Assembly: GCF_030145145.1 (NCBI RefSeq)
Contig: NZ_JAQYWD010000015.1
Span: 1-64,000 of the forward strand
Direction of reading: 5' to 3'
Length of the DNA: 64,000 nt
Source: Desulfobacula sp.
Lineage (GTDB): Bacteria; Desulfobacterota; Desulfobacteria; Desulfobacterales; Desulfobacteraceae
Positions within the stretch are counted from its first letter, which is position 1. Each line of letters begins with the position of its first letter. The position numbers and the translations under genes are program-made. This document shows, one piece after another, positions 1 to 64,000 of the stretch. Under the pieces are notes generated by a model. That model was not told the DNA's origin. It worked only from the letters and a program-made list of their open reading frames with translations, and ran no database searches.

Positions 1-1028
1 ATCATAATTTTCACCGGGGCTTTTGCCCCATTGAGCTTTCTGGCAAATTCAGCGGCAACCTGTTTGAGCTCATCAGGATTAAGGCGAATCCAGGTCCTGA
101 ATTTATCCAGATCATACTTGGGTCTGTCATAAAATTCTTTTTTATATTTTGACCGGGACGGGGTCATGTGATTGACCGAACAGGTGGAAATAATCTGGGG
201 AATGCCTTTTTTCCCTGCAGACTCCAGCCGGTTGGGGCCCCCATCCCGCATATACCCGAAAAGATGCTCGCCCACACCGCCCGGTGCCAGATCAAGGACC
301 CCCTGGAAAAATCCTTCGGCAATCATCTTTTCCATGGCCTTGTCCCCGACACCCGCCGCAGAAAACCCGGTGACCTGGTATCCTTTTTTTTCAAGGGCTT
401 TCCTCACCGAACTGGCGCATTGTTCACATGGACCCAACATGGTCATGGCAATGGTTTTCTTGCTGTCGGTGCGAAGGGGATTGTCCACATACTTTATCAT
501 GCCTTTCATGGCATAACAGGCCCGGTCCATGACATTGGTGAGCATATCTGTGATACCGGATATTTCGACAACTGAATGAAACAACAAAATATCACCCGTG
601 CCAATGTATTTTGTGGAAAGCCCGGGAAGCGCTGCAGTGGAAGAAATCATCAGCTTGGGGATGCCAAAGGGCAACGCGCGCATGACATCCGTGGCCATCA
701 GAGAGCCGGTGGACCCGCCAATGGCCATGATACCATCAATTTTTCCGGCAGCATACAGATCCTTGGCAATTTTTGATGCCCCGTCAATAATCAGGTTGGT
801 AATGGTGGACCGTTCTTTGGACGTGTTGATTTCTTCTATGGTGGTGCCGCCGGCCGATGCCACATCGGACGGGGTCAGTTCTGCCCTTGATTTTTCCTTT
901 CCCCGCATGGAAAGGTCCATTAAAAGCGGTAATACATCGATTTCTTTAAACTTATACTTTAAATACCGTGTTTCTTCTCTTTTGGTATCAAGGGTGGATA
1001 TGATTAAAACGGTTTTAGATGTCGTCAT
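1..1028 (-). CDS. Tm-1-like ATP-binding protein (UPF0261 family), partial at window edge
   Basis: About 342 codons are visible; the 3' end lies outside the window. The start ATG is at 1026-1028. The N-terminus reads VLIISTLDTKREE (residues 7-19), and a glycine-rich GGSTGSLM follows near residue 102. Both are typical of the UPF0261 family related to the plant virus-resistance protein Tm-1. Homologues bind ATP, but the bacterial reaction is unknown. It is the last visible gene of the leftward aryl-phosphate operon, 83 bp after the ligase gene, so it probably belongs to that pathway. The family call is firm; the role is not. Confidence 0.85.
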   Translation of the reverse strand, partial: MTTSKTVLIISTLDTKREETRYLKYKFKEIDVLPLLMDLSMRGKEKSRAELTPSDVASAGGTTIEEINTSKERSTITNLIIDGASKIAKDLYAAGKIDGIMAIGGSTGSLMATDVMRALPFGIPKLMISSTAALPGLSTKYIGTGDILLFHSVVEISGITDMLTNVMDRACYAMKGMIKYVDNPLRTDSKKTIAMTMLGPCEQCASSVRKALEKKGYQVTGFSAAGVGDKAMEKMIAEGFFQGVLDLAPGGVGEHLFGYMRDGGPNRLESAGKKGIPQIISTCSVNHMTPSRSKYKKEFYDRPKYDLDKFRTWIRLNPDELKQVAAEFARKLNGAKAPVKIM

Positions 1029-1042
1029 TTTTTTGGCCTTTT

Positions 1043-1100
1043 ATAGACCTGCAGCTATTGCACTCTCAAATCTTCTAAAACACAATTGTCACAGGTCTAT
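1043..1100. repeat. Imperfect inverted repeat between ligase and Tm-1-like gene
   Basis: ATAGACCTG at 1043-1051 is the reverse complement of CAGGTCTAT at 1092-1100. Short extra matches lie inside. The 40-bp loop and lack of a T-tract make a simple terminator unlikely. It could be an mRNA-processing or stabilising element inside the operon. Confidence 0.35.
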
Positions 1101-1110
1101 TGTTATAAAC

Positions 1111-2766
1111 CTAATTCAAACCCAGGATCTTTCGGATATCTTTTTTAAGGGTCTCTTTGTTCACCTTCCCGGAATCCCCTACAGCAGGAAATTCATCTAC
1201 GATTTCAAGGTGTTCGGGAACTTTAAACATGGCAATATCTTTTGATTTAAGGAAATCCACCATGGATTGGAAGTCAAATTCTTTTCCTGCTTTCACCGTT
1301 ACAAAAGCGGCACAGCGTTCCCCCATTTCCCTGTCAGGATATCCCACGATGGCCACGGATGCCACGGATGGATGGTCATTCAACAACCCTTCCACTTCAG
1401 CCGGATAGATATTCTGGCCCCCCCGGATAATCATGTCCTTGGCACGGCCCAGGATCCACAGGCACCCCTGGTCAAACTTGACAATATCTTCTGTTGTGGT
1501 CCATCCGTCTTTATCAAAGACTGTGGCCGTGAGTTCTTCATCCCGGTAATACCCTGCCGGAGCATGGGGTCCCCGGAAATACAGGATACCGGGCTCACCT
1601 TCCGGAACCGTTTTTTCCTTGTTTTCCTGGTCGGCCAGTCGAACCTTGTTGCCCGGCAGCATTCTGCCCACAGTGCGTCGCCTCAGGTCCTTGGAATCTT
1701 CCACCCGGCACCCTGACACCGATCCCATGTCCTGGGTTCCCAGGTCACTGGTAATGGACGCGCCAAACGCCTCTTCAGCCTCTTCTGCGATCTGGGGGGA
1801 CAAATATCCCCCGGCCGACCGGATAAACCGTAAAGAACTCAAGTCATACTTGGACACATCCGCTTCCAGCATTCTCACCAGATGGGTGGGTACCACGCCA
1901 ATGGCCGTGGCCTTTTCTTTTTCAATGAGGGCCAAGGCTGCATCCGGGGAAAATTCTTCCAGCATAACGGTCTTGGCCCCGGCAATGGGGGCTGCAAAAT
2001 AGGTCAGGGTTCCGGCAGCGCCCCCGGCGTGGGGGGCAATGGCCATGGTGATGTCGTCTTTGGTCAAACCCCAGATATCCACCCGACCTTTGGAGGTGCA
2101 GATTCGAGGAGCCGGTGGCCATTCTACCAGCTTTGGGATACCCGTGGTACCCGAAGTGGTGGTTAAAATAGCGATGTTTTCAATGGGATCAAACCGCCTT
2201 TTTTCAAGGATTGACTTGTCCACCGGCAATTGGGCCCTTTTTTCAACCAGGCTGGTTAATGAAAAAGTGCCGGCCGGTGCATCCTGGGGAACGACGTCAT
2301 CAAACAGGAAAATATTTTTCAGATGGGGGAAGTCTCGTTGAAGCTCTTCGTACATTTCCAGATAATTGAACTTGTTGTAGGTTGAAAGTATAATCACGGC
2401 CGAGGCCTTGGTTCGGTCCACCATATAGGTCAGCTCTTTTTTTCTCAAGTACGGATAAACCGTCAGGGAAATCAAGCCGGCCCGTTCACAGGCAATCCTT
2501 GCCAGAAACCCGTAAACACTGTTGGGAGACTGAATAATCACCCGGGAGTGTTTTTCAATACCCATCTCGACCCAGGATATGGCCATGGCATCCACAAGCG
2601 CCACGGCCTGTTTCCATGTCAGTCTGTATTTTGAATCCACCAGGGCTTCCTGATCCGGTATTTCCCTGGCATTCTTGGCCCAGAAATCATAAAATGTCTC
2701 CCGGGTCCAGTAACCGTCTTTCAGGAATTCATCTGTCATCTTTTTTTTATATCGAATTGGTTTCAT
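1111..2766 (-). CDS. AMP-dependent aryl-CoA ligase (hydroxybenzoate/dihydroxybenzoate ligase-like)
   Basis: This 551-aa protein belongs to the ANL adenylating superfamily. The phosphate-binding motif TSGTTGIPK is at residues 204-212. The hinge motif GRAKDMIIRGGQNIYP starts near residue 440, and the adenylation lysine sits in SGKVNK near Lys-534. Overall it resembles EntE/DhbE-type aryl-acid ligases more than fatty acyl-CoA synthetases. Downstream of a UbiD-type carboxylase, the expected reaction is activation of the carboxylated product (4-hydroxybenzoate, protocatechuate or similar) to its CoA thioester with ATP. The exact acid cannot be read from sequence. It is probably cotranscribed with ubiD and the pps genes. 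Confidence 0.85.
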   Translation of the reverse strand: MKPIRYKKKMTDEFLKDGYWTRETFYDFWAKNAREIPDQEALVDSKYRLTWKQAVALVDAMAISWVEMGIEKHSRVIIQSPNSVYGFLARIACERAGLISLTVYPYLRKKELTYMVDRTKASAVIILSTYNKFNYLEMYEELQRDFPHLKNIFLFDDVVPQDAPAGTFSLTSLVEKRAQLPVDKSILEKRRFDPIENIAILTTTSGTTGIPKLVEWPPAPRICTSKGRVDIWGLTKDDITMAIAPHAGGAAGTLTYFAAPIAGAKTVMLEEFSPDAALALIEKEKATAIGVVPTHLVRMLEADVSKYDLSSLRFIRSAGGYLSPQIAEEAEEAFGASITSDLGTQDMGSVSGCRVEDSKDLRRRTVGRMLPGNKVRLADQENKEKTVPEGEPGILYFRGPHAPAGYYRDEELTATVFDKDGWTTTEDIVKFDQGCLWILGRAKDMIIRGGQNIYPAEVEGLLNDHPSVASVAIVGYPDREMGERCAAFVTVKAGKEFDFQSMVDFLKSKDIAMFKVPEHLEIVDEFPAVGDSGKVNKETLKKDIRKILGLN

Positions 2767-2854
2767 GACTCATCCTTTTCTTATGGAGTCCTTCAAAGGG
2801 AGATATGTTTAAATTTGAATGCTCTCCCGGTTTCAGAACAACTTGGTTAAACCC

Positions 2855-2900
2855 TGTGACAGGCCGTTTTTTTTATTTGAGAATCCTTCGACCTGTCACA
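2855..2900. repeat. Inverted repeat between UbiD-family gene and ligase
   Basis: TGTGACAGG at 2855-2863 pairs with CCTGTCACA at 2892-2900. The left copy is also part of a small palindrome, CCTGTGACAGG (2853-2863). It lies in the 174-bp gap between two leftward genes. It may be an intercistronic stem-loop or operator; no clear U-tract follows on the transcribed strand. Confidence 0.4.
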
Positions 2901-2940
2901 AACGGTTTGCGTTCATTTTGTTGTCGTAAATGATGTCTAC

Positions 2941-4347
2941 TTAAAACCCAAGCTCTGACCAGCGTTCTTTCACCCGGGCAACCATATCCGGATCAAGCTG
3001 GATCTGGACGGGTTTTGGATCCCACTCGTAAGGAATCGTACAATCCATGAGAAGTCTTCCGGTAATCCATCTGGCATTGATGGGCAGAGAAGGATCCAGC
3101 GGGGTTGAACGGCCTCGCTTGATGACCTGGCAACGATTGGGCTGGAACCTGAAACTCATGGCATACATCACCCTGGGGATGTCCCATGAATCAATGTCTT
3201 CATCCACCACAATGACTGTCTTTAAGCCATAAGCACCCATTTCCGTCGAAATAGCGGCTGTCAATACCTGGTCCACATGTCCCGGATACATCTGTTTCAT
3301 GGAAATGATAGCAAGGAACCTGCCGGCACCTTCCGGGGGGCAATAGCAATTTTTCAAACCGGGAATATTCATTTCATTCAACTGCTGCCAAAGCGTTGCC
3401 CCATAAGACAATGCCATCACCATGTGAGAATCCGTTACCGCTCGCCCGACGGTTGTTCCCCAGTGAATCGGGTTGTTTCTGTAGGTCACACATTTGACAT
3501 CAATAAAGTTTCTGGGATCGGTTCCCACACCGGAATAATACCCGGTGTATTCTCCAAACGGGCCTTCTTCCATGAATTTATCCGCATCCACGAATCCTTC
3601 CACCACAATTTCAGCATGGGCAGGAATCGGCAAATCCACCACTTCCCCTTTAACCACTTCAACCGCTTCACCGCGAAACGCACCAGCCACGTCATATTCA
3701 CTGGTAAATGCACCCACACGGGCAGCACCAAGGATAAACAATATGGGATCGCAACCGGATATGGAGGCCACCGGCATGGGTTGTCCAAGGGCCTGGTATT
3801 TTTTGAGCATGATATCCGCATGTTTTCCTTTGATAAACTGGGTACCGATTTTGTCTTTACCCAGCAACTGACTTCGATAGGTACCCAGGTTTACCCATCC
3901 TGAATCCGGGTCTTTTGTAATAATAAAATGGGCAGTTCCATAATATTTCCCCCCATCCAGAGGATAGTAATGAGGAATAGGGAAGATATTCAAGTCCACA
4001 TCATCCCCCATCATGATGTTCTCTTTACAGGGGGCCTGGCTTTTATCCACATATACTGGCGGGATGGGTTTTTTTGCTTTTTCCGCCCAGGCGCCATACA
4101 GATCGGTGAGGCTTGAATTTTCAGATTCGCCCATTATAATGGCCAGTCTTTGAACTGTGGTTGCAGCACTTGTAATGACGGGTGATTTATAGCCTTTGCA
4201 ATTTTCAAACAGCAATGCGGGGCCCTGGGCTTCTTCATTGAGTTTTGCAATATGCGATAACTCCAAATGGGTGTCAACTTCAGCGGTGATACGTTTCAGA
4301 AGACCTTTTTCTTCACAGACGGCAATAAAATCTCTCATGTCTTTCAT
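2941..4347 (-). CDS. UbiD-family prFMN-dependent (de)carboxylase, probable aryl-phosphate carboxylase
   Basis: This is a 468-aa UbiD-family protein of normal length. It has the family signature TKDPDSGWVNLGTYR with the catalytic Arg near residue 158. EGPFGE supplies the paired glutamates (about 261 and 266) matching the Arg-Glu-Glu triad of prenylated-FMN decarboxylases. I chose the ATG at 4347 because AAGGAG lies 9 bp before it; an in-frame TTG at 4356 is too close to that site. Next to phenylphosphate synthase genes, the likely role is carboxylation of an aryl phosphate to a hydroxybenzoate. Only one UbiD paralogue is visible and no ubiX lies in the window. Confidence 0.9.
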   Translation of the reverse strand: MKDMRDFIAVCEEKGLLKRITAEVDTHLELSHIAKLNEEAQGPALLFENCKGYKSPVITSAATTVQRLAIIMGESENSSLTDLYGAWAEKAKKPIPPVYVDKSQAPCKENIMMGDDVDLNIFPIPHYYPLDGGKYYGTAHFIITKDPDSGWVNLGTYRSQLLGKDKIGTQFIKGKHADIMLKKYQALGQPMPVASISGCDPILFILGAARVGAFTSEYDVAGAFRGEAVEVVKGEVVDLPIPAHAEIVVEGFVDADKFMEEGPFGEYTGYYSGVGTDPRNFIDVKCVTYRNNPIHWGTTVGRAVTDSHMVMALSYGATLWQQLNEMNIPGLKNCYCPPEGAGRFLAIISMKQMYPGHVDQVLTAAISTEMGAYGLKTVIVVDEDIDSWDIPRVMYAMSFRFQPNRCQVIKRGRSTPLDPSLPINARWITGRLLMDCTIPYEWDPKPVQIQLDPDMVARVKERWSELGF

Positions 4348-4480
4348 AAATTTCAACTCCTTTTTCAGTGGTCCCCCTTTTGGTGCAATGGTAGGGTTAC
4401 CGGCGCGATGCGCACTGATTTATATTTTTGGCCAGGCCTTGGGATTCAAGGCCTGGAAATTCGACAAGATTAGGTTATCA

Positions 4481-5563
4481 TCAAGTGAGTTTTCTACCGG
4501 TCACCAATCCGGCACAAATGTGCTCCAGGGCGGAAGACCTGGCTTGAGTGATGGGTTTTCTTTCTTTACTGCTCCACACGGTTTCCGGTCGGCTCTGCAG
4601 GATCAATACTTTTGCTTTGCCGGGGGTGTCTTTATCAATGGCCCATTCAATGTCCATGGCCTTGCCATAATGCTTTTCAATCCGTTTTCCAATAATGGCC
4701 AGTTCAATGACATCTCTATCCACCACACATTGGGTATCGGCTCTTTCTGATGGAATATCCTCTTTTACCACCCTGTGCGCTTTTGGATCACGGATATAAC
4801 AAATGGTTTTATGGGAAATTGATTTTTTAATAATTTCGTCCGTGATCTTGTTCACGATAAAATTATCCGGTGTACATTCACCGCTGACAACACTCTCCCC
4901 AAACCCATAGTTGGCATCTATGGCGATGGTGGACCGATCTCCGGTGGCAGGATTCAATGTAAACATCACCCCCGCAGTCCAGGAATTGGCCATTTTCTGA
5001 ACCCCCACGGAAATTTCCACCTGGTCGTGGGGAAATCCCATTTTTGCCCGGTAATAGATGGCTCTTGCGGTAAAAAGACTTGACCAGCATTTTTTCACAT
5101 GGTTGACAACCCCGTCCGCCCCCCTTACCCAGAGAAACGTATCCTGCTGACCGGCAAAACTGGCGCCCGGAAGATCCTCGGCCGTGGCACTGGATCTGAT
5201 GGCCACGGGTACCGCAGGGACATTGCTTCGTTTGGACAGCCGTCTGTAAAATTCGCAGATATAATCCTGCAGTTCGTCACTGACCGGTGTGCTTTCAATG
5301 AGGGCCCGGATGGCCTTGCTGGCCTCTTCACCCGAATCCATATCATTGACTTTAATGCCATCCAGTATCCTGAAAATCTCCGTTTTGATCTGTCCCTGCT
5401 CAAGGAAAAGGGTATAGGCCTTTGTGGTTACGGCAAAGCCCGGTGGTACTGGAATCTTTGCTTTCAGCAATTCACCCAGGCTGGCGTTTTTGCCCCCCAC
5501 AAGGGGAATGGATGTCAAATCGCATTCTTCAAACCAAAGGACGTAGTCATTTCTTTTTTCCAT
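4481..5563 (-). CDS. ppsB: Phenylphosphate synthase beta-like subunit (PEP-synthase N-terminal, ATP-grasp domain)
   Basis: The 360-aa protein corresponds to the N-terminal ATP-binding half of PEP synthase (PPDK_N). Its start region contains IPLVGGKNASLGEL and IPVPPGFAVTT, and the ATP-grasp core includes RSSATAEDLPGASFAGQQ. It lacks the central swivelling domain and the C-terminal barrel. This split is the one known from anaerobic phenol degraders, where the beta subunit uses ATP to phosphorylate the alpha subunit histidine. It starts 9 bp after the alpha-subunit stop, with GGCAGGATC before the ATG. A PEP or pyruvate role is less likely because the halves are split and sit beside ubiD. Confidence 0.88.
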   Translation of the reverse strand: MEKRNDYVLWFEECDLTSIPLVGGKNASLGELLKAKIPVPPGFAVTTKAYTLFLEQGQIKTEIFRILDGIKVNDMDSGEEASKAIRALIESTPVSDELQDYICEFYRRLSKRSNVPAVPVAIRSSATAEDLPGASFAGQQDTFLWVRGADGVVNHVKKCWSSLFTARAIYYRAKMGFPHDQVEISVGVQKMANSWTAGVMFTLNPATGDRSTIAIDANYGFGESVVSGECTPDNFIVNKITDEIIKKSISHKTICYIRDPKAHRVVKEDIPSERADTQCVVDRDVIELAIIGKRIEKHYGKAMDIEWAIDKDTPGKAKVLILQSRPETVWSSKERKPITQARSSALEHICAGLVTGRKLT

Positions 5564-5572
5564 GATCCTGCC

Positions 5573-7414
5573 CTACCTTTCGATGTAGATTCTGCCGGTA
5601 TCGCCATTGAGCTTAATTTTCATACCAGATTTGATAATCGCTGTTGCCTGACCGGTTCCCACAACTGCCGGCATACCATATTCACGACACACAATGGCAG
5701 CATGGCTCATGATACCACCCACATCCGTGATAACCCCTTTTATTTTCTGGAATACCGGAGCCCAAGACGGAGAAGTGGTGGGGGCCACAAGGATCTCACC
5801 CTCTTTGAGTTGCCCAATATCCTCAACCGACCGGCAGACCCTTGCAATGCCCTCAACCACACCGGGAGACCCTGCAAACCCTTCTATTTCATTGACTTTA
5901 TCCGGATCACCGATTTCTTTTAATTTCGCCCATGCCGCCATACTATCATTGGTAACCCCCCAGAGAACAATGGTAAACGGCTCTGCAATGACTTCAGGCG
6001 GGGTTCCCACCGCAGGGACAGGACGATTTTCTTTAAATAATTTAAAGACTCCTTTTCGCCACTGGATTTCTTCGGGCCAGTGCAGGGGACCATAGCCTTT
6101 TGTGCCGGTGGCCCAGGCTGTCACCAGATCCCATAAGGCTTCCTTGATTTCACTGCGGGACATAAACCAGATGTCTTCGGTTGCATCAATGAAGTGATGA
6201 TCTGCCATGATGACGGCCACCTCTCTCATCTTGTTCCAGAATACGGAATGGAACCAGTGTTCGACATAAAACATATGATTCTCAACATAGGGGAAAACCA
6301 TTTCAGCGGTACCGTGGAGCTGATCAAAGGTCTGTCTGTCCTGATCCGTTGTTAAAAGCCCCCGATACTCCTTGATCAGCTTTTTACGTTCTGCCTTGAT
6401 GGCTTCCATGGGCCGGTCAATGTTTTTACCGCCGTTGAGTTTTTGGATGTAGATTCGAACAGAACTCAAGGGGATATTCAGGTTGTCATTCCAGGAAATA
6501 TCCTGATGATACCATCCGGTTCCCGTTGAAATGTTAAACCAGGGATATTTGGCCTCATCCCAGGCACTGACCCATTTCTTACCCTTTTCAGACCCTTCAA
6601 GTTCCGAAATAACCGTTTTAACGTCCTTGGTATCGTCTCCTATTTGCGAATCAATGCCCAGCTCAATGGCCAGTTTGGCCAGTTTTTTCAGTTCATCATC
6701 CGGTCTGTATAACATCACATCAATGCCGCCCACCATCTGGGTGATTTTCTGGAGGGGAATATCCGGAAAGGCTTTGGTACAGAAATCAACAAAGGTGACA
6801 TAGGAGGCATATCCCAGGTTTAAAAATTCAAAATGATATTGCCAGCAGCGAATTCCCAGATCAATTAAGGTGTCATAATTTTTCAGCATCTGATATCCGC
6901 TTGAGGTCCCCAGTCCGTTTTTGACCACCGAGATATCTTCCATCTCCGGCAGGGGGCTGATTTCCAGGTTTTCAATCTCTGAAATAATCCCTTTCATTTT
7001 CTTTTCCCAGTTGTCATGGAGGGTATCCCAGTTTTCATAATAGTATCCGGCCCTTTCCATGAACATGGGAATTCTTTTTTGAACTTCGTCAGGATCTGTC
7101 ACCGGAACAGGAGAGATATAGACATTCCCGTTGATAATTCTGTGATCGACCCCATAAACCGGTGGAACACTGAAAACCCGGGTATTAAACTGGGATAATG
7201 CCAGAAACCACGCTTCGTCCCAGATAATATCAAAGGGACATAATGGCTCTGGATAATGAAGCGCATCATTGAACCAGAACATATTGTTCTCATACTCTTC
7301 CCGCTCTTTGTCTTTTGTTGTAAATTGATAATGGTACGGGTACATTCTTTCCCACCCTTCTGTGCCAGGGATTGTTGCGATTTCGTGGGGATTAGGAAAA
7401 CTTTTATCAGCCAT
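5573..7414 (-). CDS. ppsA: Phenylphosphate synthase alpha-like subunit (phosphohistidine carrier)
   Basis: This 613-aa protein carries the PEP-utiliser swivelling domain at its C-terminus. The phosphorylated histidine lies near residue 571 in GGIMSHAAIVCREYGMPAVVG. The long N-terminal part is the family-specific substrate domain, not the PEP/pyruvate barrel. Length and domain order match the roughly 70-kDa alpha subunit of phenylphosphate synthase. The start at 7414 is chosen because GGAGG lies 5 bp upstream, whereas the in-frame ATG at 7426 has no such site. It is first in the operon, behind a LysR-type promoter. The substrate may be phenol, catechol, a cresol or aniline; sequence alone does not decide. 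Confidence 0.88.
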   Translation of the reverse strand: MADKSFPNPHEIATIPGTEGWERMYPYHYQFTTKDKEREEYENNMFWFNDALHYPEPLCPFDIIWDEAWFLALSQFNTRVFSVPPVYGVDHRIINGNVYISPVPVTDPDEVQKRIPMFMERAGYYYENWDTLHDNWEKKMKGIISEIENLEISPLPEMEDISVVKNGLGTSSGYQMLKNYDTLIDLGIRCWQYHFEFLNLGYASYVTFVDFCTKAFPDIPLQKITQMVGGIDVMLYRPDDELKKLAKLAIELGIDSQIGDDTKDVKTVISELEGSEKGKKWVSAWDEAKYPWFNISTGTGWYHQDISWNDNLNIPLSSVRIYIQKLNGGKNIDRPMEAIKAERKKLIKEYRGLLTTDQDRQTFDQLHGTAEMVFPYVENHMFYVEHWFHSVFWNKMREVAVIMADHHFIDATEDIWFMSRSEIKEALWDLVTAWATGTKGYGPLHWPEEIQWRKGVFKLFKENRPVPAVGTPPEVIAEPFTIVLWGVTNDSMAAWAKLKEIGDPDKVNEIEGFAGSPGVVEGIARVCRSVEDIGQLKEGEILVAPTTSPSWAPVFQKIKGVITDVGGIMSHAAIVCREYGMPAVVGTGQATAIIKSGMKIKLNGDTGRIYIER

Positions 7415-7584
7415 TTTTGCCTCCATTTAAGAAATTAAGTGTTGAAAAAACCGACCAAACGAAAAACCCGATCCATACTTGCAAAAAACAAAGAGCGTTG
7501 AATGAAGCGTGAAACAGGAACCAAAAACGCTCAAAAAACAAAACAGAAATAAAGTTGTTCAGACAACAAGTATGTGATGGATCT

Positions 7585-7650
7585 GTGATACTGCTTGACA
7601 AAAAAAGTGTCAATTCATATAAACTTATTCGATTTATAAGAATTTCTTAT
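7585..7650 (-). promoter_or_regulatory. LysR-activated promoter of the pps-ubiD operon (element A)
   Basis: On the minus strand, TTGACA (7608-7613) is followed by a 17-bp spacer and TATCAC (7585-7590). ATAAG-AATTT-CTTAT at 7636-7650 is a 7+1+7 palindrome centred about 65 bp before the predicted start, the classic LysR recognition position. The palindrome also lies 45 bp before the divergent regulator gene, so autoregulation is likely. 43 of 55 positions match element B near 12.75 kb without gaps. Confidence 0.75.
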
Positions 7651-7694
7651 GATACGCCTTTTTATATGGCAGGCTAAATTGAGGATTGTGACAC

Positions 7695-8654
7695 ATGATC
7701 AACTTGAATCAATTGAGAGCATTTTACTATGTTGCAAAGCACTCAAGCCATACCCTTGCCGCGGAGAAACTCTTTATTTCCCAGCCGGCGGTAACGGCCC
7801 AGATTAAATTGTTTGAAAATTTTTATGAAATAAAGTTGTTCAAAAAACAGGGCAGAAAACTCATTCTTACCCATATCGGAGAACTATTGTTTCAAAAGGC
7901 TGAACGTCTCTTTGAGATTGAGGATGAAGTTGAAAATATTCTGATCCAGATGGCAGAGCTGAATCAGGGACTTTTGGAGTTGGGATGCACCCGGGCCTAT
8001 GCCAAACATATTATGCCGTCTGTTATTTCGGTTTTTCACAGGGCCTATCCGAACATCAAAATCATTCTCAAGGAAGGCAGCTCCATGGCCATGATCAACA
8101 GCCTGATGGAATTTAAAAATGAAGTGGCCGTGGTGGCTCAAATGGAAGTAAAGGACCCAAGGCTTCAATTTGTTCCGTTCAGCCAGGAAGAAATCGTCCT
8201 GGTTCTGCCGGTAAATCATCCGCTGATCCGAAAAAAAGAAATTGAATTTCAAGACATTGTAATGGAGCCATTTATCATGAAGGCCAAAGGCTCTGCTACC
8301 CGGAAAAAAGTCCAGGACCTTTACAAACGACACAACGCGGCCCCCAATATTTTCATGGAATCGGATAATACCGAATTTATTATTGATCTGGTAGAAAGGG
8401 GAGAGGGAATATCCTTTCTGGTCAAGCCCACCATTGATCAGAAAATAAAAGAAAAAAAACTGGTCTCCCGAAGATTAAAAGGCACTGAAATATTTCTTGA
8501 CGTGAATTTTTGCTACCTGAAAAACACACCGCTGTCACCTGCTGCCAAAGCCTTTTTCAATGTGCTCAAAAATTCATTTATCAAAAGATCTCCCCAGGGA
8601 GGTGTTGGCTCCATCATGGCCAGAATTCTTGCCGTGAACCACCAGAACAGATGA
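7695..8654 (+). CDS. LysR-type transcriptional regulator 1
   Basis: This is a 319-aa regulator with an N-terminal winged HTH (residues 1-60; LAAEKLFISQPAVTAQIKLFE is the helix-turn-helix zone) and a LysR effector-binding domain. It is divergent from the pps operon and separated by about 280 bp containing element A. Its N-terminus (MINLNQLRAFY) is identical to that of the convergent neighbour, so the two are paralogues. The subtype looks CbbR/CysB-like, whose members often bind TTATAAG-type half sites. I infer that it activates the pps-ubiD operon in response to an aromatic inducer. Confidence 0.92.
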   Translation: MINLNQLRAFYYVAKHSSHTLAAEKLFISQPAVTAQIKLFENFYEIKLFKKQGRKLILTHIGELLFQKAERLFEIEDEVENILIQMAELNQGLLELGCTRAYAKHIMPSVISVFHRAYPNIKIILKEGSSMAMINSLMEFKNEVAVVAQMEVKDPRLQFVPFSQEEIVLVLPVNHPLIRKKEIEFQDIVMEPFIMKAKGSATRKKVQDLYKRHNAAPNIFMESDNTEFIIDLVERGEGISFLVKPTIDQKIKEKKLVSRRLKGTEIFLDVNFCYLKNTPLSPAAKAFFNVLKNSFIKRSPQGGVGSIMARILAVNHQNR

Positions 8655-8699
8655 GCCCCGCCAAAAGCGCCAGGTCCATCTTAATGTCTTCCAGGACTA

Positions 8700-9659
8700 T
8701 CAATGATCCATACCCCTGTAGTGCGGCGGTATGGTGTCCAGTAAATTATCGATACCCTGGAAACACACGTCCCTTGTCCTTAAGGTCTCCAGGTTGTCAA
8801 TAAAAATCTGTGCCGGAGGTGAAAGGGGCTGATCTTTTAAATAGGCAATGCTCACATCCAAAAACAGTTTCTGTCCTTTTAGAGGGACCGTTGCCAGTTT
8901 TTTCTCTTTAAGTTCACCCTCCACAGCCCCGCTTGCCAGAAATGAAATCCCTTCTCCATGCTGAACCAGCAATTTCGTCATTTCCGCATTGCTCATTTGC
9001 ATTAATATCTTTGGCGCGCACCCGTTTGCCGCAAACAATTCGTTGACCAGCCGACGGGTTCCTGAACCGGGTTCTTTCATGATAATCGGTTCATCCGCCA
9101 CCTCCTGGAATGTGATCGTTTTTTTGTGTGCCAGGTGATGATCCGGTGGAAGGATAAGGATCATCTCTTCCCGGCTGAAGGGAACAAAGCAAATATCCGT
9201 TAATTCTTTTGCCTCGGCCACCACCACCAATTCGTTTTTAAAATCAAAAAGGCTCTGGATCATGTCCTTGGAACTGCCTTCATCCATCTCTATTTTGATA
9301 TGCGGGTAGGGCTCCCGAAAATGGGCGATCAAAAACGGCATACAATACCGGGCATACGTCCTGGCTGTGCCGATCCGCAAGGTACCCCGCTTTAATTTCT
9401 TGATCTCTTCAACCACTGTCTCGATTTCTTTTTCACAGTCAAAGATCTTTTTTGAATAGTCATAGAGGGTCTTGCCTTCATCCGTGAGATAAAGTTTACC
9501 CCCTTTTTTCTTGAAAAGCTTCAGCTCCAGGTGATCCTCAAAGAGCTTCAAATGGGCTGTAACTGCCGGCTGTGTAATAAAAAGCTTTTTAGCGGCTGTG
9601 CTGAAATTCATATGCTTGGCAGCCTGATAAAAGGCCCTGAGTTGATTTAGGTTGATCAT
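8700..9659 (-). CDS. LysR-type transcriptional regulator 2 (paralogue)
   Basis: This 319-aa protein has the same architecture and start (MINLNQLRAFY) as the regulator at 7695, with HTH residues TAAKKLFITQPAVTAHLKLFE. The two genes converge with 45 bp between stop codons. No ATAAG-N5-CTTAT element is seen before its own start, unlike the paralogue. It may sense a second effector or modulate the same promoters. The Shine-Dalgarno site is weak (GTTGGAAAA). Confidence 0.92.
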   Translation of the reverse strand: MINLNQLRAFYQAAKHMNFSTAAKKLFITQPAVTAHLKLFEDHLELKLFKKKGGKLYLTDEGKTLYDYSKKIFDCEKEIETVVEEIKKLKRGTLRIGTARTYARYCMPFLIAHFREPYPHIKIEMDEGSSKDMIQSLFDFKNELVVVAEAKELTDICFVPFSREEMILILPPDHHLAHKKTITFQEVADEPIIMKEPGSGTRRLVNELFAANGCAPKILMQMSNAEMTKLLVQHGEGISFLASGAVEGELKEKKLATVPLKGQKLFLDVSIAYLKDQPLSPPAQIFIDNLETLRTRDVCFQGIDNLLDTIPPHYRGMDH

Positions 9660-9990
9660 TTTTCCAACTTTCTGTGTTCTTTTCTCAAAAATTTGATGCC
9701 TTTTTCGTACCCACCCTTAATCAAATTTACAACAACTTAGGTTGTTATTGTATGTCATTGTTTCGGCAAATCCAAGAACTTTTTCAACGCATTGGAGACG
9801 TATATGCTTCCAATGGGTATCCCATAAGCCCAACTGCTTTTCAGGAAATAATAGTGGCCACGATATGATGGGTATGCCGATGAGAAATCGCTAAGACAAT
9901 AGCTGCTGAAGAACCTTTTTTCGACGAATGTCTGGGGTGTTCCTATAGGCTTCCCCTATGAGGGGAATCCTATAGAATGTAAAATTCCCG
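9660..9990. other. Intergenic region with a strong stem-loop
   Basis: This 331-bp stretch separates the LysR-2 start from the stop of the repeat membrane protein. I see no credible gene. The only clear structure is the hairpin at 9943-9975. Short open frames here have no ribosome site and no recognisable protein. Confidence 0.6.
9943..9975 (-). terminator. Stem-loop downstream of repeat membrane protein gene
   Basis: Two 15-nt arms (9943-9957 and 9961-9975) pair with one mismatch around a 3-nt loop. It lies 15 bp beyond the stop codon of the leftward gene. No strong U-tract follows, so it may act as a 3' mRNA stabiliser or weak terminator. Confidence 0.5.
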
Positions 9991-11133
9991 TTACTCAGGG
10001 TTGGGCGCATCAGGTGGCGCCGGTGTTGGGGGCAGCGGCCAGAAATCCCACAGGTCACCATAACAGGCCCAGGCAGGGAAACTCAGGCCCAGCATCATGG
10101 TGGCCAGTACAAATATGTTGTTTGGATATGTCATTACCGAATCACCAAAATGCCAGACAGCGATGGCTATATAAGCATTATAAGCGGCAATACCAATGAC
10201 AATGGCGATCAACATGTTAACAAATCCCGATAAGGGATTTGAAAGTGCCCGGCCCGGCCACATCTGGAACATCGTCATCATCATCAATAACCCGTATAGA
10301 AAACAAATGCCATACAGCATGAAGTTAAGGGGCTCGATTTTTAAGGTATTGACCCCTATCCCATAGGCGATGCCGGAAAGGACTCCGCAAGTTATGACCA
10401 GGACGATTCCCAGCACGGGTTGTTTCATGATCCCCGGGAATTTGTTAAGCGGCCACATATCCAGCGCTGCAAAGGAAAAAAGAAAAATGAGCATCCAGAA
10501 ATAGAAGGTAATCGCACATTCCCAACGAAAGAATCCGCTGGGTGCGATGTCGGCAAAAGGCGCCAAAGGTCCGCCTGGGGCATAGAAGGGGACCGCCTGA
10601 ACGGAAGATAGATATTCTCCGGTGGGAAAAGACAATAAATCAAAATTAAACAGGAGTTTGTTTAAAAAGAACATGAGCACATATGCCAACAGCAATGTCA
10701 GCCATCCACTGGCGCCCAGCGACAATTTGTTGAATGGCCACAACCCGAAGGCAATAACAAGAAAGAACGTTGTAATAACAACCGTGATCGCATAAATGTT
10801 CGTGAAGGGTTGCGCAGCACCGCGACTCATGAAATTAAGAATCACATAACTGGCCATGACGCCGATAATCGCCACGAAAATTGTCAGTAATATCCCGCGC
10901 CACGGTTGTTTAATCCCCTCTGTTGAGGGATATGTGCCCTGCTGCCAACCCAGGGCGACCATAACCAGGATGGGAATAAAAGACAAGATGAGAAGCGTGA
11001 AATGTCCGTTAAACGTTTTCATACTAAAAATGGTCGTAAGTAAAAACGTGTACCCCACTGTGACGACCACACCAAAAAAACCGCGCCAGGGTTGTGGTAT
11101 GGTCCAGCGTTCTGCTGGTGTTAATTCATTCAT
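9991..11133 (-). CDS. Polytopic membrane protein with WP-repeat units, function unknown
   Basis: The 380-aa protein is almost entirely hydrophobic, with roughly ten or more membrane segments. It is built from repeated units. A QPWRG-like motif recurs at residues 14, 76, 238 (QPVLG) and 299 (NPLSG). A WP motif recurs at 132 (LWPFNK), 227 (MWPLNK), 292 (MWPGRA) and 365 (FWPLPP). The C-terminus is proline-rich. The start at 11133 has GGGAGG 10 bp upstream; longer frames have no such site. Its promoter (element C) matches those of the pps operon and idi, so I infer a role in the same pathway, perhaps aromatic uptake or efflux. I do not recognise a named family. Confidence 0.8.
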   Translation of the reverse strand: MNELTPAERWTIPQPWRGFFGVVVTVGYTFLLTTIFSMKTFNGHFTLLILSFIPILVMVALGWQQGTYPSTEGIKQPWRGILLTIFVAIIGVMASYVILNFMSRGAAQPFTNIYAITVVITTFFLVIAFGLWPFNKLSLGASGWLTLLLAYVLMFFLNKLLFNFDLLSFPTGEYLSSVQAVPFYAPGGPLAPFADIAPSGFFRWECAITFYFWMLIFLFSFAALDMWPLNKFPGIMKQPVLGIVLVITCGVLSGIAYGIGVNTLKIEPLNFMLYGICFLYGLLMMMTMFQMWPGRALSNPLSGFVNMLIAIVIGIAAYNAYIAIAVWHFGDSVMTYPNNIFVLATMMLGLSFPAWACYGDLWDFWPLPPTPAPPDAPNPE

Positions 11134-11203
11134 TGCTTTTTTTCCTCCCAATGTTAAAATTAAGTTCCACTTTCTCTTGCACATCACCTTTAATTTGCTA
11201 CTT

Positions 11204-11269
11204 ATTGTGAGGTGCGAATTAACTCAGGTCAATTCAATTAACTTGATAGGGGGCATAAGTTTTCTTTAT
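11204..11269 (-). promoter_or_regulatory. LysR-type promoter of repeat membrane protein (element C)
   Basis: Read leftward, TTGACC (11227-11232), a 17-bp spacer and CACAAT (11204-11209) form a weak promoter. ATAAG-TTTTC-TTTAT at 11255-11269 is centred about 65 bp upstream of the predicted start. From 11228 to 11269 it matches element B at 28 of 42 positions without gaps. Weak core boxes plus a -65 palindrome fit an activator-dependent promoter. Confidence 0.62.
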
Positions 11270-11438
11270 AGCTTTAGGAACCCGGGAATAGATAATCACA
11301 CAAAATATGGCGTAGAATTTGACACAATTCCTGCCGGCATGACCACAGCCCGCCATTTCACAAACAAACAACAGGGTTTACTTATCCGGATCAGACCTTA
11401 TTTTGTGGAGTATTAATTTTGAACAAAAAGGGTAAAAT

Positions 11439-12098
11439 ATGAAAATAGCTGTTTTTTCGGATGTACACAGTTGCTATGTGAAAATGGCCGCTGTTTTTGA
11501 AGACATGGAAAAATATAACATTGATCACTATATTTGTCTGGGAGACATTATTGGGTATGGAGACCAGCCCGAAGAAACCATTAAATTGTTAAAAGAAAAA
11601 AATGTCGTCTCCGTCAAGGGAAACCATGAACTGGCCATGTTTAAAAGAAGTTATCTTGAAGTTTTTCCCAAGGAGATCAAACAGCCACTGCTGGATAATA
11701 TCGCTGCAATTTCCACTGCATCCGTCCGATACCTGGAAGATACCCCTGACTATTTAAAATTGGGAAACGCGCATTTTGTCCATGGCACGCCACCGGATAA
11801 ATTAACGACCTATATCTATGATGTGACGGATTACTATTTAAAAACCCTGTTTAACAATTCCGAAGAACGGATTTTCTTTACAGGTCACACCCATAAATTA
11901 AAATTAATCACTTACAAAGACCGACTGGTATATCGTCGGAGAATTGTAAAAAATTGCACCATCCCTTTGGAAAAAAACCAGAAATATCTGTTAAATGTGG
12001 GAAGTATCGGATTTTCCCGGGATGATTTTGAAGCCTCCAAATATGCCGTGTATGATACGGTAAACAAAGAGATCATGGTCAGGATGGTGACCGCATAA
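11439..12098 (+). CDS. Calcineurin-like metallophosphoesterase (YfcE/ApaH-like)
   Basis: A 219-aa two-metal phosphoesterase. All core motifs are visible: SDVH near the start (DxH), GDIIGYG (GDxxxxG), KGNHE (GNHE) and GHTHK (GHxH). Such proteins hydrolyse phosphodiesters or phosphomonoesters in the cytoplasm. The substrate is unknown. AAGGG lies before the ATG. It is divergent from the repeat membrane protein across element C, and its 3' end overlaps idi by 20 bp in convergent orientation. Confidence 0.9.
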   Translation: MKIAVFSDVHSCYVKMAAVFEDMEKYNIDHYICLGDIIGYGDQPEETIKLLKEKNVVSVKGNHELAMFKRSYLEVFPKEIKQPLLDNIAAISTASVRYLEDTPDYLKLGNAHFVHGTPPDKLTTYIYDVTDYYLKTLFNNSEERIFFTGHTHKLKLITYKDRLVYRRRIVKNCTIPLEKNQKYLLNVGSIGFSRDDFEASKYAVYDTVNKEIMVRMVTA

Positions 12099-12630
12099 AT
12101 GTATTAAATTTTTTGTCTGAAGCTAAAATCCGGGTTTCCTCGATACACCAGGGAGAATACCGCTCGGGACAGGTAATCGTTTCTTCCAGCCACGCCGCCC
12201 ATTTTACCCACTTGACAGCCTGAACTTCCCGTGGATCAGGGGTCACTTTGCCATCATAACATCCGATAAAAATAGGACAAATTTCATTTTCCATGACACC
12301 ATCCTTTGAAAAACAATACCGGTAGTCTGAAATTTTTTCAACCGTCGTCAGGTCCACCCCAAGCTCATAGCGGGTTCTCCGCATCACAGCGCTCGCATAG
12401 GATTCACCGGGGTATGGATGACCGCAGCAGGAATTTGACCATACCAGGGGCCATGTCTTTTTACCTTCCGCCCTTTGCTGCAGCAGCAGTTCTTTAGCGG
12501 CGTTAAACAAAAAAAGAGAAAATGCCCTGTGCAAAGGGGTTTCCTGCGTATGGACGGTCCGTTTCTCCTGAATGCCAATTTTTCTATCCCTTTCATCTAC
12601 CAGGACCACATAGTCTTCAGTATTTTTCAT
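12079..12630 (-). CDS. idi: Isopentenyl-diphosphate delta-isomerase, type I
   Basis: The 183-aa Nudix-fold enzyme interconverts IPP and DMAPP. Expected residues are present: His-27, His-34, His-71, Glu-114 and Glu-116 match the metal ligands of the E. coli enzyme, and catalytic Cys-69 lies in NSCCGHP. The length is that of E. coli Idi. The start at 12630 has AGGAG 6 bp upstream; the in-frame ATG at 12654 does not. Its promoter (element B) shares the LysR architecture of the pps-ubiD operon. DMAPP is the prenyl precursor of prFMN, the UbiD cofactor, so co-regulation is meaningful. No other isoprenoid gene is nearby. Confidence 0.93.
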   Translation of the reverse strand: MKNTEDYVVLVDERDRKIGIQEKRTVHTQETPLHRAFSLFLFNAAKELLLQQRAEGKKTWPLVWSNSCCGHPYPGESYASAVMRRTRYELGVDLTTVEKISDYRYCFSKDGVMENEICPIFIGCYDGKVTPDPREVQAVKWVKWAAWLEETITCPERYSPWCIEETRILASDKKFNTFMRSPS

Positions 12631-12736
12631 TTTCAACTCCTGCTGAATCTTCACTCATCTGCGGATTGATGGCAAAATTAGTCTCTTGTTTAAACATCAT
12701 CATATGGATGGGCAGAAGGCACCGGGCCTTTCATAT

Positions 12737-12802
12737 ACAATATGAAGTGACAAGAAGAATGTCAATTCCTATAAACTGATGAAACCTATAAGTTTTTCTT
12801 AT
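12737..12802 (-). promoter_or_regulatory. LysR-type promoter of idi (element B)
   Basis: On the minus strand, TTGACA (12760-12765), a 17-bp spacer and TATTGT (12737-12742) form a good sigma-70 promoter about 100 bp before the idi start. ATAAG-TTTTT-CTTAT at 12788-12802 is centred near -65. The 55-bp block 12748-12802 matches element A at 43 positions with no gaps. Confidence 0.75.
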
Positions 12803-12830
12803 CGTGTTTATATAAAAATGCGACAGCAGA

Positions 12831-13012
12831 GCCCCCGAAGGGCGATCGGATCGGCCCATTCGGACCCAAAGGCGATCAGCCCATTTGCCCTGCCGGGCGT
12901 TAAGAAGCGCAGGCTGTTTGAGGACACACCTGCCCGCAGTTCCTGCGCTTTAGACCGTTAGGGCAAATGGGTCGCCGACGGTCCGGGGCCGATCCGATAG
13001 CCCTTCGGGGGC
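12831..13012. repeat. 182-bp nested palindrome (possible MITE/REP-like element or structured RNA)
   Basis: Outer arms 12831-12857 and 12985-13012 pair with one mismatch over about 27 bp. CGGACC (12861-12866) pairs with GGTCCG (12980-12985). A middle pair, 12871-12891 with 12959-12975, includes a perfect 12-bp CCCATTTGCCCT arm. AAGCGCAGG (12905-12913) pairs with CCTGCGCTT (12942-12950). The whole segment folds on itself and is GC-richer than its surroundings. No protein is encoded. It sits between idi and the kinase gene and resembles a transposase-less mobile repeat. Confidence 0.75.
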
Positions 13013-13103
13013 GGCATAATACCATTTTCGTTATTCCTTGCGTCGGCAGGCCGACATGTGGGTTATAGCCATAATGAGACTTGCTGATGGTCCTGCTTCA
13101 TGG

Positions 13104-13132
13104 TTGACAGACCCTGTAAATGACCGTATGAT
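13104..13132 (+). promoter_or_regulatory. Sigma-70 promoter for kinase/Usp genes
   Basis: TTGACA (13104-13109) is separated by exactly 17 bp from TATGAT (13127-13132). It precedes the kinase-fusion start at 13342 by about 200 bp, leaving a long leader. Nothing else recognisable lies between 13013 and 13341. Confidence 0.6.
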
Positions 13133-13341
13133 GAAGAAGATATGGAGACATGATACGTCATTGGCATCCGGCTGATCTTCACTTTTGACCCGTAATCGCA
13201 CCGCAGATTTTTAATAAGGGTTACGTTCAGCAGGTTGATGATCAAATGAATTTGATTTTTTGAATGGTTCTCATTGTTTGAGGATGCATGCACTGTTCCG
13301 GTGGGTGTTTTTATATGGACAAAAGACACAAAGGAGCCGTT

Positions 13342-14976
13342 ATGAACAATCAAATTCAACAACAAGTCTTCCAGGCCATGGAAAAATCTTCGTTTTACCC
13401 GCACTCAGTTTCCAATGTCCGACAACTGGATACGCATATTTCAAAAGTATTTTTAACGGGGCGATATGTTTATAAAATAAAAAAATCCGTTGACCTTGGA
13501 TTCCTGGATTTTTCCAGCCTGGAAAAACGCCGTTACTATTGTTGCAGGGAAATTATTTTAAACCGCAGACTGACCCATGACACCTATCTGGATGTGGTGG
13601 TCATTACCCTGAACAAGGGGGTGATTTCTTTAGGGGGAAAAGGCACGCCCATAGAATATGCCGTCAGGATGCGTCAACTGAATGATTCAAACGCTTTACA
13701 ACAGATGATCAAGGCCGGTGACATCAACAAAATGACCATGGTATCACTGGGTCGAATGTTGGCCCGATTCTACCTTCAGACCCCTGAGAGTGAATTGCTT
13801 CATACAGGGGAAGGGTGGGAAAATATTGATGCGGCCTGCAGGGAAAATTTCAGGCAGGTGGAAGCCTGCAGTCAAACCTTTCTGGATAAATCCATATGGG
13901 AAACTGTAAAGGGCGCAACCCTCTCCTTTTTAAAAAATCATCACCCGTATTTTAACCATCGACTAAAAATCGGTAAAATCCGTGACTGCCATGGAGACCT
14001 TCGAACCGATCATATCTATTTTACGGATACCGGCATCCAGATTATCGATTGCATTGAATTCAACGATACCTTACGCCACATAGATGTGATCAGCGATCTG
14101 GCGTTTCTTTTGATGGACCTGGATTTTAATGAAGCCCCCCATCTTGGAGATTGTGTTTTAAGTGAATTTCTCCGTCATACAAATGATGTGAATGCATTTT
14201 TAATGCTTGCCTTTTATAAATGCTACCGGGCTGTGGTTCGCTGCAAGGTCAATTGTATTCTTCTGCAATCACCCGGTCTGTCGAAACAAGAAAAAAAATC
14301 CGTTCATCTGGATACCATCAAATACCTGGATCTGGCATCTCAATATGCGCTCCAATTTTTCAGGCCCGGCATATGGGTGGTTTGCGGAAAGCCGGCAACA
14401 GGGAAAAGTACCATTGCAAAACGAATGTCAACGGTCCTTGGAATAAAACTGATCCGGTCCGATGCCGTACGAAAACAGATTTTCAGTCTGGGGCCCCATG
14501 AAAATGGTGTTGAAATTTTTGGGAAAACGCTCTATTCATCTTTGGCCACCTCGCTGACCTATGGCAAGCTTTTATGCCGGGCAGGAGAGGAGATCGAAAA
14601 TGGACGGTCCGTCATCCTGGATGCGACCTACAGCGAATCAAAGTACCGCAGGGAAGTACTCCAGCTGGCCAGGGATAAAGGGGCTAATCCCATTTTCATA
14701 GAATGCACAGCCCAGGACGAAATCATTAAAGCGCGGTTGCTCAACCGGCAGTTTCATCCTTCAATTTCAGATGCCCGGATTGATGATTTTGAAAAACTCA
14801 CGGCCCGGTATGAACGGTTCCGGTATACCGGAGAGGCACTTCACATCCGGGTGAACACGGGTTTGCCCCTTGAGGATATCCTAATAAAAATTCTGATTCA
14901 GGCGTTTCGCATTGATGCAACCCCCCTGGTTGACATCCCTCAAATCGTACCCAACATGTCTCATGATCGGATATAG
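13342..14976 (+). CDS. APH-like phosphotransferase fused to a P-loop kinase
   Basis: A 544-aa two-domain protein. The N-terminal half is an aminoglycoside-phosphotransferase-like fold with the catalytic motif CHGDLRTDH (HGD at 217-219) and the metal-binding IIDCIEF. The C-terminal half is a zeta-toxin-like P-loop kinase with Walker A GKPATGKST (349-357). AAAGGAG precedes the ATG at 13342, so the in-frame ATG at 13288 is unlikely. This fusion family is common in anaerobes and often sits beside universal stress proteins, as here. Substrates of both halves are unknown; antibiotic resistance should not be assumed. Confidence 0.85.
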   Translation: MNNQIQQQVFQAMEKSSFYPHSVSNVRQLDTHISKVFLTGRYVYKIKKSVDLGFLDFSSLEKRRYYCCREIILNRRLTHDTYLDVVVITLNKGVISLGGKGTPIEYAVRMRQLNDSNALQQMIKAGDINKMTMVSLGRMLARFYLQTPESELLHTGEGWENIDAACRENFRQVEACSQTFLDKSIWETVKGATLSFLKNHHPYFNHRLKIGKIRDCHGDLRTDHIYFTDTGIQIIDCIEFNDTLRHIDVISDLAFLLMDLDFNEAPHLGDCVLSEFLRHTNDVNAFLMLAFYKCYRAVVRCKVNCILLQSPGLSKQEKKSVHLDTIKYLDLASQYALQFFRPGIWVVCGKPATGKSTIAKRMSTVLGIKLIRSDAVRKQIFSLGPHENGVEIFGKTLYSSLATSLTYGKLLCRAGEEIENGRSVILDATYSESKYRREVLQLARDKGANPIFIECTAQDEIIKARLLNRQFHPSISDARIDDFEKLTARYERFRYTGEALHIRVNTGLPLEDILIKILIQAFRIDATPLVDIPQIVPNMSHDRI

Positions 14977-15059
14977 GACGGTTAAAGGAGGCGCAACATA
15001 ACCGTCGCAGGATGCCAAACAGTGTCTATAACCTCAATGATTGATATAAGGAGGGTGTC

Positions 15060-16043
15060 ATGTTTAAGAACATTCTGGTTGCAACAGATATGGTCACTGG
15101 TGTGGATGCACCGGTATTGACGGCCTTTGATCTTGCCGGACAATATCAGGCAGGGCTGACCGTCCTTCATGTTCTTGAGTCTGCTGCCAAGGACAACCGT
15201 AAACAGGTTAAACATTATAAAACAGGTGATGACATTACCGTTAGTCCCGGCTATCTGGCACGGGTGGAAAATGAACTTCACGACATCTACACGGGTGCGT
15301 TAACAAAATCCAGTCGGGTCAAAGTCACCCTCCGAACAGGGTTCCCGTGGAAAGAAATACTGGGTGTGGCCAGGGATGTGGATACGGACCTGATCATTCT
15401 GGGGCCGCATTCCGGTCAGGCCGAACAAAAAGGCGTTGTAAGGGTGGCGGGGAAAATAGGGAGTACTGTCCAGGAAGTCATTGCCCGGGAAAACTGTCCG
15501 GTGATGATCATTAACAAGACCCTTTCAAAGGAAAAACTCAAATTCCGGAAAATAATTGTGGGCATTGATTTTTCCATGTCCTGCGAATGTGCCCTTTGTT
15601 TTTCCGTCAAATTATCCCGGAATTTCAGCGCCATCCTTTATCCATTTTTCATGATTCCAATTCCGCCATATCCAAAGTATACCCGATCCCACTACACGGC
15701 AGACAAGGACGCGTTAAAACAAAAACTCCAAGATTTTTGCGATATTTATCTGGATGGAACAGATCATGAATATAAAATCTGGGGGGGAGGACTGCCACAC
15801 GAAGAAGTGCTCAATTGTGCCCGAAAAACAGATGCCGATCTGATCATCCTTGGATCGCACACAAAAATGAGTACTGGAAAATGGTATGCCGGCAGTGTTG
15901 TAGAACATGTCAGCTTTAAAGCAGATTGTCCGGTTCTGACCGTGAATGACCCCAACGCCCTTAAAAAGTGGGACGATATAAAGCTACCGGCTTCGAACGG
16001 TGAAACCCCCATGGACCGATCCATTCATCTGTTCCATGCATAA
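15060..16043 (+). CDS. Tandem universal stress protein (two UspA domains)
   Basis: The 327-aa protein has two Usp domains, about residues 1-155 and 160-315. The second keeps an ATP-binding signature of the form GSHTK..GKWYAGSV (G-2x-G-9x-GS type). The first has GPHSGQ followed by GKIGSTV. GGAGG lies before the ATG. It lies 83 bp after the kinase fusion on the same strand and is probably cotranscribed. It likely acts as a cytoplasmic stress or energy-state protein; specific function unknown. Confidence 0.9.
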   Translation: MFKNILVATDMVTGVDAPVLTAFDLAGQYQAGLTVLHVLESAAKDNRKQVKHYKTGDDITVSPGYLARVENELHDIYTGALTKSSRVKVTLRTGFPWKEILGVARDVDTDLIILGPHSGQAEQKGVVRVAGKIGSTVQEVIARENCPVMIINKTLSKEKLKFRKIIVGIDFSMSCECALCFSVKLSRNFSAILYPFFMIPIPPYPKYTRSHYTADKDALKQKLQDFCDIYLDGTDHEYKIWGGGLPHEEVLNCARKTDADLIILGSHTKMSTGKWYAGSVVEHVSFKADCPVLTVNDPNALKKWDDIKLPASNGETPMDRSIHLFHA

Positions 16044-16130
16044 CCGGGATACGGTTATTAACCAAGCCCCGGCATGCTAGGCGCCAGCTCAATTCCAGGG
16101 ACCACCGGAACCTGTTCTACACAGGCGTGC

Positions 16131-16481
16131 TTATCCCAGATAAATGTCCTTGAAAATTTTTCCAGATACATCATTGAGCCGCACCTGGAGCTGTTTAAAT
16201 CGGTGTACCATGACTTTCGCTTCAGGTGTCAGAATCGACTGGCCACCTGAAACTCCGCCTTTTTGGCGGATCAAAAGGGGCTTTCCCATTCTTTGCTCAA
16301 TCTTTTTGAGCCGTCCCCACATGGATCGGTATCCCATGCGCATTGATTTTGCCGCAGCACTGATGGAGCCATAGTTTTCAATGGCTTCCAATATCTTGAG
16401 CTGACCTTCTCCAAACAGGGTTTCCCCTGTTTCACATTCAATCCAGACTTTTATACGAACCCTTGTGTTTGAATTCTCCAT
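16131..16481 (-). CDS. ModE-like molybdenum-responsive regulator, DNA-binding domain only
   Basis: A 116-aa winged-helix protein of the ModE N-terminal/LysR-HTH type. It shows the family pattern GQLKILEAIENYGSISAAAK, MGYRSMWGRLKKIE and KGGVSGGQSILTPEA. It lacks the C-terminal MOP/TOBE molybdate-binding domains of E. coli ModE. The ATG at 16481 is preferred over an in-frame GTG at 16520, with GGTAAGG about 13 bp upstream. It is divergent from a molybdenum hydroxylase operon and a perfect palindrome lies between them, so it probably controls that operon and itself. Confidence 0.85.
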   Translation of the reverse strand: MENSNTRVRIKVWIECETGETLFGEGQLKILEAIENYGSISAAAKSMRMGYRSMWGRLKKIEQRMGKPLLIRQKGGVSGGQSILTPEAKVMVHRFKQLQVRLNDVSGKIFKDIYLG

Positions 16482-16533
16482 GGCATTGACAACCTTACCC
16501 TGGAATGCTGCCTGTGTCACTCAAAAATTTTTC

Positions 16534-16565
16534 AAAGCGATATGTTTGTGTTGACATATCGCTTT
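16534..16565. promoter_or_regulatory. Perfect 12+12 palindrome, probable ModE-like operator
   Basis: AAAGCGATATGT (16534-16545) and ACATATCGCTTT (16554-16565) are exact reverse complements around an 8-bp spacer. TTGACA (16551-16556) is embedded in the site and could be the -35 of the rightward hydroxylase promoter, with TATTTC 17 bp on. Binding here would block that promoter. It lies directly between the regulator and the hydroxylase genes. Confidence 0.8.
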
Positions 16566-16623
16566 TTCAATGATATTTCCGTAACGCATTATGCAATTTT
16601 TTCATTAACAAAAGGGGGATTTT

Positions 16624-17505
16624 ATGCTGTTACCCAAGTTTGAATTTTATGAACCGACCTCCATTCAGGAGGCCATAGACTTAAAGAAAAAATACCGTGG
16701 AAAAGCAAAACTGATGGCCGGGGGGACGGATCTCCTGGTCCATCTTAAGAAAAAGTTAGTGACCGCAGACCACCTCATCAGCCTGGCAAAAATCAAAGAA
16801 TTATCTCAAGTCCAACAAGCGGGGGATACCCTTAAAATTGGTACCTGTGTTACCATGTCACAACTTTCCAAATCAGCGGTCATTCAGGAAAAATTTGGTG
16901 CCATCAAGACTGCCAGCGACAATCTGGGCACACATTTGATCAGAAACAGGGCAACCCTTGGCGGAAATGTCTGTAATGCAAGTCCTGCCGGCGAGGCCCT
17001 TCCTTCTCTCATCGTGTATCAGGCACAGGTGCGTTTACAGGGACCCGAAGGAAAACGCAAGATACCTGTTGAATCTTTTTTTAAGGGCCCGGGCAAAACC
17101 GATATTCATGAAGGGGAAATATTGGTTGGTTTTCAACTGCCCCTGCCGGAAAAAAACTATGGTGCCCACTATCTCCAACTGGGAAAACGGAAATCCTCGG
17201 AAATCAATGTCGTCAACGTGGCCGCCTTCGTTGAAATCAACCCGGCTGATCAGACCGTTAAAACAGCCAGGATTGCCCTGGGATCCGTAGCGGCAACTCC
17301 GATCCGGTCTTTCCATGCAGAAGATGTATTAACGAACAAAGCCCCAGGCGAAGCAGTGTTTTATGAAGCCGGAGAAGCAGCTCGACATAAAGACTGCCAA
17401 CCCATTGATGACTTCCGAGGTACGGCAGCGTACCGGAGGGCCATGATCGGTGTATTGACCAAACGAACCCTTGAAACTGCCTGTAAACTGGCAATGGCCC
17501 AATAA
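16624..17505 (+). CDS. Molybdenum hydroxylase, FAD-binding subunit
   Basis: A 293-aa CoxM/HcrB-type subunit that passes electrons between FAD and the [2Fe-2S] subunit. The FAD motifs MAGGTDLL (31-38) and TLGGNVCNASPAGE (111-124) are present. 4-Hydroxybenzoyl-CoA reductase has an inserted loop of about 40 residues carrying a [4Fe-4S] cluster just after this second motif. That loop is absent here, as in ordinary xanthine-dehydrogenase-family enzymes. First gene of a three-gene operon, 17 bp before the 2Fe-2S subunit. Confidence 0.92.
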   Translation: MLLPKFEFYEPTSIQEAIDLKKKYRGKAKLMAGGTDLLVHLKKKLVTADHLISLAKIKELSQVQQAGDTLKIGTCVTMSQLSKSAVIQEKFGAIKTASDNLGTHLIRNRATLGGNVCNASPAGEALPSLIVYQAQVRLQGPEGKRKIPVESFFKGPGKTDIHEGEILVGFQLPLPEKNYGAHYLQLGKRKSSEINVVNVAAFVEINPADQTVKTARIALGSVAATPIRSFHAEDVLTNKAPGEAVFYEAGEAARHKDCQPIDDFRGTAAYRRAMIGVLTKRTLETACKLAMAQ

Positions 17506-17522
17506 ACATTCAGGAGAATTCA

Positions 17523-18005
17523 ATGAAAAAAATCGTAACCCTAACCATAAACAAAGAACACTATGAAGTGGCTGTTGAGCCGAATCGAACCCTTGCCGAC
17601 CTTCTTCGGTATGACCTTGGACTGACCGGCACAAAAAAAGGATGTGACACGGGCGATTGTGGCGCCTGCACGGTTGTGCTGGATGGTGATGTGGTCAATT
17701 CCTGCCTTGTCCTTGCACTTCAGGCAGACAACACAACCATTGAAACCATTGAGGGATTGAGCAATGAAGACGGACTGCACCCCCTGCAGGAAGCCTTTGT
17801 TGAGAAAGGGGCCATTCAATGCGGATTTTGTACGCCCGGTATGATCATGTCCGCAAAAAACCTTCTGGATAAAAATGGCAACCCAAGTGACACGGAAATC
17901 AGGGAAGGCCTTTCAGGAAATCTTTGCCGCTGCACAGGATATACAAAAATCTTTGAAGCCGTTTCATCTCAATGTTCAGACAATCAAGGAGGTTCCAATG
18001 AGTAA
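17523..18005 (+). CDS. Molybdenum hydroxylase, [2Fe-2S] subunit
   Basis: A 160-aa ferredoxin-like subunit with both cluster motifs. Cys-41, 46, 49 and 61 bind the plant-type cluster (CDTGDCGAC). Cys-100, 103, 135 and 137 bind the second cluster (CGFC and CRC). Its length fits HcrC/CoxS. GGAG precedes the ATG. Its stop overlaps the start of the large subunit by 8 bp (ATGAGTAA), so translation of the two is coupled. Confidence 0.95.
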   Translation: MKKIVTLTINKEHYEVAVEPNRTLADLLRYDLGLTGTKKGCDTGDCGACTVVLDGDVVNSCLVLALQADNTTIETIEGLSNEDGLHPLQEAFVEKGAIQCGFCTPGMIMSAKNLLDKNGNPSDTEIREGLSGNLCRCTGYTKIFEAVSSQCSDNQGGSNE

Positions 18006-20358
18006 ATTTGATGTCATCAACAGCTATGCGCCTCGAATTGACTGTCCGGATAAGGCAACGGGAAAAGCCATTTTTACCGATGACCTCTCCAAACCTGGAA
18101 TGCTTTATGGTGCCATGCTGCAAAGTCCCCATGCCCACGCAAAAATTCTTTCCATTGACACCTCAAAAGCAAAAGCGCTTGAAGGGGTTAAAGCCGTCAT
18201 CACATCCAAAGAAACCGGGAGTGTTAAGTATGGCGTCAGCCCGGCGCGTTACGATGAAACAATGTTTGCCACGGACAAAGTTCGATATGTCGGTGATGAA
18301 ATTGCAGCGGTTGCCGCCACCAGCCTTGAAATTGCATTAAACGCCGTCGCATTGATCCAGGTGGAATATGAAGTGCTGCCGGCGGTATTAACGGTGGAAG
18401 ATGCCATGAAAGAAGGGGCTCCCCAACTCCACGAAGCGTTTACCAACAACCTTTGCGCTGAAGTTCACCAGGAATTCGGCAATGTGGAAGAAGGGTTTAA
18501 GCAATGTGATATTATTAAAACCACCACCATGAAAAACAAACGCCAGGACGGCGCCTTTATTGAAATGCAGGCCTGTATAGCAGAATACGACAGAAGGGGC
18601 ACGCTTACCCTGACCACTTCTACCCAGGTACCGCACTATGTTCAGAGAACCGTTGCCATGGTCCTGGGCATGGACGTTGGAAAGGTAAGGGTTATAAAGC
18701 CATACGTGGGAGCCGGTTTTGGTATCAAGGCCGCGGCAAATCACCAGGAATTGGCCTGCTGTTTTCTTGCCAGGATGTTAAAAAAACCAGTTAAAATGAA
18801 TTATACAAGAGAACAGGTTTTCATGTATGGCAGGGCCCGCCACCAGTTCAGCCACACCATTACAACCGGTGCAAAAAAAGACGGCACTCTGGTGGCCCTG
18901 AAACATGAATGTTATCTGGACGGGGGTGCCTATACCAGCTTTGGCATTGCCACGGTATACTATACCGGTTCCCTTCTTGCAGGTCCCTATAAGCTGCCGA
19001 ACATGAGTTATGACGGCTACCGGGTATACAACAACAAACCCGCCTGCGGTGCTCAAAGGGGACATGGTGCCGTGATTGCCCGGGCTGTTTTTGAGCAGCA
19101 AATGGACATGATTGCCGAAGAAATCGGCATGGATCCCCTGGAACTGCGCATTAAAAATATGATGAATACCGGTGATACCACCTGTAACGATCTGAACATG
19201 AGTTCCTTTGGTATGTCAGAATGCATTGAAGCGGTTCGGGACGGCTCCGGATGGGACAAGAAAAAAGGAAATATGCCCAAAGGCAAAGGCATTGGAATGG
19301 CCTGTGGATTTTTTGTGTCCGGTGCCGGATTCCCCATCTACCGATCAGATACCTTTCACGGCACCGTCATTGTCAAATTAACAGAAGACGGTGGCACAGC
19401 ACTAGTTTACACCGCATCCGCGGAAATTGGCCAGGGATCGGATACGGCGTTTGCCATGATCGTGGGGGAAGCCTTGGGTATCCCCCTGGAAAATGTCAGA
19501 CTGGCTTCCGGAGATACGGATATGGGCGTTGACCTGGGGGCCTATTCCAGCCGTCAGACCCTCATGACCGGCCATGCAGCCAAAGAGGCCGGCGAACATG
19601 CCAAACAACAGGTCTTGGAAGTATTGGCAGAGCAGCTTGACACGCCCCTGGAAGACATGGATATCAAGAACGGATGTATTGAATTCAAAAACCAGACCCC
19701 GGATTTTTCCGCTTTAAGAACCCGGTATATCAAAGAACACAGGGGATGGACCGATAATCCGGAATCTGAAAAACTCACGTTTAAAGAAGCATCAAGGATC
19801 GCTTTCCTTGAAAAAGGATCCATTGTCGGGACGGGTAAATATCGACCCCACTGGCTTGGCGGCAAATTCAAGGGAGCAGCCGTTGGCACCTCTCCTGCTT
19901 ATGGATGCAGTGCCCAGGTGGCGGAAGTCACCGTTGATATGGAAACCGGCCAGATAACCATTGATAACATCGTGGATGCCCATGATTGCGGGAAAGCCAT
20001 CAATCGGAACTCCGTTGAGGGCCAGATGCAGGGATCTATTTCCATGGGAATCGGGGAAACCATGCATGAAGAAGTTATCTTTAATGATAAAGGCCAGGTA
20101 CTGAACAGTGATCTGGCTGAATATAAAATCGTGACCGCCATGGACATGCCCCCGGTCAAGGCCATCGTGGTTGAAAGTGATGAGCCCAATGGACCCTACG
20201 GGGCAAAAGAAGTCGGGGAAGGGGCCATCATGCCCACCATCCCGGCTATCCTGAATGCGGTGTATGATGCCACCGGTGTCAGGATGAATGAACTGCCCCT
20301 GACACCGGAACGGGTGTATACAGCCATTCAGGCATACAAGGAACGATCAAACGCCTGA
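17998..20358 (+). CDS. Molybdenum hydroxylase, molybdopterin-binding subunit (HcrA-like)
   Basis: A 786-aa catalytic subunit. Conserved sites include RVIKPYVGAGFGIKAA, CGAQRGHGAV and the C-terminal PNGPYGAKEVGEGA, whose last conserved Glu (about residue 741) is the catalytic base in this family. AAGGAGG precedes the ATG at 17998; an upstream in-frame start inside the 2Fe-2S gene lacks such a site. Several blocks resemble the large subunit of 4-hydroxybenzoyl-CoA reductase as I remember it, which would fit the nearby aryl-phosphate operon. The missing [4Fe-4S] loop in the FAD subunit argues for a different acceptor or substrate. Confidence 0.92.
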   Translation: MSKFDVINSYAPRIDCPDKATGKAIFTDDLSKPGMLYGAMLQSPHAHAKILSIDTSKAKALEGVKAVITSKETGSVKYGVSPARYDETMFATDKVRYVGDEIAAVAATSLEIALNAVALIQVEYEVLPAVLTVEDAMKEGAPQLHEAFTNNLCAEVHQEFGNVEEGFKQCDIIKTTTMKNKRQDGAFIEMQACIAEYDRRGTLTLTTSTQVPHYVQRTVAMVLGMDVGKVRVIKPYVGAGFGIKAAANHQELACCFLARMLKKPVKMNYTREQVFMYGRARHQFSHTITTGAKKDGTLVALKHECYLDGGAYTSFGIATVYYTGSLLAGPYKLPNMSYDGYRVYNNKPACGAQRGHGAVIARAVFEQQMDMIAEEIGMDPLELRIKNMMNTGDTTCNDLNMSSFGMSECIEAVRDGSGWDKKKGNMPKGKGIGMACGFFVSGAGFPIYRSDTFHGTVIVKLTEDGGTALVYTASAEIGQGSDTAFAMIVGEALGIPLENVRLASGDTDMGVDLGAYSSRQTLMTGHAAKEAGEHAKQQVLEVLAEQLDTPLEDMDIKNGCIEFKNQTPDFSALRTRYIKEHRGWTDNPESEKLTFKEASRIAFLEKGSIVGTGKYRPHWLGGKFKGAAVGTSPAYGCSAQVAEVTVDMETGQITIDNIVDAHDCGKAINRNSVEGQMQGSISMGIGETMHEEVIFNDKGQVLNSDLAEYKIVTAMDMPPVKAIVVESDEPNGPYGAKEVGEGAIMPTIPAILNAVYDATGVRMNELPLTPERVYTAIQAYKERSNA

Positions 20359-20363
20359 ATCCC

Positions 20364-20616
20364 ATGAGATATATCAGACAAACAACCCTTCCCCAGATCG
20401 GCACCAACGGTCAGACAACGTTTTTTAGAGCATCTGTTCTGATTGCAGGTGCCCGGGGACTGGGTTCTATATTTTCCTATTATCTGGCAGTTGCAGGTAT
20501 TGGGAATCTCATCAAGGTAATCCATCTTAAAATCAGACCGTGTAAAAATGGGCCTTGGTGGATGCTGCTCAAACGGCAAAACCTGCCGGTATCCATCCTG
20601 CAATTTTGGGAAATAG
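20364..20616 (+). pseudogene. Broken MoeB/ThiF-family gene (deletion plus frameshift)
   Basis: The first 50 codons read as a clear E1-like adenylyltransferase start: MRYIRQTTLPQIG, then SVLIAGARGLGS and VAGIG. Near 20515 the family similarity ends abruptly. In the +1 frame from 20521, a cysteine-rich tail (CCSNGKTCRYPSCNFGK) runs to a TAG at 20614-20616, directly against the next start codon. The middle of the gene appears deleted. MoeB-type proteins activate the MoaD sulfur carrier for molybdopterin synthesis, consistent with its place after a Mo enzyme. GARGLG also departs from the usual GxGGLG. Confidence 0.65.
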
Positions 20617-21750
20617 ATGATGAAACAGCAACTTAAAACAACCGCAGACGTTAGTCCCGTGTCAGCAGTTATCCTGGCGGCAGGGTTTTCCTCCCGGATG
20701 AAAGATTTCAAGCCCCTGCTGCCCGTCGGCGGCACAACAATGGTGGAAGCGGTCATCCACCTGTTCAAGGCCAATCAAATTACCGATATCATTGTTGTGA
20801 CGGGCCATAATTCAGGTCTGCTTGAACCCTGTGTAAAAAATGCCGGGGCCCGTCCAGTATTCAATCCAGACTATGCTTCCGGGATGCTGACCTCTATTCA
20901 GAAGGGCATCAAAAACATCCGGCCAAACCATTCTGGATTTTTCCTTCTTCCCGTGGATATACCCGCCATCCGTCCTTCCACGATCTACCGAATGATTCAG
21001 GCGTTTCAAACAACCGCCGATCATGTGATAATGCCGTATTTCGATGCCACACCGGGGCATCCGCCCCTGATACCCTATCGGTTTAAAAAAGATATCCTGG
21101 AATTAAAAAACGGCGCTACCCTAAGGGATGTCCTCCTGTCCCCTGAAACCCCTGTGATGCGGCTGAAAGTTTGTGACCGGGGGGTTGTGATGGATGCTGA
21201 TGATAAAAAAGGGTATAAACAGGTCTGTCGCAAACTTCGCGCCCAAAAGATTCCTGACAAGGAGGAATGCCTTGCCATCATCAACGAAATGCTGCCCGGG
21301 GAGACCCATATCCGAAAGCATCTGGCCGATGTCTCTTTTGCTGCCCTGAAAATCACCCATGCCCTCACAGACAAACTGAACACGGATCTGGTGATCGCCG
21401 CAGCAATGCTCCATGATATCAAACGAAAGGAAAAACACCATGCTGCTGCCGGCGCACGATTGATACAGGACATCGGATTCAGCGAAGTGTCAGAAATCAT
21501 TGCCCAGCATATGGACATCCATGTTGATCCCACGACCCCGGTCAAAGAAAAAGAAATTGTCTATTTTGCCGATAAAATCTGCAATGGACATGGCGTTGAC
21601 TTAAATTACCACAAACGGTTTGTAGAATGTATAATAAAATCACCCTGGGCCCGGACCAACATTTCAAGACGGTATGAAAATACTCGACTCATACAAGCCA
21701 GAATTGAAGCATCCGCCCAAAAACCTATTGAGGAAATCCTCTCCTGCTGA
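20617..21750 (+). CDS. MocA-like molybdopterin nucleotidyltransferase fused to an HD domain
   Basis: A 377-aa fusion. Residues about 1-205 form a MobA/MocA-like NTP transferase with LAAGFSSRMKDFK (20-32), VVTGH and GHPPLIP. Such enzymes attach CMP or GMP to molybdopterin. Residues about 220-377 form an HD phosphohydrolase domain with AAAMLHDIKR (HD near 266). It follows the hydroxylase genes, so a Mo-cofactor maturation role is likely. The HD partner's substrate is unknown. It overlaps the following phosphatase by 77 bp. Confidence 0.87.
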   Translation: MMKQQLKTTADVSPVSAVILAAGFSSRMKDFKPLLPVGGTTMVEAVIHLFKANQITDIIVVTGHNSGLLEPCVKNAGARPVFNPDYASGMLTSIQKGIKNIRPNHSGFFLLPVDIPAIRPSTIYRMIQAFQTTADHVIMPYFDATPGHPPLIPYRFKKDILELKNGATLRDVLLSPETPVMRLKVCDRGVVMDADDKKGYKQVCRKLRAQKIPDKEECLAIINEMLPGETHIRKHLADVSFAALKITHALTDKLNTDLVIAAAMLHDIKRKEKHHAAAGARLIQDIGFSEVSEIIAQHMDIHVDPTTPVKEKEIVYFADKICNGHGVDLNYHKRFVECIIKSPWARTNISRRYENTRLIQARIEASAQKPIEEILSC

Positions 21751-22306
21751 ATCGTTAATTTTCCTGTTACGGCATGGTCAAATTCAAGGATCTGAAAAAA
21801 AACGATTCCTCGGGAGAACGGATGTTCATCTGGATCAGACCGGCATACACCAGGCGCTTTACTGGAAAAAGGCCTTCTCATCTGTAAGGGTTGAAACCAT
21901 CTATTCCAGTTCACTGGAAAGGTGCGCGCATACCGCTGGGGTGATTGCCAATGGGAAACATATAACAACGGTCCCGGCATTAAACGAAATCAACATGGGG
22001 GAATGGGACGGCAAATCCTTTGATGATATCAAACAATCCCTGCCCCGGGAATTTGAAACCCGCGGCCGGATGATCGATCAGTTCCGCCCCCCCCGGGGAG
22101 AAAGCTTTCAGGACCTGCAGGAAAGGGTCTGGCCTTTTTTTGAAACCTTGAAAAAAAAACAGGCCGGGCATATCCTGGTGGTGACCCATGCCGGTGTGAT
22201 CCGGGTGATGATGTGTGGTATCATGGGCCTGCATCTCAAAGAAATGTTCAAGGTCAAACTGGTTTATGGCCAGTTGTTTATCCTCTCTTTTCCAATTCCA
22301 AAATAA
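21674..22306 (+). CDS. Histidine phosphatase family protein (phosphoglycerate mutase-like)
   Basis: A 210-aa protein with the RHG motif (LLRHGQ, residues 31-36). YSSSLERCAHTA contains the second conserved Arg, and VVTHAGVIRV contains the second catalytic His. It resembles alpha-ribazole phosphatase/CobC-type enzymes, but no cobalamin gene is adjacent. The start at 21674 lies within the upstream HD domain; a later non-ATG start is possible. It is the last gene of the molybdenum-hydroxylase run. Confidence 0.85.
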   Translation: MKILDSYKPELKHPPKNLLRKSSPAESLIFLLRHGQIQGSEKKRFLGRTDVHLDQTGIHQALYWKKAFSSVRVETIYSSSLERCAHTAGVIANGKHITTVPALNEINMGEWDGKSFDDIKQSLPREFETRGRMIDQFRPPRGESFQDLQERVWPFFETLKKKQAGHILVVTHAGVIRVMMCGIMGLHLKEMFKVKLVYGQLFILSFPIPK

Positions 22307-22611
22307 CACAAAATAATTGTTGCTTTGATCCCGCCCTCCCATCTGTCAAACGATAAGCAGGTTCCTATTTGACCCCCCTTTTGCCCGGGTAACTTCATGC
22401 TCAGTTTTGTGTATTCGGGTATCAGGCACAGCTTCTTATTTATTCAGCTTTCGGACTTTAGCTTTAATCGACGAGGTCAGGCGTTTTTTATTGGAGGCTG
22501 AATCTTTTATCAGGCTCCATGCTTTTTATCACTATTTCATAACCGGACGGGTAAAAAGTGCCATAAGGAAAGCCTGACCCCAGGTAAAAATGGCCAACTC
22601 CGAAAGTTGAA
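22307..22611. other. Intergenic region with nested inverted repeats
   Basis: No gene is visible in these 305 bp. GGTCAGGC (22475-22482) pairs with GCCTGACC (22572-22579), and an imperfect GGAGGCTGA/TCAGGCTCC pair lies inside. This could be a decayed mobile repeat or the end of a transcript. I see no ribosome site or tRNA. Confidence 0.4.
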
Positions 22612-23253
22612 TTATTTAAATCGAAGCTTTATACCGGCACCCGCTTCCCTGATGCTAAACCCCAGAGGGATCAGCAGTTCAAAAATCGGGCGGCCAAAAT
22701 AAAACAGTTCCTGGTCAAGGGAAAGGTGTAATTCACCCACAATCTTGATGCGATGGGCAATGTCTTTATTGCAGATCCGCTCAAGCTTTTTAACCGTCTT
22801 TTTGGTGGGGCGGGAGATTGCCTTGAAATCCGGCAGGGGAAACAACCCCTCATGGGCAATCAGTCTTTCTCGCATGGGATTGTTTTCTTTCACGATATCA
22901 AGCCTTGACAGAAGATCTTTGCCGGCAAGCTTGAGGCTTGCTTCTGTATCCCAGCACTTTAAAACACTGCAGGAAAAAGGGCGATGGGTGTATATCGTGC
23001 ATCCATTGCTGTCTGTATCATAAAAGGTGCAGGCCCATGACCCTTTTGAGCCCTTAATTTTTAAAAATTCCGTTTTTACGGGTTCAATCCTGTTTGTCAC
23101 CGGATGATGGACCAGTTCACCCTTCCGGATGGTGATCAGGTCTTCAATGGAGAGCAGTCCGTTTTCAATTAACGGCAGGTCCTGGCTGTGCAATGCAGGC
23201 CCGCCTTTTTCACAGCAGGTACCACAGCGCTTGCATTCCTTTTGATACGTCAT
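22612..23253 (-). CDS. YkgJ-family cysteine-cluster (putative metal-binding) protein
   Basis: About 213 aa. The N-terminus holds CKRCGTCCEKGGP, and later WACTFYDTDSNGCTIYTHRPFSC, the two blocks of the YkgJ Zn/Fe-chelating family. A long C-terminal extension has no recognised domain. The start is uncertain: the ATG at 23253 has GGGA 10 bp upstream, while ATGs at 23262 and 23316 lack a good site. Biochemical function of the family is poorly known. It stands alone. Confidence 0.82.
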   Translation of the reverse strand: MTYQKECKRCGTCCEKGGPALHSQDLPLIENGLLSIEDLITIRKGELVHHPVTNRIEPVKTEFLKIKGSKGSWACTFYDTDSNGCTIYTHRPFSCSVLKCWDTEASLKLAGKDLLSRLDIVKENNPMRERLIAHEGLFPLPDFKAISRPTKKTVKKLERICNKDIAHRIKIVGELHLSLDQELFYFGRPIFELLIPLGFSIREAGAGIKLRFK

Positions 23254-23651
23254 TGGAAACATGTCCCGACAAATATTGTTTTTATTATGGCAGGCAATGC
23301 CGGCCATAGGCACCATTAAAAAAATATTTATATCGTTATTCGGTTTGTTTGTATAGCATTAACACTGACGGGTTGTGAAAAATTCACATTCTCCCCAAAC
23401 CGTTACGCTGTAAACAGGCGTAAGGAAAGGGTTCAACGTCGGCTTTTGTGGGACATCTTCCTGCCGGCCACCTGGATCATGACGTGTCCAGGGCGGATTT
23501 CAGCGGCTTAACAATTTTCCTGCTTTTGTTGACAAAAAGAAACGGCCTATCCTATAAGATAATTACAAAAACAACCAATACCAAAGATTGAGATAACACG
23601 CTATATCTGTCCAGAATTTCCATCCGATGGGCACTATGGGAAAGGTAAACC
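23254..23651. other. Intergenic region upstream of DUF748 gene
   Basis: This nearly 400-bp stretch holds no visible gene. A small palindrome, TTACGC-N8-GCGTAA, lies near 23404. The main recognisable feature is a promoter at 23529-23558 directed right. Confidence 0.4.
23529..23558 (+). promoter_or_regulatory. Sigma-70 promoter of the DUF748 gene
   Basis: TTGACA (23529-23534), an 18-bp spacer and TATAAG (23553-23558) precede the start codon at 23652 by about 90 bp. Confidence 0.55.
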
Positions 23652-26600
23652 ATGCCGGATAAAAAAAACAATCAAGGTATCCCTGACAAAACATCCAGGA
23701 CCTGGCGGCGGCTGTTTTTAAACCGCTGGCTGTTGACCGGGGTTACAGCAATTATGCTTTACGCCATGCTCGGTTTTGTTCTGGCTCCCCACCTGGTCAC
23801 CAGCTACGTGACCCGCTTCAGCAAAGAAACGCTCAATCGCCAGGCCGCCATCGGAGAGGTCCGGGTCAACCCGTTTCTTTTCACACTGGATGCAACAAAT
23901 TTTTCTCTCACAGAACCGGATGGCCATCCCATTATCGACGTCAAACGCCTTTTCGTCGATTTCGAGCTTTCCAGCCTTTTCAGCCGGGCCTGGACGTTTG
24001 CTGACATCCTTATGGAACAGCCGTCTGTGCATATCAGCATTGAACCGGACGGACACCTGAATCTGGCTTCCCTGGCCGACAGCCTGCCCAAATCCGAGGG
24101 ACCGCCCCCTGAAAAAAGTCCCCCCCCAAGACTTGTGGTTCAACATGCCGAAATCGTTGACGGCAGCATTACCTTCAGCGACCTTGCCGATACAACCCCG
24201 GCGACAGAGACGTTCGCCCCCCTCAATATTGAATTCAAAGAAATATCAACGTTGCCTGATCAGCGAGGTCAATGCACCATCCATGCCGCCCTTCCCGGTG
24301 GCGGTGCAATAGGCTGGAACGGAAAAATATCCCTGCACCCTCTTTTTTCTGAAGGGCATGTGCGCATCACCGATTTCAAGCTGGCCACTGCGTGGAAATT
24401 TGCCCAGGACGAACTCAACTTGTCCAAACCAGAGGGCAATGTCAATTTCAATACCGCCTACCGGTTCGATCACCTGGAACAAACGCCTTGCCTGGTCTTG
24501 GAACATGGAAATTTTGAATTAAACGGGCTCAAACTGATCGAGAAACATCAGAAGACACCGCTGGTGTCCCTGGAGACCATCAAACTTTCCGAAATGGGTT
24601 TCGACTCAAAAAAACAATTGATTAAAATTCCCAAAACCCATGTGAGCAACGGCAGGGTAGCTGCATTGGTGGATAATAAAGGGGAGCTCAACTGGCAAAT
24701 CCTGGTCACGGCAAAAAAACCATCAAAAAAAACAGCTCCGGTTGCCATGGCACCAACCAGCAATGCACAGCCATGGAAACTGAATGCCGATGCCCTGACA
24801 ATTGAAAATATCGCGCTGGATTACAAGGACAATAGCCGTGTCAATCCCCTGGCTCTCAGGGTTGACCAATTTAATCTTTCCCTGAAAGCGGCAGCACAAA
24901 TCGGCGGTAAAAATGCCAGGACAATCCTGGAAAGCCTCAAGGTGAGACTGACCGCGGTTGCTCTCTTGGCTGAAGGCAACGATTCGCCCCTCATCACGCT
25001 CGACCGGTTTGCCCTGGAGGACGGCAGGATCGACATTGGCAATCGTGCCATCACTATCCCGCTGATTGAAATAACCGGTGGCGGCGCCCACCTTGTTCGG
25101 GGCAAAAAAGGCCGAATTCATATTATCGAGGCCTTTGCCCCGGCTGACCGCGGCATGCTGAAGCGCAAAATCGCCATAACCGATGAAAACGCCCGGGCCA
25201 AAGGAAACCCCTGGTCCTTCCGTCTCGATTCATTTGAATTGAACGGCTTTGAGACGGCCCTGGTGGATCAAACCGTTTCTCCCGATATCCATTACACCCT
25301 GCAGGACATCCGCACATCCCTGAAAAACATCAGCAATGATGGAAAAACGCCCATTTATTTTGATGCCGGCCTCAAGGTCTTCCAGGGGGGCCAAGCCCAT
25401 GTCAAAGGCCAGTTCGGCCAGACCGGTAACGCTGTCGATGCTACGGTCAAAATAACCGAATTAAACCTTACGCCACTTCAGCCGGCCGTGGCTGAATTCA
25501 CAACGCTTACCCTTGAGTCCGGCAATGTCTCAGCCTCAGCAGACCTGGCATATCAGTCTGCCGAATCCGGTCCAAAGGTTCGTGCTGAAGCCACTGTTAT
25601 GGTGGATGACCTCAAATTGAACGAGGCAGCCACGGGTGAACGTATCCTTGAATGGAAACGGTTGTCCGCCTCAGGGATGACGTTCGGACTCGCCCCAGAT
25701 CAATTGAACATCAGGGAGCTCAAACTCATGGAGCCCGGGGCCAAAATGGTGGTTTTCAAAGACCGCAGTTTCAATCTCGCCAAACTGAGCAAATCCCCGT
25801 CTACAGCCGGCTCAAAAAAAAATCCCCGGGCCGCATCATCAAATCAAGCCGGCTTCCCGGTGCGCATCGATTCAATGCGATTGGAAAATGGGACGGTTGA
25901 TTTCAGCGATCTCAGTCTGATGCTTCCCTTTATCACCCAGGTGACGGATTTAAACGGCGGCATTTCCAGTATCTCTTCTGCTCAACAAAATCGATCCGCC
26001 GTTCAATTTGAAGGCCGGGTAGACAAATTCGGACGTGCCACGATGAAGGGGAGCCTGCTCCCCTTCGCCCCCAAAACATTTACAGACCTCAACCTAGCAT
26101 TTCAAAATGTAAAAATGACGTCACTCAGTCCATACACAGCAACCTTTGCCGGACGCAAAATATCGTCCGGTGCACTTAATCTCAACCTGGAATATAAAAT
26201 TAACAACAGCGAGCTTCGCGGAGAGAACAGCGTGATATTGAACCGATTCTCCCTGGGCGAAAGGGTCGAGGCACCGAATGCTGTCAGCCTGCCCCTGGAT
26301 CTTGCCATCGCCCTGCTGACCGATACCCAGGGAAAGATCAATATAGCCGTACCGGTGAGCGGCAATCTGGACGACCCGAAATTCAGTTACGGGCATGTGA
26401 TCTGGCAGGCGGTGGCCAACCTGATCACCAAGGCAGTAACCGCGCCTTTCCGGGCCCTGGGGAATCTCTTTGGTGGGGAAAACAAGACGGTTGACGTCAT
26501 CAGTTTCAATCCCGGCAGCCATCAACTACTGCCACCAGAACAAGAAAAGCTGCAAAAAGTGGCACAGGCCCTCAAAAATCGTCCCCAGCTCAAGTTGGTG

Positions 26601-27098
26601 GTGCTGGGCCGATTTGACGTTGAGCTTGACGGCAAAACCCTGCGGACAGAAAGGGTAAAACAAGCGTTTACAGATCAAATGGGCCAGGAAATCCCTGCGG
26701 ACCAGGCAATAGGACCCCTTGTTTTCGATACGGAAAACGCCCATCTCGCGCTGGAAAAACTTATGGAAAAACGAAGCGGCCCCCAAGCGGTCTCAGAATT
26801 TCAGGCCCGCTATAAACAGGCGACAGCCGGGGAAGTTAACCCGGCAAATCCGGATACAGCCTTTTACCAGGCCCTTTTTGACGAGCTGGTCAAGTTGGAG
26901 CCCCTGGAGGAAGCATCCCTTCAGCGCCTGGCCCAAAGCCGGGCAAAAGTCATTGAAAAAGAGTTTAACACAACTTCCGGCCTTGATGAAAGCCGGGTAG
27001 CGGTCGGTGATGTGGCTCCCGTGGAAAAGCCAGAGAAAAAAAGGGTCAAAACCCGTCTCCAGCTTGACGTGTTAAAAGCCCCAGCACCTCACCAATAG
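23652..27098 (+). CDS. DUF748/AsmA-like envelope protein
   Basis: A 1148-aa protein. A basic N-terminus is followed by one membrane segment (about residues 27-50), then a very long beta-rich periplasmic region. Repeated phrases of the type DGSITFSDLA, ENGTVDFSDLSL and ISTSLKNI fit AsmA-like/DUF748 proteins. The C-terminal part (DVISFNPGSHQLLPPEQEKL) is typical of DUF748. AsmA-like proteins are thought to bridge the periplasm and move phospholipids to the outer membrane. Monocistronic as far as can be seen. The exact substrate is inferred only from the family. Confidence 0.87.
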   Translation: MPDKKNNQGIPDKTSRTWRRLFLNRWLLTGVTAIMLYAMLGFVLAPHLVTSYVTRFSKETLNRQAAIGEVRVNPFLFTLDATNFSLTEPDGHPIIDVKRLFVDFELSSLFSRAWTFADILMEQPSVHISIEPDGHLNLASLADSLPKSEGPPPEKSPPPRLVVQHAEIVDGSITFSDLADTTPATETFAPLNIEFKEISTLPDQRGQCTIHAALPGGGAIGWNGKISLHPLFSEGHVRITDFKLATAWKFAQDELNLSKPEGNVNFNTAYRFDHLEQTPCLVLEHGNFELNGLKLIEKHQKTPLVSLETIKLSEMGFDSKKQLIKIPKTHVSNGRVAALVDNKGELNWQILVTAKKPSKKTAPVAMAPTSNAQPWKLNADALTIENIALDYKDNSRVNPLALRVDQFNLSLKAAAQIGGKNARTILESLKVRLTAVALLAEGNDSPLITLDRFALEDGRIDIGNRAITIPLIEITGGGAHLVRGKKGRIHIIEAFAPADRGMLKRKIAITDENARAKGNPWSFRLDSFELNGFETALVDQTVSPDIHYTLQDIRTSLKNISNDGKTPIYFDAGLKVFQGGQAHVKGQFGQTGNAVDATVKITELNLTPLQPAVAEFTTLTLESGNVSASADLAYQSAESGPKVRAEATVMVDDLKLNEAATGERILEWKRLSASGMTFGLAPDQLNIRELKLMEPGAKMVVFKDRSFNLAKLSKSPSTAGSKKNPRAASSNQAGFPVRIDSMRLENGTVDFSDLSLMLPFITQVTDLNGGISSISSAQQNRSAVQFEGRVDKFGRATMKGSLLPFAPKTFTDLNLAFQNVKMTSLSPYTATFAGRKISSGALNLNLEYKINNSELRGENSVILNRFSLGERVEAPNAVSLPLDLAIALLTDTQGKINIAVPVSGNLDDPKFSYGHVIWQAVANLITKAVTAPFRALGNLFGGENKTVDVISFNPGSHQLLPPEQEKLQKVAQALKNRPQLKLVVLGRFDVELDGKTLRTERVKQAFTDQMGQEIPADQAIGPLVFDTENAHLALEKLMEKRSGPQAVSEFQARYKQATAGEVNPANPDTAFYQALFDELVKLEPLEEASLQRLAQSRAKVIEKEFNTTSGLDESRVAVGDVAPVEKPEKKRVKTRLQLDVLKAPAPHQ

Positions 27099-27148
27099 GC
27101 AAAAGCAAAGGATATTTATGCGTGTGATCGATCCATACCTTTATTTTT

Positions 27149-27940
27149 TTACCAAACGGTTTTCATTCGACCACCATCGACAGATAATGATACCCCGGTA
27201 ATATAAGACGCTGCTTCAGACAATAAAAAAGTAGCTGCTTTTGCAAATTCTTCTGGTTTTCCATAGCGTTTCCAGGGGATCGTAGAGGCGACCTGCTCAC
27301 GCCGTTGTTCGAGAGTTATGCCGAACTGACTGGCCGCTTGAGCATCAATTGCAGAGAGTCGTTGCGTATCAATAAATCCAGGAATAATATTGTTAACGCG
27401 TATTTTGTCTTTTGCCAATTGTTGGGATAAACTTTTCACCAGACTGGTAACGCCCGAACGCATGACATTTGACAAGATTAAAACATCAATGGGTTCTTTT
27501 ACTGAAGATGACGTAATCGTCAGGATTGAGCCTCCCCCTTGTTGCTTCATAGAGGGAATAACCGACCGCATCATACGCACGGCACTCATTAACGTCAGGT
27601 CAAAGGCTGCCTGCCAGTCTTTATCATCAAACTGATCAAACAACCCAGTGGGTGGACCGCCGGCATTCACCAGCAATCCGTTGATTCGCCCATATGTTTT
27701 GAGCGTATCTGCTGTCCATCGTTCAATGCTGTCGCCATCGGCAGCATCAAATACAAAAGGCGTTACATGACTGCTGGTTTCTTTACGAATTCTTTCGGCA
27801 GCCGCTTCAATTTGCTTTTTTGAGCGGCTGGCCATTGATACCTGGGCCCCTTCCCGCGCACATTGCCGGGCAATCGCATACCCCATGCCTTTGCTTGCGG
27901 CAGCAATCATTACAACTTTATTCGTTAAATTTAATTCCAT
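27149..27940 (-). CDS. SDR-family oxidoreductase lacking the usual Tyr/Lys pair
   Basis: A 263-aa Rossmann protein. The cofactor motif appears as AAASKGMG (13-20) and LVNAGG follows near residue 90. The usual YxxxK pair after the catalytic Ser (about 144) is replaced: the region reads LILSNVMRSG, with Leu-156 and Met-160 where Tyr and Lys belong. An SDR subgroup with this LSN-x-x-R pattern exists, so the gene is probably not broken. Its reaction is unknown. GGAGG precedes the ATG. It is monocistronic and convergent to the DUF748 gene. Confidence 0.87.
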   Translation of the reverse strand: MELNLTNKVVMIAAASKGMGYAIARQCAREGAQVSMASRSKKQIEAAAERIRKETSSHVTPFVFDAADGDSIERWTADTLKTYGRINGLLVNAGGPPTGLFDQFDDKDWQAAFDLTLMSAVRMMRSVIPSMKQQGGGSILTITSSSVKEPIDVLILSNVMRSGVTSLVKSLSQQLAKDKIRVNNIIPGFIDTQRLSAIDAQAASQFGITLEQRREQVASTIPWKRYGKPEEFAKAATFLLSEAASYITGVSLSVDGGRMKTVW

Positions 27941-28048
27941 GGTATACCTCCAGTTAAAACCGATATTCGACTCGCATCCCTTATAAATCAGTTCTCAAAA
28001 AATATCAAACCTGTACAGGAAATACAGGCATCGGATGTCTGGAAAGAA

Positions 28049-29164
28049 TTATTTCATTAACTGGTCTATCACCGTATCCGGCAGAATGATGCTTGAACGG
28101 CCCTTATCCGGTGAAGTATTCAATTCATTTTGTTTTTTGGCTACCCGCAATGCTCTTTGTTTTTTCTTGCGTGCGGCCTGTTTTAAATGGGAAATGGTAT
28201 CTTCCGGCATATCCTCCACAATAAGATAGCCTGATTCCCGGGCCTTTTCGACCATTTCCAGCCCCTTGTCTGACCGTATCAAGAGGGTATTCCAACCGGG
28301 CCGACCTTCAAACATTCCAACTGAAATATCCGCCCATTCAGATGTCAAATCTATACAATTGAAACAGCTCTGGTCTATGTAAGGCCGAATATCCTTTAAC
28401 GGAATTTCGATCTTTTCGTCCGGGGTTTTTACAACAAACATATCCGCAGGCGGCGGTGGTATATCCATTCCCGTTATATTTTTTCCATTACATTTTTTTT
28501 CTAAAAAGGGTACAAACCGGGTGGGTGAAAGCGCCCAGTTACAAAACAATCCCACGGTAAAAATCTGACTGTGTTTGATCGCTTCAATGTCCAACTGGTT
28601 ATAGTTCATTTGGGCGATGGCAGTCATTTGGCAGGGGGTTCCCACCATGCCTATCTTCCTATACCCCTCGTGAATAGCCTGATTCAATGCCGATACGGTT
28701 GGTGCGGCCGTGAATTTTGAACCCGCACAGGACAGGACCTCATCCACACGCGTAACAATTCGGGGCATTGGCCTGCCGTTCAGGCTATCGGTGAGAACGG
28801 CTGCATCGAAATAATCGAATGCCAGGCCAAACGCCATAACCGCACTTACGGTGCCCCCCCCCTGATAGGGTTGTTCCGGCAGGGCCCCACCCGCCCTGGC
28901 TGCTTTAATCGCCTTAAACTGACCAATCTCAAGGCCCTGATAGGGCTTTCCAAGAAGCTTTTGGGATAATTCTGCGTAGTCAACTTCAATTTTCGGACAA
29001 TAGGCATGGCACCGACCCGTTTCAAGGTCGCATTCAAACACTTGCACCGTGTTTCCAAGATACTGTTTAAAATAGGGACACAAATTAATACATGCCCCAC
29101 ATCCACAGCATTTATCGGTCATTTGAACCCATTTGGTCAATTCTTTGGGCCCTTCAATTTTCAT
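28049..29164 (-). CDS. FrhB-like Fe-S flavoprotein (F420H2 dehydrogenase/hydrogenase beta-subunit family)
   Basis: About 371 aa. The N-terminus carries a ferredoxin-like block (CCGCGACINLCPYF) with further cysteines (CDLETGRCHAYCP). The core includes CAGSKFTAAPTV, GMVGTPCQ and YIDQSCFNCIDLTSEWADIS, all typical of FrhB/FpoF proteins with FAD and [4Fe-4S]. Without methanogenic F420 enzymes, relatives usually connect ferredoxin to another carrier. It ends the operon that encodes a ferredoxin-reducing IorAB, so it may reoxidise that ferredoxin. AGGAG lies 10 bp before the ATG at 29164. Confidence 0.87.
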   Translation of the reverse strand: MKIEGPKELTKWVQMTDKCCGCGACINLCPYFKQYLGNTVQVFECDLETGRCHAYCPKIEVDYAELSQKLLGKPYQGLEIGQFKAIKAARAGGALPEQPYQGGGTVSAVMAFGLAFDYFDAAVLTDSLNGRPMPRIVTRVDEVLSCAGSKFTAAPTVSALNQAIHEGYRKIGMVGTPCQMTAIAQMNYNQLDIEAIKHSQIFTVGLFCNWALSPTRFVPFLEKKCNGKNITGMDIPPPPADMFVVKTPDEKIEIPLKDIRPYIDQSCFNCIDLTSEWADISVGMFEGRPGWNTLLIRSDKGLEMVEKARESGYLIVEDMPEDTISHLKQAARKKKQRALRVAKKQNELNTSPDKGRSSIILPDTVIDQLMK

Positions 29165-29191
29165 CTTAATCATTCTCCTGATGCGTTTTTT

Positions 29192-30505
29192 TTATTTCAT
29201 TACCTGGGGCAACCACAATGCAAGTTTTGGATACATCATGATGAGGGCAATGGCCACAGCGTCACAAATCAAAAAGGGTACGGCAGCCTTATAAATATCT
29301 GTCATCTTGGTATCTGGTGGCGCAGATCCTTTCATCACAAAAAGAATCATACCAAAAGGCGGTGTCGTTAACGCCATTTCAAAATTAATCAACAATAAAA
29401 TCGCAAACCAGACAGGATCAAAGCCGAGGGTTGTGACGATGGGCATGTATATGGGGAGAATCATCATCATCAAAGCGATTTCATCCATAAAACATCCCAG
29501 AAAAAGTACTGTAAAAAGCATGCCGACCAGTATGGCCGTCGGTGGAAGCGGCAGGGTTGTGGTGAATTCAATGAGGCCTTTGACACATCCGGTATAGGCG
29601 AGAATCTGACTAAAGGCCATGGCACCGAGAAGTATACTCAAGAGCATAATGGTTATTTTTGTCGCATTGGTGATGGACACCTTTACCACCTCCCAGGTCA
29701 GACTCCGATAGCAGGCCGCAAGAATAAACGCCCCCAGCGCCCCTAAAGCCGCTGCCTCGGAAGGGGTGGCGATCCCAATGAGGATCACACCGATGACCAG
29801 AAAAATGATGATGGCAATCGGAACAACATTGATCAATGTAATACGGATCTTTTTTGCCAGGGGAATGTGCGGGATGGTATAGGGGGGCGCAATGGATGGT
29901 TGCAGGTAACACCGGATAATGATATAGCCCGCATACAACAGTCCCATCAAAATACCGGGAAATACGCCCGCCATGAGCAGTTTGCCCACGGAAAGCGATG
30001 CCAGGCTGGCAAGCAGGACGATATCCGCACTGGGCGGAATAATCATGGCAATACCACCGCTACCCAATATAGGCCCCAGACTCATGGGTTTTTTGTAGCC
30101 TCTTTTTTCCATATCCGGGGTTAAGGTTGCCGCCAGCATCGCCGTACTGGCCACACCGGAACCACTCAGGGTTGAAGAAACCACGCCTGCCCCAACACCG
30201 AGAAGACCCAGCCGTCCCGGAACTCTTCCCAGCCAGGTATCGACCACATCAATTGCGCGTCCAGCCATTCCTGACCGAAACAACACTTCCCCCAGCAATA
30301 TGAATAAAGGAAAGGGCAGCAGTACAAAACTCTTCACAGAGTTTTTCATGGTCAATATCAATTGTCCCAGGCCCGATTCCCCGCCCCAGAATAGAAAAAC
30401 CCCGATAACATTGACAGTCATAAACGCCATGAAAACAGGCATGCCCGTTAACATGAAACAAATCAAACTCAGAAAAATCAATAAAAGAACAAAGTACCAC
30501 TCCAA
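29192..30505 (-). CDS. dctM: TRAP transporter large permease DctM (system 1)
   Basis: About 437 aa and strongly hydrophobic, with roughly 12 membrane segments. It shows DctM signatures GVVSSTLSGSGVASTAM, GSGGIAMIIPPSADIV and ATPSEAAALGALGAF. The start is a TTG: the one at 30505 has GGAGG 9 bp upstream, while the TTG at 30511 is too close. It forms the ion-driven channel of a TRAP importer with DctQ and periplasmic DctP. The neighbouring IorAB and aminotransferase suggest an aromatic 2-oxo or amino acid as substrate, an inference only. Confidence 0.93.
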   Translation of the reverse strand: MEWYFVLLLIFLSLICFMLTGMPVFMAFMTVNVIGVFLFWGGESGLGQLILTMKNSVKSFVLLPFPLFILLGEVLFRSGMAGRAIDVVDTWLGRVPGRLGLLGVGAGVVSSTLSGSGVASTAMLAATLTPDMEKRGYKKPMSLGPILGSGGIAMIIPPSADIVLLASLASLSVGKLLMAGVFPGILMGLLYAGYIIIRCYLQPSIAPPYTIPHIPLAKKIRITLINVVPIAIIIFLVIGVILIGIATPSEAAALGALGAFILAACYRSLTWEVVKVSITNATKITIMLLSILLGAMAFSQILAYTGCVKGLIEFTTTLPLPPTAILVGMLFTVLFLGCFMDEIALMMMILPIYMPIVTTLGFDPVWFAILLLINFEMALTTPPFGMILFVMKGSAPPDTKMTDIYKAAVPFLICDAVAIALIMMYPKLALWLPQVMK

Positions 30506-30570
30506 GATCAAAATCCTCCCTATATATCAAACCGATCCCTGTTAAGAACATGTTACCGGAATCTAAAAAT

Positions 30571-31062
30571 TTATTCGAACGGCTTTATCAATACTTTTAT
30601 ATGGTCACCAATCTGGCGTAACATTTGGATAACGAAAAGGATCAAACCAAAAGCAATGGGAATGAGCAACGTTACCTTTGGCACCCGGAGGATTCCGGTT
30701 TCAACCGCATACTTCCGCTGCCAGAGTTCAGCGATTTCAATTAAGCCATAATACAGAATAATTGATACGGTTATTACCGAGACAATAGATGCAAATAATT
30801 CAACGGCAGCTCGGGTTTTCAAGTTCAGGCGATCAACTATAAAATCCATTCGAACGTGAAAATTTTCTTTCAGCAACCACCCGATTCCCATGCTGACGAT
30901 CCCGACAAGCATAAATTCACAGATATCCATGGCCCAAATGATCGGTTGATTAAAAAGATATCGCATAAACACATCCAGACACACTAACAACATTGCAACA
31001 GACAGCATCATGCATGCGAGGAACATCAACAGGTCGAGAAAATGATCAAACAGTTTTCCCAT
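30571..31062 (-). CDS. dctQ: TRAP transporter small permease DctQ (system 1)
   Basis: About 163 aa with four membrane segments. MRYLFNQPIIWAMDICEFM is typical of DctQ. The ATG at 31062 is chosen: AAAGG lies upstream, and an earlier GTG at 31089 abuts GGAG too closely. It pairs with the DctM encoded 66 bp downstream. A strong hairpin lies between it and dctP. Confidence 0.9.
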   Translation of the reverse strand: MGKLFDHFLDLLMFLACMMLSVAMLLVCLDVFMRYLFNQPIIWAMDICEFMLVGIVSMGIGWLLKENFHVRMDFIVDRLNLKTRAAVELFASIVSVITVSIILYYGLIEIAELWQRKYAVETGILRVPKVTLLIPIAFGLILFVIQMLRQIGDHIKVLIKPFE

Positions 31063-31120
31063 TTTTTTTAATCCTTTCAAAATCAACACCTCCCCGTCGA
31101 TCGGGTATATGGTCTAACAG

Positions 31121-31149
31121 CAGTGGGCTGGTATTTACCCAGCCCACTG
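31121..31149 (-). terminator. Intercistronic hairpin between dctP and dctQ (system 1)
   Basis: CAGTGGGCTGG (31121-31131) and CCAGCCCACTG (31139-31149) are perfect 11-bp complements around a 7-nt loop. It lies 22 bp after the dctP stop and before dctQ. It probably acts as a partial terminator or 3' stabiliser that raises dctP expression over the permeases. Confidence 0.75.
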
Positions 31150-31171
31150 TTTATAGTGGTTCCGAATTAAT

Positions 31172-32176
31172 TTACTTTGAATGCCCTACCAGTTTGGAAA
31201 ATCGATTGAAATCTTCGGGGTTCATGTTTTTTTGCACATAGCCCCAAAGTGCGTCATCCCAGGTTTTCTTGAACGCTTCATTGTCTTTTTCGCTCCATTC
31301 AATTCGTTCAATCCCCGAAGTCAGCATGGCGCCCGTACCATATTTTTGGCCGTTATAGAGCCAGAAGTGATAGGCATAAATCTCTTCAAGATGGTCGATG
31401 ATGGGCTGTGTTAACCATTTTTGCTCCTGTGGAGACAAGGATTCCCAGACATCTTGATTGATGAGGGGACAAGACGGGGTGGACCCTTCCAACAACTTGG
31501 GGCCGACCCAGTATTTAGACACTTCATGCCATCCAAATTGCGTATAGCCAACCGGTACCATTGTGAATCCGTCAATTGTATTGCGCTCCATGGCGGTATA
31601 AATTTCCATTAAAGAAACACTGACCGGGATGGCGCCGACAGCTTTAACTGAATCAAAATAGGATGCGCCGGTCCTGATTTTTTTCCCCTTCAGATCCCCA
31701 GGGCTCTTGGCCTTGACATTGGTGGTGAGTGTTAAAAATTGTGCCGTATAAAGCGGGCCAACCCAGTATGCATTACAATCCCGCTTGATGATTTCCCGGT
31801 AAAAATCCCAAACCCCTTTTTCCTTTTCTTCCCAAGGCGGCATGCCGGTTAAAACCATTGCAGATCCCAGCGGTGTCATTTGAGAGATATCATCTCCCAT
31901 GGAAAAAATCATATCAATACGGCCCTTACTCAGAGCAAAAATTTGTTCTTCACTGGGTATGACTTCTCCAGCACCCTTGATATCGATGATTAACTGCCCT
32001 TTGGATGCATTTTCAACCCATTCCTTATACTGCCAAATGTGTTTCATATTGATGTTGTCAACGGGTATCAGGCCCACAGCACTGAGCACTCTGGGTTTAT
32101 CAGCAGCATTGGCACACACGACAAACAAAAAAAGTGATGATAACAGTATGATTGTACCGACTAAATGTTTTTTCAT
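31172..32176 (-). CDS. dctP: TRAP transporter solute-binding protein DctP (system 1)
   Basis: A 334-aa periplasmic binding protein. The signal peptide is residues 1-24 (MKKHLVGTIILLSSLFLF...ANA). Family features include GKKIRTG with the conserved carboxylate-binding Arg, and MERNTIDGFTM. GGAGCG precedes the ATG. The ligand cannot be read directly; the operon suggests an aromatic acid. Its stop is 22 bp from the hairpin before dctQ. Confidence 0.92.
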   Translation of the reverse strand: MKKHLVGTIILLSSLFLFVVCANAADKPRVLSAVGLIPVDNINMKHIWQYKEWVENASKGQLIIDIKGAGEVIPSEEQIFALSKGRIDMIFSMGDDISQMTPLGSAMVLTGMPPWEEKEKGVWDFYREIIKRDCNAYWVGPLYTAQFLTLTTNVKAKSPGDLKGKKIRTGASYFDSVKAVGAIPVSVSLMEIYTAMERNTIDGFTMVPVGYTQFGWHEVSKYWVGPKLLEGSTPSCPLINQDVWESLSPQEQKWLTQPIIDHLEEIYAYHFWLYNGQKYGTGAMLTSGIERIEWSEKDNEAFKKTWDDALWGYVQKNMNPEDFNRFSKLVGHSK

Positions 32177-32274
32177 TTCGAACGCTCCTTTTTAAATAAA
32201 ATTAATGGGTTATATTCCAATCAATTGCATCTTTACACACGCACCGTGACACACTCGATCGATAATCCGTTTCG

Positions 32275-32880
32275 TTACTGCCTGGAACAAAGCGCCTTTC
32301 CCCTGGAAAATGCCGCTATATTCGGCAGGGCATATCTTGCAGGAACCGTTTGACGGATAGCATCTTCAAACAATTCAGCACGAATACCCAACTGTCCTGT
32401 GGCGAAAAAAGTCCCCAGCATGATGGTGTTCAAAAATTGTATGTTGCCCAGCGATTTTGCCGTGTCTGTACCCGAGACCCACCATACTTTTTTGCTCATT
32501 TTTTCCAAAAGACGATACAACGCTTCAACATCCGGGTAAAGAAATCGTCCCGCCTGAACGCCGACCGGATTGACAGGGTGATCGTTGACCACCACCACCG
32601 TATGTTTATTCCCATATTGCGTCATGATACGCAACGCTTCCAGGGGCTCAAACGCCAGAAGAAAATCCAGGTCTCCCTCGGGTACAAGGGGTGGCATCAT
32701 CCGGTCACGGTTCCATCGAATATGGCTTGCAACGGAACCGCCGCGCTGGGACAAACCGTAAACATCGCCGACAGAAACCTCCCACCCATCCGCCAGGGCA
32801 GCAGCGGCAAGGAGTTTGGCAGCAAGAACGTTTCCCTGTCCACCAACACCTGTAATGATCGTATTTATTGACTGTTTCAT
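32275..32880 (-). CDS. iorB: Indolepyruvate:ferredoxin oxidoreductase beta subunit
   Basis: A 201-aa gamma-domain type subunit. The motif GVGGQGNVLAAKLLA near the start and YGLSQRGGSVASHIRW are typical of IorB. It shares a 4-bp ATGA overlap with iorA, so the two are translated together. With IorA it oxidatively decarboxylates aryl pyruvates to aryl-acetyl-CoA and reduces ferredoxin. Followed after about 100 bp by dctP. Confidence 0.93.
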   Translation of the reverse strand: MKQSINTIITGVGGQGNVLAAKLLAAAALADGWEVSVGDVYGLSQRGGSVASHIRWNRDRMMPPLVPEGDLDFLLAFEPLEALRIMTQYGNKHTVVVVNDHPVNPVGVQAGRFLYPDVEALYRLLEKMSKKVWWVSGTDTAKSLGNIQFLNTIMLGTFFATGQLGIRAELFEDAIRQTVPARYALPNIAAFSRGKALCSRQ

Positions 32881-34817
32881 TTTTCAAAATCTCCCGCTTT
32901 TTTTAACCGTATGGCACTTTGCGGACAGACCTGGACGCACAAACCACAACCGGTGCATAGCTGCGCTTCAACACATGGTTTCCCTGATGCCGCATCCACA
33001 GAAATGGCCGGACAATTCAATATTCGACTACAAAATTGGTTACATCCGCATGTTTTTGCAAGGCATTTTTTAGAATCGATACTGGCCACACTTGGCTCTG
33101 GATTCGGCATTTTTTTGATGGCGTATGTGGCGCATGGATGTCGAAACACTATCACATGAACCCCTTTTTCCAAACGCAGGGCTTTCAAAATCGCATCAAT
33201 GGCCTTTTGTAAATCTGCAACCGGATCTATGACCGATGTGATAGCACCGATGCCCTCGGCTGTTTTTTCTATGGACACGGTTTGTTCAGCACCGGGGAAA
33301 TTGTCAGGGGTTGACGGATTGATTTGGAACCCGGTCATGGCGGTAACTGAATTGTCCAGGATAATAAAAACAGCATTCATCTTGTGATGAACGGCATTAA
33401 CAAGTGCAGGAAGTCCGGCATGAAAAAATGTAGAATCGCCTGCGGCTGCCAGCACAGGCTGGTCAAATCCCAGGGCTGCCAACCGGCTGAACCCATTGAG
33501 GTTTCCCATTCCCGATCCCATGCAATGCAAGGCTTTGATCTGCTCAAATCCTGTTGCGCCCGCACCTAATCCATAACATCCGATGTCGCCCACCAGGAAG
33601 CCCTGGCGGTCATCCAGTTTTAATGCTGTTTTAATGGCAAAAAACGATGCTCTATGGGGACATCCCTGACAAAAGGAAAGCTCACGGGGAATCAACATCG
33701 CCTGGGCCTGGGACTTTAATTTTTCTGGAATTCCAGATTCTACAGCCACTTTTTTCCCAAGCAATCGACTGAATGTTTTCACCAGAATCGTCGTGTTCAT
33801 TTCACCGACACCCGGAACCCATCCGTTTCGCTTTCCAAAGAACCGGGTCGTATTGAGAACGAATTGATTTTCAGCATAAACAACCTTGACAGCTTCTTCC
33901 AGAAATGGATCCACTTCTTCGGCAAAAACAACGTCCTTAGCATGTGCAAGATGTTTAATAATCAGCTGGGAAGGAAGGGGAAAGACCGTTCCAATTTTTA
34001 ACAAACCGACCGTATTCTCTGCATTGAGCACATGGATGGCTTCATCGGCATAAACCGCACTCTGCCCTGACGCAATAACAAGTGTGGTTGCGTCTTCCGG
34101 GCCTGAATAGGTGTTAAATTCATCTGTTTCAAAATCGGCACAAACCGCCTGCATGACACCCAGCAATCGGCTGTGATTTTGAGTTACCAGAAAAGGAAGT
34201 GCCACCATTGGTTTGTCAATATCAAAATAGACTGGTGTGGCATTTTTTTTAACCGGACCGGTAACCACTGGACCACGGCCATGTGACAAACGGGATACGG
34301 CTCTCAAGAGGCATGGCACACCATATTTCTGTGAAAGATTCAATGCAGCGACAGCCATATCCTTGGCCTCCTGAGGCGTGGACGGCTCAAATAGAGGAAT
34401 TTGTGCTATTTTGGCAAAATGTCGCGAATCCTCTTCATTGCTGCTGGTTAATGGACCAGGATCATCACAAACGACTACCAGTAATGCCCCCGGCAGTTTA
34501 TTCAAACAGACGGTGGTTAAAAAATCAGCACAGACATTCATGCCATTTTGTTTCATGGTCACAACGGCACGTTGACCGGCAAAGGAAAAGGCTGCTGCTG
34601 CTTCCAGGGCCACAATTTCATTTACGGCCCACTCAACGCATACGTTATGGCTGCGTTTATATTTAAAGAGTGTCTCAACAATTTCCGATGAAGGATTGCC
34701 AGGGTAACCGGTGGCATAAGCAATCCCTCCTTCCAGCACCCCTTGGGCAATCGCTTCGTTACCCATCATTAAAACCCGGCTTGAGTCTCTCTTTTTCGTT
34801 TCCCTTACATCAGGCAT
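32877..34817 (-). CDS. iorA: Indolepyruvate:ferredoxin oxidoreductase alpha subunit
   Basis: A 646-aa fusion of pyrimidine and TPP domains with a C-terminal ferredoxin. The N-terminal part has YATGYPGNPSSE. The TPP-binding region is GDSTFFHAGL to LDNSVTAMTG, and CQGCPHR is the cluster-near motif. The C-terminus has two cysteine blocks, KTCGCNQFCSRILNCP and CTGCGLCVQVCP; the first has unusual Cys spacing. It acts on aryl pyruvates (indolepyruvate, phenylpyruvate, 4-hydroxyphenylpyruvate). The start overlaps the aminotransferase stop by 8 bp. Confidence 0.94.
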   Translation of the reverse strand: MPDVRETKKRDSSRVLMMGNEAIAQGVLEGGIAYATGYPGNPSSEIVETLFKYKRSHNVCVEWAVNEIVALEAAAAFSFAGQRAVVTMKQNGMNVCADFLTTVCLNKLPGALLVVVCDDPGPLTSSNEEDSRHFAKIAQIPLFEPSTPQEAKDMAVAALNLSQKYGVPCLLRAVSRLSHGRGPVVTGPVKKNATPVYFDIDKPMVALPFLVTQNHSRLLGVMQAVCADFETDEFNTYSGPEDATTLVIASGQSAVYADEAIHVLNAENTVGLLKIGTVFPLPSQLIIKHLAHAKDVVFAEEVDPFLEEAVKVVYAENQFVLNTTRFFGKRNGWVPGVGEMNTTILVKTFSRLLGKKVAVESGIPEKLKSQAQAMLIPRELSFCQGCPHRASFFAIKTALKLDDRQGFLVGDIGCYGLGAGATGFEQIKALHCMGSGMGNLNGFSRLAALGFDQPVLAAAGDSTFFHAGLPALVNAVHHKMNAVFIILDNSVTAMTGFQINPSTPDNFPGAEQTVSIEKTAEGIGAITSVIDPVADLQKAIDAILKALRLEKGVHVIVFRHPCATYAIKKMPNPEPSVASIDSKKCLAKTCGCNQFCSRILNCPAISVDAASGKPCVEAQLCTGCGLCVQVCPQSAIRLKKAGDFEK

Positions 34818-35976
34818 TTAATGCGGCCTCCATGCGATCCAAGCCCCGATCAATAATCTCTTCTGAAGCGGCAAACATAATTCGCGCATGGCTTTCTCCC
34901 TGAACCCCGAAAAATGGCCCGGGCACCACGGCCACACCACTATCCAGAAGGCATTGAAACAGTTTATCCGCCGAAGGTTCAAACTCACTGAAATCAGGAA
35001 ACACATAAATTCCCCCCTGGGGTACAGGACACTTGACACCGGGGATGGCATTCAATCGTTCCACCATCTTTTCCATATTCCTGCGGCACAGATTCCTGGC
35101 ATCATCCAGATAGGGCTGGCATCTCGGCAGGTATTGGGCCATGGCCCACTGCCCGACAGAGTATGAACATAAAGAAATGGTTTCTTTGTAAACACCCATT
35201 TGACGGATCACCCAAGGATGGGCGATAACATAACCCAGCCGCCAGCCTGTGACGGCAAATGTCTTGGAAAAACTGTTGACAACGATAACATGATCCAAGG
35301 CATCAAAACTCAGGGCACTCACGTGCTCGCCGCTGTATAAATAATTATGGTAAACTTCATCGGAAAGTATAAATGTTCCGTGTCGGCGTGCTTTTTCCAG
35401 GATGGCGGCATACGCTTCTCTGGTAATGGTTGCACCTGTGGGATTTGATGGAGAGTTAATGACAATGAGTTTGCACTGGTCATCTATCCGCTCTAATATA
35501 GGCTCAGCATTAATGTGCCAGCTTTTTTTCCGACTCAACGGGTAAAAACGGACTTTTGCACCCAGTCGTTGGGTTATCGGTTTCATGATACCCCACCCGG
35601 GATCCGGCAGAAGAACGGTATCACCCGGGTTGATAAGCAATCGCGTCGCAAGATAGATCGCTTCCATGCCCCCGACGGTGAGCAGAATATTCTCCGGATT
35701 AACCGCTACCCCCATCTGGACGTCAAGGAAAGAGGCAATGGCCGACCTTATCTCCGGGGTTCCATTCGTGGAGGTATATCGATTCCGGCCAGTCTTCATG
35801 GCCTCCACGGCGTTTTCGATTAATTCCGGAGATGCGTCAAAATTGGCCTCACCCGATGCAAGGTTGATCAAATCGGGTGTCTCTTCCATCCGTTTCATCA
35901 TGTCCCGGATGGGGGAACTTTCGGTCTCTTTGATAATGGGATTTATTTTTTGAAGGGTTAAAATATCAGGATTCAT
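34810..35976 (-). CDS. PLP-dependent aminotransferase, class I/II
   Basis: A 388-aa fold-type I aminotransferase. NSPSNPTGA, the Asp/Tyr pair in SDEVYHNY, and the PLP lysine in NSFSKTFAVTGWRLGY are present. GAGG precedes the ATG at 35976, which overlaps the FAH gene end by 11 bp; an in-frame start at 36009 is unlikely. Upstream of iorAB, it should convert an aromatic amino acid to its aryl pyruvate. Aspartate- or alanine-type substrates remain possible. Confidence 0.92.
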   Translation of the reverse strand: MNPDILTLQKINPIIKETESSPIRDMMKRMEETPDLINLASGEANFDASPELIENAVEAMKTGRNRYTSTNGTPEIRSAIASFLDVQMGVAVNPENILLTVGGMEAIYLATRLLINPGDTVLLPDPGWGIMKPITQRLGAKVRFYPLSRKKSWHINAEPILERIDDQCKLIVINSPSNPTGATITREAYAAILEKARRHGTFILSDEVYHNYLYSGEHVSALSFDALDHVIVVNSFSKTFAVTGWRLGYVIAHPWVIRQMGVYKETISLCSYSVGQWAMAQYLPRCQPYLDDARNLCRRNMEKMVERLNAIPGVKCPVPQGGIYVFPDFSEFEPSADKLFQCLLDSGVAVVPGPFFGVQGESHARIMFAASEEIIDRGLDRMEAALNA

Positions 35977-36967
35977 TGTTGGCCACCTCATTTTGCAAAA
36001 AACCGACACCAGGAATATCTACCGTAATTCGATCTCCGGCCCGTAAGAATATACCGCCACCATTTTGCATATTTTCAATAATTTTGGATAATTCTCCTGG
36101 CCCCACAGATATGCCTTGGGTCCAGCCAGTGCCGGCACCCGTTCCCAAAGCGATCACATCGCCTGGCAGCAGCGTAGTACATCCTGAAAGATAAGAAATA
36201 CATTGTGCCGGCCCCCAGACCATCTGATCTGCACCCGAATCCTGCATGACCTCGCCGTTGAGAAGGCATCTGATCCTGAGGCGGTCAGGATGGGGCACCG
36301 CTTCGACGGGCACAATCATCGGTCCCAGGGGCCCAAAGGTGTCTCTTGATTTGCCACTGTAAAAATCCAATCGGCCATCAGGCAGCATCATCAATTGTCG
36401 ATCCGTTATGTCGTTATGGCACGTAAACCCGGCAACATAGTCCATTGCCTGTTCCACGGGGACGTTTTTGGCCTTTCGACCCATAACCACTGCCAATTCT
36501 GCCTCCCAATCTACAAACTCGGAAGATGGGATGATTTTCTGGCTGGCGCCGATGACACAATTTTTATCTCCCTTCCAGAAAAAGGACGGCTGGAATCCAT
36601 CAGGAATGCTCATTCCCATCTCTTCCGCATGGTCATAAAAATTGAGTCCGACATTTATCATTTTCCCTGGAGCGGGAACGGGTGAAAGGAAATCGACGTC
36701 GTTCTCAGCCATGCTGCCCGGCAAACCATTTTCAGATATAAAAGCAGCTGACGTACGAATTTTGGGCAGCAGCTGTCCCCAATTTTCAAGCAGAATCATC
36801 ATTGTACTGATTTCGGTTATCGGCAATTCGGAATCCTTCATCTTATCATCACTGCATCTGAGAGCATGGTTGATTTCCCAGACGTGATCTTTAACAACCA
36901 GTCCGACATAATCCGCTCCTTTAAATCGATAGGTACATAAACCATAGGTTGCATTTGATGGATGCAT
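35966..36967 (-). CDS. Fumarylacetoacetate hydrolase family protein
   Basis: A 333-aa protein. The C-terminal FAH domain has NVGLNFYDHAEEMG, the Glu/Glu metal ligands in DWEAELAVVMG, HNDITDRQ, and GDVIALGTGAGTGW. Relatives act on acylpyruvates or isomerise hydroxymuconate-type acids with Mg2+. Its place ahead of an aminotransferase and IorAB suggests it handles an aromatic or acylpyruvate intermediate. AAGGAG precedes the ATG, which shares one base with the regulator's TAA stop. Confidence 0.9.
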   Translation of the reverse strand: MHPSNATYGLCTYRFKGADYVGLVVKDHVWEINHALRCSDDKMKDSELPITEISTMMILLENWGQLLPKIRTSAAFISENGLPGSMAENDVDFLSPVPAPGKMINVGLNFYDHAEEMGMSIPDGFQPSFFWKGDKNCVIGASQKIIPSSEFVDWEAELAVVMGRKAKNVPVEQAMDYVAGFTCHNDITDRQLMMLPDGRLDFYSGKSRDTFGPLGPMIVPVEAVPHPDRLRIRCLLNGEVMQDSGADQMVWGPAQCISYLSGCTTLLPGDVIALGTGAGTGWTQGISVGPGELSKIIENMQNGGGIFLRAGDRITVDIPGVGFLQNEVANNES

Positions 36968-37608
36968 TATTTCTCCTTTTTAATCGTTTGTGATTTGATC
37001 ATTTTCACAGCAGATCCATTCTTTGACGTATTTGACTCCCAATGCTGGGGGGTATTAATAATAATAATTTTGTTTTGAAATTGGGTGGGATTGGAGAAAC
37101 TGTGCAAGACTTCACCCCTGTAATACATGGAATCTCCGACTTTCAGGTGGTACTTTTCATCATTCAGATAAAATAAAATTTCACCTTCCAACACATAAAC
37201 AAACTCTTCTCCGTTGTGTGAAAATGGATTTTTTCGTCCTTCTCCCGGTGGGCTGATATAGAGGGATGCCTGCAGGTTAACCCCTCCCTTTCGGATAAGG
37301 GACTCACAATAGGCAGTCGTGTCGTTGAGGGTCACCTTAATCCCATCCCCCCTGAGGGTAACAGCCCCAAGTTGGGCTGCATCGGCTTCGTCTTCAAAAA
37401 AACGAGCCATTTGGACATCTAAAAAATCAGCAATTTTTTTAATGTTATCCAAAGAGATGTTGGCTTTCCCGTTTTCCAGTTGACTTAAAAAACTAATGCT
37501 TAACCCAGTCCCATTTCTCATTTCTTCTAATGAAATTCGCTTGTTGTTCCGGATTTTACGGATATGGCCCCCAACAAGACTGGACGGACTGTTCTTTGAA
37601 ATGCTCAT
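36967..37608 (-). CDS. XRE-family regulator with C-terminal cupin
   Basis: A 213-aa PuuR-like regulator. HTH_3 occupies about residues 13-68 (IRKIRNNKRISLEEMR, SFLSQLENGKANISLD). A cupin occupies about 120-195 (PFSHNGEEFVYVLEGEI). Such regulators often sense amino acids or small carboxylates. It is the first gene of the operon, and a one-base overlap couples it to the FAH gene. The AT-rich region before it probably holds its operator. Confidence 0.92.
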   Translation of the reverse strand: MSISKNSPSSLVGGHIRKIRNNKRISLEEMRNGTGLSISFLSQLENGKANISLDNIKKIADFLDVQMARFFEDEADAAQLGAVTLRGDGIKVTLNDTTAYCESLIRKGGVNLQASLYISPPGEGRKNPFSHNGEEFVYVLEGEILFYLNDEKYHLKVGDSMYYRGEVLHSFSNPTQFQNKIIIINTPQHWESNTSKNGSAVKMIKSQTIKKEK

Positions 37609-38092
37609 GGTTTGTTTCTCCTTGGCTTTTTATATATATCGAAAAAATATTTTTTTCAATACTAAATTTTATCACAGACATAAAATACTGTTTTCAAATT
37701 TAACATACCGTTTTTATATAGAAATTTTATATAATAAAATATTATTTGTCATAAAAACATTAACTAAACACTAAAAATATTTTTAATATATTAAAAAATT
37801 TTTAGTTTTTTAATCATAATTTTCTATTTTTAGCTCTGATTCGCTTCATAACAACGAATAAATATATTAAGTAACCATCATAAATAATGGTCTAATCAGG
37901 AAATTGAGAACACGATATAACACCGCTTGAGTCAAGGGACAAAAATATAATAATCAAAAAATATACTTATGATATATGTTAAAATTTCTTTAAGCGCTGA
38001 GAACACTTTTACGCCCTGACAGGGTTTACAAAACAAAGGCTGAGTCTTATATTATGCATACAATTCAAACCCAATAACTGTGGAGTAAACCA
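37609..38092. other. AT-rich divergent promoter region
   Basis: These 484 bp are far richer in A and T than their surroundings. An A/T near-palindrome, GAAAAAATA-TTTTTTTC, lies at 37641-37657, just before the XRE-cupin gene, and could be its operator. A rightward promoter for rdgB lies at 38025-38053. No gene is seen. Confidence 0.5.
38025..38053 (+). promoter_or_regulatory. Sigma-70 promoter of rdgB
   Basis: TTTACA (38025-38030), a 17-bp spacer and TATATT (38048-38053) lie about 40 bp before the TTG start of rdgB. Confidence 0.6.
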
Positions 38093-38737
38093 TTGAAACA
38101 GATCATCGTTCTTGCAACCAGAAACAAGGGAAAAACAAGAGAAATCCAAAGTCTTTTAAAAGGCTTTCCCATTGATATTAAAAACCTGGATGATTTCGGT
38201 CCCATTCCAGAAGTCATTGAAGATGGAGATACCTTTGATGATAATGCCTACAAAAAAGCCTCGTTTACGGCAAGGGTCCTCGGATATCCGGCCATGGCCG
38301 ATGACTCAGGACTTTGTGTTGAGGCCCTTGACGGCGCACCGGGAGTCTATTCAGCCCGATATGCCGGGGAAAATGCCACGGATGCCGACAACGTAAAAAA
38401 AATGCTGGATGAGCTGAAGAACAAAGCAAACCGGAATGCCGCATTTAAGTGTGTTATTTCCATTGCCGTTCCCACCGGGGCCGCTTTAACCTATGAAGGA
38501 GAATGCCAGGGCGTTCTCACGAAAAAAACTGTCGGTGAAAATGGATTTGGATATGACCCTTTGTTCTTTTATCCTGAACTGAACAAAACCTTTGCCCAGC
38601 TGACCATCGAGGAAAAAGGGAAGGTCAGCCACCGGGGCAAGGCATTGAAGGAGATTGCAGATGAAATGGATAAAATTATAGCATGGATTGATATGAACAT
38701 GCCCATATTCAAGCCGGTTGAATGCCAGGGAAATTAA
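38093..38737 (+). CDS. rdgB: XTP/dITP diphosphatase (RdgB/HAM1)
   Basis: A 214-aa housekeeping enzyme that removes ITP, XTP and dITP. The motifs ATRNKGKTREI (N-terminus), TFDDNAYKKA, MADDSGLCVEALDGAPGVYSAR and SHRGKAL are all present. The start is TTG, with GTGGAG 7 bp upstream; no ATG fits. It begins a rightward run that continues with a short peptide and a radical SAM gene. Confidence 0.95.
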   Translation: MKQIIVLATRNKGKTREIQSLLKGFPIDIKNLDDFGPIPEVIEDGDTFDDNAYKKASFTARVLGYPAMADDSGLCVEALDGAPGVYSARYAGENATDADNVKKMLDELKNKANRNAAFKCVISIAVPTGAALTYEGECQGVLTKKTVGENGFGYDPLFFYPELNKTFAQLTIEEKGKVSHRGKALKEIADEMDKIIAWIDMNMPIFKPVECQGN

Positions 38738-38739
38738 TC

Positions 38740-38838
38740 ATGCCCCCCCATACTTTTGAACATCTTGTTATAAAGGACCGTTTCTGCAAGTGGTTTGGCA
38801 ACGCCAAGTCCCTGCTGTTGGAAGCCGGGGAAATGTGA
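38740..38838 (+). CDS. Possible 32-aa peptide upstream of B12 radical SAM gene
   Basis: An ATG two bases after the rdgB stop opens a 32-codon frame ending in TGA, two bases before the radical SAM start. AGGG lies about 9 bp upstream. The peptide begins MPPHTFEHLVIKD and contains one Cys (residue 16), an aromatic KWFGN and a LLLEAGEM tail. Codon use resembles the neighbours. It may be a leader peptide, a modified-peptide precursor, or chance. I recognise no family. Confidence 0.4.
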   Translation: MPPHTFEHLVIKDRFCKWFGNAKSLLLEAGEM

Positions 38839-38840
38839 TC

Positions 38841-40550
38841 ATGGTAAAGCGACAAAAAATCCTCCTGGTCAACCCGGCATGCCTGGACCACAGAATTTTT
38901 GGAGAAGATGCGGGTATTGTTCCCCTGGGGCTCTATTATATGGGTGCACTTCTAATTGAAAACGCATTTGAAACAAAAATTTTAAACCTGGCATCGATCA
39001 AGGATGATCCGGTTAGCGTGTTCAAAAATCTTGTGGCAACCGAACAACCGGATGTTATCGGATTTTCCGTGACCAACCCGAACCGCTGGAATGCCATGGA
39101 ATGTGCAGTGGCTGCCCGCCACATCCTTCCGGATGCCACCATTGTTTTTGGTGGCCCCACCCCGACATTTCTTGCCGACCACCTGTTAACTGCCTGTCCT
39201 GACATTGATTTTATTGTTACCGGCGAAGGAGAAATCACCTTTCTGGAACTGGTAACAACACTTGAAACCAGTCGCACCGGGCCTTTTGATCAGATAGACG
39301 GTCTGGTCTTTAAAAACGGAACCACCCGGTTCAAGACATTGCCCAGAAAGCCGGTGGAGACACTTGACTCACTGGTTCACCCGTCGCTTTATTTCACGTA
39401 TCAGCATCTTGCCATGTCCCGGGGATGTCCCGGCAAGTGCACCTTTTGCGGATCCCCCAAATTCTGGGGCGACAAAACCGTACGCTTTCATTCCCCCCAA
39501 TGGTTTGCCGATGAGATTCAACGCCTGGCGGAAAAAGGGGTCACCCATTTCTATATTTCCGATGATACCTTTACAATGGATAAACAGCGGGTGATGGCGT
39601 TTTGCAGCCGTATCATCAAAAAAAAGCTGTCCATCACATGGAACGCCATTTCACGGGTGGATTACATTGATGCGGATCTCCTTTTGGCCATGCGAAAGGC
39701 GGGCTGCATCCAACTGAGTTTCGGGGTGGAATCCGGATCTGAAAAAATCCGAAAACGCCTTGGCAAACCCCTTGATCCGGACAAAATCATCCAGGCCTTT
39801 TCCCTGACCGCATCCCATGGCATCCTGCCCCGGGCCTACTTTATTTATGGATCCCCCGGAGAAACCCATGCCACCATACAGGCCAGCCTTGACCTTATGG
39901 CCGACATCAAGCCTTTGAGTGCCATCTTCTATCTGCTGGTGATCTTTCCGGGAACCCACCTGTATCGTTCTGCGGTTCAAAAAGGCCTTGTAAATGACGA
40001 TTTCTGGCATCAGAAGGTGGAAGACCTGCCATGGTTTGAAGTGGATGAAGACCTTGATTTTTCGCATGTCAAAGCCTTTGGCGACCGGTTAAGATCTGAA
40101 TTTTACCATACCCTGGATACGGCTGCCCGACAAATATCTCTTGTGGATATAAAAGAATTATACCCATATCATGCGGACTTTCTGTCCCGGCTGGCCCTGA
40201 CATTTTCCCACGGCGAATATGCGGCTGATCCCCGGGTAAAAAACCAGGACAAGACTGCCAGATGGCTGTTTGACAAGGCTCTGTCCTATGCCCCGGATGC
40301 CAGGGCGTTTTTAGGATTGGGCATGCTGCACCAAAAACAACGGCAGTTTGACAAGGCCATCTTAATTCTTGAACAAGGGCTGAGCCATTGGCCTGAAAAC
40401 AAAGATTTATCCGTCTGCATGGGCGTCAGCCTGATGAATACGGGCCGGTTTAAACCGGCATTGACCTTTTTTGAAAAATTCAGGGACTTTCCTGAAATAT
40501 CCCATTACATGCATATTTGTCATGAAAACATAGCAAGGACGACACCATGA
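38841..40550 (+). CDS. B12-binding radical SAM protein with C-terminal TPR region
   Basis: A 569-aa protein. A B12-binding domain occupies about residues 5-140. The radical SAM cluster motif is CPGKCTFC (Cys-196, 200, 203). A SPASM-less core is followed by two TPR-like helical repeats near 475-560. The ATG at 38841 is preferred; an in-frame GTG or ATG 51 bp upstream lies within the small ORF. Members methylate or rearrange unactivated carbons. The substrate is unknown. It overlaps the DUF6178 gene by 4 bp. Confidence 0.88.
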   Translation: MVKRQKILLVNPACLDHRIFGEDAGIVPLGLYYMGALLIENAFETKILNLASIKDDPVSVFKNLVATEQPDVIGFSVTNPNRWNAMECAVAARHILPDATIVFGGPTPTFLADHLLTACPDIDFIVTGEGEITFLELVTTLETSRTGPFDQIDGLVFKNGTTRFKTLPRKPVETLDSLVHPSLYFTYQHLAMSRGCPGKCTFCGSPKFWGDKTVRFHSPQWFADEIQRLAEKGVTHFYISDDTFTMDKQRVMAFCSRIIKKKLSITWNAISRVDYIDADLLLAMRKAGCIQLSFGVESGSEKIRKRLGKPLDPDKIIQAFSLTASHGILPRAYFIYGSPGETHATIQASLDLMADIKPLSAIFYLLVIFPGTHLYRSAVQKGLVNDDFWHQKVEDLPWFEVDEDLDFSHVKAFGDRLRSEFYHTLDTAARQISLVDIKELYPYHADFLSRLALTFSHGEYAADPRVKNQDKTARWLFDKALSYAPDARAFLGLGMLHQKQRQFDKAILILEQGLSHWPENKDLSVCMGVSLMNTGRFKPALTFFEKFRDFPEISHYMHICHENIARTTP

Positions 40551-42298
40551 ACGATAAAACAGACTACAGGGTTGCCAATCTTCAACAAAAAGAAATGAAA
40601 CTTCGGACGGTGCGCCATGAGATCCTTGTCAGTGAATCTGAAAAAGCCCTGGATCTGATCCTTGATGCGCCTTCACCAGCCACCCTGATACAATCTTTCC
40701 CTGACCAGGATCTTTACTATCTCATGCACAAAATCGGACCCTATGATTTTATTCCTGTCTTGTCCATGGCCACATCAGAACAATGGGAATATATCCTGGA
40801 TGTGGAGGTCTGGGAAAAAGACCGGCTGGACCTTGATCGTATGACAAAGACCTTTGATCTGCTGTTCCAGGCTGATCCCCAGAGACTTTTGCGATGGGCC
40901 ATCACGGAAAAACCTGATTTTTTTGAATTTTACCTGTTAAAAAATATGGAGATCTTTGTCCGGGAACATGATGACCTGCCCCCGGAAGATTTTGATGATT
41001 ATATCACCCTGGATGACAAATTTTATTTCAGGTTTCCTGACAGACCCGGGACCAGCGGGGAGGAAGACGACCCGCCAGGGCAGGGAAAAACAGGAGATGC
41101 GGGAGACTTGATCGAAAAAATGCTCAACGCCGTGGCCCAAATGGATCTGTCGGTTTTTCACGGCCTGCTGCTGGAAACCTGCGCTGTACTGCCGGCTGAA
41201 ACCGAAGAAGAACAATTCCGCCTGAAAACCCTGCGTCTGGCTGAAAAAGGGTTTTTACCCACCCATGAAGCCATGGGTATTTATCAGCCCACCCCTCTGT
41301 CTTCTCTTCGCAAACGACCCCGTGATGATGCATTTAAACACGCACCGTTTGACCCTGACATCCCATTACCCCCCCAATTTTTTTCCCGGTTTATCAAAGG
41401 CGATGATCTGTTTGTAAAATCTCTGGAATTCTTTGATTTGGATTTTATCCTTTGTCTTGAATCCGAACTGGCCGCATTAATCAATAAAATCATCTCTGCA
41501 GATAACATCAAACTGCAAAGTAAGGAAGATCTTGAACGGGCGATTTTAAAGGCCTGCGATTATCTGAATCTCGGCCTTGAAGTCATCCTGAAACGCGACC
41601 TGAAACCGGAGCGAGCCCGGGATATTATTCAGGAATATTTCCTTGAAGATATTTTCAGAACCGGTTCAAGGGCTGGTATCAAGCTGAAGACAAAAGCCCT
41701 CAACTGGTTTAAGCACAGCTTCATGAACACCAACAACCTTCCCTTAAGTTTCCTTGGGGAAGATTTCCTGGGCAGTCTTGGCGGCCTGTTTCTTGACCGG
41801 CCAATGTATTATGATAATTATGCCTCGGGTGTTGCATACCGAAATTTCAAAGCCCTTTCAGACATTCTATCCACGGACAGGGCCCTGGAACAGGTCATTG
41901 CCCTGGATTCGGTTCTGGGAAAACTTTCTGTGGATATCAAGTCTTTTAAAGCGGGTATCTTAACGTATAAAACGCTGATCCTGACCCTCTGGGCAAAAGA
42001 CCGTCTGCACCAGGCACAAACCCTTGAACCCATTGATACGGAACTGTTCAAACCTTTCTTTGTGGCCCTTTTTTCACCATCAGATGCGGACAAAACACAC
42101 CACATTCCGTTAAATGACCTGATAATCTGGACCTGTGAAGCAACCGGTATGACAGAAACAGATCTGCCCGCACCGTTCCTTACGGTATTGACAGACTTGA
42201 TCCATGAACTTGAAACGGAATATGATTCGGTTACCCCTGAAAATATTGATCCCCGGTTTATTCCCCATTTTCTATTGCAGAAGAAAAAAAAAAAATAA
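40547..42298 (+). CDS. DUF6178 family protein
   Basis: A 583-aa soluble, helix-rich protein with no membrane segment. Phrases such as DLYYLMHKIGPYDFIPVL and LRWAITEKPDFFEFYLL match the DUF6178 family of Deltaproteobacteria. Function is unknown. It ends in a run of lysines. Its ATG overlaps the radical SAM stop, and its TAA shares a base with the next ATG, so it is firmly tied to a radical SAM and a phosphopantetheinyl transferase gene. Confidence 0.8.
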   Translation: MNDKTDYRVANLQQKEMKLRTVRHEILVSESEKALDLILDAPSPATLIQSFPDQDLYYLMHKIGPYDFIPVLSMATSEQWEYILDVEVWEKDRLDLDRMTKTFDLLFQADPQRLLRWAITEKPDFFEFYLLKNMEIFVREHDDLPPEDFDDYITLDDKFYFRFPDRPGTSGEEDDPPGQGKTGDAGDLIEKMLNAVAQMDLSVFHGLLLETCAVLPAETEEEQFRLKTLRLAEKGFLPTHEAMGIYQPTPLSSLRKRPRDDAFKHAPFDPDIPLPPQFFSRFIKGDDLFVKSLEFFDLDFILCLESELAALINKIISADNIKLQSKEDLERAILKACDYLNLGLEVILKRDLKPERARDIIQEYFLEDIFRTGSRAGIKLKTKALNWFKHSFMNTNNLPLSFLGEDFLGSLGGLFLDRPMYYDNYASGVAYRNFKALSDILSTDRALEQVIALDSVLGKLSVDIKSFKAGILTYKTLILTLWAKDRLHQAQTLEPIDTELFKPFFVALFSPSDADKTHHIPLNDLIIWTCEATGMTETDLPAPFLTVLTDLIHELETEYDSVTPENIDPRFIPHFLLQKKKKK

Positions 42299-43032
42299 TG
42301 TCATCTTTCAAAAACAAGCTCCCCATAACCGTCCTGTCTCCAACACCCGGGGTGATCATCTGGTATTGCCAGATACCCATGATCCTTCAATGGATTTTAA
42401 ATGGCAGCAAATACCATCATTTCAGGCCGCCAAAAAATGAGCAGTTTAAACAAAATGAGTTTTTCCAACCGATTTTCAGCCCGGATGAAATCAACACGCT
42501 CAATAATTTCAAAGCCCTTAAAAAACAGGTCGAATGGATAAGTGGCCGGTATTTGATCAAACAGATGATACAACACCTTTTTTTGGGGAACGCCGCCCTT
42601 GATGGTATCACCCTTTCAACCCTTGATGAAGGGGCGCCTTTTCTGACACATGACCCCGATATCCCGATTTCATTGTCCCATAGCAACGAGTATACAGCGG
42701 TGGCATGCAGTCGAAACAAACAACAGACCATTGGCATTGATCTTGAAAAAATTGCAAAAAAACCGGATGTCTTTTTTTTAAAAACAGCCTTTACCCACGA
42801 GGAAATATTGAATTTAAAAGATGATGCTGCCCATATTCTCAAAAACTGGACCATCAAAGAAGCCTATTTAAAATATATCAAACGAGGGTTTAATGAGAGC
42901 CTGCACAAGGTGGAGGTCATCAACAATGACATCCGGCATAACCATAAAAAAATCGACCTGACAGTATATTCAACCTTTTTTGATGGGTATGTCTTGTCCC
43001 TGGTATCAGATCCTCCCCCTCATTCGTCATGA
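42298..43032 (+). CDS. 4'-phosphopantetheinyl transferase superfamily protein
   Basis: A 244-aa Sfp-type enzyme. The two defining motifs are GIDLE (146-150) and WTIKEAYLK (184-192), with SLSHSNEY upstream binding CoA. It transfers phosphopantetheine from CoA to a carrier protein. No carrier-protein or synthase gene is visible nearby. It overlaps the DUF6178 stop by one base. Its 3' end overlaps the convergent response-regulator gene by 13 bp. Confidence 0.9.
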   Translation: MSSFKNKLPITVLSPTPGVIIWYCQIPMILQWILNGSKYHHFRPPKNEQFKQNEFFQPIFSPDEINTLNNFKALKKQVEWISGRYLIKQMIQHLFLGNAALDGITLSTLDEGAPFLTHDPDIPISLSHSNEYTAVACSRNKQQTIGIDLEKIAKKPDVFFLKTAFTHEEILNLKDDAAHILKNWTIKEAYLKYIKRGFNESLHKVEVINNDIRHNHKKIDLTVYSTFFDGYVLSLVSDPPPHSS

Positions 43033-43757
43033 TCAAAAATATATCCAACTGACCGCCTGGAGATGAAATACACCGGTTTTTTGGGATTTTTTTCAAAATA
43101 TTTTCTAAACCTGACAATAAAATTGTCCACTGTTCGTGTGGACGTCCCCCTTGAATATCCCCACCCCGCAGTCAGCAGCATTTCCCGGGTCAAATGCGTT
43201 CCCTTGTTTGCAATAAACAGCTTTAACAATACAATTTCCTGCTCTGTTAAAACGATCTCACCGGCAACACACCGGGCCTTGAAAGAGACAAAATCTATAT
43301 GGTTATCACCAAAATCATAATATTCCCCTTCAAACATTTTATATCCGGGTTTCCTGTCTCTTTTATTGCTTGCATACCATGTCTTTTTTTTGATTAACCG
43401 TTCCACTCTCAAGAGAAACTCTTCCAGGTCAAAGGGTTTTGACAAGTAATCATCCACGCCGTATCGAAGTCCTTTGACTTTATCTTTTGTATCCCCCCGG
43501 GCAGAAAGGATGAGAACAGGAATTTTTTCATCTTCCTGCCGGATGGTTTTTAAAATGGAGAACCCGTCAATCATGGGCAGCATAATATCCAGAATAATCA
43601 AATCCGGTTTCCAGGATCGCCATTGCTCAAGCCCCTCAATACCATCCGGGGCAACCTTTGCATCAAACCCCTGGAGGGAAAGATTCAAGCGGATCCCGTC
43701 TGCAATGTGCACTTCATCTTCTATGACCAGGATACGCTTTTTTTCAATCGTTTCCAT
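43020..43757 (-). CDS. OmpR-family response regulator
   Basis: A 245-aa two-domain regulator. The receiver has Asp-14, phospho-acceptor Asp-57 (DLIILDIMLP) and Lys-107 (LSKPF). The winged-helix effector domain shows RTVDNFIVRFRKYFE and SRRSVGYIF. AGAGGAAG precedes the ATG. It overlaps the histidine kinase gene by 37 bp, so the two are cotranscribed from the kinase side, with the regulator second. Confidence 0.95.
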   Translation of the reverse strand: METIEKKRILVIEDEVHIADGIRLNLSLQGFDAKVAPDGIEGLEQWRSWKPDLIILDIMLPMIDGFSILKTIRQEDEKIPVLILSARGDTKDKVKGLRYGVDDYLSKPFDLEEFLLRVERLIKKKTWYASNKRDRKPGYKMFEGEYYDFGDNHIDFVSFKARCVAGEIVLTEQEIVLLKLFIANKGTHLTREMLLTAGWGYSRGTSTRTVDNFIVRFRKYFEKNPKKPVYFISRRSVGYIFDHDE

Positions 43758-44743
43758 AACTTCCTCTCCCTGACATTGGCAATGCTTGCTCTTGGAATGG
43801 TGATTTTAAACGTTGCCCCCTTCCCTTTTCCCTGACTGGAAACCGATGTTCTCCACCCATGGATGATGGCAATACTGGAGACAAGGTAGAGCCCAAGCCC
43901 CGAACCTGAGACATCGTTTTTATGCTCCCGGTCAGATTGGTAAAACTTCCTGAAAATTTTTCTTACCTCTTTTTTATCAACACCGATCCCATTGTCAATA
44001 AATTCAATGGTCACTTTTTGGATAAAGCTTTTAAACCGGATGACCAGCGTTGGTGCATCTGATGCATTATACTTTATGGCATTGGAAACAAGGTTCATCA
44101 AAAGCATCTCGAATAAAAACAGGTTCACCGGATAATTCATCTGGTTGTCGGATTGATTTTCAATCTTAATGTCCAGATCCCGAAAAAGAGAGGCATTTTT
44201 TTCGCAAAACGTTTCCACCAGTTTGACCAGACTGCCCCGGGTCACTTCTGAACCAAAGTTCTGACTTTCAATCCTGGCAAGGTTAAGAATACTATTAATA
44301 TTTTCCGTTAACCGATTGATATCTTCCAACATGTTTTGACTGTATTTTTTAATGTCAGCAGGCTCCAGCGGATGCCGGATAAAGGTTTCAAGATAAATCC
44401 GCAACGAGGTCACCGGGGTTTTCAATTCATGGGTGAAATTATAAATGAAATTATGCTGAAGCCTGAAAAGATTAACTGTCTTCTGATAATAGATAAATGC
44501 CAGGAGAATACCGATCAACACCACTGAAATCAGCGCACTTAAAACCAGCATGGTCATCCCGGTCTTTGAAGGAAAAATCGATTGGGGATCAATATGAAAC
44601 TTTAATATAATCACCTCAAGGGCCGAAGTGATCTCCATATACCAACTGACCGTCAACACAAGGATGGTGGCCAGGGCAAAAATGGAACAGGCAAAAATAA
44701 AAACAGGGTGAAGATACCATCGGGAGGGATTTAAAATTTGCAT
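43721..44743 (-). CDS. Membrane sensor histidine kinase
   Basis: A 340-aa kinase. Two membrane segments (about 14-38 and 63-87) flank a short periplasmic loop. The H-box FTHELKTPVTS has the phospho-His near residue 105. The ATPase motifs NLVSNAIKYN, DNGIGVD and GSGLGLYLV follow. The ATG at 44743 is preferred over an in-frame TTG at 44779. It is divergent from znuACB, so metal or envelope sensing is possible, but nothing in the loop identifies the signal. Confidence 0.92.
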   Translation of the reverse strand: MQILNPSRWYLHPVFIFACSIFALATILVLTVSWYMEITSALEVIILKFHIDPQSIFPSKTGMTMLVLSALISVVLIGILLAFIYYQKTVNLFRLQHNFIYNFTHELKTPVTSLRIYLETFIRHPLEPADIKKYSQNMLEDINRLTENINSILNLARIESQNFGSEVTRGSLVKLVETFCEKNASLFRDLDIKIENQSDNQMNYPVNLFLFEMLLMNLVSNAIKYNASDAPTLVIRFKSFIQKVTIEFIDNGIGVDKKEVRKIFRKFYQSDREHKNDVSGSGLGLYLVSSIAIIHGWRTSVSSQGKGKGATFKITIPRASIANVRERKLWKRLKKSVSWS

Positions 44744-44974
44744 GCACACCTGTCCATCATCTTGTTTTTCCTTACCCAAAGCCGGGAATGTTCATATTCC
44801 CGACCATATTAGGTTCAATGTAATAAAAATATTGCCTTTCGTCAAATGTGATCTATCTTGTTTTATGATTAATGCAATCAGGGAGTAGCCTTTAAATCAC
44901 CTTACCGGCAAAGGGTATGGGGGATTGCTTGCTTTATGCATTGACACCCCCGGCATGGATATAGTATCAAATAG

Positions 44975-44999
44975 CGGCATTGGGGCATGCCGTTTTTTT
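44975..44999 (+). terminator. Rho-independent-like hairpin in znu leader
   Basis: CGGCAT (44975-44980) and ATGCCG (44987-44992) pair around a 6-nt loop, followed at once by seven T. No rightward gene lies upstream, so it would act within the znu transcript as an attenuator or end a short RNA. Confidence 0.6.
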
Positions 45000-45052
45000 A
45001 AAACTAACGTCCGCAAGGTGAGTAAATACAAACCAAAAACGGAGATCATACC

Positions 45053-45094
45053 ATGCCGTTTACAATACCGCTGATCTGCAAACAAACCATTTAA
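45053..45094 (+). CDS. Possible 13-aa leader peptide before znuA
   Basis: ATG at 45053 with CGGAG about 8 bp upstream opens MPFTIPLICKQTI and stops at 45094, just 9 bp before znuA. It contains a single Cys and no His. It may couple translation to znuA or be chance. Confidence 0.3.
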   Translation: MPFTIPLICKQTI

Positions 45095-45103
45095 AGGAGA
45101 ACA

Positions 45104-46009
45104 ATGAAATTTTTGATGACATATGGTGTCCTTGTGACAGCTGCCCTGATCTTTCTTCTGCCTTTAAACAGTTCTGCAATGGCCCCTGTAAAAGTTCAGG
45201 TCAGTATACTGCCCCAGAAATATTTTGTCGACAGGATCGGCAGGGACCATGTTAAGGTGGATGTCCTGGTAAAACCGGGAAAAAATCCTGCCACCTACGC
45301 GCCCTCTCCGGATCAGATAAAAACACTTGCCGCATCTGATGTGTACTTCAGAATCGGTGTCCCCTTTGAAAACGGTATGCTGCACAAAATAGCGTCCATC
45401 GCCGGGATAACGGTTGTGGATACCCGCAAGGGCATTGTGTTAAGGACAATGGCCCCCCACGGTCACGGCAAAGAAGACCACGGCCAGGGAACCGGTCTTC
45501 ATGAGGATAGAGACCTTATGGGGAAAGACCCCCATATCTGGATGAACCCGTTAATGGTAAAACAACAGGCCCATACCATATTTCTGACGCTTTCAACCCT
45601 GGATCCGGATCATCAGGATACGTATCAAACAAATTATGACGGGTTTATCCAAGACCTTGATACCCTGGACAGCCGGTTAAAAAAGACACTCAGCCGGTTA
45701 AAGGGAAAAAATCTGTTTGTATTCCACCCCACCTTTGGGTATTTTACAGAAGCGTATGGCTTGAAACAGGTGGCCATTGAAACCATGGGAAAAACCCCCA
45801 AGGGCAAAACGCTTTCCAACATTATCAAACTGGCGAAACAACAAAACGCCCGGGTAATTTTTGCCCAGCCCCAGTTTGACCGGAATGCCGCCCAAAAAAT
45901 TGCATCGGCCATAAACGGTAGAGTAGTGACCATTGATCCCCTTGCCTATGATTACCTGGTCAACATGGATAAAATGGCTCAAACCATAATCGGGGCATTG
46001 AAAAAATAA
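45104..46009 (+). CDS. znuA: Zinc/manganese ABC transporter substrate-binding protein
   Basis: A 301-aa cluster 9 binding protein. The signal peptide is about residues 1-26. A His-rich loop (APHGHGKEDHG) precedes DPHIWMNP, and the later ligands are in VFHPTFGYF and TIDPLAYDY. The first usual His ligand (PHxY motif) is replaced: the segment reads NPATYAPSP, with Ala in its place. The remaining His, His and Asp could still bind Zn or Mn. AAAGGAG precedes the ATG. First gene of znuACB. Confidence 0.9.
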   Translation: MKFLMTYGVLVTAALIFLLPLNSSAMAPVKVQVSILPQKYFVDRIGRDHVKVDVLVKPGKNPATYAPSPDQIKTLAASDVYFRIGVPFENGMLHKIASIAGITVVDTRKGIVLRTMAPHGHGKEDHGQGTGLHEDRDLMGKDPHIWMNPLMVKQQAHTIFLTLSTLDPDHQDTYQTNYDGFIQDLDTLDSRLKKTLSRLKGKNLFVFHPTFGYFTEAYGLKQVAIETMGKTPKGKTLSNIIKLAKQQNARVIFAQPQFDRNAAQKIASAINGRVVTIDPLAYDYLVNMDKMAQTIIGALKK

Positions 46010-46771
46010 ATGAAAGCGCACGACGATCCTGAAATCCTCATAGATAACGTCTCTTTTGCTTACAAGCAACGCAAAATTCTTGATGATGTCAATCTTCGAA
46101 TCAGAAAAAAAGAATTTGCCAGCATTGTAGGGCCCAATGGCGGTGGGAAAACCACCCTTCTCAAACTCATCCTCGGCCTGATCAAACCGGACAAAGGCCA
46201 AATCCGCATATTTGGAAAAGCGCCGGACCAGGCAAGGCATCGGATGGGATATATGCCACAGTATGCCCACCTGGACATGGATTTTCCCGCCACTGTCATG
46301 GATGTGGTTCTCATGGGACGACTGTCAAAAACAACCCTGTGGTTTTCAAAAAAAGACCGGAAAGAAGCCTTAACTGCCATTGATGAAGTAGGGATGACCG
46401 CCTATATTAAGACAGAATTCAATGAACTTTCCGGCGGTCAGAAACAGCGAATCCTTATTGCCAGGGCCCTGTGCAGCTACCCGGACATCCTGTTGCTGGA
46501 TGAACCCACCGCCAATGTGGATCAACAGACAGAAGAAAACCTGTTTTCCATTTTACAGAAACTGAACTCAAAAATGATCATTCTCCTGGTGTCCCATGAT
46601 CTCGGGTTTGTTTCAAAATATGTTAAGAATGTCATCTGCGTGAACCGCCGGGTGGTCATTCACCCCACAACCCTGATCAACGGGTCCTTGATAAAAGATA
46701 TTTACAATGGCGATCAAAAAATGGTCCGTCATGACCAATTGTGCAATGAGCGAGGGCATATTTATGATTGA
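46010..46771 (+). CDS. znuC: Zinc/manganese ABC transporter ATP-binding protein
   Basis: A 253-aa ABC ATPase. Walker A is GPNGGGKTT, the signature is LSGGQKQRI and Walker B is ILLLDEPT. The Q-loop region MGYMPQYAHLDMDFPATVMD is typical of metal importers. Its ATG abuts the znuA stop. The 3' end overlaps znuB by 8 bp. It powers uptake through ZnuB. Confidence 0.94.
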   Translation: MKAHDDPEILIDNVSFAYKQRKILDDVNLRIRKKEFASIVGPNGGGKTTLLKLILGLIKPDKGQIRIFGKAPDQARHRMGYMPQYAHLDMDFPATVMDVVLMGRLSKTTLWFSKKDRKEALTAIDEVGMTAYIKTEFNELSGGQKQRILIARALCSYPDILLLDEPTANVDQQTEENLFSILQKLNSKMIILLVSHDLGFVSKYVKNVICVNRRVVIHPTTLINGSLIKDIYNGDQKMVRHDQLCNERGHIYD

Positions 46772-47606
46772 TGTGGCGATGGCCATCATGGATCCGGACA
46801 ACCTGTTTTTGAGGTATGCCTTTATCATGGGGGGGTTAGCCGCTATCTCTTTTGGCATCATCGGCACCTTTGTCACCATCAAACGGATCGGATACCTGGC
46901 CGGAGCCATTTCCCATTCAGTCTTCGGCGGTATCGGACTGGCGCTTTTTCTCCAGGTAAACGCTGGGCTTACCTGGTTTGATCCAATCCTTGGTGCTGTA
47001 CTGGCTGCGATTACTGCCGCCGTGATTGTCGGACTTGTCAGTCTCCATGCAAAAGAAAGGGAAGACACCATTATCGGTACCCTCTGGGCCGTGGGAATGG
47101 CATCGGGAATCCTGCTCATTGATATGACACCCGGGTATTTCAATCTGTCTTCTTATCTGTTTGGCGATATCCTTTTAATTTCAGGTAAGGACCTGTTATT
47201 TGTCGGATGTCTGGATGCAATCGTTCTTGGCCTTTCCATCCTTTTTTTCAACCAATTTTTCAGTGTCTGCTTTGACAATGAGTTTACCGCCTTACGGGGC
47301 ATCAACACCACTTTTTTCTACCTGCTGCTGCTCATCCTCACAGCACTTACCGTGGTCCTCCTGGTCAGGGTGGTGGGGATCGTACTGGTCATTGCATTGT
47401 TGACCATCCCCCCTGCCATTGCCTCCTTTTATGCCAAACGGCTGTGGCAGATGATGCTCTTTTCAATTTTATTGTGTGCCGCTTTTACATGGGCAGGCCT
47501 TGGGATCAGCTATGCCTTCAGCCTTTCCAGCGGACCTGCCATCATTGTCTTAAGCGGTGCCGTCTATCTGGTGCTCATCGTCATCCATAAGGTCTTAAAA
47601 TCATAA
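46764..47606 (+). CDS. znuB: Zinc/manganese ABC transporter permease
   Basis: A 280-aa permease with about eight or nine membrane segments, family ABC-3. Typical blocks are GTFVTIKRIGYLAGAISHSVFGGIG and VGIVLVIALLTIPPAIA. The ATG at 46764 lies within TATGATTGATG, overlapping the znuC stop, with GAGGG upstream. Longer upstream starts inside znuC are unlikely. It completes znuACB. Confidence 0.93.
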   Translation: MIDVAMAIMDPDNLFLRYAFIMGGLAAISFGIIGTFVTIKRIGYLAGAISHSVFGGIGLALFLQVNAGLTWFDPILGAVLAAITAAVIVGLVSLHAKEREDTIIGTLWAVGMASGILLIDMTPGYFNLSSYLFGDILLISGKDLLFVGCLDAIVLGLSILFFNQFFSVCFDNEFTALRGINTTFFYLLLLILTALTVVLLVRVVGIVLVIALLTIPPAIASFYAKRLWQMMLFSILLCAAFTWAGLGISYAFSLSSGPAIIVLSGAVYLVLIVIHKVLKS

Positions 47607-47629
47607 GGTATGAACCGACCGGGAAGACC

Positions 47630-47995
47630 CTAAGCGAAAATATTATCCGGCTTGTAGGGATGGGCACCTTCAATCACCTCAATCCCTGATTTTGCTTTAA
47701 TTTTATTAATGATCACGTCCTTGTACGGGCAATGATCCGTGATACAGGGGCCCACATGGATTTTTGTCACCTTTTCATCCATGGGCTTGTTCCACAAATT
47801 GACCTGGGCCAGACGGGTAACAATGGTCGCTCCCGGGCAATCCCCACAATTTAAAAGCCCGATGAGCTCTGCCTGCTGATCTTTATAGGCGGCAAATTCA
47901 CCTTCTCTCCTGTTAAATCCCACCATACACCTGCTGCATCCGATACAAACATCATCCATTGCCTTTTTACATCCAACAATAAGTATCTTTTCCAT
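47630..47995 (-). CDS. CGGC domain protein (putative metal-binding)
   Basis: A 121-aa protein rich in Cys. It has CIGCSRC near residue 18, LLNCGDCPG (the CGxC block) and VGPCITDHCPY. This matches the small CGGC family found in anaerobes, thought to bind metal. GGAGG precedes the ATG. It converges on znuB, with no other partner. Function unknown. Confidence 0.85.
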   Translation of the reverse strand: MEKILIVGCKKAMDDVCIGCSRCMVGFNRREGEFAAYKDQQAELIGLLNCGDCPGATIVTRLAQVNLWNKPMDEKVTKIHVGPCITDHCPYKDVIINKIKAKSGIEVIEGAHPYKPDNIFA

Positions 47996-48143
47996 TTGAA
48001 TCCTCCAAAATAATGATAAGGGTGTGAATCAATCGATACGTATTTGCAATGGACGTGCCAATGGGGATGAAGTGCATCCATTAAAAATTACACTTTAATA
48101 TAAAATACTTATTCCCAGGCCTGTTGGAAAAAAGGGGGGTGAG

Positions 48144-48181
48144 GCATAATCGAAACGATAAAATAGTCGCATAATCGGAAC
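48144..48181. repeat. Two 13-bp direct repeats
   Basis: GCATAATCGAAAC (48144-48156) and GCATAATCGGAAC (48169-48181) differ at one base and start 25 bp apart. They lie just beyond the HAD gene stop. They may be a binding site or remnant; no more copies were noticed. Confidence 0.4.
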
Positions 48182-48652
48182 TTATGTTCTCAAGGTTGCA
48201 ATCAGTCTCTCCGGGGTCTGGAAAAAATCAAACACATCTAAAATATCCTTGATCACCAGGTCCGAGGCCAGCAAAGAATCGCAGGAAAGACCTTCCTCCT
48301 GTAATACAGCAATACCGATGCAGGCCGCCTTGAGCATCAGTCGATCATTGGATCCGTTCCCCGCACAAAGGGTTTTTTCCGGGCCAAGCTGTTGGAGATA
48401 ATCCAGTTTGCTCCGGGCCTGGTCTTTTTCCGGGATAATGGTCAAGGCACAGTCAATCCCCTCCAGTTCTTTGTTTACAAACCCGAACGTATCCGCTGTA
48501 ATCACATGGAACCTGACCGTGTCTGAAAACCGGTTCATTGACGCTTTCACCCCCTTGATCAGGACACCGTCCCGGGCAAGGGTGCCGTTATAATCAAAAA
48601 CCACATGTTCGATGGTCTTATGTCCGAATCCGGGAATCTCTATCTGTATCAT
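48182..48652 (-). CDS. HAD-superfamily hydrolase (soluble P-type ATPase-like)
   Basis: A 156-aa protein. The nucleophile motif is FDYNGTLARDG. Motif II is VITADTFG, and motif IV is GNGSNDRLMLKAACIGIAV. This set matches the soluble P-type ATPase-like HADs (COG4087-type), which resemble the phosphorylation domain of KdpB or CopA. Substrate unknown. GAGGAG precedes the ATG. It sits just after the pst operon's last gene, in the same direction. Confidence 0.87.
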   Translation of the reverse strand: MIQIEIPGFGHKTIEHVVFDYNGTLARDGVLIKGVKASMNRFSDTVRFHVITADTFGFVNKELEGIDCALTIIPEKDQARSKLDYLQQLGPEKTLCAGNGSNDRLMLKAACIGIAVLQEEGLSCDSLLASDLVIKDILDVFDFFQTPERLIATLRT

Positions 48653-48686
48653 ATGCGCTCCTCTTCACCCTGCCGGCAAACAAGGG

Positions 48687-49385
48687 TTAATGTTGTTTTA
48701 ATTGACGGTCTGTTAAAACAAGCCCATTGTCCGCTATTCGTTTTACCTGATCCATATAGTGGGACACAAGGACGATGGTACACGTTCGTTTTAAGTCCAG
48801 GAGCAGGTCTTCGATTACCCTGCCCGATGTTTCATCCAGGGAGGAAGTGGGCTCATCCAGCAACAGGACCTGGGGTTCTAAAATCAGGGCCCTTGCCATG
48901 CAAAGCCGCTGCTGCTGACCACCGGAAAGTGTCCGGGCATCTTCTGAAAGTCTGTCTTTCACCTCCCCCCAAAGAAAGGTACGTTCTAAAGCATCTCTCA
49001 CTTTTTGAGCAATGCGGATCTGATCTTTTTCTCCCATGAGTCTTAACGGGAACGCGACATTTTTAAAAATACTCATGGGCAGGGGATTCGGCACCTGGAA
49101 TACCATTCCCACCTGCCGCCGCAACCGGGAGACCGGAACCGTATAGATATCTTCGAACCCATTTCCGAAATTAATGTCTACACTGCCTTTTGCCCTTGCA
49201 CCATCAATGTTTTCCCACAGCCGGTTAAGGGTCATGAGAAACGTTGATTTTCCCTGGCCTGAGGGCCCGATAAGGGAGGTTATCACATTCTTTTCAATCT
49301 CAACCTGAATGTTTTCCAGTATGGTCCGTCCATGATAATAAAACCACAGGTGTTTTGTTTGTATTTTTATTTCTTTTTCCATCAT
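48687..49385 (-). CDS. pstB: Phosphate-type ABC transporter ATP-binding protein PstB
   Basis: A 232-aa ATPase. Walker A is GPSGQGKST, the signature is LSGGQQQRL and Walker B is VLLLDEPTS. RRQVGMVFQVPNPLPMSIFKNV is PstB-like. It ends the operon pstS-pstC-pstA-pstB. It is somewhat shorter than most PstB proteins (about 250 aa). No phoU or phoR/phoB is adjacent. Confidence 0.9.
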   Translation of the reverse strand: MMEKEIKIQTKHLWFYYHGRTILENIQVEIEKNVITSLIGPSGQGKSTFLMTLNRLWENIDGARAKGSVDINFGNGFEDIYTVPVSRLRRQVGMVFQVPNPLPMSIFKNVAFPLRLMGEKDQIRIAQKVRDALERTFLWGEVKDRLSEDARTLSGGQQQRLCMARALILEPQVLLLDEPTSSLDETSGRVIEDLLLDLKRTCTIVLVSHYMDQVKRIADNGLVLTDRQLKQH

Positions 49386-49388
49386 GGG

Positions 49389-50273
49389 TTAAAACCGATA
49401 CGGTGTTTTCAAGGTCAGCCTGGTTTTAATTGCGTATGCAACCACAAACAGGCCGGCACAGAGAATCAACAGGATTAAAGCAGCACCATACCCCTTTGTC
49501 AGTTCCAGCGGATCGGCATATTCCGATGCCATATAATACACATAAAACGGCAGGGCTTCAAAACTTGAAAAAATTGATCTGGGAACCCCTGCCGTTGCCA
49601 CGGCGCCGGTCAACATGATGACGGCCGTGTCTTCGGCACACCGCCCAATGGCCAGGACAATACCACTGACAATACCGGACAGGGATGACGGTAACAGCAC
49701 CAGAAAAATATTTTCAAGTTTGGTTGCCCCGAGACAGGGCGCCGTCAACCGTACCTGCAAGGGCAGGCTTTCAAGGGATATCTGGGTTGTCCGGATAATA
49801 TAGGGCAACACAAGAAACGAAAGGGATAGAGAAGATATCAACAGGCAGGGGAAAATCCGATCACTGAACGAATGATGCAGGAATATAGTGATGGAAAACC
49901 CGAAAAGCCCCACCACAATAGATGGTATCCCGGCAAGGACATCAAACAGCAGGCTGAAAATCCATTTTACCCTGGGCGGGGCATACTCTGCCAGGAAGAT
50001 CCCAGATGCAAGCCCGACCGGCAGTGCGAATCCCATGGAGAGGACCACCAGAAACAGGGTGCCCACCATTGCCGGGAACAGGCCGTCAAACACCTGCTGT
50101 TTAAACAGGAGGGCATCCAGGGGCCGGGTAGTGGAAAAAATCAGTTCCAGGTGAATGGTTTGATATCCCTTAACGACTAAAAACCCGATAATCACAGAAA
50201 CCGCACCCACCAGCAAAAGGGCGCAGGCCCATGAAAACAGCGCCAGCAATTTATCCCAGAAAGCGTTTGTCAT
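49389..50273 (-). CDS. pstA: Phosphate-type ABC transporter permease PstA
   Basis: A 294-aa permease with about six membrane segments. GLASGIFLAEYAPP, GIPSIVVGLFGFSI and GRCAEDTAVIMLTG are diagnostic. The ATG at 50273 overlaps the pstC stop by one base (TGATG), and a 5' in-frame start at 50318 is unlikely. It sits 3 bp from pstB. Confidence 0.92.
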   Translation of the reverse strand: MTNAFWDKLLALFSWACALLLVGAVSVIIGFLVVKGYQTIHLELIFSTTRPLDALLFKQQVFDGLFPAMVGTLFLVVLSMGFALPVGLASGIFLAEYAPPRVKWIFSLLFDVLAGIPSIVVGLFGFSITIFLHHSFSDRIFPCLLISSLSLSFLVLPYIIRTTQISLESLPLQVRLTAPCLGATKLENIFLVLLPSSLSGIVSGIVLAIGRCAEDTAVIMLTGAVATAGVPRSIFSSFEALPFYVYYMASEYADPLELTKGYGAALILLILCAGLFVVAYAIKTRLTLKTPYRF

Positions 50274-51121
50274 CAGCGCGGTTTCCTGTCTAAACCCCTT
50301 GCCAGGAGGATACCGCAACTGGTCATCCCGTAGAGGGTAATCCCGCAGATAAAAAGGATTTTAAATTCAATACTGTCAAAATCCGCCGCAATGATCAAGG
50401 CAATGTGCGCCGTAAGGGTCCGGGCCGAATCCAGCACAGAAGACGGCAGCGCAATCGAGTTGCCGCTGATCATCAATGCGATGAGCGTATCCCCCATGGC
50501 CCGTCCAAAGGACAGAATAATACCTGTCAATATGCCGCGCCAGGCATGGGGCAACATCACATACCATAATTTTTGAACCGTATTCCCCCCCAAGGCATCC
50601 ACAGCGTTCAAATCGCTTTGGGGGACCCGGGCAAAACTTTGGGAAAAAAACAGGATCATGGTGGGTGAAATCAACAGCCCCAGCATCAGGGACGCTGACA
50701 GGATGGACATCCCAGAGCCGTAAACAAAAATTTCCCGGACAATGGGCACCAGCAAAAACACGCCCACAAACCCATAGATGACCGTGGGAATGGCGGTCAT
50801 GAGCTGGACGATTTTTTTTAACACCTTTCCCGGCCCGCCCGGCCGGGTCACTTCTATAAAAAGGGCGCACCCAAGACTTAACGGAAAACTGATACATAAA
50901 CTGAAAAGCGCAATACAAAGGGTGCCCACAATCATGGCCAAAATACCGAACTGCCCATGGTCCGGTGACCAGGGGGCCGACAGTATATCCCAGAGGGCGG
51001 CTTTCTTTAATACGGGCAGGCTCAACGCGATCATGAAACCCAGCACAGCAAGGGTTACGGCCGCACTGAGGACGGCGGCCAAAAAAAACAGGCTCCGGGC
51101 TAATTTTTCCTTAAACGGCAT
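50273..51121 (-). CDS. pstC: Phosphate-type ABC transporter permease PstC
   Basis: A 282-aa permease with about six membrane segments. FPLSLGCALFIEVTRPG, AIPTVIYGFVGVF and FGRAMGDTLIALMISGN are PstC-like. The ATG at 51121 shares one base with the pstS stop, so translation is coupled. Confidence 0.92.
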   Translation of the reverse strand: MPFKEKLARSLFFLAAVLSAAVTLAVLGFMIALSLPVLKKAALWDILSAPWSPDHGQFGILAMIVGTLCIALFSLCISFPLSLGCALFIEVTRPGGPGKVLKKIVQLMTAIPTVIYGFVGVFLLVPIVREIFVYGSGMSILSASLMLGLLISPTMILFFSQSFARVPQSDLNAVDALGGNTVQKLWYVMLPHAWRGILTGIILSFGRAMGDTLIALMISGNSIALPSSVLDSARTLTAHIALIIAADFDSIEFKILFICGITLYGMTSCGILLARGLDRKPR

Positions 51122-51957
51122 CAATTAACCGGAATAAATCCTTTCTCCACGACAATTTCCTGACCTTCCGGACTCAGAAGATAATCCATAAATTTTCGAG
51201 TAAGCCCGGTGGCTTCCCCTTTTGTATTGCTGTAAAGTCCCCTTGCAACCGTGTATTCTCCGGATTTAACCGTCTCCAGGCTGGGGGTCACGCCGTCCAG
51301 TGTCACCGGGGCAACCGTTTGATCAATATATCCGACGGAAACATATCCAATGGCATAGGGATCATTTGTCACGGCTGACTTCATGGCGCCGTTTGATGTC
51401 ACAAAATGGGCCTTGTCAGAAATCTTTCCCTTTTTCAGGGCCCGTTTCCAGAACACTTCCCGGGTGCCGCTGGACTTGTCCCGGGTATAGATATTGATGG
51501 GCCTGTCATCACCGCCAAGGGTTTTCCAGGTGGTAATGTTGCCGGCAAAAATATCCTGCAATTGTTGGCCGGTCAGAGACGGCACCGGATTTTTGGGATG
51601 GATCACTGCTGCCACCCCGTCAATGGCCCATTTAACCATGGAAAGCCCGTATTTTGCGACTTCTGCCTCCGTGGCCTGCCGGCCGGAATTGCCGATATCC
51701 ACAAGGCCCTCTCCCACCTGCTTGATCCCGGCCCCGGATCCCCCACCGGCAATGGTGATCTGGATATCCGGATGAACCGTCATGATTCGTTTGGCCGCCT
51801 CTTTCATGACCGGAATATGGGCGGTACCACCGGAAATCCGCAACACCCGGTTTTCTCCTTTAAAGACATCAAGACCGGATGCAAAGCAGAAGCCTGCCTG
51901 CAAAACCACCATTACAAGGATCAGTGTCAATTTAAGTATGCGGTAACCCGTGTTCAT
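51121..51957 (-). CDS. pstS: Phosphate-type ABC transporter binding protein PstS
   Basis: A 278-aa periplasmic protein. The signal peptide spans about residues 1-26. Phosphate-site motifs include GGGSGAGIKQV, IGNSGRQAT and RDKSSGTREVFWKRAL. It delivers phosphate to PstCA. A tungstate- or molybdate-like anion is a less likely ligand for this short-form family. It is the first gene of the operon. Confidence 0.9.
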   Translation of the reverse strand: MNTGYRILKLTLILVMVVLQAGFCFASGLDVFKGENRVLRISGGTAHIPVMKEAAKRIMTVHPDIQITIAGGGSGAGIKQVGEGLVDIGNSGRQATEAEVAKYGLSMVKWAIDGVAAVIHPKNPVPSLTGQQLQDIFAGNITTWKTLGGDDRPINIYTRDKSSGTREVFWKRALKKGKISDKAHFVTSNGAMKSAVTNDPYAIGYVSVGYIDQTVAPVTLDGVTPSLETVKSGEYTVARGLYSNTKGEATGLTRKFMDYLLSPEGQEIVVEKGFIPVN

Positions 51958-52335
51958 TTTTTTCTCCTTTGTTTAAATCCTCATCATCAAATATTTATTT
52001 CAAATTCAATGGGGTATTCATTATCCGCATCTAAAAATTTAATCAAATCGAAATTTCCTTTAAAAAATGAAACCCTCATAGGAATATTCAATAACAAGAG
52101 AGCCGCCACTGAAATAAAAAGCAAATTAAAGGGGAAATTCCTTTCAGAAAAGCTACCGTGTTGTGGTATGCAAAAATGGCACTGAACATACCACAGGGGA
52201 ATCGCCCAGACTGTTCCTGTGTCAATGGATCGGGTGATGGTCAGGGTGATCAGGACGCTTGACTTTCGTTGGGGGCGGACATTATTTTATATGGTGCATC
52301 TATTGTCCTGGGAATTATTTCATTTCAGCCGACAG
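51958..52335. other. Intergenic region before pstS with palindrome
   Basis: No gene is supported in these 378 bp. TGTGGTATG (52162-52170) pairs with CATACCACA (52187-52195) around a 16-bp spacer. It could terminate the gntR transcript or act as an operator for pst. I could not identify a PhoB box. Confidence 0.45.
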
Positions 52336-53013
52336 TTAACCCTTCGAAAATGACTCGGACCTCACTTTTTTCAGGAGTTCCAACAGGTGAACTTTGACCT
52401 GTTCGGCATGAATTGTAAGTGCTTGTATCGCCTTGTCCTGATCCTTTGCGAGAAGTGCCTGATAAATATTATTGTGATTGTGAATAACCTCATTCCACAA
52501 ATCTTTCTCAAGGTTCAGGCCGTAACGGTATTTTAATGTAAGGTCACTTAAATTAACGCATATTCTATATAATGCCTTACTTCTTGACGCTTTATAAATA
52601 ATCGAATGGAATTCAATATCCAAGATTGTCATCTTCTCAAAGTTGTCTAATTTAATGCTGGCCTTTGATTTTTGGATATTCTCCCCCATTATCTGAAGCT
52701 CCTCCGTTGAGATATATTGGGTAGCTCTTTCTATTATGAGCCGTTCAATATCAAACCGGGCAGAAAAAAGATCCTGAATATCTTCATCTGACAAACTTTC
52801 AACAATATATCCGGCCCTTGGCAGTGATGTGATCAATCGCTCCTGGGTGAGTCTTTGAAAGGCTTCCCGGACGGGTGTCCGGCTGACATTCAGTCGTTTT
52901 GCAATACTGGATTCCGTAATATGTGTCCCTCCGGGAATCTTGCCCGTTAAAATATCATACCTCAGGATTTTATAAACTTTATCTTTTAAAGGTTTTTTTT
53001 CCATTTTTTCCAC
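52336..53013 (-). CDS. GntR-family regulator, FCD subfamily
   Basis: A 225-aa regulator. The winged HTH (about 10-75) reads ITESSIAKRLNVSRTPVREA, the GntR signature. The C-terminal FCD helical domain binds a carboxylate effector and metal. The start may be a GTG at 53013 or the ATG 9 bp on. It is divergent from the MmgE/PrpD operon. TTGTATAC-type sites lie between the two. It probably represses that operon until an organic acid binds. Confidence 0.92.
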   Translation of the reverse strand: MEKMEKKPLKDKVYKILRYDILTGKIPGGTHITESSIAKRLNVSRTPVREAFQRLTQERLITSLPRAGYIVESLSDEDIQDLFSARFDIERLIIERATQYISTEELQIMGENIQKSKASIKLDNFEKMTILDIEFHSIIYKASRSKALYRICVNLSDLTLKYRYGLNLEKDLWNEVIHNHNNIYQALLAKDQDKAIQALTIHAEQVKVHLLELLKKVRSESFSKG

Positions 53014-53035
53014 TTATAATTAACTAATAAATATT

Positions 53036-53045
53036 TTGTATACAG
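53036..53045. promoter_or_regulatory. Putative GntR half-site near gntR
   Basis: TTGTATACAG at 53036-53045, followed by TTTGTATTGTATA. It resembles GntR/FadR-type sites and is near the regulator start, suggesting autoregulation. Confidence 0.5.
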
Positions 53046-53145
53046 TTTGTATTGTATAGATAACATGATTAGTCAAGTATTTTTTATCGGTGAGAGGTAT
53101 TGAAAATATGGAATTTATTTATAATTGGTTATTATTTTTTAACCC

Positions 53146-53187
53146 TTGACAAACCAAATTATTTGTACAATACACTATGTATACAAG
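53146..53187 (+). promoter_or_regulatory. Promoter with GntR-type operators before the PrpD operon
   Basis: TTGACA (53146-53151) and TACACT (53171-53176, 19-bp spacer) form a possible rightward promoter. TTGTACAA (53163-53170) and TGTATACAAG (53178-53187) overlap and follow it. This arrangement fits repression by the divergent GntR protein. Confidence 0.55.
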
Positions 53188-53240
53188 TTGCTTTATAGAT
53201 TTGATAGTCATTAATAAAATTATAGAAAAGGAGACATCGC

Positions 53241-54632
53241 ATGGTCGCAAACAAAATATCAGAAAAGACCCTGCCTGTTTCAGATCACTTAATAACTTTT
53301 TGTCAATTTATAGTGAAGACAGACCTGAAGGATATACCCCCTCACGTCATTGATCATGCAAGGCTGGTCCTGATCGACACCATTGGAGTGATTATCGCGG
53401 GCGCTGGGAATAAGGAAATTAAAAAAATCGCCAAGCGCATGGCAGCATCTGGTCCTTTGGGGCAAGGAGCGACTTGTCCAGGAAGGAGTGAATCCTTTGA
53501 TCCGTTCCATGCAGCATTGATAAATGGTATGGCTGGCTCAACTTCAGAATATGAGGAAGGACATTCTAAGGCAATGGGTCACCCGGCTATTCAAATTGTT
53601 CCGGCTATGCTTGCTGATTGTGAATCCAAGGATTTATCCGGTGATCTTCTTTTGAAAGGATTTATAATTGGCTATGAAGTGGCCTGCCGTATCAGTCGGG
53701 CATCTTCAATCAGAAAAGGCTTGCATCCAACAGGAAGTTGGGGTGTCATCGGATCTGCTCTCGGAGTTGGATCGCTTCACCAAAAGGACCCAGAATCGCT
53801 TTGCCAAATTGCCAATATTGCTTCTTCCTATGCCATTTCTTCCTATGTAAAGAATTCATTTGTGGGTCAAAATGTATCTTGTACCTTTGCAGGTCTTGCA
53901 AACTTGACAGGACTTATTGCAAATCTATTTTTTGAAACAGGTATCAGGGCAGATTCTGACAGTTTGAAAATGACCTTTTCTCGATTTGTTTCCGATGAAT
54001 TCAAACCGGGAATTCTGGATGAAGCTTTGGGGAAAAAATATGAAATAACTGAAAATTACTTCAAGCCATATCCTACCTGTCGTTTTACTCACCCGGCTCT
54101 TGAAGCTTTAAAAACAATCATTCAAAATATTAAAATCGACCCCAAAGAAGTATCTCATATTGAAGTAATCAGCTTCAAGGCTGCTGTCCATGCCGGCTCA
54201 GGAGCTCCGGCCAATCTGGAAGCTTTGAGATTTTCGATTCCGTATCTTATTGCTGTCATGCTGATACGTGGTGAAATTAATTCAAACACATTAACCGAAG
54301 ATCTTGTTCAAATGGCGGAGATCGCTGAATTGGCGGAAAAAGTAAAAATGGTATATTCTTCCGATTACGAGCAATTGCGTCCTGAGAAATATCCGGCCAG
54401 AGTAACTCTGACACTCTTTGACGGCAGACAATTGTCTCATGAAATCATGGATTGTCTCGGCGACACTCTAAATCCACTTTCCAGGCAGGAGATCCACAAT
54501 AAATTTATTTCTTTGGCCTCACCTGTTGTTGGACAGAGTAAGTCTGAATTATTTTTAGAGAAGCTGGTTGACTTGGAAAACCAAAAACATGTTCGACCAA
54601 TAATCAATATATTAAGAGTCAATAAAATTTGA
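53241..54632 (+). CDS. MmgE/PrpD family protein
   Basis: A 463-aa protein of the MmgE/PrpD fold. Blocks include ARLVLIDTIGVIIAGAGN, EYEEGHSKAMGHPAIQIVPA and KPYPTCRFTHPALEA. The family includes 2-methylcitrate dehydratase, cis-aconitate decarboxylase and iminodisuccinate epimerase, so substrate cannot be assigned. AAGGAGA precedes the ATG. First in an operon with a TRAP importer and 2-oxoacid and hydroxyacid oxidoreductases, so a tricarboxylate or hydroxyacid substrate is plausible. Confidence 0.9.
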   Translation: MVANKISEKTLPVSDHLITFCQFIVKTDLKDIPPHVIDHARLVLIDTIGVIIAGAGNKEIKKIAKRMAASGPLGQGATCPGRSESFDPFHAALINGMAGSTSEYEEGHSKAMGHPAIQIVPAMLADCESKDLSGDLLLKGFIIGYEVACRISRASSIRKGLHPTGSWGVIGSALGVGSLHQKDPESLCQIANIASSYAISSYVKNSFVGQNVSCTFAGLANLTGLIANLFFETGIRADSDSLKMTFSRFVSDEFKPGILDEALGKKYEITENYFKPYPTCRFTHPALEALKTIIQNIKIDPKEVSHIEVISFKAAVHAGSGAPANLEALRFSIPYLIAVMLIRGEINSNTLTEDLVQMAEIAELAEKVKMVYSSDYEQLRPEKYPARVTLTLFDGRQLSHEIMDCLGDTLNPLSRQEIHNKFISLASPVVGQSKSELFLEKLVDLENQKHVRPIINILRVNKI

Positions 54633-54796
54633 ACATGAATAAAGTCTTAAGGTATGGCTATGGAAACAATGGGATAATGATAAAATCTGGTTATGCATTG
54701 CTCTTCCTTCGGGATGAACAGTGATAGATATGGTGGGCTGCTGTGTGATTTAAAACGGAGTCTTTAATTAATTTAATCAAAGAAGGAGAGCGAGTG

Positions 54797-55801
54797 ATGA
54801 AAAAAATGACAGGAATTATTGCAGGCATATCTGTTTTGTGTCTGATTTGTTCTCAGGCCTGGGGTGCTGATGTGATCAGAATGAAATTCGGCCATGTTGC
54901 CCCCCCAATTCATGCCCAGCACAAAGCCTCTGAGTTTTTTGCCAAGTATGTTGAAAAAGAATCCAATGGACGTATCAAATGTTCCACTCACCCTAGGGGA
55001 CAATTGGGAAGCCATATCCAGATGCTTGAATCCCTCCAGGTGGGAACTCTGGAGATGGTATCCGTTGCCGGTCCGGCTATGACAGAATTTGTACCTGAGA
55101 TTGCCTTGACCTCATTGCCCTATTTCTACAATAGTGAAGATGAGATGTATGCGCTTTTGGACAGTCCAATTGGCGAAAAAATTGCTGCTGCATTTTCTCC
55201 AAAGGGGTTGTACATGGGGGGCGTAGCGGATCATGGGCTTAAAGCGTTTCTCAATCGTAAAGGTCCGATTACAAAAATTGAAGACATGGCAAAGTATAAA
55301 TGGCGAAGTATCCCTAATGAACTTTTTCTGGACAACTATAAAGCCATGGGTGTAAAGCCCATTACTCTGCCCTGGCCGGAAGTGTTTAGCGGGCTGCAGC
55401 GAGGCGTCATTGACGGTATCGATATCACACCCAATGAATGCTATTATGCGAAAATTTATGAAGCAGTAAAATATGTATCCATTGCCAAGATGGCTGTCAA
55501 TCCAATGATATATGTGGCAAGTAAAAAATGGCTCGAGAGTCTTCCAGAAGATCTTAGAAAAATTGTTATAGATGGGATGGATAAGGCTGCAAAATGGCAC
55601 ACTGCCACAATTCGAGAGGAAGACAGGACAGGGGTTATACCCAACCTGGAAAAAGAAGGCATTCTAATTAATACAATATCAGATAAAGAATTGTCTCGAT
55701 TTAAAGACGCCCAGAAAGATCTGTATGCAAAATGGAGAATTAAAATCGGTCCTGAACTTTTTGATGAAGCAGTGGCATTTCTGGAGAAAACAAGACAGTA
55801 A
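54797..55801 (+). CDS. dctP: TRAP transporter solute-binding protein DctP (system 2)
   Basis: A 334-aa protein with a signal peptide (about 1-24, ending SQAWGAD). Conserved features include MAKYKWRSIPNELF, with the carboxylate Arg, and LQRGVIDGIDITP. The ATG at 54797 is 8 bp after GGAG; a GTG just before is not needed. It captures an organic acid for the DctQM permease. The ligand is likely the substrate of the downstream oxidoreductases. Confidence 0.92.
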   Translation: MKKMTGIIAGISVLCLICSQAWGADVIRMKFGHVAPPIHAQHKASEFFAKYVEKESNGRIKCSTHPRGQLGSHIQMLESLQVGTLEMVSVAGPAMTEFVPEIALTSLPYFYNSEDEMYALLDSPIGEKIAAAFSPKGLYMGGVADHGLKAFLNRKGPITKIEDMAKYKWRSIPNELFLDNYKAMGVKPITLPWPEVFSGLQRGVIDGIDITPNECYYAKIYEAVKYVSIAKMAVNPMIYVASKKWLESLPEDLRKIVIDGMDKAAKWHTATIREEDRTGVIPNLEKEGILINTISDKELSRFKDAQKDLYAKWRIKIGPELFDEAVAFLEKTRQ

Positions 55802-55812
55802 AAACAAGACGT

Positions 55813-55845
55813 CAAGAGGGAGGCATCCTTTTGTGCCCCCTCTTG
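55813..55845 (+). terminator. Intercistronic hairpin between dctP and dctQ (system 2)
   Basis: CAAGAGGGAGGCA (55813-55825) pairs with TGCCCCCTCTTG (55834-55845) with a one-base bulge. It starts 12 bp after the dctP stop. It mirrors the hairpin at the same place in system 1 and probably sets a high DctP to DctQM ratio. Confidence 0.72.
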
Positions 55846-55906
55846 AAATTTCCGGAGACTTATAAAAAAAACAATCTCGTGCTTAATTATGGAGAGTTAA
55901 AAGACA

Positions 55907-56407
55907 ATGCGTAAAGGTATGCAGACGCTTGTTCAGATTGAGGAAACCATCCTTTGTCTGATCATATTGCAAATGGGATTATCTGTATTTTTTCAGGTCA
56001 TCATGCGTTACGTGTTCCACTCAGCCATTACCTGGTTGGATGAATTGGTTCATTATGAAGTTATTTTAATAACCTTCTTTGGGGCCAGTCTTGGTATTAA
56101 ATATGGCTCTCATATCTGCGTGGGTGTGGTGAAAGATTTTGTCAAAAAACCGTTGTTCAACCTTTTGGAGGCAGCAAATCACATTATTATTGCTGTTTAT
56201 TCAGGATTCATAATTTATTTTGGAATGAATCTTGTCATGCTCATGACAAAACATCCGCATTTCACCCCCACACTGAGAATCCCAAAACACTATCTTTACG
56301 TAATGGTCTGCCTGGGTATGGGATTGATCTGCATCAGAAGCCTGATCAAAAGTTTTAACCACATGGCAGCCTTTCTAAATGACAAGCACAGGGAGGTTTC
56401 ATCATGA
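55907..56407 (+). CDS. dctQ: TRAP transporter small permease DctQ (system 2)
   Basis: A 166-aa protein with four membrane segments. MRYVFHSAITWLDELVHYE is the DctQ signature region. GGAG precedes the ATG. Its stop overlaps the dctM start (ATGA). Confidence 0.9.
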   Translation: MRKGMQTLVQIEETILCLIILQMGLSVFFQVIMRYVFHSAITWLDELVHYEVILITFFGASLGIKYGSHICVGVVKDFVKKPLFNLLEAANHIIIAVYSGFIIYFGMNLVMLMTKHPHFTPTLRIPKHYLYVMVCLGMGLICIRSLIKSFNHMAAFLNDKHREVSS

Positions 56408-57681
56408 CGGTGGCATTCATTATTACCGGTCTTGTGCTTTTTATGATCATGGGCATCCCCCTTGCGGCAGTCATGGGGATATTCGCCATGGCCTGTGTGG
56501 CTGTCTTGACCCAGGTTCCCACCCAGGCAGTTTTTCAACAATTGTTCCAGGGGTCGGAACATGATCTGCTTCAAGCGGTCATCTTTTTCATTGTGGCAGG
56601 TGCCATTATGACAAAGGGTACGCTTGCCACCAAGCTGATTAGAATCGGGCAGTCCCTTGTGGGTGGTTTCACAGGGGGATTGGCCATTACATCTGTCTTG
56701 ATCTGCCTTTTTTTTGCCGCTGTTTCCGGCTCTTCCCCTGCCACGGTGGTTGCAATCGGTTCCATTATGATCCCGGCCCTGATTAAAAGCGGTTATAGCT
56801 CTCGCTTTTCAGTGGGACTTCTGACCTCGGCCGGAGCGTTAGGGATTATGATTCCCCCCAGCATTCCCATGATTATCTGGGCAGTGGTTATGGGGGTTTC
56901 CATTACGAAACAGTTTATGGCGGGATTTTTACCTGGAATTATTCTGGGCGGCGCTTTGATACTCTATTCATATATAAAGGCCCGAAAACATCAATGGCGC
57001 ACCAAAAGCCAACTTTCTCTGACCGAAATCAAGGATGCCTTGAAAGATGGTATGTGGGGCCTTTTTATGCCCATACTGGTTCTGGGCGGCATTTACACGG
57101 GTATCTTCACGGCTACGGAGGCCGCAGCTGTGGCCTTTGTCTATGTCCTCATTGTGGAGATGTTGATCCATCGCAGTCTGAAACCCATGGATTTGATGCC
57201 CCTTATGAAAGAGTCGCTTCTAACAGTATCAATGCTATTGTTTATTATTGCCAATGCCTCTGTTCTTTCATACTACTTCAGTGTCGACCAGATCCCTTTG
57301 CGGATCGCCGATTTTTTATTACAATATATTGACAACAAGTATCTTTTTCTTTTTCTTGTTAACATTGGACTGCTCATCATGGGCTGTTTTATGGATATCG
57401 TTTCTGCCATGTTAGTGCTAGGACCGGTATTCCAGCCCTTGCTCTTAAGGTTTGGAATCGATCCGATTCACTTCGGCATTATAATGGTAATCAACATTGA
57501 AGTGGCTTTTTTGACACCACCCTTTGGCGTTAATCTGTTTGTCGCTTCAGGTATTACAAAAAAAAGCATTCTAGAGGTTGCCTGGTCTGTATTGCCATTT
57601 ATGTTAATATTTTACAGCGTTTTATTTTTGATCACTTATGTACCATGGATCTCTCTTGTCCTTCCTTCTTTTTTTGATTGA
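56404..57681 (+). CDS. dctM: TRAP transporter large permease DctM (system 2)
   Basis: A 425-aa permease with about 12 membrane segments. Signatures include AAVSGSSPATVVAIGSIMIP, SAGALGIMIPPSIPMI and FTATEAAAVAFVY. It pairs with DctQ and DctP of the same operon. It overlaps dctQ by 4 bp. Confidence 0.94.
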   Translation: MTVAFIITGLVLFMIMGIPLAAVMGIFAMACVAVLTQVPTQAVFQQLFQGSEHDLLQAVIFFIVAGAIMTKGTLATKLIRIGQSLVGGFTGGLAITSVLICLFFAAVSGSSPATVVAIGSIMIPALIKSGYSSRFSVGLLTSAGALGIMIPPSIPMIIWAVVMGVSITKQFMAGFLPGIILGGALILYSYIKARKHQWRTKSQLSLTEIKDALKDGMWGLFMPILVLGGIYTGIFTATEAAAVAFVYVLIVEMLIHRSLKPMDLMPLMKESLLTVSMLLFIIANASVLSYYFSVDQIPLRIADFLLQYIDNKYLFLFLVNIGLLIMGCFMDIVSAMLVLGPVFQPLLLRFGIDPIHFGIIMVINIEVAFLTPPFGVNLFVASGITKKSILEVAWSVLPFMLIFYSVLFLITYVPWISLVLPSFFD

Positions 57682-57749
57682 TCAAAAATGAGAAGGCCTG
57701 AATGTATTGTCCTAGGTGGTTTTTAATAATTCATATCAATTGAGGTTCA

Positions 57750-58898
57750 ATGATGAAAAAACTTATAACCGGAAATGAAGCCGCAGCCTTAGCAGCCAAA
57801 CTTGCCAGGCCCCAGGTCATCGCCGCTTATCCCATTACCCCCCAGACCAGCATTGGTGAGAAGCTTGCTGAATACACAGCTGATGGAAGTCTAAAGGCCC
57901 GCTATATCAAAGTGGAATCCGAGACGTCTGCCTTTGCAGCATGTATCGGCGGCTCACTGTCAGGGGCTAGGGTGTTCACAGCAACATCTTCCCAGGGATT
58001 GGCACTGATGCATGAACTCCTCCACTGGGCTTCCGGGGCAAGACTGCCCATTGTACTGGTCAATGTCAACCGTTCCATGGCCTCGCCCTGGTCCCTTGGG
58101 GTTGATCATAATGACACGCTTTCTCAACGGGACACAGGGTGTCTTCAAATTTACTGTGAAACAGCCCAGGAGGTCCTGGATACGATTCTGATTGCATATA
58201 AACTGGCAGAGTCTGTTATTCTGCCCATTTTTATCTGTATGGACGGATTCCTTTTATCCCATTATTCCGAAGCCGTTAACATTCCTGACCAGGATGAGGT
58301 GGATTTATTTCTTCCCCCCCGGGATGCTCAATACTTTATGGATACCAACGCCCCAGCCACATTTGGCGGTGGGGTGAGTTCCGAAGCACTGTATCAATTC
58401 AGGCAGCGCATTCAAGCGGATATGGACAATGTGTTAACTGAACATGATCGAATCTGTGACCAGTTTTACCAACGATTTGGCCGGCGATACACAGCCGTTG
58501 AAACGATTAAACCGGAAAATCAGGAACTGGTAATTATTACCAACAGCACCATGGCCGGTACGGTTAAAGCCTATATCAAAGAAAAAGGACAGCAAAAAGG
58601 AGTGGGTCTTATCAAGATCAGATTTTTCCGGCCCTTCCCCAAAGAGGCCCTAAAAGAAGCGCTCAAAGGGTTTAAAAAGGCGATTGTCATTGATCGCAAT
58701 CTGTCACCCGGAAGCGGTGGTATTTTTTCACAGGAAATAAAAGCCAGCCTTTATGGCAGTGAAGACCAGATTCCAATCGTCAGTGTAATCGGCGGTTTAG
58801 GGGGCGTAGATGTCACTGTGGATCATCTGGATCGTCTGGTCTGTGAGGTTCTAAAACAAAAAAAAGCCCAACCCGGGACCATCTGGATGGAGGCATAA
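57750..58898 (+). CDS. 2-Oxoacid:acceptor oxidoreductase, alpha subunit (PorA/VorA-like)
   Basis: A 382-aa pyrimidine-domain subunit. AAYPITPQTSIGEKLAEY near the start, IKVESETSAFAACIGGSLSGARVF and VNVNRSMASPWSLGVDHND are typical of the PorA/VorA group. With beta and gamma subunits it forms a TPP- and Fe-S-dependent enzyme that decarboxylates a 2-oxo acid to acyl-CoA. Pyruvate, branched-chain and aryl-glyoxylate types are all possible. The start could be 57750 or 57753. Confidence 0.92.
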   Translation: MMKKLITGNEAAALAAKLARPQVIAAYPITPQTSIGEKLAEYTADGSLKARYIKVESETSAFAACIGGSLSGARVFTATSSQGLALMHELLHWASGARLPIVLVNVNRSMASPWSLGVDHNDTLSQRDTGCLQIYCETAQEVLDTILIAYKLAESVILPIFICMDGFLLSHYSEAVNIPDQDEVDLFLPPRDAQYFMDTNAPATFGGGVSSEALYQFRQRIQADMDNVLTEHDRICDQFYQRFGRRYTAVETIKPENQELVIITNSTMAGTVKAYIKEKGQQKGVGLIKIRFFRPFPKEALKEALKGFKKAIVIDRNLSPGSGGIFSQEIKASLYGSEDQIPIVSVIGGLGGVDVTVDHLDRLVCEVLKQKKAQPGTIWMEA

Positions 58899-58900
58899 AA

Positions 58901-59794
58901 ATGGAAACAATGCAAATAAAAGACGAGATGTTTTATCCCGGAAGTTTCTCATGCCCGGGTTGTGGGTTGACCATGGCATATCGCCATGTGACAAAGGTTC
59001 TCGGAAAGAACACGGTCGTGGTTACAACTGCAGGATGCGGATCAGTGGTGGCTGGATATTATCCCACGACCACATCCAAATTACCCTTTTTCCATTGCTC
59101 ATTCGGTACGACTGCCGCTACAGCGTCCGGCCTGAAAGCTGGCCTGGATATGATGGGCAAGACAAACACCCATGTTCTGGCATGGGCAGGAGACGGCGGG
59201 ACATTTGATATTGGATTGCAGTCCTTGTCCGGGGCAGCTGAACGAAATGATGATATCATCTATGTCTGCTACGACAATGAGGCTTATATGAATACCGGAG
59301 TTCAGAGAAGTTCAGCCACGCCTTTGGGAACACTGACCACCACCACGCCACCACCTGCACTGGAAAACCGTGATAAAAAGGATATAATCGGTATTATGGC
59401 TGCCCACAAGATCCCATACATGGCCACGGCTTGTGTCTCTTATCCCATGGATTTACAAGAAAAAATCCGCAAAGCAAAAAAAACAAAGGGATTTAAATTT
59501 ATCCATGTGTTGATTCCCTGTCCCACAGGGTGGTTTTTTCCAGCAAAAGACGCCGTCACTGTGGGCCGGTTAGCCGTTCTCTCCCGGGCATTCCCTCTTT
59601 TTGAAGTCATTGATGGAAAAGAGTATCGAATGAACGTGTTTGAGGAAAAGATACCGGTAGCGCAATACCTGACTGCCCAGGGACGCTTCAGGCAAATGTC
59701 AACCGACCTTTATCCCAGAATTCAGACCGATATCGATAGCCGCTGGTCTGAACTTATGGCCTTGTCTAACAAAAGGGAGGAATCAACATCATGA
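58901..59794 (+). CDS. 2-Oxoacid:acceptor oxidoreductase, beta subunit (TPP, [4Fe-4S])
   Basis: A 297-aa subunit. Cys-18, Cys-21 (CPGCG), Cys-46 and a fourth Cys in IPCPTGW bind one [4Fe-4S] cluster. The TPP motif runs from GDGGTFDIGLQSL to DNEAYMNTGVQ. It starts two bases after the alpha stop. It contains the active-site chemistry of the complex. Confidence 0.93.
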   Translation: METMQIKDEMFYPGSFSCPGCGLTMAYRHVTKVLGKNTVVVTTAGCGSVVAGYYPTTTSKLPFFHCSFGTTAATASGLKAGLDMMGKTNTHVLAWAGDGGTFDIGLQSLSGAAERNDDIIYVCYDNEAYMNTGVQRSSATPLGTLTTTTPPPALENRDKKDIIGIMAAHKIPYMATACVSYPMDLQEKIRKAKKTKGFKFIHVLIPCPTGWFFPAKDAVTVGRLAVLSRAFPLFEVIDGKEYRMNVFEEKIPVAQYLTAQGRFRQMSTDLYPRIQTDIDSRWSELMALSNKREESTS

Positions 59795-60348
59795 TTGAGG
59801 TGAAGATATCAGGACGTGGCGGACAGGGAGCGGTATTGGCCTCCCAGATATTGGCAACAGCACTATTTAAAAAGGGCCTTTCAGTTCAGGCTTTCCCGTC
59901 ATTCGGTGCAGAGCGCAGGGGGGCACCTGTGTCGGCTTTTATGCGATCAGATTCCGAGGAAATCACACTTCGGTGCGGTATCCAGCATCCGGACTGGATC
60001 ATTCTTTTTGATCCCCAACTCTTGGAAAATCCATTGATCATGGGTGGCGCAACTGAAAACACGTCAATCCTGTTAAACGCGTCTAAGGATTTATCCTTTT
60101 TTGATATTTCTGGTTTTAAAAAAACATTTCGTGTTGATGCCACAGCCATTGCCGAAGGCTTAAACCTTAAGACCACTTCCTTTTCCATCGTGAACACGGC
60201 GATGATAGGCGCCTTTGCCCGCGCATCAAACTTGATCGATATTGATGCGATTGCAGCGGCAACCAGAGATCTTGCACCCATAAAAAAGCAAGAAAATGTC
60301 GCTGCTGCTGAAACGGCCTATGGAAGGATAAAGGAGGTTTTAAGATGA
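59791..60348 (+). CDS. 2-Oxoacid:acceptor oxidoreductase, gamma subunit
   Basis: A 185-aa gamma subunit with SGRGGQGAVLASQILATAL at its start and FPSFGAERRGAPVSAFMR, the standard gamma motifs. GGGAGG precedes the ATG. It overlaps both neighbours by 4 bp (ATGA). No separate small ferredoxin (delta) gene is present; that function appears fused to the next protein. Confidence 0.93.
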   Translation: MIEVKISGRGGQGAVLASQILATALFKKGLSVQAFPSFGAERRGAPVSAFMRSDSEEITLRCGIQHPDWIILFDPQLLENPLIMGGATENTSILLNASKDLSFFDISGFKKTFRVDATAIAEGLNLKTTSFSIVNTAMIGAFARASNLIDIDAIAAATRDLAPIKKQENVAAAETAYGRIKEVLR

Positions 60349-61631
60349 ATCACGACACCAATAATGCTCCCCCAATGGCTGCAGCAACAAAATCCACAAT
60401 TGATTTTAAAACAGGATCATGGCGATTTGAAACTCCTGTTTTTGTTGAACAGCTTGCGCCCTGTACCATGGTCTGTCCGCTGGGTATAGATATCCCTGTT
60501 ACGATGTCCTTTGTGGAAAACAATCAACTGAAAGAAGCCTATGGTAAAGTTATAGAGGAAAACCCATTTCCGGGAATCTGTGGGGAAATTTGCTTTCATC
60601 CTTGTGAGAAGGCTTGTAACCGGGAGCGGTTCGACCAGGCGGTTTCCATAAAAGATCTGGAAAAATATATCGCCCATTCGCATGGAAAAACCGGCTTTAA
60701 CTTAAAGCGTCTCAAGGCAACTAGCGGAAAAAAAGTGGCTGTGGTCGGGAGTGGCCCTGCCGGATTCTCATGCGCATATTTTCTTGCCTGTTTAGGACAT
60801 CAGGTGACGATGATGGAATCAGGGCCTGATCTTGAGATTTTCATGATGGCACCCGAAAACAAATTGTCAAGTAAACTTATCGAACAAGAAGTTGAACGGA
60901 TCATGTCATTGGGAGTTGAGCTTAGAACGGACACGCCAAAAGACGATTGCCTGATTGAAAATCTTGCAAAAGAGTTCAATGCGGTTTATGTGTCTCAAAA
61001 GGCATGGGCTTCAGATAGTGTCGAAATGGGGACGTCAAGCCTTAAGAATGTCTATTCAACACGAGCGTTATTCAGTCGTATCAAGGCTGGCAACCCACCT
61101 GTTCTGGCTGACCATCCTGTTATTATAGCGGGTGGCAAAAATGATAGTGATGCCGATTACAGCAAATCCATTGTCCGTAAAATCGCCTCGGGAAAACAAG
61201 CCGCCCTGGTTTTGGACATGTCGATTAATAACCTCTCGTCTGAGCAAATCCGGCAACTATCCCTGGGGAGGATGGGTTCATTATCCATGGAAACCTACCA
61301 ATTGAACCCATCGGTATCAGAAATCCCCAGGACCCATAAAGTGGTCCAGTTTCAGGATCTCAACCCTGCATATTTAAAAAAATCCCCCCGTATTACCCCC
61401 TCACTCCCTGATAATCTTTTTACCCAACAAGACTCTCAACTATCGGCCGAGCGATGCTTTAAATGCGGCAAATGCACCTTCTGTTACAATTGTTATGACT
61501 ATTGTCCGGATTTATCGATCCATATGGATGCTGAACAAAAACAAAGAAAAATCGATTATGATTATTGCAAAGGATGTGGCATTTGTGTTCAAGAATGCCC
61601 CCGGGCAGCTATTATTTTGACAAAAGGATAA
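60345..61631 (+). CDS. PadH-like flavoprotein fused to a 2[4Fe-4S] ferredoxin
   Basis: A 428-aa protein. The N-terminus has GltD-type Fe-S cysteines (CTMVCPLGIDIP, CGEICFHPCEKACNR). The FAD motif GSGPAGFSCAYFLA begins near residue 135. The NAD(P) site is degenerate: IIAGGKNDSDAD stands where GGGNxAxD is usual. Two cysteine blocks close the protein (CFKCGKCTFCYNCYDYCP, CKGCGICVQECP). It may take electrons from the oxidoreductase complex, as PadH does in phenylglyoxylate oxidoreductase, but the degenerate NAD(P) site suggests a carrier other than NAD. Confidence 0.82.
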   Translation: MNHDTNNAPPMAAATKSTIDFKTGSWRFETPVFVEQLAPCTMVCPLGIDIPVTMSFVENNQLKEAYGKVIEENPFPGICGEICFHPCEKACNRERFDQAVSIKDLEKYIAHSHGKTGFNLKRLKATSGKKVAVVGSGPAGFSCAYFLACLGHQVTMMESGPDLEIFMMAPENKLSSKLIEQEVERIMSLGVELRTDTPKDDCLIENLAKEFNAVYVSQKAWASDSVEMGTSSLKNVYSTRALFSRIKAGNPPVLADHPVIIAGGKNDSDADYSKSIVRKIASGKQAALVLDMSINNLSSEQIRQLSLGRMGSLSMETYQLNPSVSEIPRTHKVVQFQDLNPAYLKKSPRITPSLPDNLFTQQDSQLSAERCFKCGKCTFCYNCYDYCPDLSIHMDAEQKQRKIDYDYCKGCGICVQECPRAAIILTKG

Positions 61632-61680
61632 CCGCCATGAGGCTTTTCCTCCAGAGATGTTTTAATAATAAGGATATACC

Positions 61681-63054
61681 ATGTTGACCCAGACAATAAA
61701 AACAGAACTGACCGATATTGTTGGAAAAGAAAGATATCTTGATAAAACAGCAGAACTTGCCTGTTTTTCATATGATTCTTTTACTGAAGAAGCCATGCCT
61801 GAGGCGGTTATATTTCCAATGACCACCAGGGAAGTCTCCAGGGTAATGGAGATTGCATCAAAATATAAAATTCCAGTCACGGGAAGGGGGGCCGGAACCA
61901 GTGTCTGTGGAGCACCTATTCCCGTAAAGCATGGGATCGTTCTTTGTTTTACAAAAATGAACAAAATCATCGAAGTCAACACACCAGACAGATATATTAT
62001 TGTGCAGCCCGGTGTGGTGAATATTAATGTCCAGAAAGCACTCATCCCTCTTGGATTTTTCTATCCGCCTGATCCGGGCTCCATGACGTCCTCGACAATT
62101 GGCGGAAATATTGCACAGAATGCCGGGGGACCCAGATGCCTTAAATACGGGGTCACCATGGACTATATCCTTGGAATGGAAGTTGTTCTGGCCTCGGGAA
62201 AAATCGTCAGGTTTGGCAGCAGGAACGTAAAGGATGTGACAGGCTATAAGTTAGCATCATTGTTCTGTGGATCTGAAGGTACACTCGGGCTTGTCACTGA
62301 AGCCATTTTAAGGGTAGTGCCCCAACCGGAGACCCAGAAAACAATAATGGTCATATTTGATGATCTTGATAACACGGCAAAAGCGGTGTCGGATATTATT
62401 GGATCCGGCATTATACCCGCAGCGATGGAACTGATGGACAATGCCAGCATGAATGCGATTGAAGATGCCGTGGGTATTGGTTTTCCAAGAGATGCGGAAG
62501 GTGCTTTGCTCATTGAAATAGATGGTATTAAAGAAGCGTGTGAAAAACAGACAAAGCAAATTATAGAAAAGGCCAAGAAAAACGGTGCCGTGTCAGTCCA
62601 GGAAGCCAAATCAGAATCGGAACGGGAAAAATTCTGGAATGCAAGAAGATCTGCATATGGCGCTGTGGCAAGAATTGCCCCTGACCCTATATCCGAAGAT
62701 GTGACCGTACCCGTAAGCAAGGTTCCGGAAATGATTCGGCGAATTATTGAAATCACGAGTAGGTATGGCCTTAAGGTTAGCGTTGTTGCCCATGCAGGAG
62801 ACGGCAATATGCATCCTGTGATCCCCATAGACCGCAGCAATACTGATCAAAGACTAAAAGTTGAAAAAGCATTTGCCGAAATTTTCAAGGTCGCCATTGC
62901 ACTGGGCGGTACGCTTTCAGGAGAGCATGGCATCGGACTTGGAAAATCAAAATATCTTCCCCTTGCAATGAGTAAGGATTCAATTGAATTTATGTCTGTC
63001 ATTAAAAAAGCGGTTGACCCTGATGAAATCTTAAATCCAGGGAAATTTGTATGA
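61681..63054 (+). CDS. FAD-linked 2-hydroxyacid dehydrogenase, GlcD-like
   Basis: A 457-aa flavoprotein of the GlcD/Dld-II family. FAD-binding blocks are TGRGAGTSVCGAPIPVKHG and PPDPGSMTSSTIGGN. The C-terminal motifs HAGDGNMHP and LSGEHGIGLGK hold the conserved His residues. It oxidises a D-2-hydroxy acid (lactate, glycolate or an aryl analogue) to the 2-oxo acid. It overlaps the following GlcF-like gene by 4 bp. Confidence 0.93.
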   Translation: MLTQTIKTELTDIVGKERYLDKTAELACFSYDSFTEEAMPEAVIFPMTTREVSRVMEIASKYKIPVTGRGAGTSVCGAPIPVKHGIVLCFTKMNKIIEVNTPDRYIIVQPGVVNINVQKALIPLGFFYPPDPGSMTSSTIGGNIAQNAGGPRCLKYGVTMDYILGMEVVLASGKIVRFGSRNVKDVTGYKLASLFCGSEGTLGLVTEAILRVVPQPETQKTIMVIFDDLDNTAKAVSDIIGSGIIPAAMELMDNASMNAIEDAVGIGFPRDAEGALLIEIDGIKEACEKQTKQIIEKAKKNGAVSVQEAKSESEREKFWNARRSAYGAVARIAPDPISEDVTVPVSKVPEMIRRIIEITSRYGLKVSVVAHAGDGNMHPVIPIDRSNTDQRLKVEKAFAEIFKVAIALGGTLSGEHGIGLGKSKYLPLAMSKDSIEFMSVIKKAVDPDEILNPGKFV

Positions 63055-64000
63055 CAAAAAACGCGGTTCAAAATTGTGCTAAATGCGGAATGTGTTTGAA
63101 TGTATGTCCTGTCTACACTGTTTTAAATGAAGAGCAGGCTTCTCCCCGGGCCAGACTGCATCTGATTAAAGCCTATGAGCAAAACAAGCTTTCATCGTCA
63201 CCTTTGTTAAAGGAAATCATATCCAAGTGCCTTATGTGCGGCAGTTGTGCGGCCATTTGTCCTTTGGGGATCAATCATTATTCAGAATTCATGGAAATGA
63301 GAAAGAGGATGGTGGAAGATCACGGAGAAAAGTTGCCCATAAAAAGCCTTGTGTATCTTCTTGCCAAAGAGCAGCGACTAAAATTTGCGAACACCCTTGC
63401 AAGGGTGGGACAAAATATTGTGCCTGAGCAGTTTAAGGAAAAATATAAACTTGGCAATATTCCATTAAAAAGGCTCCCTGTCTTAAATAAAAAACCGTTC
63501 AGATCTGCCTTGCCCGAGACAATCTTTCCCAATGGAGAACAAAAAGGAACCGTTATATATTTTACAGGGTGTGCCACCAATTATATTTATGAAGACACCG
63601 GATTTTCAGCTGTCAACATATTAAGTCATCTGGGATACAGGATCTTAATACCTGAAACTCAAACCTGCTGCGCAATTCCCATGCTGTTCCACGGTTTTGT
63701 TGAAAAAGCCCGGCAAAGTATTAAAGAAAATATCGCCGCGCTAAGTCAGGACAGCGTTGATGCCATAATCGTTGACTGTGCCACCTGCGGAACTGCTCTA
63801 AAAAAAGAATACAACCTTCTTTGTGATAAATTGGATCTGGATAAATCGGCTGTAGATGAAATTTCATCTAAGGTAACGGATATTGGATCTTTTATGTTAG
63901 CAAACGCAGATTTTTTTAACTTTAAGAAAATACAAAATCCAAAATCATTAAACCTAACCTATCATTTGCCATGTCATTTAAAAAATTCCTTTGGGAATAC
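63051..64000 (+). CDS. GlcF-like Fe-S subunit with CCG domain, partial at window edge
   Basis: About 316 codons are visible and the frame continues past the window. Two [4Fe-4S] motifs lie at the N-terminus (CAKCGMCLNVCP, CLMCGSCAAICP). A first CCG block holds GCATNYIYEDTG and TCCAIPMLFHG. DCATCGTAL follows. This is the electron-transfer partner of GlcD-type dehydrogenases and would pass electrons to a quinone or other Fe-S protein. The ATG overlaps the glcD-like stop. Confidence 0.92.
   Translation, partial: MTKNAVQNCAKCGMCLNVCPVYTVLNEEQASPRARLHLIKAYEQNKLSSSPLLKEIISKCLMCGSCAAICPLGINHYSEFMEMRKRMVEDHGEKLPIKSLVYLLAKEQRLKFANTLARVGQNIVPEQFKEKYKLGNIPLKRLPVLNKKPFRSALPETIFPNGEQKGTVIYFTGCATNYIYEDTGFSAVNILSHLGYRILIPETQTCCAIPMLFHGFVEKARQSIKENIAALSQDSVDAIIVDCATCGTALKKEYNLLCDKLDLDKSAVDEISSKVTDIGSFMLANADFFNFKKIQNPKSLNLTYHLPCHLKNSFGN

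Follow-up and report, generated by a model that had tools for sequence, protein, structure and literature searches.

Why should a gene of general isoprenoid metabolism carry the same type of promoter as an operon for an aromatic carboxylase? The question is raised by a 64,000-nucleotide stretch of a Desulfobacula sp. genome (hereafter the window; contig NZ_JAQYWD010000015.1, positions 1 to 64,000), in which idi, the gene of a type-1 isopentenyl-diphosphate delta-isomerase, accompanies a cluster encoding a PpsAB-type synthase and a UbiD-type carboxylase. In organisms that rely on the MEP route, Idi is dispensable for general isoprenoid synthesis. Since IspH is present in this genome (280 bits, over cut-off) and no mevalonate kinase over cut-off was found in it, Idi should be dispensable for this purpose here as well; a role as an essential enzyme of the mevalonate pathway is ruled out, because only the MEP route is present. 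The reading favoured here, with a probability of roughly 0.8, is that idi belongs to an aromatic-activation regulon together with PpsAB, UbiD, a CoA ligase and UbiX, and that it raises DMAPP for the synthesis of prenylated FMN (prFMN) by UbiX.

The idi gene and its promoter element

The idi reading frame occupies positions 12079-12654 on the minus strand, as stated in the preliminary description, and its assignment is confirmed by profile matches: the protein scores 211 bits against NCBIfam PRK03759.1 (cut-off 127) and 149 bits against TIGR02150 (cut-off 105.8). It aligns with E. coli Idi structures (about 1e-37) and retains the active-site motifs CGHP at 77 and ENE at 122. Translation probably begins at the ATG at 12630, which the Shine-Dalgarno sequence AGGAG precedes, and the gene product is an intact Idi-1, predicted to act as an isomerase. 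A gene for a calcineurin-like phosphoesterase (11439-12098, plus strand; assigned by Pfam Metallophos_2 and synteny) converges with idi in a 20-bp overlap; in relatives, it usually stays beside the gene of the regulator LysR1 (see below). Directly upstream of the idi promoter, a largely self-complementary repeat of 206 bp (12820-13025) is found, which has eight near-complete copies of at least 94% identity and many fragments elsewhere in the genome; neither this repeat nor the window as a whole gave a match in Rfam.

The core promoter of idi, TTGACA-N17-TATTGT (12737-12765, minus strand), agrees with the consensus at 10 of 12 positions and is the best on the idi strand within the stretch scanned, the -10 hexamer TATTGT (12742-12737) being located 17 nt downstream of the -35. 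A 43-bp LysR-type element (12760-12802, minus strand) overlaps this -35 box: an ATAAG-N5-CTTAT box of the T-N11-A type is followed by an activation half-site and the -35, so that the element reads ATAAGAAAAACTTAT-N7-ATCAGTTTATAGGAATTGACA (palindrome, second half-site, -35). A second copy precedes ppsA in the intergenic region between this gene and the divergent LysR1 (7608-7650, minus strand), and a third, which the preliminary description had overlooked, precedes a membrane protein gene (11227-11269, minus strand). The form common to the idi and ppsA elements is ATAAG-N5-CTTAT ... ATNAGTTTATANGAATTGACA. These two sites align over ~70 bp with a local score of 66, the highest score among 2000 mononucleotide shuffles being 41. 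With up to three mismatches permitted, three sites were returned from the 5.66-Mb genome, all within this cluster, and the reversed control pattern returned none at the same threshold. Shuffles and genome-wide counts thus rule out a chance likeness of the two promoters and agree with the initial claim that idi and ppsA have the same LysR-type promoter.

The divergent LysR gene at ppsA and the shape of the box point to a LysR-type protein as the putative binder of the element, the likely regulator being LysR1 (7695-8654, plus strand; Pfam HTH_1 and LysR_substrate), which almost all relatives likewise encode divergently from ppsA. A second LysR-type regulator, LysR2 (8700-9659, minus strand; assigned by Pfam), has a 78% relative that precedes a second ppsA copy at another locus (L195). 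The third unit under the element encodes the membrane protein (9991-11133, minus strand, start estimated from sequence), for which there was no match in NCBIfam or Pfam and no counterpart in the related clusters examined; it may serve in the uptake of the aromatic compound.

The carboxylase cluster and the position of ubiX

All genes of the carboxylase run are located on the minus strand. They comprise ppsA (5573-7426; NF006152, 1020 bits, cut-off 723), encoding a phenylphosphate-synthase-type subunit with a PEP-utiliser domain; ppsB (4481-5563; Pfam PPDK_N, 401 bits), encoding a PEP-synthase ATP-binding half; ubiD (2941-4356), of the phenylphosphate carboxylase beta type, with a score only just above the TIGR02724 cut-off (480 vs 469 bits); acsL (1111-2766; AMP-binding), encoding an acyl/aryl-CoA ligase; and the gene of a UPF0261 protein (1-1028), which is cut by the contig end. 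In the UbiD protein, the R...E(5)E motif of the prFMN site is retained in the form of R159 and the EGPFGE pair at 264. The remainder of the UPF0261 gene opens another contig (C21): over 127 bases, the start of the window's contig is identical to that of C21, in opposite orientation and inside this gene. C21 then carries, all in the same direction, the genes of a CBS-domain protein, UbiX (C21:1063-1704) and a HAD phosphatase; this UbiX is the single one over cut-off in the genome. Because of the exact overlap and because the single-contig relative G245 (probably Desulfobacula toluolica Tol2) has the same gene order as the window joined to C21, ubiX is very probably situated downstream of ubiD and under the same element. 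The HAD phosphatase was also considered as a phenylphosphate carboxylase delta subunit and rejected, the profile of that subunit being absent among the best 25 matches listed. Beside the cluster (16131-21750), genes are found for a ModE-like protein, a three-subunit molybdenum hydroxylase, which resembles 4-hydroxybenzoyl-CoA reductase below cut-off and also adjoins the cluster in G245, and a molybdenum-cofactor nucleotidyltransferase-like protein.

This arrangement could operate in the following manner: the ATAAG-N5-CTTAT element, which lies upstream of the -35 of ppsA as well as of idi, is most likely bound by LysR1, and this regulator would activate both genes in the presence of an aromatic inducer. 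Idi would then raise DMAPP, which UbiX would use to produce the prFMN cofactor for UbiD. With ubiX downstream in the ppsA-ubiD run, carboxylase, cofactor synthase and prenyl-donor enzyme would rise together, and the greater supply of prFMN would presumably be relevant to growth on the aromatic.

Recurrence of the linkage in other genomes

The preliminary description had proposed that idi is co-regulated with the UbiD cluster, and comparison within the family lends support to this proposal. Among 86 family genomes, idi is found in 10 (two truncated copies included) and ppsA in 23, each of the 10 with idi also having ppsA (Fisher p = 3e-7, without correction for phylogeny); in the 63 family genomes without ppsA, no idi over cut-off was detected. 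The location of idi by ppsAB-ubiD likewise recurs: in all cases that the contig allows to be checked, it lies next to or within the cluster, the named loci including Desulfobacula sp. CSMAG_2491, a Desulfotignum MAG and Desulfobacterales RIFOXYA12. When up to three mismatches are allowed, the element occurs at 27 sites in 22 of the 86 genomes, the reversed control pattern at none. All sites with surroundings examined precede ppsA or idi, apart from the membrane-protein site of this genome; a T-N11-A element upstream of the -35 thus marks the member promoters and is absent elsewhere in this genome and among the sites so examined in the family.

On the idi side, the element is present in five genomes (G000, G245, G347, G326 and G348), where it stands out against unaligned flanks, and G313 keeps its -35-side half. 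In G237 and G316, idi is instead the last gene of the uninterrupted run ppsA-ppsB-ubiD-acsL-UPF0261-CBS-ubiX-TIGR04076-HAD-x-(riboflavin-kinase-like + HAD)-idi, its start overlapping the preceding stop codon. The same co-expression would be expected from both designs, a separate copy of the element and fusion into an operon-like run. At two loci (L103:4948-6093 and L186:10959-12101), the protein encoded between ubiX and idi is a CTP-dependent riboflavin-kinase-like domain fused to a HAD phosphatase; CTP-dependent riboflavin kinases are a family of archaeal type. Since idi is lacking in 13 of the 23 ppsA genomes and broken in others (truncated in G263, a short remnant in G336 and G337), Idi is an enhancement of the cluster and not a requirement, i.e. 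dispensable and boosting rather than enabling.

A third tie to a carboxylase, besides the separate copy of the element and the fusion into the ppsA-ubiD-ubiX run, is provided by a second idi in G245, which belongs to a cluster encoding a distant UbiD, a ligase, a TAXI-TRAP transporter, UbiX and Idi. This cluster is present in five tandem copies of ~19-23 kb each (L106-L110, about 3.17-3.27 Mb), probably an amplified aromatic-carboxylase cluster; an idi remnant is also found directly after ubiX in G245. In a second family of the phylum (f125), a divergent idi occurs in 16 of 39 genomes and adjoins ubiX in three of the 16 (G634, G754 and G739), with ubiD also nearby in the same strand run in G634 and G754. 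Hence, idi adjoins ubiX or shares a run with it in unrelated lineages. Two f125 genomes encode, beside ubiX and idi, a PAC_bac-domain protein (PF21758; L226:6512-6901 and L246:7089-7478), which may be a cofactor-related accessory protein. In a maximum-likelihood tree, the ubiX-linked Idi proteins of f125 and the ppsA-linked ones fall into separate, strongly supported clades; judged by this tree, idi has been recruited to the linkage at least twice. Across the phylum, idi is not linked to ubiX as a rule: most idi genes examined outside the family are without such a neighbour.

These data bear on two other explanations of the shared regulation. The co-regulation could serve a greater general need for isoprenoids (menaquinone, undecaprenyl lipids) during growth on the aromatic rather than prFMN, as Idi affects the whole IPP/DMAPP pool and the cluster is presumably expressed in a growth mode of its own. 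This is unlikely in view of the fact that idi keeps company with ubiX or ubiD in several architectures and two families, and that the gene lists and profile scans examined show no further isoprenoid gene in these clusters, whereas a riboflavin-kinase-like domain, acting on the side of the other UbiX substrate, does occur in idi clusters; moreover, family genomes without ppsA-ubiD are also without idi. Still somewhat less probable is that the element is a relic of promoter duplication or cluster rearrangement, with idi a hitchhiker that has no function in aromatic metabolism. Such an origin would fit the fact that, in this genome, the gene of a seemingly unrelated membrane protein also has the element, and the loss of idi from several relatives, but not the distinctness of the idi-side element from its flanks in five genomes, nor its decay (four mismatches) where idi itself has decayed (G336, G337); the placement of idi within an operon-like run in G237 and G316 and its separate recruitment to ubiX in another family likewise speak against a mere relic.

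Proposed prenyl-donor supply and comparison with known systems

The supply of prenyl donor for prFMN thus remains the favoured role of idi. Each active site needs a single molecule of prFMN, and some DMAPP is already made by IspH; both points count against a need for additional donor. UbiX makes prFMN for UbiD enzymes from FMN and either DMAP or DMAPP, and the position that discriminates between the two donors is Gln203 in the DMAPP-specific A. niger enzyme and Phe181 in P. aeruginosa UbiX (PMC6541611). Because the UbiX proteins here have Gln at the position of A. niger Gln203, direct use of DMAPP, the product of Idi, is consistent with their sequences and may occur, although this residue alone does not fix the donor specificity of UbiX. 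The prFMN dependence of the UbiD protein is presumptive, since a relative, the phenylphosphoamidate carboxylase of Desulfatiglans anilini, is active in vitro with only FMN (PMC7500099). That the protein is mainly a DMAPP diphosphohydrolase providing DMAP for UbiX, rather than an isomerase, is hardly credible: Idi-1 is a Nudix-fold enzyme and the E. coli Nudix proteins NudB, NudF, NudI and NudJ turn DMAPP into DMAP (PMC12359138), but the Idi-specific catalytic motifs are intact, the Idi equivalog cut-offs are exceeded and the UbiX here has the Gln of the DMAPP-specific enzyme.

In a broader reading, to which about even odds are given, some Desulfobacterota would possess a dedicated, substrate-induced supply module for prFMN that is wired to its aromatic carboxylase and was assembled at least twice; it would comprise Idi (for DMAPP), the CTP-dependent-riboflavin-kinase-like protein (for FMN), HAD and calcineurin-like phosphatases, which may set the supply of DMAP or flavin, and UbiX. 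If the favoured role of idi is right, UbiD catalysis can be limited in nature by the supply of prenyl donor, and catabolic regulons have more than once taken in an isoprenoid enzyme of the housekeeping type. The riboflavin-kinase-like and phosphatase genes nearby would then be candidates for the supply steps that remain, and an easy means of raising holo-UbiD in strains engineered for carboxylation is also suggested.

It is well known that the synthesis of a cofactor may be regulated together with the enzyme that depends on it. For prFMN, the papers found had connected UbiX alone with UbiD enzymes, and no report of a natural prenyl-donor supply gene tied to ubiX or ubiD turned up in the mainly open-access literature searched. 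LysR regulators with T-N11-A boxes (CbbR/BenM-like) are typically divergent from their target and have a palindromic distal box and a second half-site abutting the -35. The layout here is the same, with the differences that binding is putative and that the targets include an isoprenoid enzyme. With the UbiX-UbiD system (PMC6541611), the locus would have UbiX-made prFMN for UbiD in common. The pps-ppc phenol clusters of Thauera aromatica, D. anilini and Geobacter metallireducens likewise encode a PpsAB-type synthase, a UbiD-type carboxylase beta subunit and an aryl-CoA ligase (PMC6114531, PMC7500099). As here, a ubiX-like gene is part of the D. anilini phenol cluster, and proteomics detects its product in phenol-grown cells only (PMC7500099). 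The system described here differs in idi and the LysR-type element, a text search of the two D. anilini papers showing mention of neither isopentenyl isomerase nor LysR; in marine sulfate reducers that activate phenol-type aromatics, idi appears to be placed under the element of the carboxylase or within its gene string.
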